From an uncultured Pelagibacteraceae bacterium (GTDB taxonomy: Bacteria > Pseudomonadota > Alphaproteobacteria > Pelagibacterales > Pelagibacteraceae), in NCBI GenBank assembly GCA_902538495.1, contig CACBFJ010000002.1, forward strand, positions 1-64,000: a DNA stretch of 64,000 bases. The letters run 5' to 3'. This document shows, piece by piece, positions 1 through 64,000 of this stretch. A program made the position numbers and the translations under genes. The notes below the pieces were generated by a model. The model made no database searches, was not told the DNA's origin, and was given only the letters and a program-made list of their open reading frames with translations. Positions within the stretch are counted from its first letter, which is position 1. Each line of letters begins with the position of its first letter.

Positions 1-753
1 TTTTGCTGTCATCATTGCCAAAGGGAGTGGAAATGGTATTAGAAGTCTTTTTTTATTTATTGTATTGAGTAAAATGATTAAAATTTCTTTAAAAGTCAAG
101 ACTTCGGGTCCTACACATTCAATAACATTGTAATTGACTTTTTTTGAAATTACAAAAAGAATAATATCAGTCAAATCTGAACAATGAATAGGAGTAAATT
201 TTGTTTTTCCATAATAGTATAATGGGAATATCGGCAACCGACTTAATAATGTCATTAAGTTACAACTAAAATTATCTGAGGAAGAATAAACTATTGATGG
301 TCGTAAAATTGTTGTGTTAGGAAAAACTTTTAAAACATTTTGTTCACCATTTAATTTGCTCTGAGCATATTTAGAATCTAATGCCTCATTTATTCCCAAA
401 GCAGAAACATGAATAAATTGTTTTATTTTATATTCCTTACACAATTTAGCTAAAAGAGATGGAAATATAGAATGAATATTTTTAAATGTGTTTCCCTTTT
501 TTTTTTCAAATAAAATACCAATTAGATTGATACAAATATCGGCTGTTTCAAAAAGTTTTCTAACTTTATCTTCATCAAATATACTACACTCTTTTATTTC
601 AATATAACCTGCATTTCCTTGAGTTTTAATTATATGACCTTTTTGATGAATATTTCTTGTAACTACTGTAACTGAGTAGTTATTTTGAGTTAACTTTCTT
701 ACAAGATGAGTTCCTATTTGACCCGTGCCTCCCCATATTAAAATTTTTTTCAT
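1..753 (-). CDS. NAD(P)-dependent epimerase, complex I NDUFA9-like (partial, C-terminus outside window)
   Basis: Reading the minus strand from the ATG at 753 gives an open frame to the window edge. It starts MKKILIWGGTGQIGTHLVRK, a Rossmann-fold dinucleotide-binding GGTGxxG motif of the extended/atypical short-chain dehydrogenase family. A YAQSK segment follows around residue 120 (YxxxK-type catalytic motif), then a PSIVYS stretch typical of NDUFA9/atypical SDR5 proteins. Members are epimerase-like or act in complex I or quinone biology; the substrate is unknown. About 250 residues are visible and the C-terminus lies beyond base 1. It is divergent from the RNase D gene across a 53-nt gap. The family call is fairly safe; a precise function is not. 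Confidence 0.8.
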   Translation of the reverse strand, partial: MKKILIWGGTGQIGTHLVRKLTQNNYSVTVVTRNIHQKGHIIKTQGNAGYIEIKECSIFDEDKVRKLFETADICINLIGILFEKKKGNTFKNIHSIFPSLLAKLCKEYKIKQFIHVSALGINEALDSKYAQSKLNGEQNVLKVFPNTTILRPSIVYSSSDNFSCNLMTLLSRLPIFPLYYYGKTKFTPIHCSDLTDIILFVISKKVNYNVIECVGPEVLTFKEILIILLNTINKKRLLIPFPLPLAMMTAK

Positions 754-806
754 TTTAGTAATCAAAAAATAGACATTATTGTTTAGTCTTATATATATAA
801 ATATAT

Positions 807-1424
807 ATGAGTAATATCAAAGTTTTTGAAAATGATTTACCTGAAGATTTAGATTTATCAAATGAAAAATTCATTGGTTTAGATAATGAAGCATTAGGGC
901 TTGTCCTTGGCAGAGATCCTCTCACTCTAGTTCAATTAGGACTCGAGTCAAAAAATTTTTATTTGATAAAACTCAATAGAGAGACCTATCATGCACCAAA
1001 TTTAATAAGAGCTTTATCTAATGACAATACACAATATATCATGCATTACGCGAGGCAGGATCTTTTGTGGCTAAAATATCACCTTAATGTAAAACCAAAA
1101 AATATTTTTTGTACGAAAGTCGCATCAAAAATAGCAAGGACTGCAAGTTCATACCACGGTTATAAAGATCTTGTCAAAGAATTGTGTGGAAAGGATATTT
1201 CAAAAAAAGAACAACAAAGTGACTGGGGCGATCCAAATCTTTCAGAAAAACAAATTAAATATGCTGCATCCGATACTGAACATCTATTTGAGATAAAAAA
1301 TAAATTGATTAAGATGTTAGAGAGAGAGAAAAGAATGGATCTATTTAAAAAATCTATGGAGGTAATTCCTGTTTTGGTTGAAATGGAAATTGCGGGATAC
1401 AAATTATCAACTTTTGAGCATTAA
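807..1424 (+). CDS. rnd: Ribonuclease D-like 3'-5' exonuclease (catalytic domain only)
   Basis: DEDD-superfamily 3'-5' exonuclease of 205 aa, expected to trim tRNA and other structured RNA 3' ends. Exo I is seen as GLDNEALGL (Asp and Glu two apart), exo II as HYARQDLLWL, and exo III as YAASDTEHL with its Tyr and Asp. E. coli RNase D is about 375 aa and has HRDC domains; this protein is the exonuclease domain alone, as is common in alphaproteobacteria. It begins a rightward gene run and is followed 9 nt later by kdsD. An RNA substrate is inferred from the family; a DNA substrate cannot be excluded. Confidence 0.85.
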   Translation: MSNIKVFENDLPEDLDLSNEKFIGLDNEALGLVLGRDPLTLVQLGLESKNFYLIKLNRETYHAPNLIRALSNDNTQYIMHYARQDLLWLKYHLNVKPKNIFCTKVASKIARTASSYHGYKDLVKELCGKDISKKEQQSDWGDPNLSEKQIKYAASDTEHLFEIKNKLIKMLEREKRMDLFKKSMEVIPVLVEMEIAGYKLSTFEH

Positions 1425-1433
1425 TCACTAATA

Positions 1434-2399
1434 ATGAAAAAAAATTTTATCAAAATTGCTAAAGATGTAATCAATCTAGAAATATCTGGATTAAATAAAT
1501 TGAAAAAAACTTTAAATAATTCATTTAATGAAGCTGTTAATGAAATTGCAAAGTGCCAATCTAAAGTAATTCTATGTGGCGTTGGAAAAAGTGGATTAAT
1601 AGCAAGTAAAATAGCTGCAACTTTTTCTTCTGTTGGAACTCCAGCTTTTTTTTTATCGGCAAGTAATTCATCCCATGGAGATCTTGGAAGCATTACCAGA
1701 AAAGATATATTAATTTTAATAAGTTATTCAGGTGGAACAAATGAATTGAGAAATATAATTCAGTATGCAAATAGAAATAAAGTTTTATTGATTGGAATAG
1801 TATCTAAAAAAGAATCAATATTGTACAAGGCTTCAGATATTAGGTTGTTAACTCCTCAAGTTAAAGAGTCGGGTGGTATTATCCCAACCTCAAGCACTTC
1901 GGTTCAACTAGCACTAGGCGATGCTTTAGCTATATCTGTAATGAAACAAAAAAAATTTAATAAACGTGATTTCAAAAAACTTCACCCAGCAGGAGCATTG
2001 GGCGCAAAACTAAAAACTGTTGAAGATATAATGTTGACCGGAAAAAAAATTCCATTTGTAAAAGAAGATTTAAGAATGAAAAAAGCGTTAAAAATATTGA
2101 GTGATAAAAAGCTCGGAGTATTAATCGTTCAAAATAAAAAGAGGCAAACTACTGGTATTATAACAGATGGCCAAATCAGAAGGTTTAATCAAAAAAATCC
2201 AAATTTACTCGCCACTAAAGTTAGCAAAGTAATGACTAAAAATCCTATAAGTGTTGAAAAAAACGATTTAGCAGCAAAAGCTTTATCAATAATGAATAAT
2301 AAAAAAATCACTTCCTTATGTGTCTTTGAAAAAAAAAATAAAAGTAAAACAATTGGAGTTCTTCACGTTCACACGATCCTACAATCAAATATTTCTTAA
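1434..2399 (+). CDS. kdsD: Arabinose-5-phosphate isomerase KdsD/KpsF family
   Basis: Predicted to convert D-ribulose-5-P to D-arabinose-5-P, the first step of KDO synthesis for lipopolysaccharide. The protein is 321 aa. An N-terminal SIS domain includes CGVGKSGLIASK (residues 48-59), SHGDLG, PTSST and GDALA, and two C-terminal CBS repeats start near residue 200 (DIMLTGKKIPFV; KVMTKNPISVE). The KdsD Lys in GKSG and the His in HPAG are kept. The Glu of the usual SGE[ST] motif is replaced by Gly (SYSGGT, Gly101), and the segment corresponding to EACPLGLAPT is shortened to ESGGIIPT. It is coupled to lptC by a 1-nt overlap, which fits an LPS role. The family is clear; activity is uncertain because of these changes. 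Confidence 0.85.
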   Translation: MKKNFIKIAKDVINLEISGLNKLKKTLNNSFNEAVNEIAKCQSKVILCGVGKSGLIASKIAATFSSVGTPAFFLSASNSSHGDLGSITRKDILILISYSGGTNELRNIIQYANRNKVLLIGIVSKKESILYKASDIRLLTPQVKESGGIIPTSSTSVQLALGDALAISVMKQKKFNKRDFKKLHPAGALGAKLKTVEDIMLTGKKIPFVKEDLRMKKALKILSDKKLGVLIVQNKKRQTTGIITDGQIRRFNQKNPNLLATKVSKVMTKNPISVEKNDLAAKALSIMNNKKITSLCVFEKKNKSKTIGVLHVHTILQSNIS

Positions 2400-2971
2400 T
2401 GACAAATAGTTTCAAAATAAAAATTTTATTTGGACTTTCTGCTCTAATTTTGATCTTTTTTTTAAGTCTTAATTTTTTTAACAAAGAGAAAATAACTCCA
2501 ATAGAAAATGAAGCTATAGTTGAGGAGACAGACACAACAACAAATATAATTAAAGATGTAAGCTACAGCTCAAGTGATGCTAAAGGTAATGAGTATGTTT
2601 TAAATGCAAATGAAGGACAAATAGATTTAAATAATGATAAGGTAATATTCCTAGACGGTGTTAAAGCTACAATAATTATGGCATCAGGTGAAATTATAAA
2701 TATTCAATCTAAGTTTGGGAAGTATAATATTAACAACTACGACACTATTTTTTCTGAAAATGTATTAATTGAATACGAAGATAACAAAATTAAAGGAAAT
2801 TATGTAGATTTTTCTTTGAATAGAAATTCATTGATAATTTCAAAAAATGTTGTTTATTTAAATCAAAAAAACTTATTGAGAGCTGATGCTGTTGAAATTA
2901 ATATCTCAACTAAAGATACAAAAATTTTTATGTATGAAGAAGGAAAGAAGGTTAAAATAAAATCGAATTAA
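2399..2971 (+). CDS. lptC: LPS export protein LptC
   Basis: Bitopic periplasmic protein of the Lpt lipopolysaccharide transport machine. The 190-aa product has one N-terminal membrane anchor (about residues 8-26) and a periplasmic beta-jellyroll domain. The pattern of short beta strands (GNEYVLNANEGQIDLNNDKVIFLDGV) is the LptC/OstA fold. The start ATG overlaps the kdsD stop by one base, and lptB follows after 4 nt. In many proteobacteria lptA lies between lptC and lptB, but there is no room for it here. This protein might combine both roles, or lptA may be elsewhere. Identification rests on the fold pattern and on the neighbours. Confidence 0.8.
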   Translation: MTNSFKIKILFGLSALILIFFLSLNFFNKEKITPIENEAIVEETDTTTNIIKDVSYSSSDAKGNEYVLNANEGQIDLNNDKVIFLDGVKATIIMASGEIINIQSKFGKYNINNYDTIFSENVLIEYEDNKIKGNYVDFSLNRNSLIISKNVVYLNQKNLLRADAVEINISTKDTKIFMYEEGKKVKIKSN

Positions 2972-2975
2972 AATC

Positions 2976-3752
2976 ATGGGAGTAATTAAAAAATTTAGAA
3001 TTAAATCATTTAAAAACACCAATACGATTCTTGAATTTAAGAATATTTCATTATCGTATGGAAACAGACTTATACTTGACAATATCAATTTTAAAATTAA
3101 TGAGGGACAAATTTTTGGAATGTTGGGTCCAAACGGTGTAGGTAAATCCACTATTTTTAATCTTATTACCGGATTAATTACCCCAAAATATGGCAAGATA
3201 TTAATCAATGGTCACGACGCTACAAATTTTCCAATTTATTTAAGAACAAAAGAATTTAAAGTTGGTTATGTTCCACAATATGGGGGTTATTTTAACGATT
3301 TATCCTTATATGATAATTTAAAAGCAATTAGTGAGATAATCATTACAGACGCAAATCTTAGATCTCAAAGAATAAATTATGTTATTTCAAAATTTGAGTT
3401 GGATAATTTGAAAGAGATAAAAGCTAAACATCTCTCTGGTGGACAAAAACGAAAATTAGTTTTAGCATTAGCTCTTTTAAGTGAACCAAAAGTTTTACTC
3501 TTAGACGAACCATTTGCAGCTTTAGATGTTCTAACTATAAAAATGCTTCAGGAAATTATTGTAAACTTACAACAAGAAAGCCGTATTACTATCTGTATTT
3601 GTGATCATCAAGCTAGGGATCTACTCGCATGCGTAGATGTAGCTATGATTTTGAGTAATTGTAAGATTATTGCGCAGGACACTCCCTCCAATTTAGTAAA
3701 AAACATTAGTGCTCAAAACGCATATTTTGGTGATAGTTTTCAAATAAACTAA
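2976..3752 (+). CDS. lptB: LPS export ABC transporter ATP-binding protein LptB
   Basis: Cytoplasmic ATPase of the LptBFG transporter that extracts LPS from the inner membrane. The 258-aa product has Walker A GPNGVGKST (near residue 49), a Q-loop (GYVPQYGGYF), signature LSGGQKRK, Walker B VLLLDEPFAALD and an H-loop (CDHQ). The family is usually about 240 aa; here an N-terminal basic extension of about 15 residues precedes the first strand (ILEFKNISLSY). It lies directly downstream of lptC. The canonical catalytic Glu after Walker B is present (DEP). Confidence 0.93.
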   Translation: MGVIKKFRIKSFKNTNTILEFKNISLSYGNRLILDNINFKINEGQIFGMLGPNGVGKSTIFNLITGLITPKYGKILINGHDATNFPIYLRTKEFKVGYVPQYGGYFNDLSLYDNLKAISEIIITDANLRSQRINYVISKFELDNLKEIKAKHLSGGQKRKLVLALALLSEPKVLLLDEPFAALDVLTIKMLQEIIVNLQQESRITICICDHQARDLLACVDVAMILSNCKIIAQDTPSNLVKNISAQNAYFGDSFQIN

Positions 3753-3757
3753 TCAAT

Positions 3758-5077
3758 ATGCCCAATCACATAATAATTAAAAAAAAAATTGCCAATTTTA
3801 AAAAAAAAATTTTTGTAAGCGGTGATAAAAGTATAAGTATAAGATGGGTCTTGTTTGCCTCAATTGCATCAGGTATTTCAAAAGCAAAAAATTTATTAAT
3901 ATCTGAAGATGTATTGGCAGCGATTAATATTATTAAAAAGTTTGGAATAAAAGTTGTCCAAAAGAAAGGTCTTTTTATAATTTTTGGAAAGGGTATTGAT
4001 GGATATAACTTTAGAAAAAACACAGTTATAAATGCGGGAAACTCAGCAACTTTGGGTAGATTAATTCTTGGTTTAATAATTAATTCCACTGAAATTATTA
4101 AGCTAGTTGGTGACAAGAGTTTGTCTAAAAGAGATTTTAAAAGAGTAGCCTCTCCTTTATCAAAATTTGGAGCAAAATTTAAATTGGAAAAAGATTTTAG
4201 CCTACCACTCACAATCCAAGGATCAAAAAATATAAGATCTATTAAATACCATGAAACACGAGGCTCAGCACAATGTAAAAGCGCGGTTATGCTCGCTGCT
4301 ATGAGAGCTGATGGAACAACTTATATAAAAGCTAAAAAAAGTAGAGACCACACAGAAAAAATGATGAGAGACTTGTGCTTACCTATTAGAGTTGTTAAAA
4401 AAAAGAATCATGACTTAATACAGATTGAAAAAGTAAAAAAAGTTAAAACAATAAACTACAATATTCCATCTGACATAAGTTCTAGTGCATTTTTCATTGT
4501 GCTTACTGCACTTTCAAAAAATTCTGAGCTTTTAATCAAAAATGTGAACATAAACCGCTCAAGAATTGGTATCATTACTATTTTAAAGAAAATGGGTGTA
4601 AAGATAATTTTAAAGAATAAAAAAATTTATAGAGGAGAAGAAATAGCAGATATCAAAATCAAAAGTTCCAAATCTATTAAACCAATTAATTGTCCCGCTT
4701 CATTAAATGCAAGTGCTATAGACGAATTTTTAGTAATTTTTTTAGTGGCAGCTAAAGCGAAAGGAAATTCCTATTTTAAAGGGTTGGCTGAATTAGATAA
4801 GAAAGAAAGTCCAAGACTTAAATGGGGATCTAAGATTTTGAGCAAAATGGGTATAAAAAATATAACAACAAAGAATTCAATTAAAATTTTTGGTAATCCA
4901 AATCTAAAAATTGATAAGAAAATAATCATAAATAATTATCTCAAAGACCACAGAGTATTTATGACAAGTGTAATTGCAGCACTATCATTTGGAGGAGTAT
5001 GGAAAATACATGATTGTAAAGCTATAAGAACTTCTTTTCCTAACTTTTTAAATATTATAGATCAATTGAAAAAATAA
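3758..5077 (+). CDS. aroA: 3-phosphoshikimate 1-carboxyvinyltransferase (EPSP synthase)
   Basis: Sixth enzyme of the shikimate pathway: shikimate-3-P plus PEP gives EPSP. At 439 aa it has the usual length. SGDKSIS (residues 21-27), GNSATLGRL (95-102), GDKSLSKR, RDHTE, ETRGSAQCKSA, KESPR, DHR and TSFP are all recognisable. Position 97 is Ala where class I enzymes have Gly (GNAGT); Ala here is typical of class II, CP4-like, glyphosate-tolerant forms. Unusual changes are KSISIR in place of KSISHR and KESPR in place of KESDR. The stop overlaps the cmk ATG by one base. Aromatic metabolism continues downstream with trpFBA. Confidence 0.92.
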   Translation: MPNHIIIKKKIANFKKKIFVSGDKSISIRWVLFASIASGISKAKNLLISEDVLAAINIIKKFGIKVVQKKGLFIIFGKGIDGYNFRKNTVINAGNSATLGRLILGLIINSTEIIKLVGDKSLSKRDFKRVASPLSKFGAKFKLEKDFSLPLTIQGSKNIRSIKYHETRGSAQCKSAVMLAAMRADGTTYIKAKKSRDHTEKMMRDLCLPIRVVKKKNHDLIQIEKVKKVKTINYNIPSDISSSAFFIVLTALSKNSELLIKNVNINRSRIGIITILKKMGVKIILKNKKIYRGEEIADIKIKSSKSIKPINCPASLNASAIDEFLVIFLVAAKAKGNSYFKGLAELDKKESPRLKWGSKILSKMGIKNITTKNSIKIFGNPNLKIDKKIIINNYLKDHRVFMTSVIAALSFGGVWKIHDCKAIRTSFPNFLNIIDQLKK

Positions 5078-5733
5078 TGAAAAAGAGAAAAAAAATAATC
5101 AAAATAGCAATCGACTCGCCTGCTGCAGCAGGTGCAGGCACACAGGCAAAACTCATCTCCAAACATTATAATCTATTACATCTTGATACTGGACGTTGTT
5201 ACAGATATGTTGCAAATATAAAAATTTCTAATCCCTCAAAATATAATTTAAATTATGTAAAAGAGAAAATTAAAAAATTAAAAATTAAAGATTTACAAAA
5301 TAAAAAGCTCTTAACCGACAAGGTTGCAACAGTTGCCTCAATTATATCTAAAGATAGAAAAATAAGGAAATTAGTTCACTCATTTCAATTAAACTGTGCT
5401 TATAATCCACCGTTAAAATACAATGGATCATGTTTGGATGGTAGAGATATTACTTATAAAATAATACCAGACGCAGATTTAAAATTTTATATAACAGCAA
5501 ATCTCAAGACTAGAGCACTTAGAAGATATAAAGAATTAAAACTTTTAAACAAAAAAATAAGTTATAATGATGTGCTAAAAAGCATTAAAAAACGTGACAA
5601 AAATGACTATTCTCGTAAAATTTCACCTCTAAAGAAAACGAAAGATTCGGTATTGATTAACACCACAAATTTATCTAAAAGAGCGTGTTTTTTAAAAATA
5701 AAAAAAATTATAGATAGAAAAATTATTAGTTAA
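5077..5733 (+). CDS. cmk: Cytidylate kinase with altered Walker A
   Basis: Predicted (d)CMP kinase, 218 aa, in the canonical aroA-cmk-rpsA order. The nucleotide-binding loop reads SPAAAGAGT (residues 14-22) where family members have GPAxSGKGT, so the normally near-invariant Lys is Ala20. Other family marks are present: LDTGRCYR, DGRDIT, PDADLKFYITA, RALRRYKEL and KRDKNDYSR. The frame is intact with no sign of decay, so either another Lys (QAK, residue 25) substitutes or the activity is changed. The gene overlaps both neighbours by one base, implying translational coupling. The family is certain; the catalytic state is open. Confidence 0.87.
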   Translation: MKKRKKIIKIAIDSPAAAGAGTQAKLISKHYNLLHLDTGRCYRYVANIKISNPSKYNLNYVKEKIKKLKIKDLQNKKLLTDKVATVASIISKDRKIRKLVHSFQLNCAYNPPLKYNGSCLDGRDITYKIIPDADLKFYITANLKTRALRRYKELKLLNKKISYNDVLKSIKKRDKNDYSRKISPLKKTKDSVLINTTNLSKRACFLKIKKIIDRKIIS

Positions 5734-7457
5734 TGGAAATATATAAAGATCTAACAAACCCAGATAATCAACAATTTGAACAACTATTAAATAGTCAACT
5801 TTCTAAAATCAATATTGAAGAAGGTAAAATAATTGAGGGTAAAGTTAACAAGATAACTGAAAAATATGTTTTTCTACATGTTGATGGGCTTAAATCTGAG
5901 CCAGTTTTAGATATAAATGAGTTAAAGACAATGGGATTGAGTGAAAAAATTAAGGTTGGAGAAAAAATTCCAGTTTTATTAGAAAAGCTAGAAGATAAAA
6001 TGGGTGAAGTTGTAGTATCTGCAAGCAAAGCTCAAAAAATCAAGGGATGGGATAAATTAGTTGAAGCCTATGAAAAAAAAGTACCAATTATGGGAAAAAT
6101 TACCTCTAAGTGCAAAGGGGGTTGTATTGTTGAACACATAGATACAGGTTCTCTAATGTTTTTACCAGGTTCACAAATTAGTGATAAGCCATTAAAAGAT
6201 ATTAGTCATCTAATGAATGAACCTCAAAAATTTGCTCTTATTAAGCTTGATAAAGTAAGAGGCAATGCTTGCGTATCAAGAAGAGAGATTATTACCTCTT
6301 TTAAGAAAGAAGATAAGGCAAAAATAATTGATAAATACAAAGTTGGTGACATTATAAAAGGAGCAGAAGTAAAAGGTTATAGTACTTTTGGTTGTTTTTT
6401 TAATGTTAATGGAGAACTAGACGTTTTGGTTCATTTGCAGGAAATTTCTTACTCGAGAGTAAATCATCCTGATGAAGTTTTTAACATAGGCGAAAAACAT
6501 GATTTAAAAGTAATATCTGTTGATAAAGAAAAATTACAAGTCGGATGCTCAGTCAAACAAATGTCACCTGATCCTTTTGAGCATATTGAAAATTATGAAC
6601 TTAACAAAGTTTATAAAGTCAAAGTTTCAAAAATTATGGACTTTGGTGCTTTCTGTGAATTAGAACCAGGCTTAACTACACTTTTACATACAAGCGAACT
6701 TAGTTGGACAAAAAAAAATGTGTCGGCAAAAAAAATGTTTAAAGTTGGTGATGAAATTGATTGTGTAATAACTGAAATAGATAAAGAAAAAAGAAGAGTA
6801 GCAATTTCTCATAGATTAACACTTGAAAATCCATTTGAGACTTTCATTAAAAAATATCCAGTTGGTTCTGTTGTGAATGGTGAAATAGTAAACAAAAATG
6901 AGTACTCTTTATTTGTAAAAGTTGAAGATATAAATGTTGATACTTTCTTACATTGCAATGATTTAACTTATCTTAACAATGGAGAAGAAGAACTCACTAA
7001 ATATAAAAAAGGTGATAAAATAAAGGTCAAAGTCTTAGAAGTAAAAGTTGAAGATCAAAAAATTAGAGTGGGTTACAAACAAACTCAGAATGATCCTTTG
7101 GATTGGTTTAGTGATAAGAAAAAAAATCAAACTATTACTGTAAAAATAATCTCTACAGATAACAAAGGATTAATTGTAAGACCAGAGGGATGTGACATGG
7201 ATTTTGTCATTAAAAAATCACAAATAGCAATAAATCCAGCAGATGCCCGACCATCAAGATTCACAGGTGGTGAAAAAATAGACTGTGCAATTTCTGAGAT
7301 TGATTTAGATAAACGTAAGATTTCATTGAGTATGAAACTATTAGAGGAAATTGAAAAGAAAGAAGCTTTAGAAAAGTATGGAGCAGAAGGATCTGGAAAA
7401 AATCTTCCTTTCTCCTCTTTGTCTGATGATTTAAAAAAAAAAGATAAGGAAAAATAA
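5733..7457 (+). CDS. rpsA: 30S ribosomal protein S1
   Basis: RNA-binding ribosomal protein that helps load mRNA on the 30S subunit. The 574-aa product has about six S1/OB repeats. Repeat landmarks include FLPGSQISDKPLKDI, RGNACVSRREI, SRVNHPDEVF, MDFGAFCELEPGL and LSWTKKNVS, and the protein ends in a charged lysine-rich tail. Several normally Gly/Val core positions are Cys or bulkier residues (FGCFFNVNGELDV in repeat 3), so it is a diverged S1 of ordinary length. It is coupled by a 1-nt overlap to cmk and is followed by ihfB after 28 nt, the usual alphaproteobacterial order. Confidence 0.95.
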   Translation: MEIYKDLTNPDNQQFEQLLNSQLSKINIEEGKIIEGKVNKITEKYVFLHVDGLKSEPVLDINELKTMGLSEKIKVGEKIPVLLEKLEDKMGEVVVSASKAQKIKGWDKLVEAYEKKVPIMGKITSKCKGGCIVEHIDTGSLMFLPGSQISDKPLKDISHLMNEPQKFALIKLDKVRGNACVSRREIITSFKKEDKAKIIDKYKVGDIIKGAEVKGYSTFGCFFNVNGELDVLVHLQEISYSRVNHPDEVFNIGEKHDLKVISVDKEKLQVGCSVKQMSPDPFEHIENYELNKVYKVKVSKIMDFGAFCELEPGLTTLLHTSELSWTKKNVSAKKMFKVGDEIDCVITEIDKEKRRVAISHRLTLENPFETFIKKYPVGSVVNGEIVNKNEYSLFVKVEDINVDTFLHCNDLTYLNNGEEELTKYKKGDKIKVKVLEVKVEDQKIRVGYKQTQNDPLDWFSDKKKNQTITVKIISTDNKGLIVRPEGCDMDFVIKKSQIAINPADARPSRFTGGEKIDCAISEIDLDKRKISLSMKLLEEIEKKEALEKYGAEGSGKNLPFSSLSDDLKKKDKEK

Positions 7458-7485
7458 GAAACATAATTAAAAAAGAAGTGTTAAA

Positions 7486-7779
7486 TTGGTTGTTGTAAAG
7501 TCAAAACTTTTAAAACAGATTTCTAGTAGCTTTCCAAATTTTCAAAAAAAAGACTTAGCAAAAATAACAGATATAATATTAAACGAGATAAAAAAAGCTC
7601 TTAAGAGAGGAGAAAGAGTAGAATTTAGAGGCTGGGGATCTTTAAGCGTCCGAAATCAAAAACCATCTATAAGAAGGAACCCTAAAACAGGTGATAAAGT
7701 TGCAGTGCCAGCCAAAAAAGTAATTTATTGGAAAATGAGTAAAGAAATGTTTAAAGAGATAAATAATGAAAAAGAGTAA
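7486..7779 (+). CDS. ihfB: Integration host factor beta subunit / HU-family DNA-bending protein
   Basis: Small DNA-bending protein (97 aa) of the HU/IHF family. The beta-arm is seen as RGWGSLSVRNQKPSIRRNPKTGDKV, with the DNA-intercalating Pro in RRNPKTG. Helical N-terminus: LLKQISSSFPNFQKKDL. The start taken is TTG at 7486, because no ATG precedes the conserved region, and the position downstream of rpsA matches IhfB. The stop overlaps the pyrF start by 14 nt. It could be a single all-purpose HU-like protein; the IHF-beta call follows synteny. Confidence 0.88.
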   Translation: MVVVKSKLLKQISSSFPNFQKKDLAKITDIILNEIKKALKRGERVEFRGWGSLSVRNQKPSIRRNPKTGDKVAVPAKKVIYWKMSKEMFKEINNEKE

Positions 7780-8440
7780 GATATTTGTTGCTTGCGATAC
7801 ATCAAAGATATCTAGAATAAAGAAAATTATAAAAGATACTAAAAATAGCAAGTTAACAATTGGATATAAAGTAGGTTTAGAGTTTTTAAACTCAAAAAAC
7901 GGTAGAATTTTTCTGTCCAAATTAAGAAATAAAATAATATTTGCGGATTTAAAACTTAACGATATTCCAAATACTTGTACAGCAACAATAAAAGCAATTA
8001 AAGATTTGAAAATCAATTATTTGACTATCCATATAAGTTCAGGATTAAATGCTCTTAAAGCTGCAAAAGAGATATCTGGTAAAATAAAACTGATAGGTGT
8101 AACAGTTCTTACCTCATTAGATAATAAAGCATTAAAAGAAATTGGATTTAATAAAGATGTAAAAAAACTAGTGCTTCATCAAGTAAAATTAGCAAATAAA
8201 GCAAAATTAGATGCTATCGTGTGTAGTGCGCAAGAGGTAAAATTAGTGAAAAAGATATTCAAAAGAGAAATAATAACTCCAGGGATAAGATTTACATCAA
8301 AAACAAATGATCAAAAAAGAGTTTTGACGCCCAATGAAGCTTTTGCAAACGGAGCTGATTGGCTCGTGATGGGTAGAGATTTAACGAGAGGTAATATTAA
8401 AAGAAATACAAAAAAACTTATTGATCACTTAAATCAATGA
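7766..8440 (+). CDS. pyrF: Orotidine-5'-phosphate decarboxylase
   Basis: Last step of UMP synthesis: OMP gives UMP plus CO2. The 224-aa TIM barrel carries the catalytic Asp-x-Lys-x-x-Asp tetrad segment in FADLKLNDIPNT (about residues 50-61), with VTVLTS, CSAQE, TPGIR and VMGRDLTRG (the phosphate-binding end; usually GRPIT). It overlaps ihfB by 14 nt and trpF by 4 nt (ATGA), so it is part of the same coupled run. Confidence 0.93.
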   Translation: MKKSKIFVACDTSKISRIKKIIKDTKNSKLTIGYKVGLEFLNSKNGRIFLSKLRNKIIFADLKLNDIPNTCTATIKAIKDLKINYLTIHISSGLNALKAAKEISGKIKLIGVTVLTSLDNKALKEIGFNKDVKKLVLHQVKLANKAKLDAIVCSAQEVKLVKKIFKREIITPGIRFTSKTNDQKRVLTPNEAFANGADWLVMGRDLTRGNIKRNTKKLIDHLNQ

Positions 8441-9054
8441 TTAAAGGATTAAAAATTTGTGGTGTATCTGATCCTAAAACATTAAATTTTATTTTAAACC
8501 ACCCCCACCCACCAAAATTTATAGGCTTTATTACTAATTATAAAAAAAGCAGAAGATTTATTGAATATGAAAAATTAAAAAAATTAATTAATGTCGAAAA
8601 AAAACAGGTCAACTTTACTTCTGTTCTAGTTAATCCAACTGACGAAATTTTAGAAAAAATAAAGCTTTTAAATTTTGATTATTATCAACTTTATGATGTA
8701 AGCCCTCAAAGAACTAAGGAAATTAAATTAAAGTATAAAATCAAAATAATTACTGCAATTACAATTTCTAATAAAAATGATGTAATTAGATATAAAGATT
8801 ACTTAAATATTTCAGATATAATTCTATTTGACTCAAAAGGTTATCATAAATCTGAAAGTTTTGATCATAATTTACTAGATGGAGTATCTAAAAAATTAAA
8901 TAAAATGATTGCAGGAAATATTCAAATAGATGATATTCCAAATTTCAAAGATAAAGACTATATAATTGATCTTAGCGGAGCATTAGAGGATGAGAATGGA
9001 AAAAAAGATATTAATAGAATTAATAAATTGTTAAGTTTATCCTCAAGGATATGA
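8437..9054 (+). CDS. trpF: Phosphoribosylanthranilate isomerase-like protein (diverged TrpF)
   Basis: Expected reaction: Amadori isomerisation of phosphoribosylanthranilate in tryptophan synthesis. The 205-aa TIM barrel starts KGLKICGV and keeps the catalytic Cys, and the general-acid Asp is in ILFDSKG. Arg corresponding to the substrate-carboxylate ligand is kept in KKSRRFI. Several hallmarks are lost: the PGGTG loop reads KGYHKSESFDH, QLHG reads QLYD, the LAGGL segment reads IAGNI, and SSGVE reads SGALE. ATGA overlaps join it to pyrF and trpB. Its position is the standard trpF slot, so orthology is likely; whether it still makes CdRP is uncertain. Confidence 0.8.
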   Translation: MIKGLKICGVSDPKTLNFILNHPHPPKFIGFITNYKKSRRFIEYEKLKKLINVEKKQVNFTSVLVNPTDEILEKIKLLNFDYYQLYDVSPQRTKEIKLKYKIKIITAITISNKNDVIRYKDYLNISDIILFDSKGYHKSESFDHNLLDGVSKKLNKMIAGNIQIDDIPNFKDKDYIIDLSGALEDENGKKDINRINKLLSLSSRI

Positions 9055-10286
9055 AATTAAGAAAAGGAATACAGGTAATTGATCAAGGAAATGAACTTGG
9101 TTTTTGGGGGGGTAAATTTGGAGGTAACTTTGTTCCTGAAACTTTGAAAAAACCTATTGAAGATTTAGAGATCCTGTTCAACAAACTAAAAAAAGATAAG
9201 AAATTTATTGCTGAAAGAGATAAATATTTTAAAAATTGGATAGGAGTTCCCACACGTTTCTTAAAATTGGAAAATTTAACAAAACATGTGGGAGGGGCTC
9301 AAATCTGGTCCAAGGTTGTATCAGATGCAAATGGTGGCGCACATAAAATCTATAACGCCACAGTTCATTGTTTGTTGGCAAAACGCTCTGGTAAAAAAAT
9401 TATATGTGGTGACACTGGTGCTGGATATGCAGGTAAAATGTTGAGTATGGCAGCAAAAAAATTCGGCCTAAAATGTAAAATTTTTATGGGAGCAAAAGAT
9501 ATTGAAAGACAACAACCAAATGTAAAAGCCATGAAAAAAAATGGTGCTGAAGTCATACCTGTTTATTCAGGAAGTCAAACCCTAGTTGATGCTGTTTCTG
9601 AGTGTATGCGTTTTTGGGTTGCTAATTGTGACACCACGGCTATGTGTGTTGGAAGTACTGTAGGTCCAGCTGTTTTTGTTCGTATCTGTGGATGGAGTAC
9701 AAGCCAAATATCAAGGGAATTAAAAGTCCAATTAATCGACGAATTTGGTTTTATTCCAAAAAAACTTAAACTTTATAATTGTGTTGGAGGTGGTAGTTCA
9801 AGTTTTGGTTTTTGGAATGAATTTATGGATTATGACAAAAAACAATGCGAATTTATCGGAGTTGAGGCTGGTGGGCCTGCAAAAAGTAAGAGGCATGCTG
9901 CACCTCTTACTTACGGTTCAAAAATTGGAATTCTACACGGGGCAGCACAATACGTTAATCAGAATTCAGACGGACAAATAGAAGAAACAGAGTCTATTTC
10001 AGCAGGACTTGACTATCCAGGAATTTCTCCTCTTCATTGTTTTCTTAAAGATACTAAAAGAGCAAGATATACAGCTGCCAGTGATGAGGAAGCATTAGAA
10101 GCTTATAAACTTGTGACAAAATATGAAAAATTAAAGCCATCTTTGGAACCAAGCCATGCATTTTCTGTTGCAATAAGAGAAGCAAAAAAAATGAGTAAGA
10201 ATACAATTGTTGTAGTTAATAGTTGTGGTGATGCTTATAAAGATAAAAAAATTTTAAGAAATAGACTTGGAAAAAAATATGCTTAA
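9051..10286 (+). CDS. trpB: Tryptophan synthase beta chain homologue with remodelled active site
   Basis: PLP enzyme of fold type II, 411 aa, in the trpB slot. The Schiff-base Lys is kept in GGAHK (Lys99), as are MGAKDIERQ, ISAGLDYPG, the Asp of LDYPG (D321) and the Glu in SLEPSHA (E366). Compared with Salmonella TrpB numbering, catalytic E109 is Asp121, Q114-H115 of TGAGQH are Tyr126-Ala127, interface K167 is Val179 (TLVDA), phosphate-loop N236 of GGGSN is Ser250, PLP-N1 ligand S377 is Cys392, and R379 is Asp394. RPTPLY reads VPTRFL, and GPHPYP is replaced by GPAVFV. The frame is complete and overlaps trpF and trpA. It is TrpB-derived beyond doubt; a changed reaction or substrate is possible. 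Confidence 0.85.
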   Translation: MKLRKGIQVIDQGNELGFWGGKFGGNFVPETLKKPIEDLEILFNKLKKDKKFIAERDKYFKNWIGVPTRFLKLENLTKHVGGAQIWSKVVSDANGGAHKIYNATVHCLLAKRSGKKIICGDTGAGYAGKMLSMAAKKFGLKCKIFMGAKDIERQQPNVKAMKKNGAEVIPVYSGSQTLVDAVSECMRFWVANCDTTAMCVGSTVGPAVFVRICGWSTSQISRELKVQLIDEFGFIPKKLKLYNCVGGGSSSFGFWNEFMDYDKKQCEFIGVEAGGPAKSKRHAAPLTYGSKIGILHGAAQYVNQNSDGQIEETESISAGLDYPGISPLHCFLKDTKRARYTAASDEEALEAYKLVTKYEKLKPSLEPSHAFSVAIREAKKMSKNTIVVVNSCGDAYKDKKILRNRLGKKYA

Positions 10287-11079
10287 CCCAATTGACCTTG
10301 CTTTTAAAAAAGCTAAAAATGAAAATAGACCAGCTCTTTTAACTTATACTGTGGCAGGTGATAGTACCAAAAACCAATCTCTAGTAATACTTAATGCTAT
10401 ATCAAAATATGCAGATATTTTAGAATTAGGAGTCCCACATAACACACCAGTTGCAGATGGAAGCCAAATACAAACTAGTGCATATAGAGCCATAAAAAAT
10501 GGAATTAAGATTGAAGATATTTTTTGGATAGTAAAAAAATATAAGAAAAATAAAAATTCAAAACCTATTATTTTAATGGGTTACTATAATATGATATTTC
10601 AATACGGAGAAAAAAAATTTTTAGACAAATGCAAAAAAGTGGGCGTCAATGGCTTAATAGTCGTTGATTTGCCTTGGCCAGAAAATAAATCTTTTATTAA
10701 AAAATGTAAAAAAAAATCAATTTATTTAATTCAACTTTTATCACCTACAACTTCAAAGGAAAGACTTAATAAAATAATTAGAGACTCTCATGCTATGAAC
10801 TATTTCATATCAATGCTATCTACTACGGGTGGTAAATTAAAAGTATCTGCTAAAAAGATTATGTCGAATTACTTTAAAATTAAAAAAATTAATCCAAAAA
10901 AAAATGTTGTAATAGGTTTTGGAATTACAGAAAAATCAATAAAATCCTTAAAAAAAGCCGATGGATTAGTAGTTGGAAGTGCAATTTGTAAGGAAATTTC
11001 TGTTTCAATTCAAAAAAGACAAAATCCTGTCACAAATGTTGCTAATTTAGTGAAAAAGCTTAAATATAAAATTTTATGA
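10279..11079 (+). CDS. trpA: Tryptophan synthase alpha chain homologue (altered channel loops)
   Basis: TIM-barrel subunit that cleaves indole-glycerol-phosphate to indole. The ATG at 10279 (266 aa) is preferred over the TTG at 10267. It gives an 8-nt overlap with trpB and puts residues exactly at Salmonella numbering: Glu49 and Asp60 are present, as are Thr183-Gly184 and the phosphate-binding GFGI and VVGSAI. Loop 2 reads VPHNTPVADG instead of VPFSDPLADG, so the interface Asp56 is Thr. Loop 6 reads SMLSTTGG instead of SRSGVTG, so Arg179 and Gly181 are lost. These changes pair with those in TrpB. The 3' end overlaps accD by 4 nt. Confidence 0.86.
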   Translation: MLNPIDLAFKKAKNENRPALLTYTVAGDSTKNQSLVILNAISKYADILELGVPHNTPVADGSQIQTSAYRAIKNGIKIEDIFWIVKKYKKNKNSKPIILMGYYNMIFQYGEKKFLDKCKKVGVNGLIVVDLPWPENKSFIKKCKKKSIYLIQLLSPTTSKERLNKIIRDSHAMNYFISMLSTTGGKLKVSAKKIMSNYFKIKKINPKKNVVIGFGITEKSIKSLKKADGLVVGSAICKEISVSIQKRQNPVTNVANLVKKLKYKIL

Positions 11080-12011
11080 ACTGGATTACTAAAATAATTA
11101 AGGCAGGAGAAAAGATTAAGTCAGCTCTTCACAAAAGAGCCACGAAAGAAGATATAGCAAATAGTGACTGGACATCGTGTTGTAAAGGCCCGATCTTAAA
11201 AAAAGATCTTGAAAAAAACTTGTGGGTTTGTCCTGAGCCTGAATGTAATAAACATCATAGAATTACCCCAAAACAAAGATTTGACATTCTTTTTGGTGAA
11301 AAGAATTATGAAATTTTCAAAACACCAATTCCTAAAGATGATCCACTCAACTGGACAGACTCAAAATCTTATAAAGATAGACTAAAGAGTGCTAGAAAAA
11401 AAACAGGTATGGATTGTGGAATGATGGTTGTCTGTGGATCAATTAACGATATTAAAATTACTGCTGTTGCATCTGACTTTGATTTTTTAGGAGCGTCAAT
11501 GGCAGCTGCTGAAGGTGAGGCTTTTTTATATGGTGTTCAATATGCAATTGAAAATAAAACTCCTTTTTTGTGTGTTAGTGCTGGTGGAGGAATGAGGATG
11601 ATGGAAAGTTTAATTTCTCTATCCCAAATGACAAGAACGACTTTAGCGATTAATGAATTAAAGAAAAACAATCTACCATACATTGTTTGTATTACTGATC
11701 CAACAGCGGGAGGCATTACTGCATCTTACGCTATGTTAGGTGATATTCATATAGCCGAACCAGGTGCTTTAATTGCATTTGCTGGCGCAAGAGTAATTCA
11801 GGGAACGGTTAAAGAAGAATTACCTGAAGGTTTTCAAAAAAGTGAATATGTTGAAAAAACTGGATTCGTAGACTTGATTGTTGATAGAAAAGATCTATCT
11901 GAAAAAATTGGAACTTTATTATCAATACTGTTAAAGAAAAATTCTGCTATAAATTTTGAAGAAAATGAAACTTCAGAAGATCCTCAATCGCTTACAAAAG
12001 CTGCATCCTAA
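11076..12011 (+). CDS. accD: Acetyl-CoA carboxylase carboxyltransferase subunit beta
   Basis: Transfers CO2 from biotin to acetyl-CoA in fatty acid synthesis, as a partner of AccA. It is 311 aa. An N-terminal zinc ribbon is followed by the crotonase-fold carboxyltransferase domain (DPLNWTDSKSYKDRL, SAGGGMRMMESL, PTAGGITASYAMLGD, AEPGALIAFAGARVI, LPEGFQKSEY). The ribbon spacing is odd: the first CxxC is an adjacent Cys35-Cys36 pair, and the second is C52-x4-C57. The gene begins inside the trpA stop (ATGA) and ends overlapping the folC start, which is the usual trpA-accD-folC order. Confidence 0.93.
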   Translation: MNWITKIIKAGEKIKSALHKRATKEDIANSDWTSCCKGPILKKDLEKNLWVCPEPECNKHHRITPKQRFDILFGEKNYEIFKTPIPKDDPLNWTDSKSYKDRLKSARKKTGMDCGMMVVCGSINDIKITAVASDFDFLGASMAAAEGEAFLYGVQYAIENKTPFLCVSAGGGMRMMESLISLSQMTRTTLAINELKKNNLPYIVCITDPTAGGITASYAMLGDIHIAEPGALIAFAGARVIQGTVKEELPEGFQKSEYVEKTGFVDLIVDRKDLSEKIGTLLSILLKKNSAINFEENETSEDPQSLTKAAS

Positions 12012-13233
12012 AGAGATCGATCTTAGCTTAGATAGAATAAAAAATCTTTGTGAAAAATTAGGAAATCCACAGGATGAAATAAAATGTATACAAGTATGCG
12101 GGACTAATGGAAAAGGTAGCACAATTTCTTTTTTAAGATCTATACTTAGAGAAGCGAATATTAAATGTAATGTATACACCTCTCCTCATGTAAAGAATAT
12201 TAATGAGAGATTTGTTTATAATGATGAAATGATCAGTGATAATGATCTATCAGATTTATTATCTAAAATTGAAGAAATAAACAATAATCAACCTTTAACA
12301 TATTTCGAAGCTCTCACAGCTGCATTTTTTTATGGGTGCAAAAAATATAAAAAAAATCTTGTGATTGCAGAATTTGGCCTATTTGGACGAGGAGATGCTG
12401 TAAATATTTTAAAAAAAAATCTTTGTAATATAGTTACCTCATGTAGTGAGGATCACTTAGACTGGTTACCAGAAAATGACAGAACTATTGAAAGAATAAT
12501 TTTTGAAAAAACCTCATCTTTACTAAATTCAAATATAGTAGTTGCAAAACAAAATTCTAATGAAATTGTAGAATGTATTAAAAAAAATATATTTGATAAT
12601 AACGCAAATAAATATTTTTTTAATGAAAATTACAATTTTGTTTTAAAGGAAAATAATTTCTTTTATTATGAGGATAAATATGGTGGTTTAAAAATTCCAA
12701 AACCTAATTTAAATGGACAATTTCAACTTGAAAATGCTGCTACAGCGATTGCATCATTGAGAATTTTAGAGGATATAAAAATTAAGGACCAACACATAAT
12801 AGATGGAGTTCAAAAAGCATCCAATATTGCCAGACTTGAGGAAATTAAATCTGGTAAACTTAAGGATTTAGTAAAAAATAATAGACTGATTCTTGACTCT
12901 TCACATAATCCTGATGGAGCAAAAGTTCTTAATGAATATCTTCAGACTTTAGATTGTAACAAACATATTATTATAGGTATGATGGCTAATAAAAATCATG
13001 AGGAATATATAAGTTATTTTAAAAATATTTCATCTTTAACGACAGTTGATATACCAAATCAACCTAATGCTTTAAGTGGAAAAGAATTAAAAGAAAAATT
13101 TAAGGATATACCTAATGTTATTTATAAGGAAAGTATTCAAAAAGCCATTCAATCAATAAAATTAAAAGAGAACGATTTGCTTTTAATTACTGGTTCATTG
13201 TATTTAAGTGGTGAATTTTTAAATATTAATTAA
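11965..13233 (+). CDS. folC: Folylpolyglutamate / dihydrofolate synthase
   Basis: Mur-ligase-family enzyme that adds glutamate to (dihydro)folate, 422 aa. N-terminus: LHPKEIDLSLDRIKNLCEKLGNP. ATP loop VCGTNGKGST (45-54), followed by YTSPHVKNINERF, EDHLDWL, FEKTSSL, LNGQFQLENAATA, DSSHNPDGA and ITGSLYLSGEF. The ATG at 11965 is chosen over the TTG at 11956 because it places the conserved LHPK motif near residue 13. It overlaps accD by 47 nt. The normally EVGLGGRLDATN segment reads EFGLFGRGDAVN. The stop overlaps the convergent trxA stop by 4 nt. Confidence 0.9.
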   Translation: MKLQKILNRLQKLHPKEIDLSLDRIKNLCEKLGNPQDEIKCIQVCGTNGKGSTISFLRSILREANIKCNVYTSPHVKNINERFVYNDEMISDNDLSDLLSKIEEINNNQPLTYFEALTAAFFYGCKKYKKNLVIAEFGLFGRGDAVNILKKNLCNIVTSCSEDHLDWLPENDRTIERIIFEKTSSLLNSNIVVAKQNSNEIVECIKKNIFDNNANKYFFNENYNFVLKENNFFYYEDKYGGLKIPKPNLNGQFQLENAATAIASLRILEDIKIKDQHIIDGVQKASNIARLEEIKSGKLKDLVKNNRLILDSSHNPDGAKVLNEYLQTLDCNKHIIIGMMANKNHEEYISYFKNISSLTTVDIPNQPNALSGKELKEKFKDIPNVIYKESIQKAIQSIKLKENDLLLITGSLYLSGEFLNIN

Positions 13234-13547
13234 ATATTTTTTTCCAAAAATTCTTTCATATTACTCTCTGGAACCCCACCAACTTTTCTGTCAACCTCAA
13301 CACCTTTTTTATAAATTATAACAGTTGGTACACCTCTTATTCCTGCAGCACTTCCTGTATTTATGCCTCCATCTTCAATATCAGCATAATAAAAACCAGC
13401 TTTATCCTTATACTCAACTGCCAACTTATCCATTATTGGTTTCAATGTCTTACAAGGACCGCACCAAGCTGCTGAAAATTGAATTACAGATATATCCTCA
13501 CTTTTAATTTTACTTTCAAAATCTTCATCTCTAAAATCTATAAGCAT
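13230..13547 (-). CDS. trxA: Thioredoxin
   Basis: Dithiol reductase of 105 aa with active site WCGPC (near residue 28) and the cis-Pro loop RGVPTVIIY. There is no signal peptide, so it is cytoplasmic. It is encoded on the minus strand and is convergent with folC, with a 4-nt 3' overlap. It lies downstream of the exonuclease I-like gene with a 34-nt gap, so it may have its own promoter. Placement next to folC is a recurrent alphaproteobacterial arrangement. Confidence 0.93.
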   Translation of the reverse strand: MLIDFRDEDFESKIKSEDISVIQFSAAWCGPCKTLKPIMDKLAVEYKDKAGFYYADIEDGGINTGSAAGIRGVPTVIIYKKGVEVDRKVGGVPESNMKEFLEKNI

Positions 13548-13581
13548 ATTAAGGGTTTATTAATAATAATAATAAAGTCAA

Positions 13582-15018
13582 CTATGTAAATTCATACTTC
13601 TTTTCAATTGACATTATAAATTGGTTAATTTCATCCAATTTTTTTAATTCAACCTCATCATCTCTATTTGATGCTTGATCTCTTAAATAATCAATTTCAG
13701 TATATGCCATATTAATTGTTTGCCATTTTTCTTTGTTTTTACTTAAAATTCTTCTAGCAATTTCACTTTTAATATTTTTGTATAAGTCAGGTGGTAAGAT
13801 TTGAGGTGCTTCTTGATAAATTATTTTTTGACCGAACCAACTACATCGCTTATCTTGAAACTTATCTAGAAGTCTCAACTTGTCCTCCCATGAGGAGCTG
13901 TGCCATGTTTTAAATAACGCAGTATCTTTATTTGGAATAAATTTTTCGTATAAAGTTTCCTCTGGTAATAGGTCTTCCTGAGTTTTAGTTTGTGCTTTTT
14001 CTTCCGCTGCTTCTCTGTGAATAATCTGAATATTTTTACAGAAATTTTCATTTTCTCTTACAAGTTTAGCTCTTTTTTGAATTGTTGCTAAATCTAAATC
14101 TGAATAAGGCTTTTGTTTTAAGGCATACTCTTTACTCATAACTACTGGAGCTTTATTTGTTTTTAGAACCCTAAGTGCTTTAGGACTAAATTTTTTCAAA
14201 ATATCTCTTAATTGGTTAACAGATAAATTCAAAAATGGTTCAGGATCTCTTCTTAAATCCCAAAGATATCCCCATGATGCATATGAAGGATGAAAACAAT
14301 GCTTTGGGTGTAAGGTACAAGTAAGGTACATCATATTTCTACCCTTAACATTTTCAAAGATTGAATATATACCGTCATTTGTAAGTAATGTCTCTACACT
14401 TGTCTTTGTTGAAGTTTTTAAAAAAGTATGCCAATTATTTTTATGTTTATCTCTTATAATCCTAAGGACTTTTAATGAAGTATATGCATCGTGAAAAGCC
14501 GTGTGTTGCCCAGATGTATCAAATCCTTGCATTCTGGCTAATGCTTCTAAGGCTAGACTTGGATTTCCAGCCTCGGTCAATTCTGTTTTCAAGGTTTCTG
14601 GGTTTAAAGTTTGTGCTGCCCTTGCTATATGTAAACCATCATGTTCTTGATTTGGTGAAGAGTGAGTAAGATAAGGATATCTGTTCCCTTTAAAGAAATT
14701 AAAATGAAACATTCTTCTATCAAAATTTAAGTTTGACCAGCCCATAAACATTGCTGGACTAGTTTTTGAAAAAAAATTTTCTACTGCACCTAAAAATTCA
14801 TAATGTGAATAATTGCCTTTAGTTAGTAAATCTATACTTGTTGAATTAACGAGTAATGCCTTTGCACTTGGCACTTCTCCCTCTGGCATTCTGCCTCTAA
14901 TATTAAGTTTTCCAATTTCTTTTAAATTTTTATCGACTACAACTGCTCCAACCTCAATTATAGAGCCCCAAATGGTACTGTTAGTTGTTTCAGTATCGTA
15001 GATTACAATTTTATCCAT
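13582..15018 (-). CDS. Exonuclease I-like DEDDh 3'-5' exonuclease
   Basis: 478-aa exonuclease resembling SbcB/ExoI, which degrades single-stranded DNA 3' to 5'. DEDDh residues are visible: YDTETT near the N-terminus (Asp and Glu), an Asp in NLNFDRRM, and HTAFHDAYTSL (His and Asp). The length matches ExoI (about 475 aa), and the C-terminal half (LNLSVNQLRDIL, RVLKTNKAPVV) resembles the ExoI SH3-like/C-terminal region. It is the third gene of a minus-strand cluster after rmuC and a PD-(D/E)XK nuclease, separated from the latter by 13 nt. A role in recombination or DNA degradation is inferred. Confidence 0.8.
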   Translation of the reverse strand: MDKIVIYDTETTNSTIWGSIIEVGAVVVDKNLKEIGKLNIRGRMPEGEVPSAKALLVNSTSIDLLTKGNYSHYEFLGAVENFFSKTSPAMFMGWSNLNFDRRMFHFNFFKGNRYPYLTHSSPNQEHDGLHIARAAQTLNPETLKTELTEAGNPSLALEALARMQGFDTSGQHTAFHDAYTSLKVLRIIRDKHKNNWHTFLKTSTKTSVETLLTNDGIYSIFENVKGRNMMYLTCTLHPKHCFHPSYASWGYLWDLRRDPEPFLNLSVNQLRDILKKFSPKALRVLKTNKAPVVMSKEYALKQKPYSDLDLATIQKRAKLVRENENFCKNIQIIHREAAEEKAQTKTQEDLLPEETLYEKFIPNKDTALFKTWHSSSWEDKLRLLDKFQDKRCSWFGQKIIYQEAPQILPPDLYKNIKSEIARRILSKNKEKWQTINMAYTEIDYLRDQASNRDDEVELKKLDEINQFIMSIEKKYEFT

Positions 15019-15031
15019 TTTTTAAATTAAT

Positions 15032-15712
15032 TTAATTTGAAAGTTCATGAAATTTTTTTAATCTTCCTAAAAACAAATTTTGGTAAGTAATTAATTCTGT
15101 TCCTTGAATTTTAAATTCTTGAAATAAATTGTCCACTGTACAAACAAGTATAACACAAGCATTTATATTTGAATTATAAACTACATTATGAGCTAATGAA
15201 TAGGCTGCGGTTTGTAGTAGCCAAGAATCTATATACTCTACTTTTTTTGGTTTATTGGATTGTTTAAAGTCAATTATGGTTTCCTTTCCCTCATATAGTC
15301 CAACACAGTCTGCGGTGCCTGCATACTTTTCAGGGTAATGCATAGTGCACTCAACTCCGTAGATTTCCTCTAACCTGTTTGTTAATCCTCTATCAATAAT
15401 TTCTTTTGCCATTTGTTTATGCTGTTCATTATCATCAAAAAAACTCAAATTTTCTCTTCCTAAAAGGTAAGACTCTAAATAACTATGCATTTGAGATCCT
15501 CTGCTACTGGCTGCTTTTGTAATAGCTTCAGCTTCTTTATAACCGGTTCTTTCTCGCCAATTTGCTAATGCCGCTTTATCTTCCTCAGATTTTGTTGCAT
15601 CAAGTATAGACGTTACACTTGGTAATTTTGCTTCTCCTAAGACATATCTTCTTATTCCGTCTTCGGTAGCCCTTGAACTTGATGGATAATTGTATTTTTT
15701 GTTCCAACGCAT
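15032..15712 (-). CDS. MGME1-like PD-(D/E)XK nuclease
   Basis: RecB-family PD-(D/E)XK nuclease, 226 aa from the ATG at 15712. Its organisation resembles the mitochondrial exonuclease MGME1 and related phage nucleases: KLPSVTSIL (residues 29-37), ANWRERTGYKEAEAITKAAS, RGSQMHSYLE with motif-I His76, GTADCVGLY with Asp135, and the catalytic IIDFKQS (Asp148, Lys150). An upstream TTG at 15790 would add 26 residues and overlap rmuC by 41 nt; the ATG fits the family N-terminus better. It lies between rmuC and the ExoI-like gene, so all three probably form one DNA-processing operon. Specificity (single-strand DNA, 5' or 3') is inferred from MGME1. Confidence 0.78.
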   Translation of the reverse strand: MRWNKKYNYPSSSRATEDGIRRYVLGEAKLPSVTSILDATKSEEDKAALANWRERTGYKEAEAITKAASSRGSQMHSYLESYLLGRENLSFFDDNEQHKQMAKEIIDRGLTNRLEEIYGVECTMHYPEKYAGTADCVGLYEGKETIIDFKQSNKPKKVEYIDSWLLQTAAYSLAHNVVYNSNINACVILVCTVDNLFQEFKIQGTELITYQNLFLGRLKKFHELSN

Positions 15713-15749
15713 GTGATTTCTTATAGTCGGTAATATGTGAAAAAAGAAA

Positions 15750-16853
15750 TTATTTTTTGAGCTGTTTATTTCTTTCAACAAATTTCTCAACGTTCTCAGT
15801 CAACACAGCTTTTTCAACTTGCTCGGGATCTTTTATGTTTTCTAAAGTTCTTGTAATTGATCTTGCGTCTTTACCAAAACTATCAACAACCGTCATAGCT
15901 TCTTCAAGTTTTTTTCTTAATTTATAAATATTATCAAAATGACTAGAAAATCTTGTACTTATAGTTTTTAAGTGATCATAAATCTCTGTGGCGTGTTTTG
16001 AAATTTTAAGAGACTGAAAGCCCATGTGTAAAGATTGTAAATATGCTGATAAAGTATTTGGGCCACAAATTACTATTTTATATTTTTTCATTAATTCTTG
16101 AGTTAATAACTCTTTAGTGCTTGGATCTTGGTGCTCTGTTAACTCTTTATAAAGACTTTCAGTAGGAGCATATACTATTGCAAAATTTGACGTTTTTGGA
16201 GGAACGATATATTTCTCCATGACACTTTTTGCTTTGGCCTTAAATGCGCTTGCTAATTTTGTTCTAGCATCTGCAACTGCTTTTTTATCATCTGCATCAT
16301 ATGCATCAGTGATTGCTTTAAATTTTTCAACTGGAAAATGAGAGTCTACCGGAACCAAGATATCTCCTTGAAGCTTGATTGCAAATTCCACGTTTTCACT
16401 GGTATCTTCTTTCATTTTGACATTGGTCATATATTGAGACGCAGGTAATAAATCTTTAATTAAAGCATCTAAAGAATATTCAGCTAAAGTTCCATACTTT
16501 TTAACCCCTGCTAAAATTTTAGTAATCCCCTCTTGGCTTTGATTTAATAATTTAACTTGTTCGTTAAAATTCCCAACCTTCTCATCAACTTTAGTAAGTG
16601 CCTCGGTCATGTCCTTTGTAACCCCAGTTGACAAAGAGTTAAATGATGTAGACATCGAACTTAGAGATGTATTGATTGTAGAGTTTAAACTATCTTTTAA
16701 TCTAATAATTTCCTCATTCAAATTTGCTATTTCATTAGTCTCATCAGCTCTGTTCTCTTTCTTAGACTTTATATTTAAATACAAAATAGCCAAGATTGCT
16801 CCAAACATTAAAATCAAAATTATTAATAAAATTGTGTCCATGATTCGTAACAT
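15750..16853 (-). CDS. rmuC: DNA recombination protein RmuC
   Basis: Membrane-anchored protein of the RmuC family (restricts recombination between inverted repeats; putative nuclease fold). It is 367 aa with an N-terminal transmembrane helix (LLIILILMFGAILAILYL). A predicted coiled-coil region of about 80 residues follows, then the conserved core with FAIKLQGDILVPVDSHFPVEKF, TSNFAIVYAPTESLY and SLHMGFQSLKIS. ATG at 16841 is a possible alternative start four codons in. A TATAAT hexamer lies at 16856-16861, very close to the start. It is first in a minus-strand cluster with two nucleases. Confidence 0.9.
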   Translation of the reverse strand: MLRIMDTILLIILILMFGAILAILYLNIKSKKENRADETNEIANLNEEIIRLKDSLNSTINTSLSSMSTSFNSLSTGVTKDMTEALTKVDEKVGNFNEQVKLLNQSQEGITKILAGVKKYGTLAEYSLDALIKDLLPASQYMTNVKMKEDTSENVEFAIKLQGDILVPVDSHFPVEKFKAITDAYDADDKKAVADARTKLASAFKAKAKSVMEKYIVPPKTSNFAIVYAPTESLYKELTEHQDPSTKELLTQELMKKYKIVICGPNTLSAYLQSLHMGFQSLKISKHATEIYDHLKTISTRFSSHFDNIYKLRKKLEEAMTVVDSFGKDARSITRTLENIKDPEQVEKAVLTENVEKFVERNKQLKK

Positions 16854-16871
16854 GTATTATAAGGGATTTTT

Positions 16872-17003
16872 ATGGAATTATATCTTATTTTGAAAATTAT
16901 TTTTGGAATAGGGGTTCTAATAGCTACTTATGCAATAATAAGAAATTTAGATATCATCAAAATTATTCTCATATACTTTAAAGATAAATTACTTAGAAAG
17001 TAA
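16872..17003 (+). CDS. Small single-pass membrane protein (43 aa, candidate)
   Basis: ATG at 16872 is preceded by AAGGGA at a 5-nt spacing and opens a 43-codon frame, MELYLILKIIFGIGVLIATY onward, ending RNLDIIKIILIYFKDKLLRK. The composition is one hydrophobic helix plus a second amphipathic stretch and a basic tail. It is divergent from rmuC, and its last 15 nt overlap the convergent hisG 3' end. A short hairpin covers both stop codons. The family is not recognised. The ribosome binding site and clean hydrophobic profile support it; conservation cannot be tested here. Confidence 0.45.
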   Translation: MELYLILKIIFGIGVLIATYAIIRNLDIIKIILIYFKDKLLRK

Positions 17004-17006
17004 TTT
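16986..17006. terminator. AT-rich hairpin shared by convergent gene ends
   Basis: AAATTACT, a 5-nt loop and AGTAATTT form an 8-bp inverted repeat. It covers the hisG stop (minus) and the stop of the 43-codon ORF (plus). On the plus strand it is followed within 6 nt by a run of six T. It may serve as a weak bidirectional terminator. The stem is almost all A/T, so chance is possible. Confidence 0.3.
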
Positions 17007-17678
17007 AACAAAGTTTTTTAAACCTTTTTTTTTACTATTTTTTTTTGAAGTAAAAATACAAGCTTGAGATTTTAAGATTTCCCCATCTTTCAATATACGT
17101 AGGTTATTCGCTCTAAGAGTCTCACCTGTAGATGTTATGTCTGTAATTAATTCAGCTGAACCAGTAAAAGGGTATGCCTCGGTTGCTCCTAAACTATCAA
17201 CCAATTTAAATTGAGTAACACCTTTAGAAAATAAAAAATCCCTAGTTAAATTTGGATACTTGGTTGCAACTCTTAATCTTTTTTTCTTTTTATCTTTAAA
17301 TTCAAATGCAATTTCTTCTAGGTCAGCTATTGTTTGAACATCGATCCAAGGATCTGGTATAGCTACAACTAGATTAGCATTTCCAAAATCAAGTTTTTTA
17401 ATGACATTTATTTTGTTTTGGGTATTTATCTCACTTTCTTTTAATAAATCAAAACCAGAAAAGCCAATATCTAAAGAGCCATCTCCTAATCTTTCAAGAA
17501 TTTCTCTTGCATGTAAATATAAAATCTTAATATTTGATTTATTTTTAATTGATCCAATCAAATCTCTTTCTCCTCGTTCAGAAATAAGCTTTAACTTTTT
17601 TTTATAAAAAATTTTTAAAACATCTTTTTTTAATCTTCCCTTACTAGGTATTCCTATATTTATTAAATTATTCATCAT
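16989..17678 (-). CDS. hisG: ATP phosphoribosyltransferase catalytic subunit (short form)
   Basis: First enzyme of histidine synthesis, ATP plus PRPP. It is 229 aa, the short HisG form that lacks the C-terminal regulatory domain and needs HisZ. IGIPSKGRLKKDVLKIF is at the N-terminus, GFSGFDLLKES follows, and the PRPP loop is seen in ELITDITSTGETLRANNL. The start overlaps the hisZ stop (TAATG), and the genes hisS-hisZ-hisG form a unit, consistent with the HisG-short/HisZ pairing. Confidence 0.95.
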   Translation of the reverse strand: MMNNLINIGIPSKGRLKKDVLKIFYKKKLKLISERGERDLIGSIKNKSNIKILYLHAREILERLGDGSLDIGFSGFDLLKESEINTQNKINVIKKLDFGNANLVVAIPDPWIDVQTIADLEEIAFEFKDKKKKRLRVATKYPNLTRDFLFSKGVTQFKLVDSLGATEAYPFTGSAELITDITSTGETLRANNLRILKDGEILKSQACIFTSKKNSKKKGLKNFVKLLSK

Positions 17679-18730
17679 TAATAATTAAGATTAAGTGCAG
17701 CTCCAACTGCTGGTATTTGTTTTTTTGAACCAAGATCAGAAATTAGTTTGTCATAACGGCCACCATTACAACAATTAGTAATCTTTGACTTTGATTTAAT
17801 ATCGATTTTAAAAACCATTCCTGTGTAATATTCCAATTGCCTGCCAAAAGCACTAGAGAAGACTACATTCAATTTAGACATTTTATTTTTTGAAATTGGA
17901 AAATATTTCTGATCGACAATAAGATTTATTCTGTTTTTCTTAAAAAATTTATTTAATTCATCCGCAGCTTTATTAATCGGACATTTAATTTTTAAAAATT
18001 CTTTAATAATTTTTGAAACATTTTTTCCTCTACTTGCTCTTCGTGGGTCCTTAATTTTTTTATCAAATCTTTCTAAAATTTCTTTAATAGTCCTACCTGC
18101 AACAACAGATGATTGATTGACTTTCAACATTTTCAAATAACGTTTTTTATCAACTTCAACAATTGTTGGGTCTACATCAGAATTTGTTTCTAATCTTTTT
18201 AGTAAATCATTAAAATAATCTTCTCTCCAAAAATGTCTTGAGAGTCTCAATTTCCATCTCTTAGGAATGTCTAATTTAGAAATTAAAAGGTTAAAAATTT
18301 CTACATTACCAACTGTAAGTATGCCTGATGAATAATTAAAACTTTTAAGTGATTTTATAGAGGTATTTATAATTTCTTTATCATCATTTTTTTCATCTTG
18401 AGATCCTATAATCTCAAAACCAACTTGATTTCTAATTATTGAATCCTTTTTATTTTGAGATTTTCTGTAAGCTTGACCACTGTAAAATATTTTTTCTTTC
18501 CCCCTAAGATTATTTTCCAAATATCTAAGGCAAGACGCTATTGTTAAATCAGGTCTCAAACATAGCTCATTACCTGTCTGGTCTATAAATGAAAAAATAA
18601 ATTTCCTAAAACTCTCGCCTGACCGCTGCACTATATGGTTTGTCTCAATCACAGAAGGTAATTCGATATACTTAAATCCTTTAGATTTTACTGATCTAAG
18701 AATTTTGTCAGATGAATTTTTTGATCTCAT
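17678..18730 (-). CDS. hisZ: ATP phosphoribosyltransferase regulatory subunit
   Basis: HisRS paralogue (350 aa) that activates short-form HisG and mediates histidine feedback; it has no aminoacylation role. Class II synthetase-fold markers remain: LPSVIETNHIVQRSGESF, LRPDLTIASCLRYLE, YSGQAYRKSQNKKDS, and near the C-terminus YYTGMVFKID with NGGRYDKLISDLGS. The start lies 23 nt inside the end of hisS, and the stop overlaps hisG by 1 nt. It is at the short end for HisZ, as expected for a compact genome. Confidence 0.92.
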   Translation of the reverse strand: MRSKNSSDKILRSVKSKGFKYIELPSVIETNHIVQRSGESFRKFIFSFIDQTGNELCLRPDLTIASCLRYLENNLRGKEKIFYSGQAYRKSQNKKDSIIRNQVGFEIIGSQDEKNDDKEIINTSIKSLKSFNYSSGILTVGNVEIFNLLISKLDIPKRWKLRLSRHFWREDYFNDLLKRLETNSDVDPTIVEVDKKRYLKMLKVNQSSVVAGRTIKEILERFDKKIKDPRRASRGKNVSKIIKEFLKIKCPINKAADELNKFFKKNRINLIVDQKYFPISKNKMSKLNVVFSSAFGRQLEYYTGMVFKIDIKSKSKITNCCNGGRYDKLISDLGSKKQIPAVGAALNLNY

Positions 18731-20105
18731 TAATTAAATTTTCTTTTGCAAACGACTTTTGATTATTTCCACCTTTAACACCAAGTAAGTTTTTTAATGT
18801 TACTTTATTTTCTTTAAACTCATTTTCTCCACAAATTACTGCAACTGGACACCCTCTTTTATTTGCATAAGTCAGCTGCTTACCAAGATTTTTTTTACTA
18901 TCTAAAAATATTTCAGAATTAATATTATTTTTTCTCAAATTATCTAAAATCTCATAATAATTTTTTAAATATTTTTCATCCATCACACACACAATTACAG
19001 GTTTTTGTTCATCAATTTCTACCTGATCTAATTGGATCATTGCAAATAACAATCTATCAACACCAATACTTATGCCAGTACCAGGAATATCCACACCTTT
19101 GAATCTAGAAATCAATTTATCGTATTGTCCACCTGAACAAATACTTCCTATATCAACTTCTTTACCATTATTATTTTTTGCTTTAAAGTTTAAATTGGTT
19201 TCAACACAAAAACCGTCATAATAATCAAGACCTCTAACAATTGTAAAATTAGTTTTAACTTGATCAAAATAAGATCCAAAACTTAAAATTTCAAAAAAAT
19301 TTTCTAATTCTTTAATTCCTTCTTGTGTAAGAGGGTTTTTAAAATTTTGTTTTAATTTCTTTAAATCCTTAATCTTTAAAAAATTTAAAATTTCGTTAGC
19401 TTGATCATTGCTTAAATTGGCTCCTTTAGTAATAGCTCCACTTTTGTCTTTTCTTTCTTTTTTTAATAATTCCTCTACTCCCTTTAATCCAAAGTCGGGT
19501 TTATCCAGTTTATCGATTGCTCTCATTACTTTAATTTTTTTATTTTCTGGAATTTTAAGGTCCTCGATTAAACCTTGAACAATTTTTCTATTACTAACAT
19601 TAATAGTAAACTGACTTTTGTTTAAACCACATTCAATCAAAGTGCTAGAAACAAGATTACATAATTCAGCATTTGCTTGAGCTGAATTTACGTTACCTAC
19701 AATATCACAATCTGCCTGTGTAAATTCTCTAAAACGGGCATTGCCAGACTTTTCATTTCTAAATACATTTTGAATAGCATATCTTTTGAATACGGAGGGA
19801 AGTTCTTGATTGTTTTGTGCAACAAATCTAGCTAATGGACTAGAAAGATCATATCTGAGAGTAATATTCTTTTCTCCATCATTAAAGGAGAAAACATCAG
19901 ACATAGGATTACTATTATCCTCTGCAAGAAAAGACCCTATATTTTCTGCAATTTCAAATGAAGGGGTCTCTAACGGATCAAATCCATATTTTATAAAATT
20001 TTTCTCAATAACTTTTAAAAGTTTTTTTTTGAGAAATAATTTTTTATTCCATCTATCTTCAAACCCTGATGGTAAACCAGGAATTAATTTATTATCTTTG
20101 CTCAT
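18708..20105 (-). CDS. hisS: Histidyl-tRNA synthetase
   Basis: Charges tRNA-His. It is 465 aa from the ATG at 20105; a longer frame upstream runs through tRNA-His and is rejected. Class II motifs: motif 2 FRNEKSGNARFREFTQADCD, the HisA-type IVRGLDYYDGFCVET, SGGQYDKLISRF, and motif 3 GTGISIGVDRL, then a C-terminal anticodon-binding domain. Only 4 nt (AAAA) separate the encoded CCA of tRNA-His from this ATG, and no Shine-Dalgarno sequence fits in the spacer. The transcript released by tRNA processing would be nearly leaderless. Confidence 0.95.
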   Translation of the reverse strand: MSKDNKLIPGLPSGFEDRWNKKLFLKKKLLKVIEKNFIKYGFDPLETPSFEIAENIGSFLAEDNSNPMSDVFSFNDGEKNITLRYDLSSPLARFVAQNNQELPSVFKRYAIQNVFRNEKSGNARFREFTQADCDIVGNVNSAQANAELCNLVSSTLIECGLNKSQFTINVSNRKIVQGLIEDLKIPENKKIKVMRAIDKLDKPDFGLKGVEELLKKERKDKSGAITKGANLSNDQANEILNFLKIKDLKKLKQNFKNPLTQEGIKELENFFEILSFGSYFDQVKTNFTIVRGLDYYDGFCVETNLNFKAKNNNGKEVDIGSICSGGQYDKLISRFKGVDIPGTGISIGVDRLLFAMIQLDQVEIDEQKPVIVCVMDEKYLKNYYEILDNLRKNNINSEIFLDSKKNLGKQLTYANKRGCPVAVICGENEFKENKVTLKNLLGVKGGNNQKSFAKENLINEIKKFI

Positions 20106-20109
20106 TTTT

Positions 20110-20184
20110 TGGTACCCGGGCTGAGAGTCGAACTCAAACTTAAAGTTCCACAAACTTCCGTGCTAACCATTACACCACCCGGGC
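20110..20184 (-). tRNA. tRNA-His (GTG), CCA encoded
   Basis: The minus-strand sequence folds as a cloverleaf. Acceptor GCCCGGG pairs with CCCGGGT (G1:U72 wobble). The D-stem is GTGT/GCAC. The anticodon stem is GAAGT/ACTTT with loop TTGTGGA, so the anticodon is GTG. The T-arm is TTGAG-TTCGACT-CTCAG, followed by A73 and CCA. The base before G1 is A, so the usual extra G-1 is not encoded and the discriminator is A, matching the atypical alphaproteobacterial tRNA-His. It lies immediately upstream of hisS on the same strand. Confidence 0.93.
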
Positions 20185-20244
20185 TTATCCTCTTTGTTTT
20201 TATCTTATTTTTGTGTGGATTTAAAATTATAATTAAATGATAAA

Positions 20245-20264
20245 ATGCTAGCTTTAGCCAGCAT
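20245..20264 (-). terminator. Rho-independent terminator-like hairpin after small ORF
   Basis: On the minus strand ATGCTGGC-TAAA-GCTAGCAT forms an 8-bp stem with one G:U, followed by TTTTATCATTT. It overlaps the stop codon of the 33-codon ORF and would end leftward transcription before the tRNA-His/hisS unit. Confidence 0.55.
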
Positions 20265-20355
20265 GGATATGAGTATGTACAACTATCTCTTTTCCTTTAA
20301 GAGCTATTCTCAAAGTACTTTTGTTGGACCATTTTATTAACTCATATTTTTCCAT
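20254..20355 (-). CDS. Small protein of unknown function (33 aa, candidate)
   Basis: The minus-strand ATG at 20355 opens MEKYELIKWSNKSTLRIALK and closes with a histidine-rich end (VVHTHIHAG). It has no membrane segment. The HTHIH pattern could bind metal, but that is speculation. It lies downstream of cspA past a terminator-like hairpin, and its own stop is embedded in a second hairpin with a T-rich tail, which is why it is reported. No clear Shine-Dalgarno sequence is seen. The family is not recognised. Confidence 0.45.
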   Translation of the reverse strand: MEKYELIKWSNKSTLRIALKGKEIVVHTHIHAG

Positions 20356-20402
20356 TAAGTGTCTTTTAGACAAAAAACTTTATTATGCAACCTTAAAAAG
20401 AA

Positions 20403-20441
20403 AAAGGACGTAAATTCTCCTTTAAAGAAAAAACGTCCTTT
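20403..20441 (-). terminator. Terminator of cspA
   Basis: On the minus strand AAAGGACGT pairs with ACGTCCTTT (9 bp) across a 21-nt T/A-rich loop, and the 3' arm runs into TTTTTCTTTTT. It begins 15 nt after the cspA stop. The long loop is unusual but the T tract is good. Confidence 0.6.
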
Positions 20442-20456
20442 ATATAAATTTGAGGA

Positions 20457-20669
20457 TTAATCTAATTTTTTTAGATTTACCGCTGAGGGACCTTTTGGTC
20501 CATCCTCTAGTGTAAATTCTATTTTATCACCTTCATTCAAAAATCGCATTCCAGCTGCTTTTACTGCTGATGCATGAACGAAAGCATCTTTTTCTTTGTC
20601 ATCTCTCTCGATAAAACCATAACCTTTTTTACCGTTAAACCACTTAACTTTACCTTGTATTGTACTCAT
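20457..20669 (-). CDS. Cold-shock domain protein
   Basis: 70-aa single-stranded nucleic-acid-binding OB-fold protein, probably an RNA chaperone. RNP1-like KGYGFIERD and RNP2-like DAFVHASAV motifs are present, with GKVKWFN at the N-terminus. It starts at the ATG at 20669, with AAAGGA upstream at a longish 12-nt spacing. It has its own sigma70-like promoter and a terminator, so it is a monocistronic unit between tRNA-Phe and tRNA-His. It belongs to the CspA family; the paralogue cannot be named. Confidence 0.94.
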
Positions 20670-20695
20670 CTTGTTTATTAATCCTTTAGTTAATT

Positions 20696-20724
20696 ATTAT
20701 AATTAGAAGTTAATTTGTTTTGAA
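20696..20724 (-). promoter_or_regulatory. Sigma70-type promoter for the cold-shock gene
   Basis: Minus strand TTCAAA, 17-nt spacer, then TATAAT (a perfect -10), placing transcription start about 20 nt before the cspA ATG. It is downstream of tRNA-Phe, so it serves cspA separately. Confidence 0.55.
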
Positions 20725-20749
20725 TTAATTTCAAGATGAAATCTTGTGG

Positions 20750-20824
20750 TGGTGGCTGAGGAAGGATTCGCACCTCCGACACAAGCCTTTTCAGGGCTCT
20801 GCTCTACTCCTGAGCTACTCAGCC
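20750..20824 (-). tRNA. tRNA-Phe (GAA), CCA encoded
   Basis: Acceptor GGCTGAG pairs with CTCAGCC. The D-arm is AGCTC...GAGC. The anticodon stem is GAGCC/GGCTT with loop CTGAAAA, so the anticodon is GAA. The T-arm is GGAGG-TGCGAAT-CCTTC, followed by A73 and CCA. It begins 6 nt after the infA stop on the same strand, so it is probably cotranscribed with infA. Confidence 0.93.
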
Positions 20825-20830
20825 TTAAAA

Positions 20831-21046
20831 TTATCCTCTAAAGATTATTCTACCTTTAGTGAGATCATAAGGTGTCATTTCAACCGTAACATTGTCACCT
20901 TGCAAAACTCTAATTCTGTTCTTTCTCAGTTTTCCAGCAGTGTGAGCTGTAACAGTATGGCCATTTTCTAGTTGCACTCTAAACATCGCATTAGGTAATA
21001 AATCTGTAACTTTACCTTTGAATTCAAGTAGATCCTGTTTTGACAA
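20831..21046 (-). CDS. infA: Translation initiation factor IF-1
   Basis: 71-aa OB-fold initiation factor: [35 protein letters not shown] and SPYDL-like [10 protein letters not shown]. The start is TTG at 21046, with AGGAG upstream at 8-nt spacing. It follows hisD by 2 nt and is followed by tRNA-Phe after 6 nt. This is the alphaproteobacterial murA-DUF2948-hisD-infA order, here without the intervening genes seen in larger genomes. Confidence 0.95.
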
Positions 21047-21048
21047 AT

Positions 21049-22338
21049 TTATTTACTCCTTTTTTTAATTCTTTTTATGATGGATTGTGCGTGACCTTTC
21101 AACCCCTCATAATTTGCAAGAGTTATAACTGATGGCCCAAGACTTTCAATACCCTTTTTTGATAAGTTTATATAAGAAATTCTTTTATAAAATTCATTTA
21201 CACTTATTCCACTTGAATATTTTGCTGAACCATTAGTTGGTAGTATATGATTTGAACCAACATTATAATCTGTCATTGCCATGACAGCATATTTTCCCAA
21301 ACATATTGATCCAGAATTTTTTACTTTAGAAACTAATGATTTGTAATTTTTAATATTGAGTTCTAAATGTTCAGGTGCAATTTTGTTTACAATATTAATT
21401 ATTTTATCATCCTTAGATATATACATTAAAATACCGTTACTATTTAAACTTTTTCTTGCAATAGATTCTCGTGGAATACTTTTTAATTGTTTTGCAATTT
21501 CTATCTTTACTTTACTTATTAAATTTTTATCTTTTGAAATTAAAATACATTGCGCAAGAGGATCGTGTTCTGCTTGGCCAATTAAATCACTAGCCACCCA
21601 TTCAGGATTGGAATATTTATCGCAAACAATTGTTATTTCAGATGGTCCTGCAGTCATTCCTTCTATCCCAACATCTCCAAAAACTTCTTTCTTTGCAGCT
21701 GCAACATATGAATTTCCTGGTCCAACAATTTTATCAACTTTATCGATTTTCCTTGTACCATAAGAAACTGCTGCAATTGCTGATGGACCCCCAATAGAAT
21801 AAATCTCTTTTATCCTACATTTTTTTGCTGCATATAACACGGCAGGATTTTGATTACCTTTATAACCAGGGTTAATCATAACAACTCGCTTAACACCCGC
21901 AACTATAGCGGGGATGGCGTTCATCAACACACTTGAGGGATAAGAAGCAGTTGAGCCTGGTACATAAATTGCAACTGAATCTATGGGTAAATACTTATAG
22001 TTAAGTTTATTCTTAAATCTGTCCGTATATGAAATATTTTTGAATTTTTGTAGAGAATGAAATTTATAAATTCGATTGTAAGCTATATCAATTGCTTTCT
22101 TAACTTTAGGATCTAAAGATTTAATTAATCTGTTAATTTTTTTTAAACTTGGAATAATTTTATTATTTTTATTAAATCTTTTTTCGTATTTAATTAAGGC
22201 TTTGTCACCATTACTTTTAACATCTTTAATTATTTTAGTTACTGACACTTTATCAGATATTATTTTTTCTCTTCTTTTATAAAGCAAATTATCAAGATCT
22301 TTTTCAAAATTTTTATTTTTACTAATAAGTACTTTCAT
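21049..22338 (-). CDS. hisD: Histidinol dehydrogenase
   Basis: Zn-dependent oxidation of L-histidinol to L-histidine (NAD+), 429 aa. Motifs: [57 protein letters not shown] (the Gln and His are zinc ligands), [19 protein letters not shown] (Asp zinc ligand) and the C-terminal GLKGHAQSI (His zinc ligand). Zinc ligands are present. GGAQAIAA of the family reads GGPSAIAA here. It is 2 nt from DUF2948 upstream and from infA downstream. Confidence 0.95.
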
Positions 22339-22340
22339 AA

Positions 22341-22733
22341 TTATTTAATTTCATTCTGATCCTCAAGTCGTGCTTCTATAGTTTCGGTAGTCAAAACAAT
22401 ATGAGAATTATTATTAAAAATAAGATTTATTTCATAATCATCCTTATTTTTCAAATAATCAATCCCAATTAATTCTAAGACTAAATTTTTCTTTGATTGA
22501 TTGATATTTTTTGATCTTACTTTGTCAACAAAATCAAATCTACAAATACTATTGATTTTCTTACGATCTTGACCGGTTTCGACAAGTGTTCTTTCAATTG
22601 ATAACAAAAAAACCTTATTTGCGGAAAGATATTTGATATCAGCTATTTTTACTTTTGCCCCCGAACTACAAGCTGAAATCATTTGTAATCCTTCCTGATC
22701 CATTGCAATTATTTTTGCTAGATATTTATTCAC
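22341..22733 (-). CDS. DUF2948 family protein
   Basis: 130-aa protein of unknown function, recognised by MDQEGLQMISACSSGAKVKIADIKYL at the start, RICRFDFVDKVRS-type central strands, and its position between murA and hisD, where DUF2948 genes sit in alphaproteobacteria. It has no signal peptide or membrane segment and is predicted all-beta-rich. It overlaps murA by 4 nt. The biochemical role is not known. Confidence 0.8.
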   Translation of the reverse strand: MNKYLAKIIAMDQEGLQMISACSSGAKVKIADIKYLSANKVFLLSIERTLVETGQDRKKINSICRFDFVDKVRSKNINQSKKNLVLELIGIDYLKNKDDYEINLIFNNNSHIVLTTETIEARLEDQNEIK

Positions 22734-23992
22734 TTTTTAAGTCTTTTTATTTTAACCCCAATTTTTTTTAATTTTATCTCTAAATTTTCATATCCTCTAT
22801 CTAAATGATAAATTCTATTAATAAAAGATTTACCATTTGAAATCATTGCTGCTAGAACAAGTGCAACTGATGCTCTTAAATCACTAGACATTAACTCAGC
22901 GCCAATAAATTTTGTATTGCCGTCGATAAAAGCTTTATTCTTTTTAATTTCGATATTTGCACCAAGTCTTTGAAGTTCTCCAACGTGAAGAAATCTGTTT
23001 TCAAAGATATTTTCAGTAATTGAACTTTTACCATCTGCTCTACACATTAAGACCATTAATTGTGATTGCATATCAGTGGCTACACCCGGCCATTCTCTTG
23101 TTTTAATATTTTTAATAGGTTTTATTTTTTCAGGTCCAATTACTGCTATCTTATTATTATCAATTTTAATTCTTGCTCCAGCTTTTCTTAATAACTCAAG
23201 CTCTGTTCTTATAACATCAGGATTAAAATTTTTTATTTCAAGATTGCCTTTGGTGAGTGTCGCAGCTACACAAAAAGTACCCGCTTCTATTCTATCACCC
23301 ATAACTGTATACTTAGTTTGATTTAATGAGTCTGTACCCATAATTCTACACGTTCTTCCAGACCATCTAATTTTTGCACCTGCTGAATTTAAAAAATTTG
23401 TGAGATCTTTTATCTCAGGTTCTATAGCACAATTTTTTAAAATTGTTTTACCTTTTGCTAAACATGCTGCAATAATTAAATTTTCCGTTGCACCAACACT
23501 TATTTTAGGAAACTTGATCATACTACCTTTGAGTCTTCCTTTAGTTTTAGCAAGAATGTATCCATCTTTGATTTTATAATTCATGCCAAGTTTTTTTAAC
23601 GCTGCAAGATGATAATTTACAGGTCTAGCGCCTATTAAACATCCCCCAGGTAAAGAAGTTTTGGATTTATAAAATTTTGAAATCAATGGACCTAAAACTA
23701 AAATTGATCCTCTCATCGTTTTTACAAGTGAATAACTTGCAAAAGTTTTCATCTTTTTTTTATTAATAATCTTTACAGTTTTTTTGTCTTTAGATAAAAT
23801 TATTTTAGATCCAAGAGATTTTAACAAATTAAGCATAGTCTTTATATCTTTTACTCTTGGTAAATTTTTAATAATTACCGGCTTATCAAATAGTAATGTC
23901 GCAGCGAGAATTGGTAGGGATGCATTTTTTGAACCCGAGATTGAGACTTTGCCCTTAACTTTACAAGGACCATTTATCAGAAATTTATCCAT
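22730..23992 (-). CDS. murA: UDP-N-acetylglucosamine 1-carboxyvinyltransferase
   Basis: First committed step of peptidoglycan synthesis (enolpyruvyl transfer from PEP). It is 420 aa with the usual inverted-barrel motifs: SGSKNASLPILAA (Lys of the KN motif kept), KTMRGSILVLGPL, PGGCLIGARPVN with the catalytic, fosfomycin-target Cys present, SVGATEN, GDRIEAGTF, ATDMQSQ, FENRFLHVGEL, SSDLRAS and YHLDRGYE. The presence of Cys predicts ordinary fosfomycin sensitivity of the enzyme. It is 3 nt downstream of dcd and overlaps DUF2948 by 4 nt. Confidence 0.95.
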   Translation of the reverse strand: MDKFLINGPCKVKGKVSISGSKNASLPILAATLLFDKPVIIKNLPRVKDIKTMLNLLKSLGSKIILSKDKKTVKIINKKKMKTFASYSLVKTMRGSILVLGPLISKFYKSKTSLPGGCLIGARPVNYHLAALKKLGMNYKIKDGYILAKTKGRLKGSMIKFPKISVGATENLIIAACLAKGKTILKNCAIEPEIKDLTNFLNSAGAKIRWSGRTCRIMGTDSLNQTKYTVMGDRIEAGTFCVAATLTKGNLEIKNFNPDVIRTELELLRKAGARIKIDNNKIAVIGPEKIKPIKNIKTREWPGVATDMQSQLMVLMCRADGKSSITENIFENRFLHVGELQRLGANIEIKKNKAFIDGNTKFIGAELMSSDLRASVALVLAAMISNGKSFINRIYHLDRGYENLEIKLKKIGVKIKRLKK

Positions 23993-23995
23993 AAA

Positions 23996-24556
23996 TTACT
24001 TTTTTATTTTAGCAACCTGAATAGTAGTTTGTCCCTGATATTTACCGTTTTTTGATTTATAAGTTGTTTCTGGCTTTGTATCAGATTTGAAAAATAAAAA
24101 TTGAGCTATACCTTCATTAGAATAAATCTTTGCAGGATTAGGAGTTGTATTACTTAACTCAATAACAATATTACCCTCGAATTCATTTTCAATTGGAGTG
24201 ACATTACATATAATCCCAGTTCGGGCATATGTACTTTTACCAACACAAATACAAAGCACATCTTTTGGTATTCTAAAATATTCAATAGTTTTTGCTAAAA
24301 CAAATGAATTTGGTGGAATAATACAATACGGTCCTTTTCTTTCTATAAAGTTATCATCTGAAAAGTTTTTTGGATCAACTAAAGAGCTATTTACATTTGT
24401 GAATATCCTATATTCATCAGATATTCTTACATCATAACCCATACTACTTAGTCCGTAAGATATTTTTCCTTCAGAAACTTGATGATCTAAAAATGGTTCA
24501 ATCATATTATGCTCTTCACACATTTTTTTAATCCAAGTATCTGGCTGTATCGACAT
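23996..24556 (-). CDS. dcd: dCTP deaminase
   Basis: Trimeric enzyme converting dCTP to dUTP plus ammonia, 186 aa. Motifs: [35 protein letters not shown] (the Ser/Arg catalytic loop), [17 protein letters not shown] (catalytic Glu) and [11 protein letters not shown]. It continues QTTIQVAK at the C-terminus, like bacterial Dcd. Its ATG shares one base with the stop of the 33-codon ORF upstream (TAATG), so they are translationally coupled. Confidence 0.95.
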
Positions 24557-24657
24557 TATTTTGTTTTCTTTTTATTTTTTTTTTGAAAAGTTTTTCTCTT
24601 TTTTAAATTTTTTCTAAGCGCCAGACTTAAGCGCTCATCTTTATTTTTTGCAATCAT
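24556..24657 (-). CDS. Short basic protein upstream of dcd (33 aa)
   Basis: [20 protein letters not shown] followed by a Lys-rich tail. The start overlaps the stop of the 66-codon gene (ATGA) and the stop overlaps the dcd start (TAATG), so it sits exactly in phase in a three-gene coupled unit. This is strong support for a translated gene. The RLxxALRxNLKxRK pattern resembles tiny basic proteins of unknown role that I recall from the murA neighbourhood of other alphaproteobacteria; that is from memory and unverified. It could bind nucleic acid given its charge. Confidence 0.7.
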
Positions 24658-24854
24658 TCTTTATTTGGATTTGTAAGGAAATCTAAAGTTATTGGTTTAG
24701 ATGCATCCAAAACTTTGTCTTTATTAACATCTTTTTTGGGACCTTCCTTAGCTAATCTTTTGGCTTTTTTTTCTGCAAGCTTTTTCTCTCTTTTAGCTTG
24801 TTTTTCCATAAGCTTAGCGCTCTTTGTTGATTTATAATCGTAATGTATGCCCAT
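24654..24854 (-). CDS. Lys-rich hypothetical protein (66 aa)
   Basis: 66-aa protein with a central charged helix (KLMEKQAKREKKLAEKKAKR, a likely coiled coil or nucleic-acid-binding helix) and a non-charged end, [15 protein letters not shown]. It has no membrane segment. It is the first gene of the coupled run leading to dcd-murA-DUF2948-hisD-infA. The family is not recognised. Coupling downstream via ATGA supports expression. Confidence 0.7.
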   Translation of the reverse strand: MGIHYDYKSTKSAKLMEKQAKREKKLAEKKAKRLAKEGPKKDVNKDKVLDASKPITLDFLTNPNKE

Positions 24855-24908
24855 AAAATTTCCTTGGTAAGATATAAATCATATTAATCAAAAAATTAAG
24901 GCAATAAT

Positions 24909-24938
24909 TTGAAAAAAATGCTTTAATATCAATGTAAT
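24909..24938 (+). promoter_or_regulatory. Possible promoter for tRNA-Thr
   Basis: TTGAAA, 18-nt spacer, then TGTAAT, ending 16 nt before the tRNA 5' end. The -35 is good and the -10 imperfect in an AT-rich setting. Confidence 0.35.
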
Positions 24939-24954
24939 TAGATTTGATTTAACT

Positions 24955-25028
24955 GCTCCTATAGTTAAATGGTATAACGTATCCATGGTAAGGATAAATT
25001 TCAAGTTCGATTCTTGGTGGGAGCACCA
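24955..25028 (+). tRNA. tRNA-Thr (GGT), CCA encoded
   Basis: Acceptor GCTCCTA pairs with TGGGAGC (one T:G). The anticodon stem is TATCC/GGATA with loop ATGGTAA, so the anticodon is GGT. The T-arm is TCAAG-TTCGATT-CTTGG, followed by A73 and CCA. The CCATGGTAAGG anticodon context is like other bacterial tRNA-Thr. The CCA ends one base before the stop codon of the convergent membrane-protein gene. Confidence 0.92.
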
Positions 25029-25751
25029 CTAATTTTTATAAAACGATTTTCTTAAAAAAATTGTTGTTAATACCAAACTAAAGAAAGCTAGTATTGGAAT
25101 ATATATTTCTGGTGAAAAAATTACCTCCGTGATTTTAGGTAATTCTGAATTCTGATCTATTATTTTTTCTAAACCACTTCCTATGGAAACTGCTAAAAAA
25201 ATTTGAGGTACAATACCTATTAAAGATGCAAAGAAAAAATTTACTGTTTTAACATTAAAAATTGTGGGTAAGATACAACTAAGTTGCCAGGGTATACCCC
25301 CTATAAATCTATAGATCAACAAATAATAAAATTCTGACTTTTTAAATCTTCTCTCGAGATTTTCATATTTATTTAAAAACTTTTCCCTAATTAAATCCTT
25401 GAGAAAATAATTTCCAAACATATACAAAAAAGTTGCACCCACACTTAAACCTATCACTACGATAATGGTACCCAACCATTTTCCAAACATAAAGCCCCCT
25501 AGTAAGGCAATTGGCGAACCAAATCCGAGAAATGGGAACACCCATAATATTGTAAAAATCAAAAAAATTATGGATACTAAAATTAAATTAGAATTTTTTA
25601 GTTCTTGAAAATATAATCTATTATCTCTAATAAAATCATAGGAAGTTATTTCATCAATACTAAATTTTGAAAAAAATATTAATAAAAAGAAAGATACTAA
25701 TGTCAGGTAACATAATCCTATTATTATTTTAGTTTTTTTGGCCTTTTCCAT
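25029..25751 (-). CDS. TVP38/TMEM64 (VTT domain) membrane protein
   Basis: 240-aa inner-membrane protein with about five to six hydrophobic helices. The VTT/SNARE-associated domain mark is seen in GFGSPIALLGGFMFGKWLGT, and YRFIGGIPWQLSCILPTIFNVK is the typical re-entrant segment. Homologues are linked to lipid scrambling or transport (DedA superfamily); the substrate is unknown. It is minus strand and convergent with tRNA-Thr with no gap. It is divergent from rpmH. Confidence 0.88.
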   Translation of the reverse strand: MEKAKKTKIIIGLCYLTLVSFFLLIFFSKFSIDEITSYDFIRDNRLYFQELKNSNLILVSIIFLIFTILWVFPFLGFGSPIALLGGFMFGKWLGTIIVVIGLSVGATFLYMFGNYFLKDLIREKFLNKYENLERRFKKSEFYYLLIYRFIGGIPWQLSCILPTIFNVKTVNFFFASLIGIVPQIFLAVSIGSGLEKIIDQNSELPKITEVIFSPEIYIPILAFFSLVLTTIFLRKSFYKN

Positions 25752-25781
25752 TATTGTTCATCGTATCCATAAATCTTATAT

Positions 25782-25810
25782 TTGCTATTTATATATTTAA
25801 TTATTATAAA
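25782..25810 (+). promoter_or_regulatory. Promoter of the rpmH-rnpA-yidD-yidC run
   Basis: TTGCTA, 17-nt spacer, then TATAAA, with a G-rich start region (GAGCGG) 6 nt downstream and the rpmH ATG 32 nt after the -10. Consensus match and spacing are both good. Confidence 0.5.
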
Positions 25811-25842
25811 GAGCGGAATTTTATATATATTTAACTAGATTT

Positions 25843-26004
25843 ATGAAAAGAACATATCAACCCTCTCGTATAAAAAGAAGTCGTAAACACGGTTTCCGTT
25901 CAAAAATGAAAACCAAAGGTGGAAGAAAACTTTTGAAAAGAAGGAGAGCTAGAGGCAGAAAGAATTTAACAGTATCTTCTACTGTAAAAAGAAAAAGAAA
26001 ATAA
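25843..26004 (+). CDS. rpmH: 50S ribosomal protein L34
   Basis: Start [20 protein letters not shown] is diagnostic. The product is 53 aa, longer than the usual 44-46 because of a basic tail (SSTVKRKRK) after the normal LTV ending. It is followed 9 nt later by rnpA, the universal rpmH-rnpA pairing, with yidD and yidC after. Confidence 0.96.
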
Positions 26005-26013
26005 GTTAATTCA

Positions 26014-26355
26014 ATGAAAAGCAAAATAGTTGCTCTTTCAAAAAATGAAGAATTTAAATCATTACTAAAAAAGAAAAAAATATCTAATAAATTTGTTACT
26101 ATTTTTTTTGGTCATTTAGTTAAAAAAGATAATAAAAAATTAAATATTTCATTTGTTACAAAAAAAAAATTAGGAAATGCTGTAAATAGAAATAAAATAA
26201 AGAGAAGATTAAGAAATATTATGGATGATGCAGTCAAAAAGATATCCTTGAAATATGATTATTCATATCTTGTTATTGCTAAGCCAACTATGTTACATAA
26301 TGATTTTAAAATAATAAAAAATACCTTATTTCAGGATTTTGAAAGAATAAAATAA
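26014..26355 (+). CDS. rnpA: Ribonuclease P protein component
   Basis: Protein cofactor of RNase P for tRNA 5' maturation, 113 aa. The family RNR motif is present as [13 protein letters not shown] (near residue 64), preceded by [12 protein letters not shown] and followed by YLVIAKPTM. The stop overlaps the yidD ATG by one base. Confidence 0.93.
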
Positions 26356-26591
26356 TGAATATTTTTACCGAAACATTAATACAAATTATAAAGGTATATA
26401 AATTCCTTATAAGCCCATTGCTTGGTAATAATTGTAGATATTTTCCAAATTGCTCAGATTACAGTATTGAAGCTCTGAGAACTTATGGTTTTTTCAAAGG
26501 TTTATTCATGATTATTAAAAGAGTTTTATCATGCCATCCTTTTAAAGAGGGTGGAATTGATCCAGTAAAAAAAGAAATGGGAAAAAAATAA
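26355..26591 (+). CDS. yidD: Membrane protein insertion efficiency factor YidD
   Basis: 78-aa peripheral membrane protein assisting Yid[31 protein letters not shown] contains the conserved Cys residues and RYxPxCS motif, and [16 protein letters not shown] is the family end. 1-nt overlaps join it to rnpA and yidC. Confidence 0.95.
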
Positions 26592-28270
26592 TGGACTCCA
26601 AAAACGTCATTGCTGCTATCGCGCTATCTTCTGCGGTTATTGTTTTATGGTCTTTATTTTTTATCCCAGAACAGCAGACTATAAATCAAGATCTTGTTGA
26701 AAAAGAAAAAATCGAAAAAAATACAGACACTCCGTCGTTAGATCAAAAAGAGAAGGTGGTAGCATTATCCAGAGATGACGCATTAATTCAAAATGAGAGA
26801 ATTGAATTTGAAAATGACAATGTTATTGGATCAATATCGTTAAAGGGTGCAACGATAGATGACTTAACCTTCAAAAACTACAAAGTAAATTTGGATGAGG
26901 AAAAAAAAGTAACCTTGTTAGGACCAAGAAATATAACAGAAGGATATCTTATTGAGAGTGGCTTTGTAACATCTGATAAAAATGTTGAAATTCCAAACTC
27001 AAATACAATTTGGTCATTTGATGGTAATGATAAATTGACTATTAAATCTCCTATTAAACTATACTGGATAAACGAACAAGGTTTAAGATTTGAAAAGGAA
27101 ATATCTATAGATGATAAATATCTTTTTACAATAAAACAAAAAATAATTAATCAAAGTGATAAAAAATATGACTTTTATTCTTATGGTCAGATAATAAGAA
27201 ATGAAATTCCAGATATTATTGATTTTTTAATACTTCACGAAGGTTTAATCGCAACCTTAGATGACGAGTTATTTGAGGAAGATTATGATGATATTCAAGA
27301 AAAAAAGTTTTCTAAAATAGCCAAAAAAGGTTGGTTGGGAATAAGTGATAAATATTGGATCACATCATTAATTCCTCCAAAAAATAAAGAATTTAAAACA
27401 ACGTTTGATTATAAAAATAAATTTAGAGCAAACTTTATAGCCACAGAACCATTAGCTTTAAATGAAAATAGCTTTGTAGAAGAAGAATTAAAAGTAATTG
27501 TTGCAGCTAAAAGAGTAGACGTGATTGATGGTTACGCGGAGTCATTAAATATAGAAAAATTCGATCTAGTAATAGACTGGGGTTTTTTATACTTTATAAC
27601 AAAGCCTCTTTTTTATGGGATAGATTATTTTTTCAAACTGTTAGGAAATTATGGTTTAGCTATTATCGCAATAACTATTTGTATCAGACTGGCTTTTTTC
27701 CCATTGGCCAACTTTTCATTTAGAAGCATGGCTAAAATGAAAGCCCTGCAGCCAGAAATGGTTCGACTAAAAGAACTTCACAAAGATGATAAAATGAAAC
27801 TGCAACAATCAATGATGGCACTGTACAAGAAAGAAAAAGTTAATCCAATGTCTGGGTGTTTGCCAATTCTTGTCCAAATTCCAGTTTTTTTTGCTTTATA
27901 TAAAGTTCTATTTGTAACAATTGAAATGAGACAAATGCCATTCTATGGGTGGATCCATGATTTAAGTGAGAGAGATCCTACAAGCATATTTAATATTTTT
28001 GGTTTATTACCTTATGATGTTCCGAGTTTCTTGGTAATTGGAGCTTGGCCAGTAGCGATGGGGGTGTCGATGTGGGTGCAACAAAAACTAAACCCTGCGC
28101 CTACTGATCCAATGCAGGCTAAAATTTTTGCTTTTTTCCCCCTATTCTTAACTGTAATACTTGCACCTTTCCCAAGTGGTTTGGTTATTTACTGGACTGT
28201 TAATAATATCTTAACGATGGCCCAACAAATATTCATTATGCGAAGAACAACAGTAAAAACGATAACTTAA
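26591..28270 (+). CDS. yidC: Membrane protein insertase YidC
   Basis: Sec-dependent and -independent membrane protein insertase, 559 aa. There is an N-terminal transmembrane helix (residues 7-25) and a large periplasmic domain (about 60-330). The conserved core of five helices starts at FFKLLGNYGLAIIAITICIR and carries the hydrophilic-groove Arg, then YKKEKVNPMSGCLPILVQIPVFFALYK and PSGLVIYWTVNNILTMAQQ. It is the last of the coupled rpmH-rnpA-yidD-yidC unit. The engB gene often found next is missing, and argB follows after 26 nt. Confidence 0.96.
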   Translation: MDSKNVIAAIALSSAVIVLWSLFFIPEQQTINQDLVEKEKIEKNTDTPSLDQKEKVVALSRDDALIQNERIEFENDNVIGSISLKGATIDDLTFKNYKVNLDEEKKVTLLGPRNITEGYLIESGFVTSDKNVEIPNSNTIWSFDGNDKLTIKSPIKLYWINEQGLRFEKEISIDDKYLFTIKQKIINQSDKKYDFYSYGQIIRNEIPDIIDFLILHEGLIATLDDELFEEDYDDIQEKKFSKIAKKGWLGISDKYWITSLIPPKNKEFKTTFDYKNKFRANFIATEPLALNENSFVEEELKVIVAAKRVDVIDGYAESLNIEKFDLVIDWGFLYFITKPLFYGIDYFFKLLGNYGLAIIAITICIRLAFFPLANFSFRSMAKMKALQPEMVRLKELHKDDKMKLQQSMMALYKKEKVNPMSGCLPILVQIPVFFALYKVLFVTIEMRQMPFYGWIHDLSERDPTSIFNIFGLLPYDVPSFLVIGAWPVAMGVSMWVQQKLNPAPTDPMQAKIFAFFPLFLTVILAPFPSGLVIYWTVNNILTMAQQIFIMRRTTVKTIT

Positions 28271-28296
28271 CTTTTTTAATTTAAAAAAATAAATTA

Positions 28297-29145
28297 ATGG
28301 ACTTAAAAAAAATACTTCCTGAAAATGGTCCTCCAATAAATGAAGTTAATAAATATATTGAAAAATATAAAAATGATTTGATAGTCATTAAATATGGAGG
28401 AAATGTTTTAATTGATAGAGGTATATTTGATAATTTTATTACTGACTTAAATATTTTAAATAAATTAGGTCTTTCAGTTATTGTAGTTCATGGTGGAGGT
28501 CCAAGGATCAAGAGAGAATTAGATAAATCTAATATTCAATCAAAATTTATAAGAGGGTTAAGAGTCACTGATGAAAAAATTATAAACATTGTTGAGTCAG
28601 TCTTAATAAATTTTAACAATGATATTGTAAGCTCTTTGAACAAAAAAAATACAAAAGCGGTCTCCATTCACACTAAAAAAGATAATATTATTGAGGTCAT
28701 ACCAGAGGCAAAAGAACTAGGTTTTGTTGGTCTACCAAATAAGATTAATAACGATATTTTATTGGATATAATTCGACAAAATAAAATACCGATTATTTCA
28801 CCACTAGGCTTAGATAAGAACAATCAAACACATAATATTAATGGTGATACTGCGGCAATGGCTGTAGCCAAATCTGTCAAATCAAGGAGATTACTATTGA
28901 TGACAAATGTTGATGGTGTTTTAAATAAAGAAAAAAAACTTATAGATGAAATATCCTCATCCGAAATATTAGAGATGGTAAAAGATGAGACAATCACTGA
29001 AGGAATGATACCCAAAATAAATGCTTGTCTAGATGCTGTTAATAATGGAGTTACAGCAGCAGGTATAATTAATGGTACAAAACAGCATTCTTGTTTATGG
29101 GAAATTTTCTCAGACAAGGGATCAGGTACATTAATAAGAAAATGA
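28297..29145 (+). CDS. argB: Acetylglutamate kinase
   Basis: Second enzyme of arginine synthesis (N-acetylglutamate phosphorylation), 282 aa. Motifs: VIKYGGNVLID (phosphate-binding Lys), VVHGGGPRI, the substrate loop KFIRGLRVTD, NINGDTAAMAVA, LLLMTNVDGVL and GMIPKINAC. KYGGAAM of the family reads KYGGNVL. The stop overlaps the next ATG (ATGA). Confidence 0.94.
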   Translation: MDLKKILPENGPPINEVNKYIEKYKNDLIVIKYGGNVLIDRGIFDNFITDLNILNKLGLSVIVVHGGGPRIKRELDKSNIQSKFIRGLRVTDEKIINIVESVLINFNNDIVSSLNKKNTKAVSIHTKKDNIIEVIPEAKELGFVGLPNKINNDILLDIIRQNKIPIISPLGLDKNNQTHNINGDTAAMAVAKSVKSRRLLLMTNVDGVLNKEKKLIDEISSSEILEMVKDETITEGMIPKINACLDAVNNGVTAAGIINGTKQHSCLWEIFSDKGSGTLIRK

Positions 29146-29831
29146 ACTTAAAAGAAAAAAAATATTTGCTACTTGATCTTGATGGTGTTTGTTATGGAAA
29201 GCATAATAACTATTCTTTAGAACGTGTATTTGGTCAAGTTTCAAAGAGGATGACTCAATTTATATCTGAAAAACTTAAAATTGATAATAATAAAGCTAAA
29301 GAATTACAAACAAATTATTTCTATAAATATAATACATCATTAAGAGGATTAATGGTGCATAATGGAATATCACCAGATGAATTTTTATCTTACGTCCATG
29401 AAATTGATTTATCATTTATGAAAGAAGATAAAATTATGAGAAATGAGCTTAAACAATTAGATATGGAAAAATTTATCTTCACCAATGGTAGTGCTGAACA
29501 TGCTGCTAATATTTTAACTCACTTGGGTGTGTATGATTTGTTTGGAAGAGATAAGGTTTTTGATATTAAAGACGCTGGTTATATACCTAAACCAGAAGCA
29601 GAAACCTTCGACTTAATGGTAAAAAAATTTGGTATAAATCCAAAAGAGACTATTTACATTGAAGATATTGCTAAAAATTTAAGTATAGGTCACGAACGAG
29701 GTTGTACAACCGTTTGGTTAATCAATGATGAGCATTTTGGAAAAATGGATGCAGACAAAGATTTTATTTCACACAAAATTGAAAATCTGTCTTTATTTCT
29801 AAAAGAAATAAGGCTATTAAAAAGTAATTAA
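29142..29831 (+). CDS. HAD-family hydrolase, pyrimidine 5'-nucleotidase type
   Basis: 229-aa HAD phosphatase. Motif I is [11 protein letters not shown] (Asp-x-Asp nucleophile pair), motif II IFTNGS, motif III KPEAE, motif [11 protein letters not shown]. The ATG at 29142 overlaps the argB stop (ATGA); a longer frame from 29091 is not needed. This gene type commonly sits before dapD in alphaproteobacteria and is usually annotated as a pyrimidine 5'-nucleotidase; the substrate is inferred from that. dapD follows after 2 nt. Confidence 0.88.
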
Positions 29832-29833
29832 TT

Positions 29834-30661
29834 ATGTCTTTAGAAAAAATAATCAATGATGCTTGGGAAAATAAAGATCAGGTAAACCAAAATTCTGATC
29901 AAAATTTAAAAGATGCTATTAACCAAGTTATTGCTGATTTAGATAGTGGTAAATCAAGAGTTGCTGAGAAAATAAATGGAGAATGGGTAACTCATCAACA
30001 TCTTAAGAAAGCTATAATGTTAAGTTTTAGAATTTACCCAATGGAAAATTTAAATGGTCCTTATAGTAGTTGGTATGATAAATCACATTTATTAAAAGGT
30101 AAAACTGCAGGATGGACCAAAGCTGATCATGAAAAAGCAGGTTTTAGAATGGTTCCGAACTCACCAGTAAGAAAAGGTTCATTTGTCGGAAAAAACGCTG
30201 TTCTTATGCCATGTTATGTAAACATTGGAGCATATATTGACGAAGGAACGATGATAGATACTTTTGCAAGAGCTGGTAGTTGTTGTCAGATAGGTAAGAA
30301 TTGCCATATTTCTGCAGGCTCGGGTGTTGGTGGAGTTCTAGAGCCCGCACAAGCTTTACCAACAATCATAGAAGATAATGTATTTCTTGGAGCGATGTCA
30401 GAGGTAGTTGAAGGCGTAATTGTTGGAGAAGGTTCAGTTTTAAGTATGGGTATGTATATTGGTCAATCAACTAAAATAGTTGATAGGAAAACTGGGAAAA
30501 TTACTTATGGTAAAATACCGCCTTATTCAGTTGTAGTTCCAGGCTCGTTGCCTGATAAAAATAATTCTTCTGCACCCTCATTGTATTGTGCAGTAATAAT
30601 TAAACAAGTTGATGAAAAAACAAGATCTAAAACTTCTATTAACGACCTCTTAAGAGATTAA
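29834..30661 (+). CDS. dapD: Tetrahydrodipicolinate N-succinyltransferase
   Basis: Lysine/diaminopimelate pathway, succinyl-CoA-dependent, 275 aa. A left-handed beta-helix with hexapeptide repeats follows an N-terminal helical domain. Conserved stretches are [57 protein letters not shown] and [12 protein letters not shown]. dapE follows directly (3-nt gap), and the pair defines the succinylase branch. Confidence 0.96.
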
Positions 30662-30664
30662 AAA

Positions 30665-31822
30665 ATGAAAACTTTAAATGAGTTAAAATTAGCTAAAGAG
30701 CTAATCAGATTTCCTTCTATCACCCCAGTTGATGCTGGGGTAATGAAATTTTTAGAAAATAAATTAAAAAAATTAGGTTTCAAAACAAAAATATTGGAAT
30801 TTAAAGAAAGAGGATTTCAGCCTGTGAAAAACTTGTATGCAAGATTAGGATCTGAGAAACCAAATTTTATGTTTGCAGGACATGTTGATATTGTCCCTCC
30901 AGGAAACATTAAGGATTGGACAGTAAATCCATTTAAACCATCTATCAAAAAAGGCCATTTAATTGGGAGAGGTGCAAATGATATGAAAAGCTCTGTTGCA
31001 GCTTTTGTGTCTGCTGTAAGCACTTTTTTATCAAAAAATAAAAAATTCAACGGATCAATAAGTTTACTTATTACAGGAGATGAAGAAGGTGATGCAATAA
31101 ATGGCACCAAAAAAGTTGTAGATTATTTAAAAAAAAGGAAAGAGAAAATTAACTTTTGTCTTGTTGGTGAACCAACAAATCCAAATAAATTAGGTGAAAT
31201 GATAAAGATTGGACGTAGAGGTAGTTTAACTGGTAAATTAAATATTTTTGGTCAGCAAGGCCATGTTGCATATCCTCATAGAGCTAATAATCCCTCAACT
31301 ATAATTGTAAAAATTTTAAAAGAATTAAAAGATATTAAATTTGATAGAGGATCAAAAAACTTCCAACCTACAAACTTAGAAGTTACAAAAATAAATATAA
31401 ATAATAACGCTGATAATGTTATTCCGGCTATGGCTGAGGCAACATTTAATATAAGGTTTAATAATAAACATTCGTCAAATTCTATTAAAAATAGACTTAA
31501 TAAAATTTTTAAAAAAATAACCAAGAAAAATAAATCAAAATTTAAAATTGATTATAGAGTTTCAGGTGAGGCATTTCTAACAAAGCCAAATGAAACAACG
31601 CACATGATACAAAATATCATAAAAAAAGTGACCAAAATTAAACCAAAGCTATCTACCACAGGTGGAACCTCAGATTTAAGATTCATAAGAAAAATATCAC
31701 CTGGATTAGAATTTGGGCTTGTTGGAAAGACAATGCATAAAGTTGATGAAGCCGTATCTTTAAAAGATTTGAAAAATCTTAAGAAAATTTATGAAAAAAT
31801 TTTAATAAATTATTTTAAATGA
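30665..31822 (+). CDS. dapE: Succinyl-diaminopimelate desuccinylase
   Basis: Zinc amidohydrolase (M20 family) of lysine synthesis, 385 aa. Metal and catalytic motifs: FAGHVDIVPPG (His, Asp), GRGANDMKSS (Asp), TGDEEGDAINGT (Glu pair), LVGEPT, GGTSDLRFI and the near C-terminal GLVGKTMHKVDE (His). The start is 3 nt after dapD. It overlaps the deacetylase gene by 4 nt. Confidence 0.95.
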   Translation: MKTLNELKLAKELIRFPSITPVDAGVMKFLENKLKKLGFKTKILEFKERGFQPVKNLYARLGSEKPNFMFAGHVDIVPPGNIKDWTVNPFKPSIKKGHLIGRGANDMKSSVAAFVSAVSTFLSKNKKFNGSISLLITGDEEGDAINGTKKVVDYLKKRKEKINFCLVGEPTNPNKLGEMIKIGRRGSLTGKLNIFGQQGHVAYPHRANNPSTIIVKILKELKDIKFDRGSKNFQPTNLEVTKININNNADNVIPAMAEATFNIRFNNKHSSNSIKNRLNKIFKKITKKNKSKFKIDYRVSGEAFLTKPNETTHMIQNIIKKVTKIKPKLSTTGGTSDLRFIRKISPGLEFGLVGKTMHKVDEAVSLKDLKNLKKIYEKILINYFK

Positions 31823-32742
31823 AAACAGCGATCATAAATTCTGACTCCTATGAGAAACATAACACCGGCGATGGTCATCCTGAGCAGCCTAAAAGAATAG
31901 TTGCTATAAAAGAAGAGTTAAAAAAAAGAAAAGACCTAATCTGGGATAAGCCAGATAATGTTCCTGATGATATATTGTCTATGACACATTCAAAAGACTA
32001 TATAAATAATTTAAAAGATTCTTTTCCTCAAAAAGGCCTTAAGTTTCTAGATGGCGATACTGTTGTATCACCTGAAAGTAAAAAAGCAGTTTTTGATGCT
32101 GCTGGTTCAACAATAAGAGCAATAGATGGAATAGAGAGTAATCATTTTAAAAATGCATTCTGTTTGGCTAGACCACCTGGGCACCATGCTGAAAAAAATA
32201 AAGCTATGGGATTTTGTTGTATATCAAACGCGGGAGTAGCAACAAACTATTTAGTGTCAAAATATAAATACAAAAAAATTGCCTGTGTAGATTTTGACGT
32301 GCACTGGGGTAATGGAAATTATGATGTCATGCGTAATAATAAAAATTCATTATATATTTCTACGCACCAATATCCTTTTTATCCTGGGGGTGGAACAGAT
32401 AAAGATAAAGGAGACTTTAATAATTCATTGAATATCCCTTTGCCCGCTGGGACGAACTCCGAAGAGTACTTTAATGCATTTGATAGGGTGTTAGAAAGAT
32501 TAGTTCAATATAAACCAGATTTTCTCATATTTTCAGCAGGTTTTGACGCACATAAAGATGATCCATTAGCTCAATTTCAACTTAGTTCAAAAGATTTTTA
32601 TGAAATTACTAGAAGAACATTAGCGGCTACTAATAAGTTTACCGCAGGTAAAGTTGTTTCTATACTTGAAGGTGGATATGATTTAAATGCTTTAGCAGAA
32701 AGCGCCAACGAACATGTAAATGCATTGGTAGAATTCAATTGA
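31819..32742 (+). CDS. HDAC-family deacetylase
   Basis: 307-aa class II-like histone-deacetylase-fold protein (bacterial acetylpolyamine/AcuC-type). Conserved motifs: HTGDGHPEQPKR, MTHSKDYI, ARPPGHHAEKNKAMGFC (tandem catalytic His), VDFDVHWGNGN (zinc Asp and His), HQYPFYPGGG, SAGFDAHKDDPLA (zinc Asp) and LEGGYDLNAL. The metal site is complete. It overlaps dapE by 4 nt and is followed 30 nt later by a SET-domain gene. The substrate could be an acetyl-lysine protein or a small acetyl-amine; this is not decidable from sequence. Confidence 0.9.
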   Translation: MKTAIINSDSYEKHNTGDGHPEQPKRIVAIKEELKKRKDLIWDKPDNVPDDILSMTHSKDYINNLKDSFPQKGLKFLDGDTVVSPESKKAVFDAAGSTIRAIDGIESNHFKNAFCLARPPGHHAEKNKAMGFCCISNAGVATNYLVSKYKYKKIACVDFDVHWGNGNYDVMRNNKNSLYISTHQYPFYPGGGTDKDKGDFNNSLNIPLPAGTNSEEYFNAFDRVLERLVQYKPDFLIFSAGFDAHKDDPLAQFQLSSKDFYEITRRTLAATNKFTAGKVVSILEGGYDLNALAESANEHVNALVEFN

Positions 32743-32772
32743 TAAATATCTAGCCCATCATAAATCGATTTC

Positions 32773-33267
32773 ATGAAACTATACAAAATAAGAAAATCAA
32801 AAATTGATAATAAAGGTCGTGGACTTTATGCTACTAAAAATATCAAAGAAGGCACAAAAATTATTAATTACTTAGGAAAAATAATTACAAATAAAGAAGT
32901 TGAAATGTCAGATAAATATGACAATAAAAAACCTATTTATCTATTTACTCTAAATAAAAAATATACCTTAGATGGTGATTTCTCATTTAATATTGCTGGA
33001 TTGGTAAATCATAGTTGTGATGCAAACGCACGTTATGATGGTAAGGGTTTAAAAATTTGGATAACAGCTGATAGAGATATTAAAAAGGGCGAAGAGATAA
33101 CTTGTGATTATGGTTTTAGTTTTGATAAAGAAGATTACAAGCAATTTCCTTGTAAATGTAAATCAAAAAATTGTTGTGGTTTTATAATTCGTGAGGAAAG
33201 TAGATGGCGAATACACCGTAAATTTGCGATGAGTAATAAAAAAAAATTAATAAATAACTCTCGTTAA
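32773..33267 (+). CDS. SET-domain lysine methyltransferase-like protein
   Basis: 164-aa protein with a full compact SET domain: KGRGLYATKNIKEG (SAM-binding), the pseudoknot segment LVNHSCDANARY (residues 78-88), and IKKGEEITCDYG (104-114). A post-SET-like cysteine set follows (C127-x-C129-x4-C134), then a basic tail. It resembles protein-lysine methyltransferases more common in eukaryotes. It lies directly downstream of the HDAC-family gene. The target is unknown; histone-like HU/IHF or ribosomal proteins are conceivable. The 3' end overlaps convergent truA by 21 nt. Confidence 0.88.
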   Translation: MKLYKIRKSKIDNKGRGLYATKNIKEGTKIINYLGKIITNKEVEMSDKYDNKKPIYLFTLNKKYTLDGDFSFNIAGLVNHSCDANARYDGKGLKIWITADRDIKKGEEITCDYGFSFDKEDYKQFPCKCKSKNCCGFIIREESRWRIHRKFAMSNKKKLINNSR

Positions 33268-33987
33268 ATAGAGACCTTGAGGTGGTGCAGGTGGAGCGCA
33301 TAATTCTCTTTTTTTAGACTGCATTACGTTTACAAATCTTTTTAATGTCCATTTATTTTCCCCAACAAATTTTAAACAACCAACCATAGACCGAACTTGT
33401 TGTTGTAAGAAAGATTGAGATCTGAATTCTATTTCAATCTTATTTTTTGTAGATCTAATTTTTACAGATTTCATAGTCTTTATTGGACTTTTAGCCCTAC
33501 AACTCGATTTTCTAAAAGTACTGAAATCTTTAGTACCAATCAATTTTCTTGCAGCACCTTTCATCAATTTTAAATCAAGATCTTTTATAATATGCCAGCC
33601 TCTATTTTTATCTAAAACTGGTCCACTAATCCGATTAATAATCACATAATTATAAACTCTCATTTTAGCTGAAAATCTAGCATGAAAATTATTACCTCTT
33701 TTTGTAATTTTAAGTATTGCTATTCCATCTTTATTTAAAAAATGATTGATTGATTTTAAAAACCTATCAATTTTTATAATCTTATTTTTACAATCAAAAT
33801 GTGCTGACTGTTCTTTGGCATGTACACCAACATCCAATCTGCCAGCCCCATATATTATGATTTTTTCTTTTAAAAGTTTTGAAATTTTCTCTTGTAATAA
33901 CCCCTGGACAGTTTTTCCTTTTTTTTGAATTTGCCACCCCCTAAAATTGGTGCCCTCATATTCAATTAATATTTGATACCTAAACAT
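33247..33987 (-). CDS. truA: tRNA pseudouridine(38-40) synthase
   Basis: Modifies the anticodon stem-loop of tRNAs, 246 aa. N-terminus IEYEGTNFRGWQIQ. The catalytic Asp is in GAGRLDVGVHAKEQSAHFD (the family has GRTDAGVHA). FRKSSCRAKSPIKT and FLQQQVRSMVGCL follow. It overlaps fmt by 8 nt, giving the common alphaproteobacterial def-fmt-truA order. Confidence 0.94.
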   Translation of the reverse strand: MFRYQILIEYEGTNFRGWQIQKKGKTVQGLLQEKISKLLKEKIIIYGAGRLDVGVHAKEQSAHFDCKNKIIKIDRFLKSINHFLNKDGIAILKITKRGNNFHARFSAKMRVYNYVIINRISGPVLDKNRGWHIIKDLDLKLMKGAARKLIGTKDFSTFRKSSCRAKSPIKTMKSVKIRSTKNKIEIEFRSQSFLQQQVRSMVGCLKFVGENKWTLKRFVNVMQSKKRELCAPPAPPQGLYLTRVIY

Positions 33988-34912
33988 TTGATAACTTTGA
34001 GCCCTTTTTAATTTGAGAGCCCAACATGAATTCGCTAATTTTTTGTGGTCTTTTTCCTTGTCTTTGAATTTCGAGAATTTTAATAGATTGGTTTTTATTA
34101 CATGCTATTTCCAGCTGATTTGAAATTATTTCTCCAACTTGACCTATGCCATTACCAATTTCTGCTTTCAAAATTTTATATCTTTCACCATTAAATCTAA
34201 AAGAAGCCCCTGGGGAAGGAAATAATCCATTAATTTTTCCAATAATTTTAGAAGCGTCCTCACCCCAATTAATCTGAGACTCCTCCTTATTAATTTTTTT
34301 TGCATAAGTTGCTTTTGAATGATCTTGATCAATAAACTTCGCTTTATCTTCAAGTATATCATCCACATTATCTAAAATTTTTTCTGCAGCTAAAGCGGAT
34401 AGTTTTTCTGAAATTTCTTGAGCATTTTGGTTTTGATCTATTTTAATTTTATAAATATTACTAACTGGTCCACTATCCAATTCTTTTTTAATCTTCATAA
34501 TACTTATACCTGTTTCAGGATCTAAATTCATAATTGATCTCTGAATTGGCGCTGCTCCTCGCCAACTAGGAAGAATTGAGGCGTGAATATTTACAAAACC
34601 TTTTTTAGTTAAGTTTAAAAAATTTTCCGGAATAATTTGTCCATACGCGCACACTATTGCAAGATCAGCATTCAATTTTTTTAAAAATTCGTACTCCTCT
34701 TGGTTATCGTTAAGTGTCTTGGGTGTTCTATAATTTATATTTAACGTTTCAGAAATAACCTGAATTGGACTTTTATTAATTTTTTGTCCTCTATGAGATT
34801 TTTGTGGTGGTTGAGTAAAAACCACAGAAATATTATAACCATATTGATATAGAGATTTTAAAATAGGAACACAAAATATTGGCGTACCCATAAAGATAAT
34901 CTTATTTGCCAT
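33980..34912 (-). CDS. fmt: Methionyl-tRNA formyltransferase
   Basis: Formylates initiator Met-tRNA, 310 aa. N-terminus MANKIIFMGTPIFCVPILKS. SCAYGQIIPENFL-like VCAYGQIIPENFL and NIHASILPSWRGAAPIQRSI are present (formyl-folate site with Asn, His, and the family Asp downstream). The ATG at 34912 leaves 2 nt to the def stop; a TTG at 34933 would only add seven residues overlapping def. It works with def upstream. Confidence 0.95.
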   Translation of the reverse strand: MANKIIFMGTPIFCVPILKSLYQYGYNISVVFTQPPQKSHRGQKINKSPIQVISETLNINYRTPKTLNDNQEEYEFLKKLNADLAIVCAYGQIIPENFLNLTKKGFVNIHASILPSWRGAAPIQRSIMNLDPETGISIMKIKKELDSGPVSNIYKIKIDQNQNAQEISEKLSALAAEKILDNVDDILEDKAKFIDQDHSKATYAKKINKEESQINWGEDASKIIGKINGLFPSPGASFRFNGERYKILKAEIGNGIGQVGEIISNQLEIACNKNQSIKILEIQRQGKRPQKISEFMLGSQIKKGSKLSNV

Positions 34913-34914
34913 CT

Positions 34915-35439
34915 TCAAACTACTATTCTGCAAGAACTTTTTTTAATTTTTGAGATTTTTTTTATAATAAAATCTTTTTTTAATTTTGATAAATGATCAA
35001 TTATTAATTTTCCATCTAAGTGATTTATTTCATGTTGAACACAAGTGGATAATAGTCCATCACATTTAAGGATTTTTTTTGAGCCTTTTTCATCAATATA
35101 CTCAACCTCACATATTTTTGGTCTTTCAATTTCAACAAATGTTTCGGGTATTGATAGACAACCTTCCTCATAAATTGACTTTTCATCGCTTAAATTTTTG
35201 ATTACTGGATTAACTAATACTATTGGTTGATTCTTTTCGTCTTTGTTTGAAACATCAACAACTAAAATTCTTTTAAGAATACCTATTTGAACAGCAGCAA
35301 GGCCAATTCCATTTGAATTGTACATTGTATCAAATAAATTATCGATCAATTTTTTTTCATTAATTCCAATTTTCTCTATTGGTTCAGAAACTTTTTTTAA
35401 TATTTCATCTGGTACAGTAATAATTTCTTTAATAGTCAT
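34915..35439 (-). CDS. def: Peptide deformylase
   Basis: Removes the N-formyl group from nascent proteins, 174 aa. Three metal/active-site motifs are present: GIGLAAVQIG, EEGCLSIPE (Cys ligand) and CVQHEINHLDG (HExxH). The C-terminus KISKIKKSSCRIVV is short. def is the first gene of def-fmt-truA; 23 nt separate it from the large secreted protein upstream. Confidence 0.95.
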   Translation of the reverse strand: MTIKEIITVPDEILKKVSEPIEKIGINEKKLIDNLFDTMYNSNGIGLAAVQIGILKRILVVDVSNKDEKNQPIVLVNPVIKNLSDEKSIYEEGCLSIPETFVEIERPKICEVEYIDEKGSKKILKCDGLLSTCVQHEINHLDGKLIIDHLSKLKKDFIIKKISKIKKSSCRIVV

Positions 35440-35462
35440 CAGACAAATAAATAAACTAATTT

Positions 35463-37226
35463 TTATACTTTTAAAGGAAGAACTTTGAACAAAATTTTAT
35501 TTCTAATAGAGTCTATATTTAATTGGTTTAAAGCACTAATTATAAAATAAATTGTATCTTCATCCATTCTTTCAAGTTTATCTTGACCAATAACTTCAAC
35601 GATTCTTAACAATGCAGCACCAGACTCGTTATTGTTAATCATTATTTGTATATCAGTTGGCATTTCACTTTCATTTATCACGTACAAATCATTAAATTTA
35701 TCGGAAATTTTTATACCGTCTGATTTCAGAGACTCTAAAAATATTACATCTTTTTTCGATAATGAATATTTCTTATTCTTTTTAATTTTTTTTAGGAAAT
35801 TATTAACATCTTTTTCTATCTTTGACTTTGCATAATCTCCATTAAAATAATTAATTAATCTTGATTGATGCATAACATCATTGTTATATTTTATTTCATT
35901 TGGTAAATTATTATCTAATTTAATGTTCGTGTAATAAAAACTAGTTAAATTATCAGGTATTTCAGTAGGATCAATTTCCTCTAAAAATTCTTTTAATTCA
36001 ATGTCAAAAGCATTGGTCAAATTATCTTTTTTGAATGAATTCTTTAAAATTTTTAATAATTTTAATTTTTCTATCATTTCTGACTCGAGTAAAATTTTCT
36101 GATAAAGCAATGCTCTTGCTTCAATATTTGATAGAGATTTGTAAGATTCCTCGGCATTTAAAAGTTGATTAATATTAAATTGAAACCTCATATAAACTTT
36201 AAATAACTCGTTTTCTGAGTAATTCTTATTATGTACTGCTTTTTCAATATTTGAAATTTTGTCAAGTTCTGTAATTTCAATTTGTTTGAAAGAAGATAGC
36301 AAATTTGCCGATGACAAATATCTCCAAATAATCTTAGCCGTTTTTTCATCTGGTTCAAATTCAAAATTTGGGTTTGTCTTATGGGCAAGATGAAAATCAA
36401 ATATAGACTTTTGGGATATTGAGTTATCAATGTTTGAGGTATACCCAAGAAGATAATCTATTTTTTTTTCAAAATATCTATCTTTGAAACCCAACTCTTT
36501 TTTTAAATCTAGGATTAATTGAGCCTCCTCAATCTTACCCGCATTGATGAGACAATAGATTTTAAATTTTGAGAGATAGTCATTTGTGATGGGTTTTGAG
36601 TTTGCAGAAAATATATCACATGCTTTTTCTAATTTAGACTCTGATAGATAATGATCAATAAAGTGTTTGGTTAGCTTAGGATTCTCATTAATTATCTCAT
36701 TTTTTTTTAAATATTTCTCTATTAAATCAAAATTTGAATTTTTTATTAACCAGTCAGATTTAAGTCTTAAAAATTCTTTCTCAGTGATATTTTTTTTTGG
36801 ATAGTGAGCATTAATTAGAATTGATACGTTCATTAATTCTGAAGCATCTTGTGAAAGATTCATTTTTGTAATTCTTTTAAATAGGTCCTTTAATTGATCA
36901 CCATCTGAATTATTCCACATATTAATATCCAAGTCATAATCTTGTGGATCATACAAGCCAATAATTTTAGTATTCTTTGAATTTAGAGATGTGTCTTGAA
37001 CAATACTCAGAGCCTCATCATTTGTTTTTTTTTTATTAATACTTGTTTCCTTTAATAAATTATTATCTCCATCTATTGTTGAGATAGTCTCAGAATTTTG
37101 ATCATTTTTTTCCTCATTTGCTTTCCAAATATCTATTGGTTTTTCTGAAGAGTGTGCTTTGAGAGATGTAAGCAATATTAAAATAATAAATAAAAAATTT
37201 TTACTTAACAATTTTGAATTTTTCAT
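35463..37226 (-). CDS. Secreted helical-repeat protein of unknown function
   Basis: 587 aa with an N-terminal signal sequence (FLFIILILLTSLKAHS, cleavage near residue 26). An acidic, Asn/Asp-rich low-complexity stretch covers about residues 30-90, then a long all-helical region that looks like TPR/alpha-solenoid repeats (for example KACDIFSANSKPITNDYLSK, then INAGKIEEAQLILDLKKEL). It is predicted periplasmic. I do not recognise a named family. It overlaps the 59-codon membrane protein gene upstream by 26 nt, so the two are probably coupled. The arrangement beside def-fmt-truA and divergent from aroK-aroB may be conserved in the lineage, to be tested. Confidence 0.75.
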   Translation of the reverse strand: MKNSKLLSKNFLFIILILLTSLKAHSSEKPIDIWKANEEKNDQNSETISTIDGDNNLLKETSINKKKTNDEALSIVQDTSLNSKNTKIIGLYDPQDYDLDINMWNNSDGDQLKDLFKRITKMNLSQDASELMNVSILINAHYPKKNITEKEFLRLKSDWLIKNSNFDLIEKYLKKNEIINENPKLTKHFIDHYLSESKLEKACDIFSANSKPITNDYLSKFKIYCLINAGKIEEAQLILDLKKELGFKDRYFEKKIDYLLGYTSNIDNSISQKSIFDFHLAHKTNPNFEFEPDEKTAKIIWRYLSSANLLSSFKQIEITELDKISNIEKAVHNKNYSENELFKVYMRFQFNINQLLNAEESYKSLSNIEARALLYQKILLESEMIEKLKLLKILKNSFKKDNLTNAFDIELKEFLEEIDPTEIPDNLTSFYYTNIKLDNNLPNEIKYNNDVMHQSRLINYFNGDYAKSKIEKDVNNFLKKIKKNKKYSLSKKDVIFLESLKSDGIKISDKFNDLYVINESEMPTDIQIMINNNESGAALLRIVEVIGQDKLERMDEDTIYFIISALNQLNIDSIRNKILFKVLPLKV

Positions 37227-37380
37227 TTGGGATTATTTTTTGTATGTCTTTTTTTGGTGCCGGAAATTCTATTTTATTTAAAAAGAAAACAATTCCAAGA
37301 ATAAATAGTAAAATTAAACTTAATTTTATTACTATCCCAATTAAACTTTGTCTCGAACTTGTTTTTTTATAAATTTGCAT
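37201..37380 (-). CDS. Small bitopic membrane protein (59 aa)
   Basis: ATG at 37380 opens a 59-codon frame starting MQIYKKTSSRQSLIGIVIKL. It has one strongly hydrophobic helix (LIGIVIKLSLILLFILGIVF) flanked by basic residues and a C-terminal segment with KIEFPAPKKDIQ, probably periplasmic. Its 3' end overlaps the start of the secreted helical-repeat gene by 26 nt in another frame. It is divergent from aroK, with 57 nt between starts. The family is not recognised; the layout suggests a two-gene envelope unit. Confidence 0.68.
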   Translation of the reverse strand: MQIYKKTSSRQSLIGIVIKLSLILLFILGIVFFLNKIEFPAPKKDIQKIIPNEKFKIVK

Positions 37381-37437
37381 ATAAATTTAAGTAATTTCAA
37401 ATTAAGACATATTTGTGGTTTTTCAATAAAGAAACTT

Positions 37438-37962
37438 ATGGAATCAAAAGAAAATGTTGTTTTTTTAGGTATGATGGGATCTGGTAAAACCAGTATTGGA
37501 CTATTGATTTCAAAAAAACTTAATTTACAGTTTTACGATGTAGATCAAATCATTGAAAAAGAATTAGAGATGAGTATATCAGATATCTTTGAAAAAAAAG
37601 GAGAGAAGTTTTTTAGAGATTTAGAAGAAAAAACTACTCTTAAGATTTTAAAAAAAAAAAAAGCAGTAATATCTCTTGGTGGAGGTGCGTTTATTAATAA
37701 AAAAATTAGAGAGGAAATTTTAAAAAATCACTATTCTTTTTGGTTAGACTGGAATTTTAAAACATTAATAAAGAGAATTCAAAAAAACACAAAAAGACCC
37801 ATTGCTTTTAAGTCTTCACATAGTGAATTAGTAAATTTAATAAAAAAAAGATCATTAGTATATTCTAAATCGAAATATAAAATTAATTGTGAACAATTGT
37901 CTAAAAATGAGATAGTAAATAAAGTTATAAACATATATGAAAATAAAGAGACTGCTAGTTAA
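37438..37962 (+). CDS. aroK: Shikimate kinase
   Basis: Phosphorylates shikimate, 174 aa from the ATG at 37438. The frame is open upstream to 37348, but that part overlaps the divergent gene and is not conserved-looking. Walker A is LGMMGSGKTSIG; the shikimate site is DVDQIIEKELEMSISDIFEK and FFRDLEEKT; LGGGAF and the lid Arg in TKRPIAF follow. aroB starts 26 nt inside its 3' end. Confidence 0.94.
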   Translation: MESKENVVFLGMMGSGKTSIGLLISKKLNLQFYDVDQIIEKELEMSISDIFEKKGEKFFRDLEEKTTLKILKKKKAVISLGGGAFINKKIREEILKNHYSFWLDWNFKTLIKRIQKNTKRPIAFKSSHSELVNLIKKRSLVYSKSKYKINCEQLSKNEIVNKVINIYENKETAS

Positions 37963-39043
37963 CGCGAATCATGAAAAATACCCAATATTTATTGGCTCAG
38001 GACTTATCTCAAATTTAAAAAATATTATAAAAAGTCAGTCAATTAATTTTATAAAATGTTTGATTGTTGTTGACAAAAATGTTCCCAAAAAAAAAATTAA
38101 TATAATCAGAAAAAAACTAAGTAACAAAAAAATTTACTTCCATTATATAAAAGCTAACGAAAAAAATAAAAATCAAAAAACTACGAATAAAATTTTGGAT
38201 ATCTTGCTAGAAAAAAATTTTTCAAGAGAGGATGTTCTGATTGGCGTTGGTGGTGGTATAACTGGTGACATTGCTGGATACGCTGCAAGCCTATTCAAAA
38301 GAGGCTTAAAATTTATAAATGTTCCTACTACTCTTTTGGCCCAAGTCGATTCTTCAATAGGTGGTAAAACCGGTGTAAATACAAAACACGGCAAAAATCT
38401 GATTGGAAGTTTCTATCAACCTAAATTAGTGGTAACTGATACTGATTTTTTAAATACTCTTCCTAAAAGAGAAATCATATGTGGTTATGGAGAAATTTTA
38501 AAACATTCGTTAATCTCTAATAAAAATTTTTTTAAATACTTAGATATAAATCTCAAAAAAATTTTTGAATTTAGATCTCCTTATATTGAGAAAGCTATTT
38601 ATGAAAGTTGTAAAATAAAAAAAAAAGTGGTCGAAAAGGACGAAAAGGAAAAAAACTTGAGAAAAGTTTTAAATTTTGGTCATACTTTTGCACATGCCTT
38701 TGAAGCAAGTTTAAGTTTCTCCAGAAAATTAAATCATGGTGAGGCTGTTATCTTAGGAATGACTACAGCTCTAAATTTCAGTAAATTAAACAATTTTTTA
38801 ACCTTAAATGATTTCAAGATTATCATTAACCACATAAAAAACTTTGGTTTACCAAATAATATTAAAAAATATTTTTTCTTAAAAGATGTAAATAAGATTA
38901 TTTCATTTATGACCAATGATAAAAAAAACAATACAAATAAAATAAATTTAATTTTGTTAAAAAAAATTGGCAGCCCTTTAATTGATAAAAAATATAGTAA
39001 GGAAAAATTAAAAATATTTTTAAAAAAAGAATTAGCTAATTAG
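37937..39043 (+). CDS. aroB: 3-dehydroquinate synthase
   Basis: NAD+- and metal-dependent cyclisation of DAHP, second step of the shikimate pathway, 368 aa. Motifs: GVGGGITGDIAGYAASLFKR, PTTLLAQVDSSIGGKTGVN, KNLIGSFYQP, YGEILKHSL, LNFGHTFAHAFE (His metal ligands) and LNHGEAVILGM. It is cleanly conserved, in contrast to aroA in the same window. It overlaps aroK by 26 nt and the convergent bolA by 12 nt. Confidence 0.95.
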   Translation: MKIKRLLVNANHEKYPIFIGSGLISNLKNIIKSQSINFIKCLIVVDKNVPKKKINIIRKKLSNKKIYFHYIKANEKNKNQKTTNKILDILLEKNFSREDVLIGVGGGITGDIAGYAASLFKRGLKFINVPTTLLAQVDSSIGGKTGVNTKHGKNLIGSFYQPKLVVTDTDFLNTLPKREIICGYGEILKHSLISNKNFFKYLDINLKKIFEFRSPYIEKAIYESCKIKKKVVEKDEKEKNLRKVLNFGHTFAHAFEASLSFSRKLNHGEAVILGMTTALNFSKLNNFLTLNDFKIIINHIKNFGLPNNIKKYFFLKDVNKIISFMTNDKKNNTNKINLILLKKIGSPLIDKKYSKEKLKIFLKKELAN

Positions 39044-39292
39044 AATTTGAATTGAGTGAATATTATTTTTAAGTTCTTTATCTAAAATTTTGTAAATTTT
39101 TTTACTGCTTTGAATTCTGTTCATCTTTAACAATTCTTTTGAACTTATGAAAATCTTTAAGTGAAACTTATTTTTATCATTTCCTTTGTGTCCTACATGT
39201 AAAAAAGATTTATCTTCAATATTGATATCCTGTACGGCAATTTCATTTTTAATTTTTTTTTTAACGATTGCAATTAAGTTATTTATATTCAT
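39032..39292 (-). CDS. BolA family protein
   Basis: 86-aa BolA-fold protein (the ATG at 39292 is preferred over an upstream extension to 39367). The conserved core is VQDINIEDKSFLHVGHKGND with FHLKIFISS and LLKMNRIQSSKKIYKIL. BolA proteins work with monothiol glutaredoxins in iron-sulfur or iron homeostasis. Divergent to the J-domain gene with 17 nt between starts, the classical alphaproteobacterial bolA/DnaJ/cobS/cobT cluster. Confidence 0.88.
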   Translation of the reverse strand: MNINNLIAIVKKKIKNEIAVQDINIEDKSFLHVGHKGNDKNKFHLKIFISSKELLKMNRIQSSKKIYKILDKELKNNIHSIQILIS

Positions 39293-39309
39293 TATGTATT
39301 TATTATAGC

Positions 39310-39837
39310 ATGAAAAATATTTGTGATTGGAATAATTGTAAAGAGTTTGGTGAATATAAAGCACCAATTGAAAGAGATAATAGTAAAAAGTATAGATTGT
39401 TGTGCTTAAAACATGTCAAAGAATTTAACAAAAATTGGAATTATTTTTCTGGCATGAATGATAATCAGATAATAAATTTTTTAAAATCAGATATGACTTG
39501 GCACAAGCCTACTCAGAGCTTTAGCTCTTCAGACAATTTTTTTAAAGTGCTATGGAATAATACATTAAAAGATGAACTTGATAGCGAGAAAATTAGAAGT
39601 AATTTTAATCATATGCGTCAATTTAAATTTGACCACAAGGATATAAAAGCTTTTGAAATTCTTGGATTGTCAGCTGGTATGAAATGGATAAAAATACATG
39701 AAAAATTCAAAACACTTGTCAAAAAATTTCACCCTGATATGAATTTAGGAAATAAAAAATATGAAGAAAAACTTAAACTAATAACATTAGCATATACACA
39801 ATTAAAAACCACTTACAGAGAAAAAATTGACACCTAA
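39310..39837 (+). CDS. J-domain protein next to cobS
   Basis: 175 aa from the ATG at 39310. N-terminal region with [16 protein letters not shown] and [18 protein letters not shown], which has a Cys/His set that may bind metal. The C-terminal J domain (about residues 115-170) is [20 protein letters not shown] with KFHPDMN carrying the HPD motif that stimulates Hsp70 ATPase. There is no Gly/Phe or zinc-finger region, so it is a type III J-protein. The stop overlaps the cobS TTG start region by 11 nt. It probably recruits DnaK to the CobS/CobT machine. Confidence 0.86.
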
Positions 39838-40801
39838 TATTGATACTCAACCAGATATAAAAGTTTCAATCAAACAAACTTTTGGAATAGAATCCGAAAT
39901 GGAAGTTGAAGCATTTTCAAAAAAAAATGATTACGTACCTGAAATAGATAAAAACTACAAATTCGATAGAGATACAACATTAGCCATAATTTCTGGATTT
40001 GCATTTAATAAAAGGGTTTTGGTTCAAGGTTATCATGGTACGGGTAAATCTACTCATATCGAGCAAATTGCTGCAAGATTAAATTGGCCTTGTATTAGAG
40101 TAAATCTTGATAGTCATATAAGTAGAATTGATCTAATTGGTAAAGACGCAATTGTTTTAAAAGATAGTAAACAAGTTACTGAATTTAAAGAAGGAATTCT
40201 TCCTTGGTCAATACAAAACCCCATTGCTTTAGTCTTTGATGAGTATGATGCTGGTAGACCAGATGTTATGTTTGTCATTCAGAGAGTGCTTGAGTCAGAA
40301 GGGAATTTTACACTTCTTGATAAAAATAAAGTTTTAAAACAAAATAAATATTTTAGATTGTTTGCAACTTCTAATACTGTAGGTCTAGGAGATACAAGTG
40401 GTCTTTACCATGGCACACAACAAATAAATCAAGGTCAAATGGATAGGTGGAATATTGTAACAACTCTTAACTATTTAAGTTTAGATAAAGAAATGGATAT
40501 CATATTAGCTAAAAATAAATCTTTAAATAATCCTATAGGAAAAGAGAAAGTTTCAAATATGATAAAAGTTGCATCCTTAACTCGAAAAGGATTTATTGCT
40601 GGTGATATAAGTACTGTAATGAGTCCAAGAACAGTACTGCATTGGGCTGAAAATGCAGAAATATTTAAAGATGTAGGATATGCATTTAGAGTCACTTTTC
40701 TAAATAAATGTGATGAAATTGAAAAAAATACAATTGCTGAATACTACCAAAGATGTTTCGGAGAAGAACTACCAGAGTCACTAGCAAATATTCAAATTTA
40801 A
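39827..40801 (+). CDS. cobS: CobS-like AAA+ ATPase
   Basis: 324-aa MoxR-type AAA+ ATPase, homologous to the CobS subunit of aerobic cobaltochelatase. Walker [19 protein letters not shown] (near residue 67), Walker [13 protein letters not shown], and sensor 1 in [14 protein letters not shown]. The start is TTG at 39827. It is followed immediately by cobT with no gap. The large CobN subunit and other cobalamin genes are not in the window, so the true client is unknown. Confidence 0.9.
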
Positions 40802-42601
40802 ATGAAAAATAACAAAGCTGAAAACTTAAGAGAAAAACTTAAGCAAGCTTTAACTTCAACAGCAAGAGTGATTTCTGATGATATTAGTCTTAAAAATATT
40901 AATGAAAAAAATAAAAAAGATTTGAATTTTGTAAATATTGAAAATCTTAACTCAAAAGGAGATTTCATTAAAGCTAGAGCAGAGTCTGACTCGTCTGCAT
41001 TAAAAAAAAAGTTCTCAAATGATGGAATTTACAGAAAGAATTTACCTTTAAATTCCTCATATAAGTCTCTTTATTCTATCGCAGAAAAAGTAAGGTATGA
41101 ATGCCTGGGCTCAAAAATGTTGAAAGGTATAGAAAAAAATCTTAAAGAAAATTATGGTCAAATAATCCAGTTAAAAAGAAAAGACCAATTAAATTCAAAA
41201 GAAGATGTACCAGTAGTAGAGGCTTTTGAATTATATATGTTAAAGAAATTTCTAAACGTTAAATTAAATACCTTAACCAATAATATGTTGAATTTTTGGG
41301 AGAAAGACTTCGATAAAGTGATCAACAAACACATTGAATTTTTAAAGGAAAATTTAGAATATCAAAATGAATATTCTTTAAAGTTTTCAGAAATATTACA
41401 AGAAATGGATATTTTTAAAAATGAGGAAAATGAGGAAACCAGAGAAGAAAATCAAGATGATGGTCAAAATAATCCATCCAATGATGATCAAGACAGTAAT
41501 TCTGATGATTCTAGAGATGAAAATAAAAATGAGCAAACCGAAGCTAGTTTAGACTCTGAATATGACATAGACGAATACAGACTCGATGAGCAGCTAATTG
41601 ATAATGAGTCTGATGAACACAATAATGAACAAATTATTCAAAAAAAAACAATTAATGATTTAAATAAAGACTATAAAATTTTTACGACCCAGTTTGATGA
41701 AATTACAAAGGCAGAAAATTTAGAAAACTCCGATGAAGCTTCAAAATTAAGAAAAACTTTAGATCAGCAGTTAATAAGTTTTCAAGACGTTATCACTAAA
41801 CTTGCAAACAAACTTCAAAGACAGCTGTTGGCAAAACAAAATAGAGCCTGGGAGTTTGATTTAGAGGAAGGATTATTGGATAGTTCAAAATTACCAAGAA
41901 TAATAATGGACCCTTATAATTCATTATCTTTTAAAAAAGAAAAAGATTTAGATTTTAAAGACACTGTTGTTACTCTTTTAATAGATAATTCAGGATCTAT
42001 GAGAGGACGTCCAATTACAATTGCTGCGATTTGCGCTGATATTTTATCAAGAACCTTAGAAAGATGTTCTGTTAAAGTTGAAATATTAGGTTTCACAACT
42101 AAAAATTGGAAAGGTGGAAAAAGTAGAGAGTTTTGGAATAAAGAGGGTAAACCAAAAACACCTGGTAGATTAAATGATTTAAGACACATAATTTATAAAG
42201 GAGCTGACACACATTGGCGACAATGTAAAAATAATCTTGGTTTAATGTTAAAAGAAGGATTATTAAAAGAAAATATTGATGGAGAAGCAATTTCTTGGGC
42301 ATTTAATCGATTGAAAAAAAGAAAAGAAGAAAGAAAAATATTAATGGTAATTTCTGATGGTGCACCAGTTGATGACTCAACTCTGTCAGTCAATTCAGGA
42401 GATTTTCTAGAAAAACATTTAAAGAAAATTGTAAAATTTATTGAAGAAAAAACTGAAACTGAAATTTTAGCAATTGGGATAGGCCATGATGTATCAAGAT
42501 ACTATAATCGAGCAATAAAGATTACGGATGTCAATGAATTGGGAGATGTCATGATTTCTCAATTGAGTGAACTTTTTAAAAGTAAAAAAAATTTACATTA
42601 A
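40802..42601 (+). CDS. cobT: CobT-like VWA-domain protein
   Basis: 599-aa partner of CobS. An N-terminal helical region is followed by a very acidic linker (about residues 205-285, rich in Asp, Glu and Asn), then a C-terminal VWA domain with [13 protein letters not shown] (near 398) and [11 protein letters not shown]. In cobaltochelatases CobS-CobT form the ATPase chaperone for CobN. Directly abuts cobS, and the stop overlaps the convergent histidine kinase by 4 nt. Confidence 0.9.
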
Positions 42602-43866
42602 AGATTGAACAAATCTTTATTTTTCCATTTTATTATCACTTCAGCTCCACTTCTTGTTTGAGAATTCCAACAATTAACAGTGGCAAAATTTTTTTCTAAT
42701 AAAGTCTTTCCTATAAATAATCCTAAACCTAATCCACTATTTTTATCAGATGATTTTAAATAAGGTTCTCCTATTTTTGAGAGAATGTCAGTTGGATATC
42801 CCTCACCATCATCCTCAATGGTCACAATAGTATTTTCGGTATTTGATTTTAAGTTTATATAAATTTTACTTTTGCAAAATTTATTTGCATTACCTATGAA
42901 ATTTCTAAGACCATAAACTATTTCAATTGATTTGGTTATTTTTTTTGAGTACGCGTCTTGCTCAAAATTAAAATTAAACTGATTTTTACTAGTTTCTTTG
43001 AAAGAAGATATTATCTCTTTAAGATAATCTCTCATAGTCGAATCTTCATCAATAAAATTATCCTCTACATCAGGATTTAGTGATAGCTTTTTTAAAATTT
43101 GATTACATCTCTCGACCTGACTTGAGAGTAATTGAATATCCTGAATTACATCTTTTTGATTTTTTAATTGTTTTGTTAATTCTTGCGAAATTATTTTAAT
43201 TGTCGATAAAGGTGTTCCAAGAGAATGGGCTGCTGCTGCTGCTTGACCTCCTAAAGATAGCATTTCGTGTTCTTTTGCCATGATTTCTTCCATTTTGTTT
43301 AAAGCTTCTTTTCTTAATCTTGACTCTCTTCCAAAGATTATTGCAAAATAATTTAAAAATATTAATGCTATAATCAAAGAAATAGGTATTGAATAATAAA
43401 TATAGTCACTTATGTGAAAGTGGCTAGCTAATGGATATGGTAACTCACTTGCATAAAATGTGAGAAAGACGATTATAATACAAGTTATCAAAACTATAAA
43501 CAAGTTAGTTTTTAATCCAAGATTAGTTGAAGCAAAAATACTTGGTATAATTAAAAAGATTATAAAAGGATTTTTTGCACCTCCAGTTAAATAAATCAAA
43601 ACAGTTAATTGAATAATATCAAAAAGTAAAAATAGTAAAGCTAACCTATCTGATAGTTGAGTTTTTTTATAAATAAAGATTAAATATAGATTGCTTAATA
43701 TCCCAAAAAAAATTGCTAAATTGGCAAGAAAAAAATCAAATTTAAAACCAAAATAAAAATGAACTAAGTAAACAGAGATTAATTGACCAATTATTCCAAT
43801 CCATCTTAAATTTATATATGTAGACTTTTTAAGAGAATAATACTTTGAGTCCTCAAAGAACTTCAT
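42598..43866 (-). CDS. RegB/PrrB-like redox sensor histidine kinase
   Basis: 422 aa with about six transmembrane helices in residues 20-180. The quinone-site motif GGAKNPF (95-101) is present. The H-box is [12 protein letters not shown] with phospho-acceptor His214. The redox-type Cys is in [10 protein letters not shown] (Cys254), then N-box [12 protein letters not shown] and G-boxes DDGEGY and GLGLGLFIG. This matches RegB, which senses ubiquinone pool and thiol state and signals to RegA for energy metabolism genes. No response regulator is adjacent. Gap to gyrB is 2 nt. Confidence 0.87.
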
Positions 43867-43868
43867 TT

Positions 43869-45914
<2,046 letters not shown>

Positions 45915-45933
45915 TTATATTTCGGAAAATAAT

Positions 45934-45963
45934 ACTATAACATTTTTTTAATAAATTTGTTCA
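45934..45963 (-). promoter_or_regulatory. Possible gyrB promoter
   Basis: Minus strand TGAACA, 18-nt spacer, then TATAGT, about 22 nt before the gyrB ATG. It is a reasonable but unproven match. Confidence 0.35.
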
Positions 45964-46025
45964 CTTATAATATTTCACTTTAATTTAAATGACTGAATTA
46001 AGCCTGAAAATATTGATCTTTTTAA

Positions 46026-46115
46026 TGGCGGAGAGAATGGGATTCGAACCCATGATAGAGTTTCCTCTATACACGCTTTCCAAGCGTGCGCCTTCAACCG
46101 CTCGGCCACCTCTCC
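46026..46115 (-). tRNA. tRNA-Ser (GGA), CCA encoded
   Basis: Class II tRNA of 90 nt including CCA. Acceptor GGAGAGG, D-arm TGGCCGAGCGGTTGAAGGC, anticodon stem CACGC/GCGTG with loop TTGGAAA, so the anticodon is GGA. Long variable arm TATAGAGGAAACTCTA, T-arm GGG-TTCGAAT-CCC, G73, CCA. It lies upstream of gyrB on the same strand and next to a small variable gene patch. Confidence 0.95.
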
Positions 46116-46128
46116 ATATAATAATAGA

Positions 46129-46156
46129 TTTATAATCTAATAGTTATTAAAAACAA
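46129..46156 (-). promoter_or_regulatory. Possible tRNA-Ser promoter
   Basis: Minus strand TTGTTT, 16-nt spacer, then TATAAA, 13 nt before the tRNA 5' end. Fits a stable-RNA promoter but is in AT-rich sequence. Confidence 0.4.
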
Positions 46157-46177
46157 AATTGATTATATTAATTACAT

Positions 46178-46636
46178 ATGTATTTAATTTCACACCGAGA
46201 AAATATTAATAATATTGAAAAGGACAGAGAAAATAGCCCTGATTATATTAATTGGAATAGTTCAAAAGCATTTTATGATTTTAACTCAAAAAATTTAGAT
46301 GGTGCAATTTTAACTTTTGAGGCAATCCATCCAAAATGGTCTTATGCAAAGTGTAATAAAGAAGGATTTGTAACAGAAGTTGCAGAGAAAAAAGTTATTT
46401 CAAAGAATGCAACTGTTGGGGTCTATTATTGGAAACACGGTTCAGATTACGTCAAGTCTGCTGAGGAAATGATTAAAAAGAATATCAGAGTCAATAACAA
46501 ATTTTATGTCTGTCCAGTTTATAATGAATTTCTAATGAAAAATAATAAAATAAAGATTTATAAAGTAGATAAAATGTGGGGGCTGGGAACTCCTGAAGAT
46601 TTAAATAACTTTATTAGAAAAATGAAGTTTGAGTAA
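46178..46636 (+). pseudogene. N-terminally truncated sugar nucleotidyltransferase
   Basis: 152-aa frame matching only the C-terminal part of a GlmU/RmlA-like nucleotidyltransferase (about 240 aa when whole). Recognisable pieces: DGAILTFEAIHPKWSYAKCN, GFVTEVAEKKVISKNATVG, YYWKHGSDYVKSAEEMI, NNKFYVCPVYNEF and KMWGLGTPEDLNNF. The N-terminal nucleotide-binding GxGxRF-type loop and signature Lys are missing, and an in-frame TAA lies 9 nt before the ATG. Residues 1-18 do not look homologous. It lies 62 nt from tRNA-Ser. Probably a remnant; a short functional protein is less likely. Confidence 0.7.
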
Positions 46637-46673
46637 AATAATTTTTACCATGTTAAACTATAATATTTGAATA

Positions 46674-47699
46674 TTGAAAAAAATAATTCTTTATAATCTC
46701 TTTTTTATTGCTTTGCTCATAATTGTAATTGAATTAATTTTTGGGTATTGGTTCAACGAAAATAATTTTGGTATTCATATGAGAAAACATAGAAACCAAC
46801 ATGAAATTTATAAAGTAAAAATTTACGATCAAAATTACAGATTTGTTTATAGAAGAAATTTTTATGGTTTTAGAGGTAAAGAATTTACTAACTTATCAAA
46901 AATAAAATATGTTTTTTTAGGTGGAAGCACTGGTAATGAAAGATTTCTCCCAGAAGAACTTACTATTGTGGGAAAATTAAATTCGAAACTAAAAAATAAT
47001 AATTACAAAAAAATTCATATTTATAATGCCTCTGTTGATGGTAAAACTTTAAGAGGTCACGCTAATGATTTCAAACATTGGTTTACAAAATTAGAGAATT
47101 TTAAACCAGAATATTTCATAATTTACACAGGAATAAACGATAGCGTTTTAGGTCAAGATTTAAAATACGATTTAACATTTGGAATAAAAAATTACAGAAA
47201 AATTGTAGATTATATATCAAATAATAGTATCTTTATTGAGTTGTTAAATAAAATAATTTGGAAATATTCTAATTCAGTTCAGATTGAATATGAAATCAAT
47301 AACTCAGACAATATTTATGAAAATAATTTTAACTACATAAATTATGTTAAGGCAAAAAAAATCCATAATGTTTATGAATTAAAGAATAAATATCCAATAC
47401 TTTACCAAAGATACGGTGAAAGATTAAATAATATTACCAAACAATCTTATAAGTTTAATTCAAAGATAATCTTTATAACTCAAATAAAATATAATGGTTT
47501 AGAAGATGAAAAGTTATTTTTGCTTAATGAAATGACAAAAAAATTTTCGAAAAAAAATAATATCAAAGTTATAAAGTTAGATGAAATATATAATGGTGAA
47601 ATAAATGATTTTTATGACCCTGTTCATACATCAGAGTATGGATCGAATAAAATATCAAATATAATTTTTTCAGAACTTACAAAGATTATCTTTCCTTAA
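46674..47699 (+). CDS. Membrane-anchored SGNH-hydrolase-like protein
   Basis: 341 aa, start TTG at 46674. An N-terminal transmembrane anchor (LYNLFFIALLIIVIELIFGY), then a periplasmic SGNH fold: block I VFLGGSTGNERF (Ser nucleophile), block III YTGINDSVLG (GxND), block V DPVHTSEYG (Asp and His). Likely an esterase or deacetylase acting on envelope polysaccharide or lipid. It sits in the tRNA-Ser-side patch with a broken nucleotidyltransferase and a GT17-like gene. The substrate is not predictable. Confidence 0.78.
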   Translation: MKKIILYNLFFIALLIIVIELIFGYWFNENNFGIHMRKHRNQHEIYKVKIYDQNYRFVYRRNFYGFRGKEFTNLSKIKYVFLGGSTGNERFLPEELTIVGKLNSKLKNNNYKKIHIYNASVDGKTLRGHANDFKHWFTKLENFKPEYFIIYTGINDSVLGQDLKYDLTFGIKNYRKIVDYISNNSIFIELLNKIIWKYSNSVQIEYEINNSDNIYENNFNYINYVKAKKIHNVYELKNKYPILYQRYGERLNNITKQSYKFNSKIIFITQIKYNGLEDEKLFLLNEMTKKFSKKNNIKVIKLDEIYNGEINDFYDPVHTSEYGSNKISNIIFSELTKIIFP

Positions 47700-47736
47700 A
47701 CTTTTTAAACACTAAAAAATTTCTCTTAATATTTTG

Positions 47737-48558
47737 TTATATTAAATATTTTTTATATTTTTCTTTATTTAAAATAACTTCATCAGGTAATTTCAAAAAA
47801 TCAAACTTACTATATTTTTCTCCACCCACTAACTCTAATTGGTTTTGTATAATTTTCTTTAAATCAGATTGAGTATATGTATTTAATTTTTCCTCTGTGT
47901 ACCCAATTGATCGATTTTTAAATTCATTAAATAAAGTTTCCTCATCACCTAAAAATCTAAAATGCCAACCAGCATTCATAATAAAATCTAATTTAGGTTT
48001 ATCAAAACGCCACCAACCATATTTTTTAGATTTTATATTTCTTATTTTCTGGGCTGTAGTAAAATTTTTTAGATAAAGCATTTTTGTACCACCCCACAAA
48101 CCATCTCCATAGTCGTATTCAAAACCCATACATCTTAAGTTCAAATGAAAATATAACATGTATTGCTTAAATACAGTGATATTACCTCTAAATTTTGAAA
48201 AAAAATTATAATTAGGAATTTCATCTACATCAGAAATTAATAAAATATCATTACTTGATGTCTTCAATTTCTCTAAAGCAAAACCAATCCCATTTCGGGT
48301 ATGGTAATCATAAATGAAATGATCAATTTTTTTTTTATCTTCAATAGGGGGGTAATCATCAATTATGTGATGGACTATTTTATTTTCAAATTTTTTAAAT
48401 TCAGACTTATTTTCTTCAAAATAAAGTTTTTTATCTTTTCCTTGGTGCGATTTAGTACCTTCTACCAATACAAATTTATCGACTGAATTATTAAGATAAT
48501 TTAACCTTAAATCTAATAGTTCAATCTCATTAAAAAAAGGGAAGGTATCAATTATCAT
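47737..48558 (-). CDS. Glycosyltransferase family 17-like protein
   Basis: 273 aa, begins MIIDTFPFFNEIELLDLRL, the family 17 signature (N-acetylglucosaminyltransferase-like, also found in bacterial surface clusters). Further marks: FVLVEGTKSHQGK, the DxD-type motif in LISDVDEIPN, and GWHFRFLG. Soluble, cytoplasmic. Convergent with the SGNH gene (37-nt gap) and 14 nt upstream of lepA on the same strand. Confidence 0.82.
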   Translation of the reverse strand: MIIDTFPFFNEIELLDLRLNYLNNSVDKFVLVEGTKSHQGKDKKLYFEENKSEFKKFENKIVHHIIDDYPPIEDKKKIDHFIYDYHTRNGIGFALEKLKTSSNDILLISDVDEIPNYNFFSKFRGNITVFKQYMLYFHLNLRCMGFEYDYGDGLWGGTKMLYLKNFTTAQKIRNIKSKKYGWWRFDKPKLDFIMNAGWHFRFLGDEETLFNEFKNRSIGYTEEKLNTYTQSDLKKIIQNQLELVGGEKYSKFDFLKLPDEVILNKEKYKKYLI

Positions 48559-48572
48559 TTAAATTTAATTAT

Positions 48573-50381
48573 CTATTTTTCTTTATTTATTTTTAATACG
48601 CCGATGAATGCCTCTTGTGGAATTTCAACCCTACCAAATTGTTTTGATCTAGCTTTTCCTTTTTTCTGTTTTTCTAAAAGTTTTCTTTTTCTATCAGTTG
48701 CTCCTCCACCATGAATTTTAGTTAAAACATCTTTTTTGAATCCCTTTATTGTCTCTCTTGCAATAACTTTTCCTCCTATTGCGGCTTGGACAGGAATCAT
48801 AAAATTATGTCTAGGAATTAAATCCTTTAATTTTTCACATACTTCCCGACCTGTTTTTTGAGCAAAATCTTTGTGGATCATCATTGCTAGAGCATCGACT
48901 GGTTCACTATTAACCAATATACCAAGTTTTACTAAATCACCCTCTCTGTGCTCAAGTATTTCATAATCAAAACTTGCATATCCACTTGTCATGGATTTAA
49001 TTCGATCATTAAAATCAAAAACTACCTCATTTAATGGTAGTTCATAAGAAATTACGGCCCTATTACCCGAGTAGCTAAGATTTGTTTGAATTCCTCTTTT
49101 ATCCTGACACAATTTTATTATAGAGCCCAAATAATTATCTGGAGTAATTATAGTAGCTTTAATCCATGGTTCTTCTATCGATTGAATAAATGTTGGATCA
49201 GGTAAACTTGAAGGATTTTGTAAATCTTTAATTTCTCCATTATTAAGTTTTACTTTATAAACAACACCTGGCGTAGTTGTTAACAAGTTAACATCGAACT
49301 CCCTCTCTAACCTCTCTGTTATTATTTCAAGGTGCAATAGTCCAAGAAAACCACATCTAAAACCTAAACCTAAAGCCGATGAAGATTCTGCCTCATAAGA
49401 AAAGCTAGCATCATTTAGTTGTAACTTTGCCAAGCCATCTTTTAATTTTTGATACTCGGAGCTATCAACAGGAAATAAACCACAAAAAACAACCGGTTTA
49501 CTTGGTTTAAAACCTGGCAAAGCTTCAACCATTGGTTTTGAAGCATCACAAATTGTATCTCCAACTTTCGTATCTGATAAAACTTTAATTCCAGTGATTA
49601 TAAATCCAATTTCTCCAGAATTAAGTTCACTTACATCTTTTGGTTTAGGTGTAAATAAACCTACTTTTTCAACAATATAATCTTGATTAGTTGAAAGCAT
49701 TTTTATTTTCATATTTTTAATAATTTTTCCATTAATAACTCTAATTAAAATTACAACTCCAAGGTAAGTGTCATACCAACTATCTACTAGCAGACACTTT
49801 AAATCTTGATTTAAATTACCCTTTGGTCCAGGTAGCTGATTGACTATTTGTTCCAATATGTCATCTATACCTTCACCTGTTTTACCAGAACAAGGAATAG
49901 CGTTTTCAGTTTCAATACCAATCACATCCTCTATTTGTTTTTTTGTCCTATCTAAATCTGATGCCGGTAAATCAATTTTATTTAATACAGGTATAATTTC
50001 ATGATTTATATCCATAGCTTGATACACATTTGCTAATGTCTGCGCTTCTACACCCTGTGTACTATCAACAATAAGTATAGAGCCTTCACAAGCATATAAA
50101 GATCTACTTACCTCATAACTAAAGTCTACATGACCAGGTGTATCTATTATGTTCAAAATATATTCTTTACCATTTTTAGATTTGTAATTAAGTTTCACCG
50201 TTTGAGCTTTGATAGTTATTCCTCTTTCTCGCTCAATCTCCATTGAATCTAATACTTGAGCTTTCATCTCTCTTTCTGTTAGTCCTCCACATCTGTGAAT
50301 TATTCTATCTGCTATTGTAGATTTGCCATGATCTATATGCGCGATTATTGCAAAATTTCTTATATGATCAATTGTGTTCAT
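48573..50381 (-). CDS. lepA: Elongation factor 4 (LepA)
   Basis: Ribosome-bound translational GTPase, 602 aa. G-motifs: [31 protein letters not shown], and SGKTGEG. The C-terminal LepA-specific end [20 protein letters not shown] and [18 protein letters not shown] are present. It is cleanly conserved. It follows pheT by 5 nt. Confidence 0.97.
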
Positions 50382-50386
50382 TTTTT

Positions 50387-52792
50387 TTAAGAACGGATTT
50401 TTGCACCAGTTTTATTTTCTACTGTTTCAATAATTAATTTATTAATATTTTCTAAATCATTATCATTTAATGTTTTCTCTGTAGATTGGATCGTAACACT
50501 TATTGCTATCGATTTTTGATTCTTTGGAATATTATCGCCCTCATAAACATCAAAAACTCTAATATTGCTTATTAAATTTTGGTCTACACTTGCAATAGCA
50601 TTAATTAGGTCTTGCGCATTAACATCTTTGTTTATGATAAATGCAAAATCTCTTTCAGACTTTTGATAATCTGAAACATTAAATTTATTTTTTTGATCAT
50701 TTAAGGTTTTTGCTGATAATTCCAAATTATCTAAAAAAATTTCAAAACCTACTAAAGACTCTGTTTTCATATCAATTTTTTTGGTTATGCTCGGGTGAAT
50801 TTCTCCAAAATAAGCTGCTACTAAGTCTGTGTCTTTTTTTAAAAATAATCTTCCAGATTTACCAGGATGATAATAATTTGGAGTTTTGTTGTCTATAAAA
50901 AATTCTTCTGATTTATACCCTGCCTCAATTAAAGTTTGAACTACATCCTTTTTGACATCAAAGACATCAACATTTCTCTCTTTTTCAATCCAAGAAAATC
51001 TTGATTTTTTTCCTGATGACAAACCACATACCACTGTATTTTGTTCGCCAGGCTTAGAACCAGTAAAAGTTGGGCCAATTTCATAAATTGATAAATCCTT
51101 AAAACCTCTATCAAGATTTTTATTCATATATATTATCAAGTTTGAGAATATTGAATTTCTCAAAACATCTAATTCTGTACTTATTGGATTTACAATCTTA
51201 ATTTCTTTCTTAGTGTCTCTGAAATAATTATTGTAATTTGAGTCTGTAAATGACCAAGTGATTGCTTCTAGATAACCTTTTGACGCAATTGATCTCTGTA
51301 AAAAATGAAATAATTTTTGGGATTTATTTAAAGTAGACTTCTTTCTTTCCTTGATTGGATCTATAATCCTTATTTTGTTGTAACCACATATTCTTACCAA
51401 TTCTTCAACAATATCTATTTCTTGCGTAATATCAGGTCTCCACGATGGAACAGTCAATTCAAAAAAATTTTTTTTCTTTTTAAATTTGAAACCAAGATTT
51501 TCTAAAATTTTAAAAATTTCATTATTAGAAATTTTAAAACCTGCTATTTTTTCAATTAAATTTATATCAAATTTAATTATTTTTGTTTTATGAGTTTCAA
51601 TTTTTTGAATATCAAATTTACTGATTTTACCACCACAAATTTCTTTGATTAATATTGCAGCTTTATTTAAGCCATCCTCAATTGATAATGGATCAATTCC
51701 TCTTTCAAATCTAAACTTTGCATCAGTATCAAGATTCAATTTTTTTGCCGTAGTCCTTATGGATCCAGGTTTAAAATAAGCTGACTCTAATAATATATTC
51801 TTTGTATCTAATTCTGTTCCTGATCTTGTTCCACCAATAATTCCGCCCAGTCCTAAAACACCTTTGTGGTCAGTGATTACACACATTCCGTCTTCCAGCT
51901 TGTAATCCTTATTATCTAAAGCAGTAAATTTTTCTCCTGATTTTGAATTTCGAACAATAATACCCTTTTCGATTTTATCAGCATCATAAGCATGTAACGG
52001 GCGATTGAGATCGAACATTACATAATTTGTAATATCAACTATTGCAGAAATTGGTTTTTGGCCTATTGAAATCAATTTGTCCTTAAGCCATTGAGGACTT
52101 TCAGTATTCTTTACATCAGTAATAAGGCAACTACCAAATATGCTACATCCCTGATTTTTTTCTTTTTTTATTTTTACTTTTAAAGATTGTCTATTATTTG
52201 GTTTAATTTTTTTTTTTTTGAAATCAATCAATTTTCCAAAGCCTGAAGCGGCCAGATCTCTTGCAATTCCTCTTATGCCAAGACAATCTGGTCTATTAGG
52301 TGTTATAGATAAATCAATCAAATTAGATTTTGATTTTAAAAAATAACTTTTGCCGATATTTTTTTTGTATCCTGATGATAGTTCAATTATACCATCACTC
52401 TCGTCAGATAAATTTAATTCAGACTCTGAGCAAAGCATTCCATAAGAAGTAACTCCTCTTATTTTAGCCACAACCAGCTTTGTTTTAGTTTTTGGGATAA
52501 TTGATCCTGGAGATGCATATACTGTAATTAGTCCCTCCACTGCATTGGCAGCCCCACATACGACTTTTTTAAATTCTTTTTCTCCGACATCAACATCGCA
52601 AACTTTTAGTCGATCCGCATTTGGGTGCTTTATTGTTTTAATAATTTTAGCAACTTTAAAAAGTTCTTTATCTGAAGAAAGATTTTGTACTCCTTCTACC
52701 TCTAATCCAACATTGGTAAGTTGCTCTAAAAGATTTTTTTCTTTTAAATTTGTTTTTAAATGATCTTTGAGCCAGTCAAACGTAATTTTCAT
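50387..52792 (-). CDS. pheT: Phenylalanyl-tRNA synthetase beta subunit
   Basis: 801 aa. N-terminal tRNA-binding OB domain ([25 protein letters not shown]), B3/4 editing domain ([37 protein letters not shown]), B5 ([15 protein letters not shown] and FRFERGIDP), and a C-terminal ferredoxin-fold anticodon domain ([14 protein letters not shown]). It works as the alpha2-beta2 enzyme with pheS, with which it overlaps by 4 nt. Confidence 0.96.
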
Positions 52793-53856
52793 CTACTCAA
52801 GCCTCTATAATTTGTTGGTACATCCAAAGGGTCAAATCCGAAATGATTTAACCATCTATAGTCACAATCGAAAAAAGCTCTTAAATCATTAATTCCATAC
52901 TTTAACATAGCCAACCTATCAATGCCCATCCCAAATGCGTATCCTTGAAACTTTATTGGATCTACCTTAACATTTCTTAAAACATTTGGATGCACCATCC
53001 CACACCCCAAAATCTCAAGCCATTTATCTCCTTCACCAATTACTATTTTGCCATCCTTCATCTCGTATCCTATGTCAACTTCAGCAGACGGCTCTGTGAA
53101 AGGAAAATGACTTGGTCTAAATCTCATTTTAATTTTATCTAATTCAAAAAATTCCTTAATAAAATAATTTAGACATCCTTTTAAATGTCCCATATTAATA
53201 TCTTTGTCTATATGAAGACCTTCAACCTGGTGAAACATAGGTGCGTGTGTTTGATCGCTATCAGACCTATATGTTCTGCCAGGAGCTATTATTTTAAACG
53301 GTGGTTTGTCTTTTAACATTGTTCTAATTTGAACTGGAGAAGTATGAGTACGTAATAATCTTTTTTTTTTTTCATCAAGATAAAATGTATCGTGCATATC
53401 TCTAGCTGGATGATTTTCTGGAGTATTGAGTGCAGTAAAATTATTATATTCACTCTCAACATCTGGACCTTCTTCAACGCTAAAACCAATTTCTGAAAAA
53501 ATTGAGGATATTTCATCTATTGTTTGTGACACAGGATGAATTTTGCCTCTTACAAATGGTCTCTCAGGCAGAGTAATATCAATTTTTTCTTTTTGTAACT
53601 TTTCTCTAATTTCCTCGTTTTCAATTTCTTTTATTTTCAAATTAATTAAATCTTGTAATTCATCTTTAATAATATTCAGTTCAGAGGCAAATTTTTTTCT
53701 CTCAGTTTCTGCAATGGTTCCTATCTTTTTGAATTGCAATGAAATTAATCCATTCTTACCAAATAAATCAGATTTAATTTGATTTACCTCTGACAAGTTT
53801 AATTTACTTTTCAGTTTCGAAAGAAGTTCATCTTTTATTTTTTTAAGATCTGACAT
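52789..53856 (-). CDS. pheS: Phenylalanyl-tRNA synthetase alpha subunit
   Basis: 355-aa catalytic subunit, class II. N-terminal coiled coil (residues 1-85), then [21 protein letters not shown]-type segment, motif 2 [21 protein letters not shown] and motif 3 [16 protein letters not shown]. Gene order rplT-pheS-pheT is common. 43 nt separate it from rplT. Confidence 0.96.
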
Positions 53857-53899
53857 TTTTACAGATTATTTCTTCAGTGAAATAAAACAATAGTGAAGA

Positions 53900-54256
53900 T
53901 TAATTTAGTGCAGATTGTGCTTTTTGAACAATAGTTTTAAAGGCTTCTGGACTATCATAAGCTATCTCAGCAAGTATTTTTCTATCAATTTTAATTCCAC
54001 ATTTATTTAGGCCATTAATAAATTTGGAATAAGTTAATCCTTCAGCTCTTACACCTGCATTAATTCTTTGTATCCATAAAGATTTAAAATCTCTTTTTTT
54101 ATTTCTTCTGTCTCTGTAAGCATATTGCATTGCCTTTTCCATGGCTTGTTTTGCGACCCTAATAGTATTTTTTCTTCGACCCCACTGACCTTTAACAGCT
54201 TTTAAAACTTTTTTATGTTTTGCTCTACTTGTAACACCTCTTTTTACTCTAGCCAT
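53900..54256 (-). CDS. rplT: 50S ribosomal protein L20
   Basis: 118 aa: [50 protein letters not shown]. It binds 23S rRNA and in other bacteria represses its own operon. Part of thrS-infC-rpmI-rplT, with a 1-nt gap to rpmI. Confidence 0.97.
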
Positions 54257-54257
54257 T

Positions 54258-54464
54258 TTAACCTCTTAAACTATAAGGCATATACGACTTAACAATTTTT
54301 CCATCTTGTTTTGACATTGTGGTAGTGCCTCTTAATTTTCTTATTTGTGAATTAGTTCTCTTAATCATTCCATGTCTTTTGCCAGCCTGGGCCATGATAA
54401 CTTTTCCTCTGGCTGATATCTTAAACCTTTTTTTTGCTGAGCTTTTGGTTTTTAATTTCGGCAT
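54258..54464 (-). CDS. rpmI: 50S ribosomal protein L35
   Basis: 68 aa: [38 protein letters not shown] and a final YMPYSLRG. Standard length, lying between infC (53-nt gap) and rplT. Confidence 0.97.
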
Positions 54465-54517
54465 AATTGAGCGAGGTTATACATACAAAGAAATAAATTT
54501 ACAACCTATATTAAGGC

Positions 54518-55063
54518 TTATAAAGGCTGGATTACCATAATCATTTGTTTACCATCAAACTTTGGATGTAATTCTATTTTGCCAATATCTTTCATATCCT
54601 CTTTAATTTTAGCCATAAGTTCATTTCCAAGGTGGGAGTGTTGAAGTTCTCTACCTTTAAATCTTATTGTAAATTTTACTTTATCACCTTTAGCAATAAA
54701 TTTTTTTGCATTTTTTACTTTGAATTCATAATCATGGGTCTCTGTAACAGGTCGCATCTTTATTTCTTTCAATGAGACTATTTTTTGCTTTTTCTTTGCA
54801 AGGTTTGCTTTTTTTTGCGCATCATATTTAAACTTTCCCATATCCATAATTTTACAAACAGGTGGATTAGCATTGGGAGATATTTCTATAAGATCTAATC
54901 CCTCTCTCTTAGCGATTGTAATTGCCTCATTTGTATTCAAAATACCTAAATTATTTCCATCATTTGCAATAACCTGAACTTCGGGTGATGAAATTCTATT
55001 ATTAAATCTCGGGCCACGATCTTTAGTTCTTTTTTGGAAATAATTTTGTTTGATGTCTGCCAC
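54518..55063 (-). CDS. infC: Translation initiation factor IF-3
   Basis: 181 aa. N-domain NNRISSPEVQVIANDGNNLG, linker KIMDMGKFKYDAQKKANLAK, C-domain IKMRPVTETHDYEFKVKNA and FRGRELQHSHLG. The start appears to be GTG at 55063 (no ATG fits before the conserved region). Non-ATG starts are typical of infC, where they can serve IF-3 discrimination and autoregulation. It is 6 nt downstream of thrS. Confidence 0.96.
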   Translation of the reverse strand: MADIKQNYFQKRTKDRGPRFNNRISSPEVQVIANDGNNLGILNTNEAITIAKREGLDLIEISPNANPPVCKIMDMGKFKYDAQKKANLAKKKQKIVSLKEIKMRPVTETHDYEFKVKNAKKFIAKGDKVKFTIRFKGRELQHSHLGNELMAKIKEDMKDIGKIELHPKFDGKQMIMVIQPL

Positions 55064-55069
55064 TAAATT

Positions 55070-56983
55070 TTAAGATACTTTGTTTAGTGCAGAAAAATTT
55101 TTTAAAAATAAATCTAGTTTCATATTTTCTTGTTTATTAGAATTTAATCTTCTAATGGTTACACTCTTACTGTCAACTTCTTTTTTACCACAAATTAGTA
55201 GAATTGGTATTTTTGCTAAAGAATGTTCTCTTATTTTATAATTTAGATTATGTTTTTTTAAGTCAACAATTGAACTTATGCCTGCATCTTTTATTTTTTT
55301 AGTCACTTCTTTTGCATAGTTCTCAAAGTCTTCTGAAATAGGTATTACAACAGTTTGTAAAGGAGAAATCCAAAATGGGAATTTGCCAGCATAATTTTCA
55401 ATTAATATTCCAATAAATCTCTCAAGCGAACCAAACATTGCTCTATGTAACATGACTGGCACTTTTTTTGCTCCATCCTTATCCACATAGGAAGCATCTA
55501 ATCTCCCTGGTAAATTTAAATCGACTTGCACTGTCCCACATTGCCAATCTCTACCAATTGCGTCTCTTAAAACAAATTCAATTTTAGGTCCATAGAAAGC
55601 ACCTTCCCCTTTATTGATGCTATATTCAAGTTTGGTAGCTTTTACTGCTTCCAATAAAGAGGCCTCTGCTTTATCCCAAACGTGATCTTCACCGACTCTT
55701 ATCTCGGGTCTGTCTGCGTATTTCAAAATAACATTTTCAAATCCTAAATCTTTATAAATATCTAAAATTAAATTTGTTACATTTAAACATTCGCTTGTAA
55801 TTTGATCCTCTGAGCAGAAAATATGCGCATCATCTTGAGTAAAAGCTCTCACTCTTAAGAGGCCATGTAGTGCACCTGAAGGTTCATATCTATGGACTTT
55901 TCCGAATTCTGTAATTCTTAATGGTAAATCTCTGTAACTTTTGAGACCTTGATTAAAAACTTGAATATGACCTGGACAATTCATTGGTTTGATAGCGAAA
56001 ACTTTTTCATCAGGTGTTTGAGATGTGTACATGTTTTCCCCATATTTTTCCCAGTGACCGGATTTTTCCCAAAGTAATCTGTCTAATACCTCTGGAGTAT
56101 TTACTTCTTTATATCCTGCTTTATCTTGTTTGGCTCTTAAATAACTAATAAGTTTTTGAAAAAGTGCCCAACCTTTTTCATGCCAAAAAACAGAGCCAGG
56201 ACTTTCCTCTCTAAAATGAAATAAATCCATTTCTTTACCCAATTTTCTATGATCTCTTTTCTCAGCCTCTTCAATTCTTCTTAAATAATCATCTAAGTCT
56301 TTTTTAGTTGCCCAACCAGTTCCATAAATTCTTTGAAGCATTTCATTATTAGAGTCCCCACGCCAATATGCTCCTGATACTTTAGTAAGTTTAAAAGCTT
56401 TACCAATTTTACCAGAAGATAACAAATGTGGCCCTCGACATAAATCATGCCAAGTATCACCGTGATGGTAAATTGAAAGCTCCTCACTTTCAGGAATACT
56501 TTTGATGATTTCTGCCTTATAATTTTCTCCAATCTTTTTGAAATGCTTAATTGCTTTATCTCTATCCCAAACTTCTCTTCTTGTTTTTACGTCTTTGTCA
56601 ATTATTTCTGACATTCTTTTCTCAATTTTTTTAAGATCTTCATCAGTAAATGGATCTTTTCTTGCAAAATCATAATAAAATCCATTTTCTATCACTGGTC
56701 CAATGGTAACTTGGGTTCCAGGATATAGTTCTTGAACAGCCATAGCCATAATGTGAGCAGCATCATGTCTAATGACTTCTAGTCCCTCTGGATCTTTTGC
56801 GGTAAAAATTTTTACTAAAGAGTCTTCTTTAATCAAAAAGTATAAATCTTTGAGCTCACCATTTACACTCATTATCAAGGCTTCTTTATAAAGAGATTTA
56901 CTTATTTTTTCTGCAATTTCTAAACCTGTAACCTCTTTTGGAAACTTAAGATTATTTCCATCTGGTAATTTTATTGTAAGCAT
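55070..56983 (-). CDS. thrS: Threonyl-tRNA synthetase
   Basis: 637 aa. TGS domain at the N-terminus (LTIKLPDGNNLKFPKEVTG), editing domain (HDAAHIMAMAVQELYPGTQV with HxxxH-type residues; WHDLCRGPHL), and class II core (MNCPGHIQVF, RITEFGKVHRYEPSGALHGL, GFENVILKYADRPE, ERFIGILIENYAGKFPFW). C-terminal anticodon domain. The zinc ligands Cys (NCPGH) and His are present. Next to infC-rpmI-rplT, as in many bacteria. Confidence 0.97.
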   Translation of the reverse strand: MLTIKLPDGNNLKFPKEVTGLEIAEKISKSLYKEALIMSVNGELKDLYFLIKEDSLVKIFTAKDPEGLEVIRHDAAHIMAMAVQELYPGTQVTIGPVIENGFYYDFARKDPFTDEDLKKIEKRMSEIIDKDVKTRREVWDRDKAIKHFKKIGENYKAEIIKSIPESEELSIYHHGDTWHDLCRGPHLLSSGKIGKAFKLTKVSGAYWRGDSNNEMLQRIYGTGWATKKDLDDYLRRIEEAEKRDHRKLGKEMDLFHFREESPGSVFWHEKGWALFQKLISYLRAKQDKAGYKEVNTPEVLDRLLWEKSGHWEKYGENMYTSQTPDEKVFAIKPMNCPGHIQVFNQGLKSYRDLPLRITEFGKVHRYEPSGALHGLLRVRAFTQDDAHIFCSEDQITSECLNVTNLILDIYKDLGFENVILKYADRPEIRVGEDHVWDKAEASLLEAVKATKLEYSINKGEGAFYGPKIEFVLRDAIGRDWQCGTVQVDLNLPGRLDASYVDKDGAKKVPVMLHRAMFGSLERFIGILIENYAGKFPFWISPLQTVVIPISEDFENYAKEVTKKIKDAGISSIVDLKKHNLNYKIREHSLAKIPILLICGKKEVDSKSVTIRRLNSNKQENMKLDLFLKNFSALNKVS

Positions 56984-58138
56984 TTAATTAACTAATTTTT
57001 TATATTCTGAATAAGTAGAAAAGCACATTTTTTCAACATTAAATTTTTTTACAATGTTTTTTCTACCTTCAATACCCATAGTTTTCAATAAGCTTTCGTC
57101 CATAGTCAAAGCTTGGATTATTTTTTTACTTAAAGATTTTGGATCTCCAGACTCAAACAATAAACCTGTCTTTTCATTAATCACAGTTTCATTTGATCCA
57201 CCGATATTACTAGCAATTATGAGCTTTTCCATTGATTGGGCTTCTACTGCAACTCGTCCAAATGCCTCCGGTTCAATTGATGCTGAAACAATTATATCAG
57301 AAACTTTATAAGCCAGAGCCATATTTTTACAAGAGTCAATAAATTTTATTTGGTTAGAAATTTTGAATTGTTCACAAAGATGATGTAACTTTTTTCTATA
57401 CGCATCTCGTCCTTGATCATTACCCAAGACTACCGCGTAAAATGCTTCGTAACCTAATTCAATGTTAACCAAATTTATGGCTTCAATAAATAGTTCCTGA
57501 CCTTTCCAGGATGTTAATCTACCAGGTAACAAAATAATTTTTTTATTTTCTAATATACCCCATTCGTTCAATAATTTTTTTTCATCCTTTTCTAACATTG
57601 TGCTGGAGTCAAAATAATCAACATTTACACCTCTAAATATTACAAGTAATTTTTTTTTTACATCAATGAGATCTGAATATTTTTCTTTAATGTGGGAAAA
57701 AATAAAATTAGATCCAGCTATAACAAGGTCTGATCTAACCATAACCGAATTATAAAATTTTTTGATTTTTCCATTGAAATTATATGTACCATGGAAAGTT
57801 GTTACAAATTTTCTTCCCGTTAATTTAGTTGCAACTAAGCAAGACCAAGCTGGTGCTCTACTTCGAGCGTGAACTATGGATATATTGTAAAATAAAATAA
57901 TAAAAACTAAAATTATTGAGTTTAATAAAATTAAAAAAGGATTTTTGCTATGGACAGGTAATCTAATCAATTTTACTTTTTTCCTATCTATAAATTTTGT
58001 TAGCTCACCACCACTTGTAACTATGAAAGATTTGCAGTTATTTTCTGGAAGATAATGAGCAATATCATAACAACCGGTTTCAGCTCCCCCGTAGCCTAGT
58101 TTGGGGATAACTTGTAAAACTTTTAAATTAAATGACAT
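56984..58138 (-). CDS. Glycosyltransferase family 4 protein
   Basis: 384 aa GT-B glycosyltransferase. N-terminal QVIPKLGYGGAETGCYDIA, then VHARSRAPAWSCLVATKLTG, and the C-terminal donor site with LLPGRLTSWKGQELFIEA, IVSASIEPEAFGRVAVEAQS (E-x7-E motif) and GLLFESGDPKSL. The acceptor is not predictable; LPS or other envelope glycan is likely. The thrS ATG is directly downstream with no gap. A hydrophobic patch near residues 67-85 suggests membrane association. Confidence 0.88.
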   Translation of the reverse strand: MSFNLKVLQVIPKLGYGGAETGCYDIAHYLPENNCKSFIVTSGGELTKFIDRKKVKLIRLPVHSKNPFLILLNSIILVFIILFYNISIVHARSRAPAWSCLVATKLTGRKFVTTFHGTYNFNGKIKKFYNSVMVRSDLVIAGSNFIFSHIKEKYSDLIDVKKKLLVIFRGVNVDYFDSSTMLEKDEKKLLNEWGILENKKIILLPGRLTSWKGQELFIEAINLVNIELGYEAFYAVVLGNDQGRDAYRKKLHHLCEQFKISNQIKFIDSCKNMALAYKVSDIIVSASIEPEAFGRVAVEAQSMEKLIIASNIGGSNETVINEKTGLLFESGDPKSLSKKIIQALTMDESLLKTMGIEGRKNIVKKFNVEKMCFSTYSEYKKLVN

Positions 58139-58180
58139 CAGAATTAATTATATAATAATCGAAATAACTAATAAACTTTT

Positions 58181-58927
58181 ATGACTAAGTTTAAATACTT
58201 AAAACTAACAAAAACTAAAAGAATAAGATATTTGACGAATTTTAAGAAGAAAAACACTTATCTTGTTTTTCTTCATGGTTTTAAATCAGACCTAGAAGGT
58301 CAAAAACCTAAAACTTTTTTAAGATTTGCAAAGAAAAATAATTTGGGTTTTTTGGCTTTAGAATATTCTGGCCATGGAAAATCATCAGGAAAATTTATTG
58401 ATGGGAATATAACCAAATGGACAAATGAAACTTCTCAACTAATTAGAAAAATTGTCAAAAAAAATAACATAATATTAATTGGGTCAAGCATGGGTTCTTG
58501 GATTTCATTAAATCAATTTAAATATTTTAAGAAACAAATCGTTGGTTTTTTAGGAATTGGGTCAGCACCCGAATTTCTAGAACACTTAATGTGGAGAAAA
58601 TTTACAAAAAAAATTAAATCGGAAATTATTAAAAATGGCATATATTCTCTTAAATATGGTGACTACACTTATCCAATTACTTTTCAATTATTAAATGATG
58701 GAAAAAAGAACAAAGTTTTAAACAAAAAAATAAATCATAATGTAAATGTTACAATGGTTCATGGGAGTAAAGATGAGTCTGTTCCCGTAATTTACTCAAA
58801 AAAAATTTTGAAAATGTTTAAATCGAAAAAAAAGAAATTAGTAATTTTAAAAAACGGTGATCATAGTTTGTCTTCACCTAAATGGCTTAAAATATTGAAA
58901 AGAGAATTAAAATTAATGATTAACTAA
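58181..58927 (+). CDS. Alpha/beta hydrolase (ABHD10-like)
   Basis: 248-aa serine hydrolase: oxyanion FLHGFKSDLEGQK, ALEYSGHGKSSG, nucleophile elbow IGSSMGSWISL, acid HGSKDESVP and His in NGDHSLSS. The triad is complete. The SGHGxSxG segment and overall size resemble the mitochondrial ABHD10 acyl-protein thioesterase group found in alphaproteobacteria. No signal peptide. The 3' end overlaps convergent gltB by 8 nt. Confidence 0.85.
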   Translation: MTKFKYLKLTKTKRIRYLTNFKKKNTYLVFLHGFKSDLEGQKPKTFLRFAKKNNLGFLALEYSGHGKSSGKFIDGNITKWTNETSQLIRKIVKKNNIILIGSSMGSWISLNQFKYFKKQIVGFLGIGSAPEFLEHLMWRKFTKKIKSEIIKNGIYSLKYGDYTYPITFQLLNDGKKNKVLNKKINHNVNVTMVHGSKDESVPVIYSKKILKMFKSKKKKLVILKNGDHSLSSPKWLKILKRELKLMIN

Positions 58928-61900
58928 CTTTTTGTATTTTTGTTTTTGTAGAAATTGGATTTTTAAGCTTATCTATCATTTCTTTTGGACAAACTTGTAC
59001 AAAATTCTTTAACTCGTTGTCAAAATCATCAATTATTTTTTTTGACAAATTAGATCCAGTTTCATTACTGTGTTCGAGTACTAATTCTTTTAAAAATTTT
59101 GACCAATATTCGGTCTCTACATTTTGCCATACGACTGAGTCAGGGTTTACTTTTTTTTCAAATTCTTTTGATTTATCATAAATAAAAGCCATACCCCCTG
59201 TCATGCCAGCTGCAAAATTATCACCAACATCTCCAAGAATCACTGCCGTTCCACCTGTCATATATTCACAACCATTTGAGTCACAACCTTCGACAACAGT
59301 TATTGCACCAGAATTTCTTACTGCAAATCTATCGCCAGCTTGACCGGCTGCAAAGAGTTTACCTGAAGTTGCACCATAAAGAACTGTGTTACCAATAATA
59401 GTATTCTCATTTGAAATTAAATTACTTTCATCAGGAAGTTTTATTGAAATGGTAGCTCCTGATAAACCTTTACCAACGTAATCATTTGCATCACCTTTTA
59501 AATTAAGCTTAAGTCCTTTTGCCGTAAATGCCCCAAAAGATTGTCCAGCTGAACCTTTAAAATCAAGAATTAAAAAATTTTCCTCTAATTTTTCATAACC
59601 ATATTTTTTATACAAGTGATGTGAAATTCTAGTACCTACAGCTCTATTAGTATTTTGAATTAAAAACTCATTATTTATTTCCTCAGAATTATCTAAAGCC
59701 TTTTCTATTTGAGGCCAAATCTCTTGATCCAGCGTATCTGGAACTACGTTAATTTCCGATATCTCACAGTACCTCTTGTTATTACCAGGGTCTGCTTGTA
59801 CAAATAGTGGATTAAGATCTAAATCATCTAGATTAGGCGAGGCTTTACTAACTTGCATCAATAAATCTGTTCGACCGATAACTTCATTTAAAGATTTAAA
59901 ACCAAGTGAAGCTAAAATTTCTCTTACCTCTGTAGCGATAAACGTAAATAAATTTACTACTTTATCAGGAGTTCCAGTAAATTTTTCTCTTAGTTTTTCA
60001 TCTTGTGTACATACTCCTACAGGACAAGTATTTGAATGACATTGCCTTACCATAATGCAACCCATCGCCACTAAAGCAGTAGTTGCTACACCATATTCCT
60101 CTGCACCCATCATAGCTGCAATAACAACGTCTCTTCCCGTTTTAATGCCTCCATCAGTTCTTAAGGTAACTTTGTGTCTTAGATTATTTAATGTCAAAAC
60201 TTGATTTGCCTCTGTAAGTCCCATCTCCCAAGGAATGCCTACATATTTTACACTCGTTTGTGGTGTAGCTCCAGTTCCTCCATTATGTCCTGAAATTAAA
60301 ATTATATCAGCTTTAGCTTTTGCCACTCCAGCTGCAATGGTACCTACGCCTGATGACGCAACTAATTTAACTCCAATTCGTGCCTTTGGGTTAATTTGTT
60401 TTAAATCATAAATAAGCTGAGCTAAATCCTCAATTGAATAAATATCATGATGTGGAGGTGGAGAAATTAATGTTACGCCTGGCGTTGAATGTCTGAGCTT
60501 AGCAATTTCATCTGTTACTTTAAATCCTGGTAATTGACCACCCTCACCAGGTTTTGCACCTTGAGCAATTTTAATCTCAATTTCATTGCAATTGTTTAAA
60601 TAATTTATAGTTACACCAAATCTTGCCGATGCGATTTGCTTCACTCTCGAATTCGCACTATCACCAGAGTCCATGATTTTGAATCTATTTGAATCTTCAC
60701 CACCTTCTCCGCTGCAGGATGCACCTTTAATCCTATTCATCCCAATAGCCAAAGTTTCATGTGCCTCCTTAGATAATGCTCCATGAGACATACTTCCACT
60801 ACCGAATCTCTTTAATATTTTTTCTATCGGTTCAACCTCAGAAATTTGAATAGATGGGCCTAATTTTTTTTTTCTGAAATCAATCAAATCCCTCAAATTA
60901 ATTGGTGGCAAGTTATATATTCCCTCAGCATATTTTTTATATGCTAAATAAGAATTTGAACCCACTGCACTCTGTAATAAATGGATTAATCTGCCTTGAT
61001 ATTGATGTGTTTCTCCATTCTTTCTGTATCTATAAATACCACCAATAGGCAAAACCGTATCAGTGCTCTCAAATGCTTCTTTATGTATTGCACGTATTTT
61101 TTTTTCAATTCCTGACAATCCAATACCAGAAATTTTTGAGGTAACTCCTGGAAAATAATCATCAACTATTGATCTACTTAGACCAACAGTCTCAAAATTA
61201 CATCCACCCCTATAAGAACTTAAAACAGAGATACCCATTTTTGACATGATTTTTAACAATCCTGCATTCACTGATTTGACATACCTTTCGACACATTCAT
61301 CAAAACTATACTGACCAAATAACTTTTTCTCATGTCTTTGGTATAAACTATCAAAAGCTATATATGGATTAACTGTAGTTGCTCCAACTCCTATCAATGT
61401 TGCAAAAGAGTGCGTGTCTAACGCCTCACCAGATTGAACATTGATTGAAACATATCCTCTCAATTTTTTATCAATTAAAAAAGTATTAATCGCTCCAACG
61501 CATAACAACATCGGCATAGGCATTCTCTTATTTGAAATATCTTTGTCACTTAAAATTAATTGTGTCACACCCTGTCTAACAGCAATTTCTGACTCTTTTT
61601 GGATCCTTTTAATAGAGTCAAATAAATTTTGATCATTCGAAAAAGTACAATCTATAGAAACTGAGTTTTTGCCAAAAAAATTAATAAATTTATTAAATTG
61701 TGAATTTGATAAAACTGGGCTATTCAAAACATAAATATTTTCTTTCGTTAAAGTATCAAAATCTAAAATATTCCCAAGATTACCAAATCTAGTTTTCAAA
61801 CTCATAACTTTATTTTCTCTTAGAGAGTCAATCGGTGGGTTAGTCACTTGACTAAAGTTTTGTCTAAAAAAATGATAAAGTGGTCTGTATTTATCTGATA

Positions 61901-63425
61901 AAACTGCTAAAGGTGTATCATCACCCATAGAACCCGTTGCCTCTTTAGCATCTTCTGCCATTGGATGTAAAATTAACTCTAAGTCTTCTAAGCTTATTCC
62001 AAAAGTGTGTTGTCGTCTCCTTAGATCTTCACCATCAAAATTATGTTTCTCATTAGAAATGAATAATTTTTCATCTAAATCTATTATCTGAGAATTAAAA
62101 TGTTTATATTCTTTCGCTAAATAGTCTTTAATTTGGTTATTCGTAAATAATTTACCTTTTTCAATTCTAACACCAATTATCTCACCAGGACCTAGTCTAC
62201 CTTTTGATAAAATTCTTTTTTCATTTAATTCAATCATTCCAGTTTCAGATCCAGCAAAGAGAAACTTATCTTTTGTGATTGCGTATCTTAAGGGTCTTAA
62301 ACCATTACGGTCATTTGCTGCAATAACCCATTCATTATCTGTTGCAGCAATTGCAGCAGGACCATCCCAAGGTTCCATAGTGCTATTTAAAAAATTAAAC
62401 AGTTGTTGATGGTTTTTTGGTAGAGTTTTATTTCTTTTTGACCAAGCATCAGGTATCATCATTAATTTTGCTAAAGGAGCGGGTTGACCTGATTTATTTA
62501 ATAACTCAAAAACATTATCTAGGGCTGCAGAGTCTGAAACTCCTTTTTGTATAACAGGCTTTAAATTTTCAATATTTTCAAAAAAAGGACTACTCATCTC
62601 CTGTTCATGAACTCTCATCCAGTTTTTGTTTCCTTTATAGGTATTAATTTCACCATTATGGGCGACTGCTCTAAACGGTTGAGCCAAACTCCAGCTCGGA
62701 GCGGTATTGGTTGAGAATCTCTGATGAAAAATTGCAAATCTTGAAATAAATCTCTCATCCTTTAAATCCAAGAAAAAATCTGAAATAGCCTCAGCTAAAA
62801 ACATGCCTTTATAGATAATTGATTTAGCGCTTATTGAACAAATATAAAAATTATTTAATGATAAATTGAATGCTTTATTCTCAATTTTTTTTCTTGTTTC
62901 ATAAATTTTTCTTTCAAGATCTTTATCAATTAAATTTTTATTATTTGCTTTGAAAAGCACTTGAATTATCTCTGGCATAGTTTGAAGAGCCTTTTCTCCT
63001 AAAACTTTCGGATTTACAGGCACCTGCCTCCAACCATAAATACTAAAATTGTTTTTGGTTAATTCACTTTCTACAATTGTTTTACAGCTTTCCTGTGAAG
63101 CATAATCATTCCTAGGTAAAAAAATCATCCCAACACAAATATCAGAACCATCGTGTGTGTGACCTGTAACTTCTATTTTTTCAACAAAAAAATCTTTAGG
63201 TATTTCTAAATGTATGCCTGCCCCATCACCCGTTTTTCCATCAGCATCAACGGCTCCTCGATGCCAAACAGCTTTTAAAGCTTCAATTCCATATTCTACA
63301 ACTTCTCTTGATTTTTTTCCCTCTGTCGATGCAATTAACCCTACTCCACATGCATCATGTTCCATTTCTTTAGAATAAACATTATTTTTTGTAAGTAATT
63401 CTAAATTTTTTTTATAAGTACTCAT
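58920..63425 (-). CDS. gltB: Glutamate synthase large subunit
   Basis: 1501 aa, NADPH-type GOGAT alpha. A short propeptide ends before the Ntn Cys in HDACGVGLIAS (about residue 26). Then the glutaminase domain (WHRGAVDADGKTGDGAG; RFSTNTAPSWSLAQPFR), central domain, FMN domain (GEGGEDSNRF, KPGEGGQLPG, GHNGGTGATP) with the 3Fe-4S cysteines in CIMVRQCHSNTC, and a C-terminal beta-helix (GCDSNGCEYMTGGTAVILG). It follows gltD, sharing one base (TAATG). It makes two glutamates from glutamine and 2-oxoglutarate. Confidence 0.97.
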   Translation of the reverse strand: MSTYKKNLELLTKNNVYSKEMEHDACGVGLIASTEGKKSREVVEYGIEALKAVWHRGAVDADGKTGDGAGIHLEIPKDFFVEKIEVTGHTHDGSDICVGMIFLPRNDYASQESCKTIVESELTKNNFSIYGWRQVPVNPKVLGEKALQTMPEIIQVLFKANNKNLIDKDLERKIYETRKKIENKAFNLSLNNFYICSISAKSIIYKGMFLAEAISDFFLDLKDERFISRFAIFHQRFSTNTAPSWSLAQPFRAVAHNGEINTYKGNKNWMRVHEQEMSSPFFENIENLKPVIQKGVSDSAALDNVFELLNKSGQPAPLAKLMMIPDAWSKRNKTLPKNHQQLFNFLNSTMEPWDGPAAIAATDNEWVIAANDRNGLRPLRYAITKDKFLFAGSETGMIELNEKRILSKGRLGPGEIIGVRIEKGKLFTNNQIKDYLAKEYKHFNSQIIDLDEKLFISNEKHNFDGEDLRRRQHTFGISLEDLELILHPMAEDAKEATGSMGDDTPLAVLSDKYRPLYHFFRQNFSQVTNPPIDSLRENKVMSLKTRFGNLGNILDFDTLTKENIYVLNSPVLSNSQFNKFINFFGKNSVSIDCTFSNDQNLFDSIKRIQKESEIAVRQGVTQLILSDKDISNKRMPMPMLLCVGAINTFLIDKKLRGYVSINVQSGEALDTHSFATLIGVGATTVNPYIAFDSLYQRHEKKLFGQYSFDECVERYVKSVNAGLLKIMSKMGISVLSSYRGGCNFETVGLSRSIVDDYFPGVTSKISGIGLSGIEKKIRAIHKEAFESTDTVLPIGGIYRYRKNGETHQYQGRLIHLLQSAVGSNSYLAYKKYAEGIYNLPPINLRDLIDFRKKKLGPSIQISEVEPIEKILKRFGSGSMSHGALSKEAHETLAIGMNRIKGASCSGEGGEDSNRFKIMDSGDSANSRVKQIASARFGVTINYLNNCNEIEIKIAQGAKPGEGGQLPGFKVTDEIAKLRHSTPGVTLISPPPHHDIYSIEDLAQLIYDLKQINPKARIGVKLVASSGVGTIAAGVAKAKADIILISGHNGGTGATPQTSVKYVGIPWEMGLTEANQVLTLNNLRHKVTLRTDGGIKTGRDVVIAAMMGAEEYGVATTALVAMGCIMVRQCHSNTCPVGVCTQDEKLREKFTGTPDKVVNLFTFIATEVREILASLGFKSLNEVIGRTDLLMQVSKASPNLDDLDLNPLFVQADPGNNKRYCEISEINVVPDTLDQEIWPQIEKALDNSEEINNEFLIQNTNRAVGTRISHHLYKKYGYEKLEENFLILDFKGSAGQSFGAFTAKGLKLNLKGDANDYVGKGLSGATISIKLPDESNLISNENTIIGNTVLYGATSGKLFAAGQAGDRFAVRNSGAITVVEGCDSNGCEYMTGGTAVILGDVGDNFAAGMTGGMAFIYDKSKEFEKKVNPDSVVWQNVETEYWSKFLKELVLEHSNETGSNLSKKIIDDFDNELKNFVQVCPKEMIDKLKNPISTKTKIQKVS

Positions 63426-64000
63426 TATGCGACTTTTGAATTTTTTAATTCTATATTTTCAAGATAAGACTTGATTGACAACGCAGCATCCCTTCCATCT
63501 TTTATTGCCCATACCACTAAAGATGCACCTCTTACAATATCTCCAGCAGCAAAAACACCTTTGATATTTGTCTCCATGGTATCAAAATCAGCTTTTATTG
63601 TTCCCCATTTTGTAACTTGTAACTCTTGCGCTTCAAATAATAATGGCAAGTTTTCAGGATCAAATCCTAAAGCTTTTATTACCATATCTGCTTTAATTTC
63701 AAATTCAGATCCTTGTTTAACTTCTGGTCTTCTTCTACCTGAGTCATCTGGATCTCCAAGTTGGATTTGATCTACAATTAATTTTTCGATTTTATTTTTT
63801 CCTATAAATTCTTTTGGACTACACAACCAAACAAATTCAACACCTTCCTCTTCTGCGTTAGCTACTTCTCTTGAAGATCCAGGCATATTATCTTTATCTC
63901 TTCTATATAAGCATTTAACCGAGTTAGCTTTTTGTCTTACTGAGGTTCGAACACAATCCATTGCTGTGTCCCCACCTCCAATAACTACAACATCTTTACC
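63425..64000 (-). CDS. gltD: Glutamate synthase small subunit (partial, N-terminus outside window)
   Basis: The C-terminal part of the FAD/NADPH-binding beta subunit. The frame runs to the window edge as KDVVVIGGGDTAMDCVRTS, the NADPH-binding GxGxxA-type motif. Then YRRDKDNMPGSSREVANAEE, KALGFDPENLP and VFAAGDIVRGASLVVWAIKDGRDAA (FAD second site). About 190 residues are visible. gltD precedes gltB and is coupled to it by TAATG. Confidence 0.95.
   Translation of the reverse strand, partial: GKDVVVIGGGDTAMDCVRTSVRQKANSVKCLYRRDKDNMPGSSREVANAEEEGVEFVWLCSPKEFIGKNKIEKLIVDQIQLGDPDDSGRRRPEVKQGSEFEIKADMVIKALGFDPENLPLLFEAQELQVTKWGTIKADFDTMETNIKGVFAAGDIVRGASLVVWAIKDGRDAALSIKSYLENIELKNSKVA

Follow-up and report, generated by a model that had tools for sequence, protein, structure and literature searches.

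Textbook accounts of tryptophan synthase give Glu109 and loop betaL3 a central catalytic role, and in the Salmonella enzyme PMC9512447 describes E109 as stabilising the indole N1 and the R141-D305 pair as closing the COMM domain. According to the same source, Q114 of the closed enzyme forms bonds with N145 and R148, the indole subsite is spanned by H115 and F306, and the Q114A substitution causes a shift in intermediates. Nearer to the genes treated here is the trpB_1 cluster that Kagan et al. 2008 (PMC2395257) placed around P. ubique HTCC1062, which has the same gene order and very probably comprises the same proteins. Kagan et al. 2008 argued that trpB is functional in P. ubique since the organism carries one copy, and their passages on this cluster discuss neither its active-site residues nor other trpBA classes at the locus.

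Here, we describe a computational analysis of a trpB gene in a 64,000-nucleotide stretch of DNA from an uncultured Pelagibacteraceae bacterium (contig CACBFJ010000002.1, positions 1 to 64,000; hereafter the window). The gene belongs to a SAR11 class, here termed type A, whose active site departs from that of ordinary TrpB at several positions. We hold with considerable confidence that type-A TrpB works as a tryptophan synthase beta subunit and that trpBA classes are exchanged as pairs by recombination.

Results

The trpB open reading frame (9051-10286 of the window, plus strand, as are its neighbours listed below) begins with ATG, encodes 411 amino acids and is uninterrupted, sharing 4 nt with the trpF stop and 8 nt with the trpA start. 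Upstream lie pyrF (7766-8440), a conserved neighbour, and trpF (8437-9054); downstream lie a type-A trpA (10279-11079), accD (11076-12011) and folC (11956-13233, start codon uncertain). The trpF product scores at best 99 bits against an NCBIfam cut-off of 216, and 78 bits against a Pfam cut-off of 22.7. The TrpA protein scores 210 bits against a 102-bit NCBIfam cut-off and retains E49 (10423-10425) and D60 (10456-10458), with T56 (10444-10446) in place of D56. Purifying selection on trpB is indicated by dN/dS values of 0.024-0.072 between the window gene and seven homologues that are 96-97% identical to it. An earlier note on this DNA had described an intact-frame TrpB homologue at the usual trp locus, and the uninterrupted frame, these ratios and the adjoining trpF and trpA bear it out.

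Residues are numbered below as in E. coli/Salmonella TrpB, and the separate numbers of the window protein are given in brackets. The PLP Schiff-base lysine K87 (K99, 9345-9347) is retained, as are R141 (R153, 9507-9509), described in PMC9512447 as the closed-state salt-bridge partner of D305, and S235, D305 (D321, 10011-10013) and E350 (E366, 10146-10148). The segment containing E109 and loop betaL3 reads D121-TGAG-Y126-A127 (9411-9431), which amounts to E109D, Q114Y and H115A and turns TGAGQH into TGAGYA. Altered along with Q114 is R148, its hydrogen-bonding partner in Salmonella (PMC9512447), which is Ala (A160, 9528-9530). N236 is Ser (S250, 9798-9800; GGGSN to GGGSS), K167 is Val (V179, 9585-9587), and S377-G-R-G-D381 has become C392-G-D-A-Y396 (10224-10238), in which the Cys is frequent in ordinary TrpB and D394 and Y396 are not. 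RPTPLY reads VPTRFL, and GPHPYP reads GPAVFV. The earlier note had reported retention of the lysine, E109D, TGAGYA, GGGSS, S377C, R379D and loss of the RPTPLY and GPHPYP motifs, all of which we find in the window protein; R148A, K167V, D381Y and other changes had escaped it. An AlphaFold model built on 30 close sequences reached a pLDDT of 41.5, too low for use.

These changes are characteristic of the class. D109 and S236 occur in 152/152 distinct type-A sequences, whereas E109 and N236 occur in 70/70 distinct ordinary TrpBs, a non-random sample made up mostly of best matches to type-A, -E or -F queries. H115 and R379 are likewise present in all 70 ordinary rows and in no type-A row, position 379 being Asp in 126 of the 152 and Lys, Ser or His in the remainder. 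K87, T110, G111, A112, G113, R141, S235, D305 and E350 are present in every type-A row. Conservation among ordinary rows reaches 95% or more at 155 positions; type A has lost 52 of these, and type F, another class described below, 62. The view that the altered positions are near-invariant in TrpB holds for E109, H115, N236 and R379 (70/70 each) but not for Ser377, which is Cys in 44/70 ordinary sequences, nor strictly for Q114, which is Met in 7/70. Since Cys377 is so common in ordinary TrpBs, it does not separate the dehydratase branch from TrpB, and the suggestion that it points to dehydratase chemistry has to be given up.

The states of positions 109, 114, 115, 145 and 148 are coupled. Ordinary TrpBs carry E-Q-H-N-(R or K) in 63 of 70 rows and Met114 in the other seven; the 152 type-A sequences carry D-Y-A-N-A (116), D-M-F-N-F (25) or one of three rarer sets (11). 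Read with the roles of these residues in Salmonella, the coupled states indicate that the contact between Q114 and R148 has been altered together with the wall formed by H115, and that the closure pair has been retained. The Salmonella E109D mutant has altered specificity and favours elimination. Because of this, and because Q114A shifts the intermediates in Salmonella, the specificity of the type-A enzyme may have shifted as well.

Residues 19-402 of the window protein match solved TrpBs, at 2.4e-94 for 5dvz, which we take to be the P. furiosus TrpB structure, and at 1.3e-99 for LBCA-b (5ey5). Against TIGR00263 (TrpB1) the window protein scores 375.7 bits, below the NCBIfam cut-off of 392.45, and the type-A protein of genome G429, presumably P. 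ubique HTCC1062, scores 403.7 bits, above it. Membership in TrpB2/TrpB-like (TIGR01415), a family of the same superfamily as type A, was rejected (95.9 bits against a cut-off of 518.85, and a far branch in the tree), as was membership in the serine/threonine dehydratases (18.8-22.3 bits for the four listed models against cut-offs of 331-550).

A tree of 71 rows joined types A and B in one clade (support 100, stem 1.03), set 24 ordinary TrpB1 rows apart (support 81), joined types E and D (support 99) and placed type F deepest (support 100); the tree was built rapidly and flagged long branches, which makes the branching order among the clades uncertain. The earlier note had allowed that the gene might fall inside ordinary TrpB1, and type A lies outside those rows. 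Type A has K87 and S235, the R141-D305 pair and an adjacent trpA with E49 and D60, all expected of a TrpB1. It is nevertheless not classed as ordinary TrpB1, because Glu109, the curated score (in the case of the window protein) and placement inside the ordinary clade were tested as well and each was found wanting. Among the genomes searched the type-A clade is confined to SAR11, and the best 80 genome-contig matches to the window protein are all from Pelagibacteraceae.

The window genome (966 kb in 26 contigs, 86.5% complete) was searched, as the earlier note had proposed, for a second canonical trpB and for trpC, trpD and trpE. No trpB besides the window gene was found at E<=10 in this assembly, whose incompleteness makes a second copy on the missing DNA possible; trpE (486 aa), trpG, trpD and trpC lie contiguously on contig C12. 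E49 and D60 are each present in 151/151 type-A TrpA sequences. In G429, a single contig of 1,308,759 bp, and in G409, presumably HTCC7211, type A is the single TrpB match; the G429 protein is 76% identical to that of the window and carries GDTGAGYA, GGGSS and SCGD. HTCC1062 grows in artificial seawater with vitamins, glycine, glycine betaine, pyruvate and DMSP, and the medium as described in PMC5069961, its table of salts and metals aside, names no tryptophan. The earlier note had held that these residues in sister SAR11 genomes, together with proven prototrophy, would be decisive against its own reading, and both are largely at hand: the residues are present in G429, and prototrophy is indicated by this medium.

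Type A is one of several classes that occupy the same place. At this fixed locus SAR11 bacteria carry at least three trpB+trpA classes that are 24-40% identical to one another (A with B; E with D; F), and in relatives the TrpBs that fill the slot also include E, F and ordinary types, which retain E109. A TrpB match at E<=1e-10 was found in 341 of 399 genomes of the genus, including 55 of the 57 that are at least 90% complete; two of these 57 gave no match at this threshold. Typing by E-value, which decided many of the type-A calls, and by sequence for the odd cases assigned 311 of the 341 to type A (some partial), 11 to E, 9 to F, 2 to D and 1 to B. A remote TrpB2-like gene, found elsewhere in some SAR11 genomes (L114, L119, L120), is the sole match in the other seven. 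In genomes with an E or F match, the searches made revealed no additional type-A match. Among the genomes listed, several in-frame stops interrupt type-A trpB in G084:C11 and G318:C4, perhaps through decay or assembly error, and a single in-frame stop occurs in trpB of G198, G255 and G114.

The minor classes have altered sites of their own. In type E, D305 of TrpB is replaced by Thr or Gln (11/11) and the catalytic D60 of TrpA by Glu (11/11), the latter a state also seen in 6/56 ordinary rows; judged from these residues, type E is another, putative altered tryptophan synthase. Type-F TrpB, the most divergent, has S113, M114, K141, S379 and S382 in 9/9 sequences and scores 314 bits against the cut-off of 392.

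The distribution of types was compared with a tree of aroA and rpsA, comprising 45 loci (21 A, 10 E, 9 F, 2 D, 2 B and 1 ordinary); 20 of 22 E, D and F genomes had enough flank to be included, and the type-A rows were hand-picked. The tree required 21 changes of type against a mean of 21.6 after shuffling, and 87 of 200 shuffles needed no more changes than that, so that type bears no visible trace of flank ancestry, as judged by two genes that lie only kilobases from trpBA and also recombine. Types E and F appear at many places on this tree (9 and 8 changes).

Pairs of closely related genomes reveal the extent of the exchanged segment. G106 (type A) and G286 (type E) are 35% identical in trpB and 29% in trpA, against 80% in aroA, 97% in rpsA, 89% in pyrF, 60% in trpF, 96% in accD and 94% in folC. 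Their nucleotide identity is 83-94% from rpsA to pyrF, 64-73% in trpF and 42-60% across trpB-trpA, and it returns to 88-97% from just within accD to the end of folC; in three A/E pairs the recovery falls within the first ~150-300 bp of accD. An E-E pair of loci has no such dip at trpB-trpA. The nearest flank relative of the window is G124, a type-F genome that shares 94% identity with it in rpsA, 27% in trpB and 33% in trpA. Here the exchanged block seems, from the identities, to have been longer and to have reached accD and folC, because these are only 50% and 29% identical as well.

In 134 pairs whose rpsA identity is 80% or more, among which minor types are over-represented, identity falls below 40% for trpB in 66% of pairs, for folC in 35%, for pyrF in 6% and for trpF in 1%; accD and aroA never fall so low. 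With loci grouped at 50% identity, trpF forms a main cluster of 31 of 36 genus loci with five type-F loci apart, and folC forms two divergent classes of 26 and 9 of 35 loci, the larger containing 15/15 type-A loci; accD has three outliers among 35. Unlike aroA, rpsA and pyrF, trpB and trpA each separate into three distinct clusters, and the interval from 40 to 50% identity contains no pair. G429 and G179 share 130 syntenic orthologues, taken from simple ORF calls, whose median identity is 83.5%, and a divergent block comprises trpB (35%), trpA (31%), accD (47%) and folC (30%). The block is not unique, since ten of the 130 orthologues, trpB, trpA and folC among them, are less than 40% identical. 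A branched-chain amino-acid ABC transporter-like block at ~640518-644468 of G429 (L262) is 24-42% identical to its G179 counterpart, and these genes may be paralogues.

The two subunits change class together. TrpB and TrpA classes agree in 229/229 SAR11 loci, counting B with A and D with E, and with some genomes represented by more than one locus. The residue pair beta167-alpha56, which we take to correspond to the salt bridge between K167 and D56 in Salmonella tryptophan synthase, is K-D in 56/56 ordinary rows, V or I with T, C or A in 151/151 of type A, V-C in 2/2 of type B, L-T in 9/9 of type F, and K or R with E in 13/13 of types D and E. Charge is thereby matched in 231/231 rows; since sequences of one type share ancestry, these represent a handful of independent changes rather than 231. 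This pattern fits co-adapted subunits; the passages on the complex in PMC9512447 do not name the salt bridge.

A source of the types outside SAR11 was not found in the genome samples drawn. The best-scoring non-SAR11 matches to type A, among 387 genomes of the class, are 43-46% identical, and relatives from outside the order, among the matches listed for 397 genomes of the phylum in each search, reach at most 51% identity to type E and 39% to type F. A phage origin was rejected: single-sequence scans of viral contigs, which reach close relatives only, returned no relatives of type-A, -E or -F TrpB. A scan with a mixed alignment gave one match, viral contig L365, and 19 phage records carry TrpBs that are less than 60% identical.

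Discussion

Type-A TrpB, which forms a divergent clade, most likely serves as a functional beta subunit of tryptophan synthase, as predicted from its retained residues and its setting. With TrpA, it would convert L-Ser and indole to L-Trp through conventional PLP chemistry, K87 performing the acid-base steps, Asp109 probably replacing Glu109 in stabilising the charge at the indole N1, and R141-D305 still serving to close the COMM domain. Residues Q114, H115 and R148, which line the substrate loop and the indole subsite, would have been altered as a group, to Y-A-A and, in a sub-branch, to M-F-F. Classes would replace one another through homologous recombination in the conserved flanks, and trpB and trpA presumably travel as a unit owing to contacts between the subunits that are particular to each class.

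Why the types are scattered is a separate matter. It is rather probable that the scatter is a neutral by-product of high recombination in SAR11 acting on a few old acquisitions, an explanation compatible with a working enzyme and with pairwise exchange, and opposed only to the balanced system considered below. Genome-wide recombination in SAR11 has been published (PMC12374537); folC also has two classes and the ten weakly conserved orthologues reach beyond trpBA; and with type A in 311 of 334 TrpB1-class genomes the others could be rare passengers. The spread of types E and F over the flank tree and the discrete trpB and trpA clusters with their empty interval at 40-50% fit this explanation less well, and neither point proves selection. 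More tentatively, SAR11 trpBA could be a balanced multi-allelic system in which ancient, catalytically distinct pairs are held by selection, a proposal that we regard as doubtful; the balancing force might be a rare-type advantage against an inhibitor, or niche-dependent kinetics.

The earlier note had favoured altered beta-replacement or elimination chemistry, or an acceptor other than indole. On such a reading, for example with beta-elimination of serine, tryptophan would be made by another route or taken up. Four residues found in all ordinary TrpBs examined (E109, H115, N236 and R379) have indeed gone from type A, and E109D favours elimination in Salmonella. Such a change is nonetheless improbable in view of the single TrpB, the trpE-G-D-C-F genes, the catalytic acids of TrpA, the E109-retaining E-, F- and ordinary-type TrpBs in the same slot of relatives, and the growth of HTCC1062 in a medium whose description in PMC5069961 names no tryptophan. 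Least probable is relaxed selection in bacteria that import tryptophan, their TrpB drifting: the conserved positions lost in types A and F, the in-frame stops in five genomes and the two nearly complete genomes lacking a match are in its favour, but the low dN/dS, the coupled substitutions, the fixation of D109 and S236 and the presence of a match in 341/399 genus genomes (55/57 of the more complete) oppose it.

The divergent SAR11 cluster has been known since 2008; its altered active site, the several classes per slot and the exchange of pairs were not met in the literature searched. Type A resembles the ordinary TrpB1 of E. coli and Salmonella in its PLP lysine, GGGS phosphate loop, R141/D305, E350 and downstream trpA, and differs from it by E109D, Q114Y, H115A, R148A, N236S, R379D, D381Y and K167V and by forming its own clade. 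Its sites are natural and apparently viable alternatives, and hence test cases for what catalysis and channelling need, and the proteins, whose hosts are among the most abundant marine bacteria, offer new scaffolds for TrpB engineering. Pairwise replacement of trpBA among close relatives also makes subunit co-adaptation and the reach of SAR11 recombination directly testable.

As a genetic arrangement, the locus recalls the replacement flexible genomic islands described in PMC4033161, where different clusters of similar function are exchanged at one place through recombination in their conserved flanks. Those islands typically encode exposed cell structures linked to phage recognition, whereas trpBA is a two-gene core biosynthetic enzyme; a balanced trpBA system, if true, would be the analogue of a surface-antigen locus for an enzyme of core metabolism. 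The OP3 and Gamma variants of SAR11 narG, ~45% identical and treated in sections of PMC12374537, are likewise divergent homologues that recombination has spread among SAR11. They occupy separate hotspots with apparent gene sweeps, whereas the trpBA classes share one slot, at which both subunits change together.
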